Assembly: GCA_012965445.1 (NCBI GenBank)
Contig: DTSJ01000233.1
Span: 1 to 7,816 of the forward strand
DNA: 7,816 nt
Reading direction: 5' to 3'
From: Candidatus Hydrogenedentota bacterium
Lineage (GTDB): Bacteria > Hydrogenedentota > Hydrogenedentia > Hydrogenedentiales > GCA-2746185
Part shown: in pieces, positions 1 to 7,816 of the stretch
Layout of the letters: each line of letters begins with the position of its first letter
Position numbering within the stretch: position 1 is the stretch's first letter
Translations under genes and position numbers: made by a program
The notes under the pieces: generated by a model
The model's database searches: none
The model's input: only the letters and a program-made list of their open reading frames with translations
What the model was told of the DNA's origin: nothing

Positions 1-522
1 CCGTCGGTAGTTAGTGACCAGTAAAACCAGACCCAGCACAAAAAGCAGGTGATCCCAACCGAACATTATGTGTTCAATGCCGAGTGTCAGGTAGCTGCCG
101 AACACCGATGCCTGACCATCACGTGCAGGAACCCGGAATACGGGTGCGCTTGGCCGCACCAGATTGGTGTAGTAACGCCCGTCCAGGAACGTGACCTGAA
201 CAAGAACGTCGATCATGGTCGACGGTAGATTCGAAAAACCGATCTCCGTATCCGCTATGTCGTCACTACAGGTGATGTACCATGATCGCACAGCCGCCCC
301 CGCAGCAAACCCATCTACTCGATCATCGGCAGCCTCACAGCCAAGATCGAAAACAGGATCGATTGCGAGACGCTGGTTCCCCATCGCGGGTACTTTCCAA
401 TGGATCAGATATTTGCCTTCGCTCACTTCTGATACTTTCAGAAGAGCCGGGCGCACCTCATGGGCAATTGCTAAAAAATTGATCGAAAAGAAAAATACGA
501 ATATGGGCAGTAATCGTTTCAT
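1..522 (-). CDS. HupE/UreJ-family membrane protein, N-terminal part (cut by window edge)
   Basis: The visible part is 174 residues, and the frame is still open at the left edge. It starts with a signal peptide (residues 1-20: MKR, then a hydrophobic run ending AIA); cleavage would leave a mature protein beginning His-Glu-Val-Arg-Pro. Residues 21-140 form an extracytoplasmic domain with two cysteines (62 and 85) that could pair. The hallmark follows at 148-161, GIEHIMFGWDHLLF, leading into the first transmembrane helix. This motif is typical of the HupE/UreJ_2 family, whose characterised relatives are linked to nickel/cobalt handling; the substrate here is unknown. The missing part should hold five or six more helices. 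The ATG at 522 overlaps the stop of the upstream isomerase gene (ATGA), so the two are probably translationally coupled. Family call is firm; transport function is inferred. Confidence 0.88.
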   Translation of the reverse strand, partial: MKRLLPIFVFFFSINFLAIAHEVRPALLKVSEVSEGKYLIHWKVPAMGNQRLAIDPVFDLGCEAADDRVDGFAAGAAVRSWYITCSDDIADTEIGFSNLPSTMIDVLVQVTFLDGRYYTNLVRPSAPVFRVPARDGQASVFGSYLTLGIEHIMFGWDHLLFVLGLVLLVTNYRR

Positions 523-1394
523 TGAACGACCGCCGATTCATCCGGGGTATACTCGAATCGCATCAGCGACTCTTCGTCAATCTCGATCTCAAATTGGTCT
601 GTCAGTTCGCTGATCAGCTTTTCCAGAATCCGTTTACTCTCCGTCTCACGCCAACGCTCAAGTACCGCGTCGCGGATCTCCTCCAGAGGAAGCAGTTTAC
701 TTTCGATTTTTTCCGTGACCTGAATCAGATGAAAGCCAAGCCCCGATTGAATCGGCCCGGACCACGTTTTCATGGGTGCCAGAAAAATATCCCGCGCGAA
801 CTCAGGTCCGAGCACATTACGAACCTCCGCGGAAGACGCTTTTTCGAAACGAACTTCAAAGGGAAACAGATCGCCTTCTGGCGTCGAGTTCTCTCCAAGG
901 CTATCGAGCATCGATGCGGCGTCGGAGCCTGCCGACTCGCGCTTGTCAGGGCTGAAGTATACATGCGTAAAGCTGACCCTGTCTGGCTCCAAAAACTCAT
1001 CAGGATTTGCGAGATACCATTCCTCCAATACCGAGTCCTCTGGCAGCAGATCCGCAGCGCCGTTCCCAAAAAGAAAGTCGAACTTCTGCATCATCCGACG
1101 ACGGATGATCGAATCCCGGTCATCCAGACCCATGTCGAGCGCGTGGCGGTACTTCACTTCTGCGACGATATAGGCTTTGACCAAAGCGCTCATCTCGTCA
1201 CGCGTAGGCGGGCGACGAAACTGTTTCGTAAAATTTCCGTAGATCCAGTCCTGCGTTGGCCCGTCAATCGAGATACGGTCGTCCATGCGGCTTTGCTCAG
1301 CGGTACGCGAGAAATTGTATACGCCGAAAATCGAGGCGCCGATCAGCAAAAAAAGGACGAAGGGATCTTGTAACAGGCGCAAATATTTGGACAT
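519..1394 (-). CDS. Membrane-anchored PpiC-type (parvulin-like) peptidyl-prolyl cis-trans isomerase
   Basis: Predicted to be a periplasm-facing folding factor of 291 residues. Residues 10-27 (DPFVLFLLIGASIFGVY) form a single N-terminal anchor. A helical linker (45-135) precedes the rotamase-like domain at about 135-228, which begins RVSFTHVYFS and ends with WSGPIQSGLGFHLIQVTEK, the characteristic closing strand of parvulins. The usual GGDLG segment is replaced by TPEGDLFPFEVRFEKAS, as in the divergent isomerases that commonly sit beside HupE/UreJ-like genes. Whether it retains catalytic activity is uncertain; it may act mainly as a chaperone for its neighbour. The ATG at 1394 is preferred because the protein then begins just before the anchor; an in-frame GTG at 1418 would add eight residues. 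Neither start has a well-spaced ribosome site. The TGA stop at 519-521 overlaps the next gene's ATG. Confidence 0.87.
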   Translation of the reverse strand: MSKYLRLLQDPFVLFLLIGASIFGVYNFSRTAEQSRMDDRISIDGPTQDWIYGNFTKQFRRPPTRDEMSALVKAYIVAEVKYRHALDMGLDDRDSIIRRRMMQKFDFLFGNGAADLLPEDSVLEEWYLANPDEFLEPDRVSFTHVYFSPDKRESAGSDAASMLDSLGENSTPEGDLFPFEVRFEKASSAEVRNVLGPEFARDIFLAPMKTWSGPIQSGLGFHLIQVTEKIESKLLPLEEIRDAVLERWRETESKRILEKLISELTDQFEIEIDEESLMRFEYTPDESAVVQ

Positions 1395-1542
1395 GGCTCC
1401 CAAAGTGCCACATTTCACTCGGTGGTTTCAAGCGACGCAATTCGCTTGACCATTTTCGTCGTTTTCGGTCGCTCATGACAGAACGTAAAACTGACAGTGA
1501 CCTCATTATTCGCTTAGGTATATGATTTTATTGATGTTATGG

Positions 1543-1554
1543 GGAATCGATTCC
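1543..1554. repeat. 12-bp perfect palindrome in divergent intergenic region
   Basis: GGAATCGATTCC reads identically on both strands. It lies in the AT-rich gap between the minus-strand isomerase gene and the plus-strand DinB-like gene, where an operator for either would be expected. No matching second copy was seen in the window, and no convincing -35/-10 pair could be placed around it. An operator role is therefore only a possibility. Confidence 0.4.
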
Positions 1555-1571
1555 TTCATTACTTTATATCT

Positions 1572-1595
1572 CTCCTGACACCACGGTGTCAGGAG
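1572..1595 (+). repeat. Perfect 11-bp inverted repeat burying a ribosome binding site
   Basis: The arms CTCCTGACACC and GGTGTCAGGAG are separated by AC. As RNA this folds into a 10-bp stem with a four-base loop. The right arm ends in AGGAG (1591-1595), a strong Shine-Dalgarno sequence four bases before the CTG at 1600 that would start the DinB-like protein; the left arm supplies its exact complement, CTCCT. No T-run follows, so it is not a typical intrinsic terminator. It could be a translation-repressing hairpin, a protein-binding operator or a small REP-like insertion. Its core TGACACC/GGTGTCA recurs in part at 7559-7570. Confidence 0.6.
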
Positions 1596-1599
1596 TACC

Positions 1600-2052
1600 C
1601 TGCCAGACCCTACTCAATCGAAACGACGCGAACTCACTGAAGCGGATTCAACCTATGCGCCAGACGCTGACTCGTTCGCAGCAGCGCAGCAGAGGGCTCA
1701 CATCGCCAAGACTGTGGACTGGTTTATGGAAGGTGCATTTGGCGACGGATTCGATATGAACTTCGAAGAACACGTAACGGTCCTCAAAGATATCACCTCC
1801 CTCAAAGGCGCTCGCTCGCTGTGTACACAGAGTTACGACAACGCAATCAAACTGATCGCATCCAAAACGACCGATGAAATCTTTGAGCCTATGCCCGCAG
1901 GTTCCGTGATGGGCGGCGACCCGAAGTTTGTCGCCGTATCCGACATCGTCGAACACACCGCCCATCATCGCGGCTCTCTCAGCACCTACACGCGTCTGTG
2001 CGGAAAAGTCCCCCCGATGCCCTACATGGAAGTCGAACCGTCCAACAGCTAG
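1600..2052 (+). CDS. DinB-family putative metalloprotein with non-canonical (CTG?) or lost start
   Basis: The frame encodes a DinB-like four-helix protein, which usually binds a divalent metal and often acts as a thiol-dependent or hydrolytic enzyme; the substrate is unknown. Counting from the CTG at 1600 gives 150 residues, close to family length. LTEADSTYAP (12-21) and QQRAHIAKTVDWFMEGAFG (30-48) are typical of helices 1-2, and EHTAHHRGSLSTYTRLCGKVPPMPYM (118-143) is the family's C-terminal signature. His34, His119 and His123 are the likely metal ligands. There is no in-frame ATG, GTG or TTG between the TGA at 1576-1578 and the GTG at 1714; starting at that GTG would lose the first helix and His34. 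CTG 1600 has AGGAG four bases upstream, within a hairpin. The gene may therefore use a rare CTG start or be a 5'-damaged remnant. The regulator-like reading frame downstream is also broken. Confidence 0.7.
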   Translation: MPDPTQSKRRELTEADSTYAPDADSFAAAQQRAHIAKTVDWFMEGAFGDGFDMNFEEHVTVLKDITSLKGARSLCTQSYDNAIKLIASKTTDEIFEPMPAGSVMGGDPKFVAVSDIVEHTAHHRGSLSTYTRLCGKVPPMPYMEVEPSNS

Positions 2053-2070
2053 CAGGTCTCCGTTGTGGCT

Positions 2071-2106
2071 CAGGGTCTCGGTGCGTTACCATGCACCGAG
2101 ACTCTG
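2071..2106 (+). repeat. Strong 14-bp stem hairpin between dinB-like and yafY-like genes
   Basis: The left arm CAGGGTCTCGGTGC (2071-2084) and right arm GCACCGAGACTCTG (2093-2106) pair along 14 positions with one G-U wobble, around the loop GTTACCAT. It begins 18 bases after the DinB-like stop and ends 27 bases before the HTH start. No run of T follows, so a classical Rho-independent terminator is doubtful. It could be an mRNA-stabilising hairpin, an attenuator or an operator for the adjacent regulator. Confidence 0.6.
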
Positions 2107-2133
2107 GATCGCGAACTTGGGAGGATCGATAGA

Positions 2134-2498
2134 ATGCGGCGAGCCGACCGCCTTTTCGAACTCGTGCTACTGCTGCGCAGGGGACCGGTGATTACCGCGC
2201 TGGATCTCTCGCGCGAACTCGAAGTTTCTGAGCGCACCATCTATCGAGATATTCAAGCCCTGATTCTGTCCGGCGTTCCCGTCGAAGGCGAAGTCGGCGT
2301 CGGATATGTACTGCGAAGAGGATTCGAACTGCCGCCCCTTATGTTACACTCGAAGAAGCAAAAGCACTCGCACTCGGTGTCCGCATGGTACGAGCATGGG
2401 GCGATGAAGACTTGCGAAAAGCCGCTCGCCGTGTACTCGATAAAGTCGGCAATGTCGTCACACTGGAAGAATATTTGAACACTGTTGAGAGCGAATAG
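2134..2498 (+). pseudogene. YafY-type HTH transcriptional regulator, frameshifted and lacking the WYL domain
   Basis: The N-terminus is a clear HTH_11/DeoR-like DNA-binding domain: MRRADRLFELVLLLRRGPVITA, with the recognition helix in VSERTIYRDIQAL (31-43) and a wing ending GVGYVLRRGFELPPLM (residue 70). The ATG at 2134 is led by GGGAGG nine bases upstream. After codon 70 (2341-2343) the family-like sequence jumps frame: the zero frame gives an unrelated tail ending at 2478, whereas the shifted frame reads VTLEEAKALALGVRMVRAWGDEDLRKAARRVLDKV, the normal continuation in this family. One base appears to be missing near 2343-2347. Even the repaired frame stops at 2498 (TLEEYLNTVESE) after about 121 residues, before the ligand-sensing WYL region; relatives are about 220-320 residues. 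The DNA-binding half alone might still be made. A sequencing error could explain the shift but not the missing domain. Confidence 0.72.
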
Positions 2499-2517
2499 AC
2501 ACAGGAGAAAATGAACC

Positions 2518-3057
2518 ATGGCCGATTTTTACGAATCACTGACCGACGACCAGATTGCTTTCATCGAACGACAGTACATGTTTTTCGTATCTACTGCATA
2601 CTCCACCGGACGCATCAACCTGTCTCCGAAAGGCATGGACACTTTTCGCGTTCTCGATTCCAGCAGAGTCGCCTATCTCGACATGATGGGCTCCGGTAAC
2701 GAAACCTGCGCACACATCCAGAATGACGGTCGGGTCACGCTGATGTTGTGTTCCTTCGACCAGAAACCGAACATCCTGCGCATCTACGGTCAGGGAAAAG
2801 TGGTCGGCGCGAGTGACGACGAATGGGACGAGCTTATCGCGAGCTTCGATGAAATTCATGGGCAGCGCCAAATCATTGTAATACAGGTCGAGTCCACTCA
2901 GGACTCGTGCGGATATGCCGTTCCCCACTACGAATACAAAGAAGAACGCGATACACTCAGAAAGTACGGGGCAAGATATTCGCCGGAAGAACTGGCCAAG
3001 GGTCGCGAGATGCAGACGAAATCGATCGACGGACTCCCCATCCAGCCTTCGGTCTAG
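2518..3057 (+). CDS. Pyridoxamine 5'-phosphate oxidase-family flavoprotein
   Basis: The protein is 179 residues, a single split-barrel domain. Characteristic segments are the opening helix SLTDDQIAFIERQYMFFVSTA (7-27), INLSPKGMDTFRVLDSSRVAYLDMMGSGNETCAHIQNDGRVTLMLCSF (33-80) and LRIYGQGKVV (87-96), all usual in the FMN-binding PNPOx-like group. These proteins bind FMN or F420 or related cofactors and reduce or oxidise small molecules; the group is broad and this one is unlikely to be the vitamin B6 enzyme PdxH itself. AGGAG lies ten bases before the ATG at 2518, and an out-of-frame ATG at 2511 is ignored. The gene begins 19 bases after the broken regulator frame and appears intact. It may have been co-transcribed with that locus. 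Cofactor and substrate cannot be told from sequence. Confidence 0.88.
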   Translation: MADFYESLTDDQIAFIERQYMFFVSTAYSTGRINLSPKGMDTFRVLDSSRVAYLDMMGSGNETCAHIQNDGRVTLMLCSFDQKPNILRIYGQGKVVGASDDEWDELIASFDEIHGQRQIIVIQVESTQDSCGYAVPHYEYKEERDTLRKYGARYSPEELAKGREMQTKSIDGLPIQPSV

Positions 3058-3261
3058 GCGCACGTCGCTCGCCCAGGACCAGCGAAACTTCGAAGCGCGA
3101 AGATCCTGCGTATGTCCCTGTGGCAGTGCCGCCATTGAACTTTCCACGCTAATTTTGCGAGACTCAGTACAACTCGAACTTTTGACGATCTGTTTCTCGC
3201 GCACGACGCACGCTGTCGGATTCAATTCCCGCCCGAACCAGTTCAAACCCGGAGAGACAGC

Positions 3262-4479
3262 ATGGATTTTCAGTTCAGTGATCAGGTCCGCGATTATCAG
3301 GAGCGGATCGCCGCCTTTATGGACAAGCATATTTATCCGCTTGAGCCGGATTACGCCGACCACGTTGCGGAAGCTGGCGGCTGGACTACCCCGCCCATCA
3401 TGGACGAGCTGAAAGTCAAGGCACGTGAAGAGGGGCTGTGGAATTTATTCATGTCCGGCGATGAACACGGCGCAGGACTCAGTGTCCTCGACTATGCCCC
3501 GCTCGCCGAACTCATGGGACGCGTGTCCTTCTCGTCGGAAGCCTTCAACTGCAGCGCACCCGACACCGGCAACATGGAAGTCCTGGCTCGTTACGGAACA
3601 AAAGAACAGCAGGACGAGTGGCTGACTCCCCTGCTGAACGGCGAAATACGCTCCTGCTTCTCAATGACCGAACCCGCCGTGGCTTCGAGCGATGCGACAA
3701 ACATCGAATGTCGCATCGAGCGAGACGGTGACGAATATGTCATCAACGGGCGCAAGTGGTTCTCCTCCGGATTCTCCAATGAACGGTGCAAGGTCGCAAT
3801 CGTCATGGGCAAAAGCGATCCCCACAACGAGAACCGCTACGTGCAGCAGTCCATGATCCTCGTTCCCAAGGTCACACACGGTCTCACCAAAGTCCGTGAT
3901 CTCCAGACTTTCGGCTACAAAGGAATGCCCTACGGACACCCGGAAATCCTTTTCGACAATGTTCGTGTTCCCGTGACAAATATGCTGCTCGGCGAAGGCC
4001 GTGGCTTCGAGATCGCCCAGGGACGTCTCGGTCCGGGTCGAATTCATCACTGCATGAGGTTCATAGGTTCCGCGCAGCGCGCTCTGGAACTGATGTGTCA
4101 ACGCGCCGAAAGCCGAAGCGCTTTTGGCAAGAAGTTGTCGGAACACGGATCGCTTCGGGAGGACATCGCCAAGTCTTTCTGCGAAATCGAGCAGGCCCGT
4201 CTGCTCACCCTGAGGGCGGCCGATCAAATGGACCGCTTCGGCAACCGGGAAGCGCGCGACCTGATCGCCGCCGCCAAAATCGTCGTGCCTAAAATGGCAG
4301 CAACAGTGATTGATCGTGCGATACAGGTTCATGGCGCTATGGGATTCACGAATGACACTTTCCTGCCCGCAGCCTATGCCAGTGCCCGGTATATTCAGGT
4401 CGGCGACGGCCCGGATCAAGTCCATATGTCATCCCTCGCCCGACAACTGCTTCGCCGATATGCTGCTGATGAGTCGTAA
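3262..4479 (+). CDS. Acyl-CoA dehydrogenase, LvaC/ACAD11-like
   Basis: At 405 residues this is a full-length FAD-dependent acyl-CoA dehydrogenase. The N-terminal helical domain covers 1-130. The FAD/substrate signature is CFSMTEPAVASSDATNI (132-148), followed by INGRKWFSSG (161-170) in the beta domain. The C-terminal helical domain includes GPGRIHHCMR (257-266), RSAFGKKL (285-292) and QVHGAMGFTND (355-365). The segment that carries the catalytic Glu in medium-chain enzymes (YEGT) reads VGDGPDQVH here, placing Asp382 at the base position, as in the ACAD10/11-like branch. With the kinase and DUF6285 genes immediately downstream it matches LvaC, which converts 4-phosphoacyl-CoA to enoyl-CoA in Pseudomonas levulinate breakdown. 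That role is inferred from context; an ordinary acyl-CoA oxidation role is the alternative. GGAG stands seven to eight bases before the ATG. The 204 bp upstream (3058-3261) hold no gene and no convincing promoter that I could place. Confidence 0.94.
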   Translation: MDFQFSDQVRDYQERIAAFMDKHIYPLEPDYADHVAEAGGWTTPPIMDELKVKAREEGLWNLFMSGDEHGAGLSVLDYAPLAELMGRVSFSSEAFNCSAPDTGNMEVLARYGTKEQQDEWLTPLLNGEIRSCFSMTEPAVASSDATNIECRIERDGDEYVINGRKWFSSGFSNERCKVAIVMGKSDPHNENRYVQQSMILVPKVTHGLTKVRDLQTFGYKGMPYGHPEILFDNVRVPVTNMLLGEGRGFEIAQGRLGPGRIHHCMRFIGSAQRALELMCQRAESRSAFGKKLSEHGSLREDIAKSFCEIEQARLLTLRAADQMDRFGNREARDLIAAAKIVVPKMAATVIDRAIQVHGAMGFTNDTFLPAAYASARYIQVGDGPDQVHMSSLARQLLRRYAADES

Positions 4480-4508
4480 GCACTCCAAACATACACATCG
4501 ACCCGTCC

Positions 4509-4513
4509 GGGAG
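4509..4513 (+). promoter_or_regulatory. Ribosome binding site deciding a GTG start for the kinase gene
   Basis: GGGAG lies five bases before the GTG at 4519, but eleven bases before the in-frame ATG at 4525. The spacing favours the GTG, which adds two residues. The difference does not affect the domain. Confidence 0.45.
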
Positions 4514-4518
4514 CTCGT

Positions 4519-5562
4519 GTGGCCATGACAGAAATAGTTACCAAAGGCCGTGCTGGAGAGCAGCTCTATGCTGTCCTGCAGGAGAAAGCATCAGAAGTCT
4601 ACGGCTCCGGTTCGACCGTGCAAAATCTCACCAAGATGTCCGCCGGTGCTAGCCGCGAAACATGGTCCTTTGATGTCATAGACGGTGACGGTACTACGGT
4701 TCCCCTCATCCTGAAACGCGATCCGGTCGTCTACGATTCGGACGGCTCAATCGTAAGAGAGAAAAAAGGTACCGGCGTATCGCGAACTACTGAAGGCCAA
4801 CTCGTCGAGCTTGGCGGCAAGGCCGGAGTCCCGGTTCCAGACGTACCGTTCTATCTCGAAGAAAATGACCATACCACGGAAGGCTTCATCATGCTCCGCC
4901 TCGAAGGTGAAACTCTCGGTCGCCGTATCCTCAGGGAAGACATCTACGCGGATGCGCGAACGAAACTCGCGTATCAATGCGGTCACGCCGCCGCCTGCGT
5001 TCACGGCATTCCGATTGAAGATGTCCCCGAACTCAGCTCGATGAACGTCAGCGAGTTGTTGAACAATCTTGGAGACCAGCTGTCCTCCGTCGATCATCCC
5101 TATCCCGGATTCGAATACGGCCTGCGCTGGCTTGGAGAACGGCACGATCTCGCGGGCAATCGCCACACACTGGTTCACGGCGATTTTCGAAATGGAAACA
5201 TTATCGTTGGGCCGGACGGGTTGCGCGCCTTGCTCGACTGGGAGATCGCCTATTTCGGTAATCCCATGAGCGATCTCGGCTGGATCTGCGTACCATCCTG
5301 GCGATATGGACACATGAACAAACCCGTCGGCGGCTTTGGCGAGATCGAAGACCTCCTCGCAGGCTACGAAGCAGGCGGCGGGGAAGATGCCAGTGCCGAA
5401 GCAGTTCACTACTGGTCCGTCTTCGGCGCGCTGCGATGGGGAGTCATGTGTGTCGGCATGGCGTTTACCCATATCAACGGCCCGCACCCATCTTTTGAGA
5501 AAGCCGCAATCGGACGCCGCACCGCCGAAACCGAATATGACCTGTTGAGACTTGTCGACTAA
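4519..5562 (+). CDS. APH-family phosphotransferase, LvaA-like hydroxyacyl-CoA kinase (putative)
   Basis: A 347-residue aminoglycoside-phosphotransferase-fold kinase. The N-lobe has a glycine-containing loop near MSAGASRETW (40-49), the likely ATP-anchoring Lys66 in LILKRDP and a candidate helix-C Glu93 in TTEGQLV. The catalytic loop LVHGDFRNGNII (218-229) contributes Asp222 and Asn227. LLDWEIAYFGNPMSDLGWI (238-256) holds the metal-binding Asp240, the counterpart of DFG. The DWE form and the following GNPMSDLG are typical of the subgroup related to the kinase half of animal ACAD10/ACAD11 and to bacterial LvaA, rather than of antibiotic-resistance kinases. It lies 39 bases after the acyl-CoA dehydrogenase and 15 before the DUF6285 gene, almost certainly in one transcript. 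The inferred reaction is ATP-dependent phosphorylation of the 4-hydroxyl of a hydroxyacyl-CoA. Fold is certain; substrate is inferred from context. Confidence 0.92.
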   Translation: MAMTEIVTKGRAGEQLYAVLQEKASEVYGSGSTVQNLTKMSAGASRETWSFDVIDGDGTTVPLILKRDPVVYDSDGSIVREKKGTGVSRTTEGQLVELGGKAGVPVPDVPFYLEENDHTTEGFIMLRLEGETLGRRILREDIYADARTKLAYQCGHAAACVHGIPIEDVPELSSMNVSELLNNLGDQLSSVDHPYPGFEYGLRWLGERHDLAGNRHTLVHGDFRNGNIIVGPDGLRALLDWEIAYFGNPMSDLGWICVPSWRYGHMNKPVGGFGEIEDLLAGYEAGGGEDASAEAVHYWSVFGALRWGVMCVGMAFTHINGPHPSFEKAAIGRRTAETEYDLLRLVD

Positions 5563-5577
5563 AAACGGAGTGACCCG

Positions 5578-5940
5578 ATGCCAATAGACCGACCCACCGC
5601 CGCCGAGCTTCTCCAAGCCGTACGCCAGCATTTGATAGACAATCTCGCTCCCACGCTGGATGGACAGCCCGCATTTCATCTTCGCGTCGCCACAAACGCC
5701 CTGGCAATCGTCGAGCGAACCATTGCGGACGGCGAAGCGATGGACCAGGAGGAACTTACCCGATTGCAGGGGCTTCTTGAAAACGACGGAGGTCTACTCG
5801 ATCTAAACACGCAGCTTGTGAACCAAATCAGAGCCGGGGAGCTGGACGAAAAGCGCGACGCGGTACTGGACCATCTCCGAAAGACATCCGTCGACAAACT
5901 GCGCCTCTCGAATCCCCGGTACATGGTCCCACGTGACTGA
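5578..5940 (+). CDS. DUF6285-family small protein, LvaB-like kinase partner (putative)
   Basis: This is a 120-residue, probably all-helical soluble protein with no signal peptide or membrane segment. RPTAAELLQAVRQHLIDNLAPTLDG (5-29) followed by AFHLRVATNALAIVERTI (32-49) is the recognisable N-terminal pattern of the DUF6285 family, which occurs next to phosphotransferase and acyl-CoA dehydrogenase genes. The C-terminus, LRLSNPRYMVPRD, also fits. In Pseudomonas putida the small protein LvaB is needed together with the kinase LvaA to phosphorylate 4-hydroxyvaleryl-CoA; this gene's size and position suggest the same partner role. That equivalence is my inference and was not checked by alignment. 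GGAG lies about eight bases before the ATG. The stop at 5940 is only two bases from the end of the converging gene. Confidence 0.82.
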   Translation: MPIDRPTAAELLQAVRQHLIDNLAPTLDGQPAFHLRVATNALAIVERTIADGEAMDQEELTRLQGLLENDGGLLDLNTQLVNQIRAGELDEKRDAVLDHLRKTSVDKLRLSNPRYMVPRD

Positions 5941-5942
5941 GA

Positions 5943-6434
5943 TCAACCGCCCCGTCTCCAGCCAAAGATCGACATCGTAACGGCACCCAGACCGCGAACG
6001 AACAACACCAGCGAACATACCTGACCCAACACAGGCGTAAAAAATGCCGCCTCAGCGATCATCCCGCCGTACAGCGTCATCTTGACTTCACGGTTCGGGC
6101 CGAAGTCGTCAAACAGATTCGATCCAATCGCGCGATACATCACGGTGTAACTCAGCAGTGCCAGCCACAGATAAAAAACGAGCAGCAACAGGCCCGGCAA
6201 CGCGAGTACTTCAGTACTGATTAACAAAATCGCGATGAACGGAATCGCCACTCCATTGATGAATCCCAACAGCGGCACCAATCGGCGCGGCTTCTTCTGA
6301 TAATGCTCGCCCGCCCGCTCGATAAATTCAGGCATCGCATGTTGAATCAAAACTGCCATGCCAATAAATCCAGTCTTGAACACAAAAAAAAGGCACAACC
6401 AAAGTATAACGGTCAATATTCCAGTCGGTTCCAT
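5943..6434 (-). CDS. Unrecognised integral membrane protein in sigma/anti-sigma operon
   Basis: I do not recognise a named family. The 163 residues show about four hydrophobic helices: roughly 5-30, 53-73, 78-100 and 122-147. Between the first two is a charged loop (PEFIERAGEHYQKKPRR, 35-51), and between the last two a charged segment with SNLFDDFGPNREVK (105-118). It ends in RGLGAVTMSIFGWRRGG, a Gly/Arg-rich tail. A weak GAGG site lies about eleven bases before the ATG at 6434. It starts 36 bases after the anti-sigma stop and reads in the same direction, so it is probably the third gene of that unit. Guilt by association suggests a role in sensing an envelope signal or as an effector of the sigma regulon; nothing in the sequence proves this. 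Confidence 0.75.
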   Translation of the reverse strand: MEPTGILTVILWLCLFFVFKTGFIGMAVLIQHAMPEFIERAGEHYQKKPRRLVPLLGFINGVAIPFIAILLISTEVLALPGLLLLVFYLWLALLSYTVMYRAIGSNLFDDFGPNREVKMTLYGGMIAEAAFFTPVLGQVCSLVLFVRGLGAVTMSIFGWRRGG

Positions 6435-6470
6435 TTAGAATTGATCCTCTACCAGTTTCAATCGTCTGTT

Positions 6471-7013
6471 CTATCGACCCGCATGTCGAAGCTGCGTCGC
6501 ACACAGTCCGTTCAACACCACCAGCAACACGACCATCGCTGCAAGCGCACTCCATACAATCGATGTCGAAAACCATTCCACTCCCTCAAACATACCTCTT
6601 CCATTCGACCATGCCGTCTCGAACTGATTGCGATACGATCGGCCCGTCCCCAGCCACTCCGTATCCGGAATCCACGCCCGTACAAATTTCCAAACACTTT
6701 CCTCGATTTCCTGCACAGGCAGCAGCTGATTCAACGCACCCGCGCTGATCAACGCACAAGCAACCATCGCTCCGATCACCGTAGGCCTGTTCCGTCGCGA
6801 ACGCTCCTGATCAATTGCCGTCATGACGCGTTCCTCGATTCCCGCAGGCGCCTCGAACGGAAGGTCGTACAGCATACCCTCCATCGATTCAAGCTCGGCA
6901 GCCTCCGCACGACATGTCGAACATCCCGAAAGATGCGAATCCAACTCCGGTGTACGTTCAACACCATCGTCAAAAAATTCTTCCAGCATCGCTATCGCGT
7001 TTTTACAATCCAT
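6471..7013 (-). CDS. Zinc-finger (ZAS/zf-HC2-type) anti-sigma factor
   Basis: Predicted to hold the adjacent ECF sigma factor inactive at the membrane. The 180-residue protein opens with MDCKNAIAMLEEFFDDG and has Cys3 plus HLSGCSTC (His27, Cys31, Cys34), the H-x3-C-x2-C signature of zinc-binding anti-sigma domains. Hydrophobic segments follow at about 78-97 (PTVIGAMVACALISAGAL) and 151-170 (IVWSALAAMVVLLVVLNGL). They enclose a Trp-rich region (108-148) that would face the periplasm if both span the membrane. The ATG at 7013 shares one base with the sigma stop (TGATG), indicating translational coupling; an in-frame GTG at 7016 is the alternative start. The Cys/His cluster would allow redox control, as in related systems, but a protease-controlled release is equally possible. 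Confidence 0.92.
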   Translation of the reverse strand: MDCKNAIAMLEEFFDDGVERTPELDSHLSGCSTCRAEAAELESMEGMLYDLPFEAPAGIEERVMTAIDQERSRRNRPTVIGAMVACALISAGALNQLLPVQEIEESVWKFVRAWIPDTEWLGTGRSYRNQFETAWSNGRGMFEGVEWFSTSIVWSALAAMVVLLVVLNGLCATQLRHAGR

Positions 7014-7612
7014 CACGGTTTGTCCTTTTCCAACAGCGTCCGCAGCGTCTTCCGGGCGCGATGCAGCGCTACCTTAGCCGCGCCCTCACTCATCTCCAAA
7101 ACCTTCGCCGCCTCCACAATCGTGAGTCCTTCCTGATAATAAAGTTGAATCAGCATTGGCAGCGGAGCAGGTAATCGATCAACCGCCTTCGCAAGTCTGT
7201 CTTTCAACTCATGGCTCTCGACCAACTCCGCACTGCCGTCATCCACAACCGAGACTTCCGTCCCCGGGTCTTCCCGAGCAGAAGGAATACGCCGCCCTCG
7301 CGATCGCGCAGCATTTTTCCCCACGTTTGTGGCAATCGCGTACAACCAATTCCGAAACGGACGCGTACGATCGTAGCTTCTGACCTTTCGATAGGCCAGC
7401 ACGAAGGTTTCCTGCGTCAAGTCCTCCGCTTCCTCCCGATTGCGCACCATCCGATACAAGTGCGCGTATATGCGAGCCGAGTAATACTCGACCAGCGGAC
7501 TAAATGCATCGGGCTTCCCCTGCTCCATCTTGGTTATGCATGCTCGCTCCCAAAAGGGGACACCGGTGTCAATTTCCTTGGGGTCACGCGCATCAGATCC
7601 ATCGGGATTCAT
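7013..7612 (-). CDS. ECF-type RNA polymerase sigma factor (sigma-70 family)
   Basis: From the ATG at 7612 the product is 199 residues, typical of ECF sigma factors. Region 2 spans about 33-103: DAFSPLVEYYSARIYAHLYRMV, then the conserved EEAEDLTQETFVLAYRKVRSYD (60-81) and RPFRNWLYAIATNVGKNAARSRGRR (84-108). Region 4 spans about 136-193 with LPAPLPMLIQLYYQEGLTIVEAAKVLEMSEGAAKVALHRARKTL, including the helix-turn-helix for -35 recognition. There is no region 3. The start is uncertain: the frame is open further upstream to an ATG at 7711 (preceded by AAGGG) and a TTG at 7732, while an internal ATG at 7528 would shorten it by 28 residues. The 7612 start gives a normal leader but lacks a ribosome site; TATAAC seven bases upstream might allow a leaderless message. 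The next gene is its anti-sigma factor. Confidence 0.93.
   Translation of the reverse strand: MNPDGSDARDPKEIDTGVPFWERACITKMEQGKPDAFSPLVEYYSARIYAHLYRMVRNREEAEDLTQETFVLAYRKVRSYDRTRPFRNWLYAIATNVGKNAARSRGRRIPSAREDPGTEVSVVDDGSAELVESHELKDRLAKAVDRLPAPLPMLIQLYYQEGLTIVEAAKVLEMSEGAAKVALHRARKTLRTLLEKDKP
7559..7570. repeat. Perfect 12-bp palindrome near the 5' end of the sigma gene
   Basis: GACACCGGTGTC is perfectly symmetrical. It lies 42 bases inside the sigma gene if translation starts at 7612, but 31 bases upstream of the internal ATG at 7528. Its half-sites match those of the inverted repeat at 1572-1595 (GACACC and GGTGTC, there separated by AC). It could be an operator, part of a small dispersed repeat or coincidence. 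Confidence 0.4.
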
Positions 7613-7718
7613 GAATCCAGTTATACACCAGTCCAAGGCATGGACACTACTCGATTGAGCAAAGAGATATCCGGGTCCAGTCCACTCCGCTATGCGTGCA
7701 TGCAATTCCATTTCAACC

Positions 7719-7746
7719 CTTATACCTTCCAATCCTAACCGTACAA
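7719..7746 (-). promoter_or_regulatory. Possible sigma-70-like promoter upstream of the sigma/anti-sigma operon
   Basis: Reading the minus strand, TTGTAC (7746-7741) and TATAAG (7724-7719) are separated by 16 bases. The -10 matches the consensus at five of six positions, the -35 at three. Transcription would begin near 7712, about 100 bases before the preferred sigma start. No independent support is available. Confidence 0.28.
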
Positions 7747-7816
7747 TGCCAGGGGCGACATAGGAAACTCGGGAAAAATGCTGTCCATCGTCTCAACCCC
7801 GCCGTGTCGACGCAGT

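Follow-up and report, generated by a model that had tools for sequence, protein, structure and literature searches.

Three consecutive genes in a 7,816-nucleotide stretch of DNA (the window) raise the question of which pathway would bring together an acyl-CoA dehydrogenase-fold flavoenzyme, an APH-fold kinase and a small DUF6285 protein (Table 1). The initial annotation read the trio as an LvaC-LvaA-LvaB-like operon providing a phosphorylation route for 4-hydroxyacyl-CoA. The lva operon is known from Pseudomonas putida; the copy used for comparison here is that of P. aeruginosa plasmid p12939-PER (L001). The mammalian 4-hydroxy fatty acid route was assigned in 2024 and 2025, and in the two papers concerned the bacterial side consists of the lva operon and a Burkholderia gene pair (PMC11342911; PMC12440821).

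Table 1. Genes and intergenic gaps of the trio, in window coordinates
Feature	Position	Strand	Details and basis
ACAD10/11-type acyl-CoA dehydrogenase-fold flavoenzyme, predicted 4-phosphoacyl-CoA lyase	3262-4479	+	405 aa, ATG; Pfam, PDB search, tree
Gap between flavoenzyme and kinase genes	4480-4518	+	39 bases; sequence
APH-fold kinase, predicted catalytic subunit of 4-hydroxyacyl-CoA kinase	4519-5562	+	347 aa, GTG; PF01636, tree
Gap between kinase and DUF6285 genes	5563-5577	+	15 bases, GGAG 5′ of the DUF6285 start; sequence
DUF6285 = LvaB-family all-helical protein, predicted kinase accessory subunit	5578-5940	+	120 aa, ATG; PF19802

The three reading frames and both gaps lie exactly where they had first been placed, and the gene order does differ from lvaA-lvaB-lvaC. 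The order is not in itself distinctive, because dehydrogenase, kinase and DUF6285 gene follow one another in the same way in Thermus oshimai (L002), there with LvaC. The kinase possibly starts at an ATG at 4525, which fits the 345 residues of its database copy (P0001); the first gap would then measure 45 rather than 39 bases. Each protein matches its Pfam family above the curated cut-off (Acyl-CoA_dh_1, E 1.7e-36; APH, E 1.6e-16; DUF6285, E 1.8e-28), in keeping with the APH-fold kinase and DUF6285-like protein of the initial annotation. No terminator-like site was found within 2900-6100.

The flavoenzyme falls with the animal enzymes ACAD10 and ACAD11, to which it had been likened from the outset. 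Its top PDB sequence match is mouse ACAD11 (8v3u, E 2.5e-125), and it is 51% identical to the ACAD domain of that protein and 56-62% identical to seven bacterial ACAD11-type proteins, compared with 33% to LvaC; the LvaC of L001 shares 34% identity with mouse ACAD11 in this comparison. Bit scores are 406 for the mouse ACAD11 domain, 209 for LvaC and 41-116 for seven conventional neighbours, an eighth giving no match at E 1e-3. In a quick-method, midpoint-rooted tree of 71 rows, from which 30 short loci (L096-L125) were excluded, the flavoenzyme lies on the ACAD10/11 branch and six LvaC-type rows are grouped apart, on a starred side of their own. An identification as LvaC was rejected on this identity and this placement. 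The diagnostic residues, whose roles in ACAD11 are taken from PMC12440821 (section 7), are likewise kept: R626, R631, H634, R637 and D753 of the mouse enzyme correspond to R255, R260, H263, R266 and D382 of the flavoenzyme, with PDB chain numbering running one below residue numbering. In ACAD10/11, the second step is hit hardest by non-conservative replacement of R626, H634 or R637 (PMC12440821, section 7). An ordinary acyl-CoA dehydrogenase is disfavoured by this non-conventional active site, and the flavoenzyme is predicted from its sequence to eliminate phosphate from a 4-phosphoacyl-CoA, yielding a 2-enoyl-CoA.

The kinase carries HGDFRNGN (H220, D222, N227) and the anticipated DWE motif (D240-E242); H220, D222, N227, D240 and E242 are invariant across 31 aligned sequences, that of the window included, so that the catalytic Asp (D222), Asn (N227) and DWE Asp (D240) are all intact. 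In a quick-method, midpoint-rooted tree of 75 rows, thinned by hand from 117, a split with SH-aLRT 99 separates 56 window-type and five LvaA-type rows from 13 ACAD10/11-type kinases and the long-branched L093. The proposed grouping with LvaA is borne out by this split, although within the LvaA side the window kinase groups with the window-type rows and apart from those of LvaA. It scores 594 bits against the window-type profile (its own sequence being one of the seeds), 223 against the LvaA-type and 54 against the ACAD10/11-type profile; for comparison, the mouse ACAD11 kinase piece scores 307 bits against the ACAD10/11-type and 96 against the LvaA-type profile. The kinase is 30% identical to LvaA and bears a weak resemblance to the kinase domain of ACAD11 (E 4e-6). 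ACAD11 R86 was discarded as a marker, its numbering disagreeing with the alignment in that region; at the position of R176, within a gap-prone stretch, the kinase has a gap and no arginine. Membership of the ACAD10/11-type kinase branch was rejected on the profile scores and the absence of that arginine. An aminoglycoside resistance phosphotransferase was also rejected, there being no match to a curated resistance family: no NCBIfam resistance model matched the kinase at E 0.001, and the best of three weak matches, a thiamine kinase, fell far below its cut-off.

The small protein proved, as suggested, to belong to the LvaB family. It scores 99.4 bits against PF19802 (cut-off 28.1), the named LvaB matches the same model (85.3 bits, E 4.8e-24), and hhalign aligns LvaB with the window DUF6285 family at a probability of 98.4 (E 4.6e-15). 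LvaB is reported to be pulled down with LvaA and to be required for growth of P. putida on levulinate (PMC6692424). Across 80 related loci, the DUF6285 gene lies directly downstream of the kinase gene in 66 (L055 and L067 among them) and is fused to it in seven, giving 73/80, and in four it sits on the other strand at most 2.2 kb from the kinase. In L073, L081 and L088 it is 2.1-2.2 kb off, on the other strand and beyond an ACAD11-type gene; L010 has no DUF6285 beside the kinase, and L058 none anywhere in the locus. Within 600 bases of ACAD10/11-type kinases it was found in 0 of 27 cases. Both Pfam domains are present in all 120 listed matches to one kinase-DUF6285 fusion (7911 matched; the query itself comes first). 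The predicted model of that fusion has a pTM of 0.89, with both domains confident and the linker disordered, although confidence was clearly lower in two of the five models (mean pLDDT 79.4 and 77.4); only the pTM hints that the two domains are held in a fixed arrangement. Based on linkage, fusions and the model of this homologous fusion, the DUF6285 protein is predicted to bind the kinase and to be needed by it.

Pairing of an ACAD11-type lyase with a DUF6285-type kinase recurs in four close relatives (L009, L010, L013 and L016), each of which also has an SDR beside the genes, and ACAD10/11-type enzymes paired with DUF6285-type kinases occupy four places in the ACAD tree. Across the kinase loci, an ACAD11-type gene stands beside the kinase in only 8 of 80; in L081 and L088 it directly precedes the kinase. 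Tandem DUF6285-type kinase pairs with no ACAD11-type neighbour occur in 12 of the 80, and conventional dehydrogenases lie beside DUF6285-type kinases in a few loci (L005, L007, L054, L128, L129). P450 and TonB receptor genes lie nearby in L013. The PPOX flavoprotein encoded upstream in the window (2518-3057) was rejected as a pathway partner, since none was seen next to the trio in those four relatives (one gene list, two ORF lists and Pfam scans of selected neighbours).

Co-occurrence was counted in 59 related genomes, uncontrolled for genome size and completeness, with lyase hits defined by E 1e-80 alone and with scoring limited, in the larger genomes, to the top 31-32 candidates. An ACAD11- or LvaC-type enzyme is present in 17 of 19 DUF6285-positive genomes versus 11 of 40 DUF6285-negative ones (Fisher p 1.2e-5), and in 16/18 versus 11/40 when G003, the centre, is removed (p 1.5e-5); the association with the ACAD11 type alone is weaker (13/19 versus 10/40, p 0.0035). 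The two exceptions, G045 and G061, have DUF6285 and LvaA-type kinases, but no lyase of either type passed the cut-off in them. The R-R-H-R motif was present in all 31 ACAD11-type places opened (of 42) and all nine LvaC-type places opened (of 10), L126 having HHSMR in place of HHCMR within it. This set is preferred as main evidence to a 27/28 count from an earlier genome set that had no control.

By its sequence relationships, then, the trio is a hybrid of an animal-type lyase of the ACAD10/11 branch and a bacterial two-protein kinase of the LvaA/LvaB branch. The data show to which families the proteins belong, that the key residues are intact, that the genes are linked, that kinase and DUF6285 are naturally fused in some loci, and that the parts co-occur. 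Because the flavoenzyme lies on the ACAD10/11 branch and is so distant from LvaC, the trio is not a rearranged lva set: the phosphorylation route and the kinase and LvaB parts of the initial annotation stand as the best reading, whereas its LvaC does not. The trio probably forms a module that channels 4-hydroxyacyl-CoA into β-oxidation in two steps, and we infer the enzyme activities, the complexing of these particular proteins and the substrate as follows. The kinase, complexed with the DUF6285 protein, would transfer phosphate from ATP to the 4-hydroxyl of 4-hydroxyacyl-CoA. Asp382 of the flavoenzyme would then remove a proton from the acyl chain, while Arg255, His263 and Arg266 hold the phosphate that is expelled; the product would be a 2-enoyl-CoA, formed with no net oxidation.

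An unlikely alternative is that the kinase and DUF6285 protein phosphorylate some other hydroxylated compound before elimination, such as a hydroxyacyl-CoA with the hydroxyl at another position, a hydroxysteroid or terpenoid side chain or a tertiary alcohol. The neighbouring gene would then vary with the pathway, and the phosphorylated intermediate handled by the ACAD10/11-type enzyme would not be a simple 4-phosphoacyl-CoA. The tandem kinases lacking an ACAD11-type neighbour would fit such a scheme, as would the loci with conventional dehydrogenases, the P450 and TonB receptor genes of L013, and the 25-hydroxy steroid kinase 9fsg, which Foldseek returned at rank 3 for the fusion model. However, the window lyase retains the 4-phosphate-binding set of ACAD11, the LvaA-type kinases that share a side of the tree with the window kinase belong to lva-type operons, and one or other of the two known 4-phosphoacyl-CoA lyase types accompanies DUF6285 in all but two of the positive genomes.

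We regard as improbable a plain levulinate (4-oxopentanoate) pathway with ligase and reductase elsewhere in the genome. The two reactions would be identical to those of LvaA/B and LvaC, and among the SDRs adjoining the genes in the four relatives, two are 36% identical to LvaD. That figure is no mark of LvaD, because identities at least as high are seen for Thermus (40%) and Deinococcus (37%) SDRs, and those of L009 and L016 are only 29% and 31% identical to it. Against this pathway, too, the lyase is not LvaC, and tblastn of the window returned nothing under E 0.1 for LvaD, LvaE, LvaG (cut at its end) or PrpR/LvaR; a search with 12 SDRs gave no SDR in the window, the best match being short scraps at E 0.02. 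The claim of a stand-alone module with no LvaD or LvaE nearby is accordingly upheld for this window but does not extend to the four relatives, each with its adjoining SDR.

That the trio is no more than an ordinary acyl-CoA dehydrogenase, a phosphotransferase of the aminoglycoside type and an unrelated small protein that have no pathway in common, as the relatives' automatic names and the breadth of Pfam APH might suggest, is barely credible given the kinase-DUF6285 linkage and fusion, the conservation of the trio in relatives and the non-conventional dehydrogenase active site.

If the two-step reading is right, the trio represents a third arrangement of the 4-hydroxy fatty acid route, beside the lva operon and the Burkholderia pair, and DUF6285, a family of unknown function, is assigned as the partner of a kinase. 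An APH-fold gene with DUF6285 as its neighbour or fusion partner could then be annotated as a hydroxyacyl-CoA-type kinase and not a drug-resistance enzyme. More speculatively, and with considerable doubt, hydroxyacyl-CoA kinases may include a second lineage, built of two subunits and defined by DUF6285/LvaB. Recognition of the CoA substrate, which in ACAD10/11-type kinases is the task of a single chain, would there fall partly to the small helical subunit; repeated, independent pairing of this lineage with ACAD10/11-type lyases would make the kinase and lyase halves of the pathway interchangeable.

The combination of an ACAD10/11-type lyase with an LvaA/LvaB-type two-part kinase was not found described in the literature searched, and each known system resembles it in part. 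The 25-hydroxy steroid kinase (PDB 9fsg, 9ft5) also has the APH fold, phosphorylates an alcohol and matches the window kinase weakly (E 6e-4); it differs from the prediction for the window in its substrate, its PDB entry naming a 25-hydroxysteroid. A Burkholderia kinase and lyase, closer to ACAD10 than LvaA/LvaC are, are reported to have substituted for the ACAD10 domains in vitro (PMC11342911). The ACAD10/11-type pairs of Sphingobium (L091), Sphingopyxis (L094), Haematobacter (L095) and Deinococcus (L089) have lyases within the 56-62% range of the window enzyme, whereas their kinases are unlike that of the window, being 34-43% identical to the mouse ACAD11 kinase domain and devoid of DUF6285 within 600 bases. 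Animal ACAD10 and ACAD11 share with the trio the lyase domain, its phosphate-handling residues and its catalytic aspartate; in the window, by contrast, the kinase is a separate protein, partnered by DUF6285, and falls on the other side of the kinase tree. Finally, LvaA, LvaB and LvaC share with it the inventory of kinase, DUF6285/LvaB protein and ACAD-fold lyase, the catalytic residues and the side of the kinase tree, and the lva operon is set apart by its gene order, its lyase branch, the modest identities of its kinase and lyase, and the further genes LvaD, LvaE, LvaG and PrpR/LvaR that accompany the pathway there.

The three genes that the initial annotation read as an LvaC-LvaA-LvaB-like operon, after the lyase, kinase and kinase partner of the bacterial levulinate (lva) operon, lie where it placed them, 39 and 15 bases apart, and Pfam upholds its gene types: the fold of an acyl-CoA dehydrogenase, a kinase of the APH type and DUF6285. 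The genes are conserved, since public data contain a kinase 85% identical and a DUF6285 protein 90% identical to those of the window, and the trio is a real, conserved module, probably a metabolic one. Its surroundings in the window (a PPOX protein, an HTH_11 protein, an ECF sigma factor, a PPIC-type isomerase and a HupE/UreJ-like protein) give no hint of the acyl chain of the substrate, and the window holds no SDR. The PPOX-type flavoprotein gene reads in the same direction as the trio and lies 204 bases 5′ of it. The ECF sigma factor gene overlaps by four bases a gene without Pfam match, at whose start stands an HxxxCxxC stretch, a mark of zinc-type anti-sigma factors.

Positions of the trio, its neighbors and related genes in fetched loci (L numbers)
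Feature	Source	Position	Strand
PPOX-type flavoprotein gene (PF01243)	window	2518-3057	+
ACAD-fold flavoenzyme (lyase)	window	3262-4479	+
APH-fold kinase	window	4519-5562	+
DUF6285 (PF19802) protein	window	5578-5940	+
Gene without Pfam match	window	6471-7016	-
ECF sigma factor gene	window	7013-7732	-
Histidine phosphatase family gene	L002, Thermus	9312-9971	
Histidine phosphatase family gene	L003, Azoarcus	9346-10023	
Histidine phosphatase family gene	L089, Deinococcus	8313-9026	
Kinase-DUF6285 pair	L004, Cupriavidus pinatubonensis	5890-7298	
DUF7064/DUF7065, beside DUF6285-type kinase	L064	6919-7947	
DUF7064/DUF7065, beside ACAD11-type lyase	L093	6224-7231	
HPr-kinase-like protein (PF07475, just under cut-off), after ACAD11-type gene	L090, Tistrella mobilis	6314-7267	
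ACAD11-type lyase	L126 (genome G030)	5126-6355	-

In the lva-type operon of a Pseudomonas aeruginosa plasmid, the second gene is annotated as LvaB, the 4-hydroxypentanoyl-CoA kinase subunit; its product matches PF19802 (E 4.8e-24) and aligns to the window family with an hhalign probability of 98.4. DUF6285 is therefore the LvaB family, and the protein first described as DUF6285-like is a member of it. PMC6692424 reports that LvaB interacts with LvaA and is indispensable for growth on levulinate; the name DUF6285 occurs in none of the open-licence papers searched.

Kinase and DUF6285 usually occur together. A kinase profile search gave 533 confirmed stretches; in the 80 best of them, DUF6285 lies directly 3′ of the kinase in 66, is fused to it in one frame in 7, sits on the opposite strand at most 2.2 kb away in 4 (L039, L073, L081, L088) and is truncated at a contig end in 1 (L070). 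It is missing from two loci, L010 and L058; the genome of L010 carries DUF6285 at a separate locus, L012. For one such fusion, the 120 matches listed out of 7911, headed by the query, all bear both domains, and the predicted structure of that fusion (pLDDT 89.9, pTM 0.89) has a disordered linker. No DUF6285 lay within 600 bases of any of the 27 ACAD10/11-type kinases, named for the counterpart enzymes of animals, in the loci collected to that stage; for five of them, a DUF6285 directly trailing a window-type, that is DUF6285-partnered, kinase stands up to about 2.6 kb away.

Several loci depart from this simple pair. Twelve of the 80 (L012, L014, L015, L017-L025), from metagenome-derived genomes that carry the labels Alphaproteobacteria, Rhodospirillaceae or Proteobacteria, place two tandem window-type kinase genes before one DUF6285 gene, which may serve both, and have no ACAD11-type neighbor. 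In eight others, nearly all labelled Actinomycetota (L027, L032, L033, L035, L042, L045, L051, L055), some 1-3 kb separates a DUF6285-type kinase, or its fusion, from an ACAD10/11-type kinase on the other strand; both kinase lineages therefore share one neighborhood. The Cupriavidus pair is flanked by a gene annotated as dapA on one side and one for indolepyruvate ferredoxin oxidoreductase on the other; the 12.9 kb shown include no annotated acyl-CoA dehydrogenase, which suggests a different use of the pair. DUF7064/DUF7065 proteins are a possible further partner. In three loci the gene immediately after the kinase or the pair belongs to the histidine phosphatase family, and the P. citronellolis lva cluster likewise has such a gene, according to PMC6692424.

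The kinase falls on the LvaA side, as initially proposed. It aligns to LvaA at 30% identity over 341 residues, and only weaker or shorter alignments were obtained with the ACAD11-neighboring kinases of Sphingobium, Sphingopyxis, Haematobacter and Deinococcus. A 75-row tree (quick method, midpoint root) separates LvaA-type (5) and window-type (56) kinases from ACAD10/11-type ones (13) and the long-branched L093 with an SH-aLRT of 99. The window kinase scores 594 bits against the window-type profile, of which it is a seed, 223 against LvaA-type and 54 against ACAD10/11-type, versus 39, 96 and 307 for the mouse ACAD11 kinase piece. R176 of ACAD11, a modelled CoA contact, is Arg in 4/4 aligned bacterial ACAD11-type kinases and in 0/6 DUF6285-type ones. 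The window kinase forms a five-row clade with L009, L010, L011 and L013 (support 97), which L016 joins at 89; the upstream neighbor of L011 is out of view because its contig ends just 5′ of the kinase.

The flavoenzyme belongs elsewhere. Among solved structures it best matches ACAD11 (8v3u, 8v3v, 2wbi) and 4hr3, a putative acyl-CoA dehydrogenase, each at E ≤1.8e-118, the next being a short-chain acyl-CoA dehydrogenase at E 4e-39. It shares 51% identity with the ACAD11 domain of mouse, 56-62% with seven ACAD11-type proteins of bacteria and 33% with LvaC. By membership it is ACAD10/11-type; the annotated likeness to ACAD10/11 held and identity with LvaC did not. The ACAD11 contacts to the 4-phosphate, R626, H634 and R637 (a modelled complex with mutant support), and the base D753, as described in PMC12440821, are retained in the window as R255, H263, R266 and D382. 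LvaC has the same set in the alignment; the two conventional neighbors of related kinases aligned (L005, L007) lack it, with Glu replacing Asp.

An ACAD11-type lyase beside a DUF6285-type kinase is a minority arrangement. Such a gene with the full residue set adjoins the kinase in 8/80 loci (L009, L010, L013, L016, L069, L073, L081, L088). L009, L010, L013 and L016, which are the closest relatives of the window, have an SDR alongside as well. The L010 and L013 SDRs share 67% identity and are each 36% identical to LvaD; the L009 and L016 SDRs show no close match to this pair. In a 71-row lyase tree, the 14 ACAD11-type rows with a DUF6285-type kinase partner occupy four places: the window clade (5 rows, support 99), a genome carrying a pair of adjacent modules of this kind (L127), L126 beside mouse ACAD11 (support 90) and a deep-branching clade in which the variant IFHCMR is seen. 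The starred branches require four changes or more. L126 reads HHSMR for HHCMR, in the order lyase-SDR-kinase-DUF6285. The pairing occurred in none of 40 further ACAD11-type loci inspected, a choice that excluded known trio loci and, for 20 of the 40, also places known near DUF6285. Across 59 genomes (G003 and 58 relatives), 4/42 ACAD11-type places have DUF6285 within 5 kb. In the 11 kb fetched for the Tistrella locus no kinase of the APH fold was found; an unrelated kinase may fill the same role there.

With both lyase types called at E 1e-80, the 59 genomes include 19 with DUF6285, 23 with an ACAD11-type enzyme and 9 with an LvaC-type one. Thirteen of the 19 have the ACAD11 type and four of the other six the LvaC type, in three of these four genomes adjoining a kinase-DUF6285 pair with an SDR beside; G045 and G061 have neither at this cut-off, yet carry LvaA-type kinases with DUF6285. 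One or both lyases thus accompany DUF6285 in 17/19 genomes versus 11/40 without it (Fisher p 1.2e-5; ACAD11-type alone, 13/19 versus 10/40, p 0.0035), or p 1.5e-5 and 0.0037 with G003 left out, an association that genome size and completeness may inflate. An ACAD11-type match also appears in 27/28 genomes reached via kinase loci, a set without a control.

The kinase with its DUF6285 subunit would convert 4-hydroxyacyl-CoA and ATP to 4-phosphoacyl-CoA, from which the flavoenzyme would then eliminate the phosphate to give a 2-enoyl-CoA. This chemistry is established for LvaA/LvaC and ACAD10/11 (PMC11342911; PMC12440821), and both steps, kinase and lyase, most likely operate in the window. Some lyase relatives have P450s, ferredoxins, alpha/beta-hydrolases and SDRs in their vicinity, a setting that would be consistent with acids that are hydroxylated or derived from lactones.

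According to PMC11342911, the domains of ACAD10 can be substituted by a kinase and a lyase from Burkholderia that are close to it; bacterial ACAD10/11-type pairs as such are therefore already known. In the open-licence papers found that treat 4-hydroxyacyl-CoA together with a kinase, an acyl-CoA dehydrogenase and bacteria, both of them on ACAD10/11, LvaB is not named. The surprise is moderate, the parts being familiar and the combination and the DUF6285 assignment new. Compared with LvaA/B/C and ACAD10/11, the trio has the same predicted mode of working, and the clade placements uphold the relation to both. The proposed LvaC-LvaA-LvaB set stands in two of its members: the kinase sides with LvaA rather than with the ACAD10/11 kinases and the small protein shares the family of LvaB, whereas the lyase is of the ACAD10/11 type, not LvaC.
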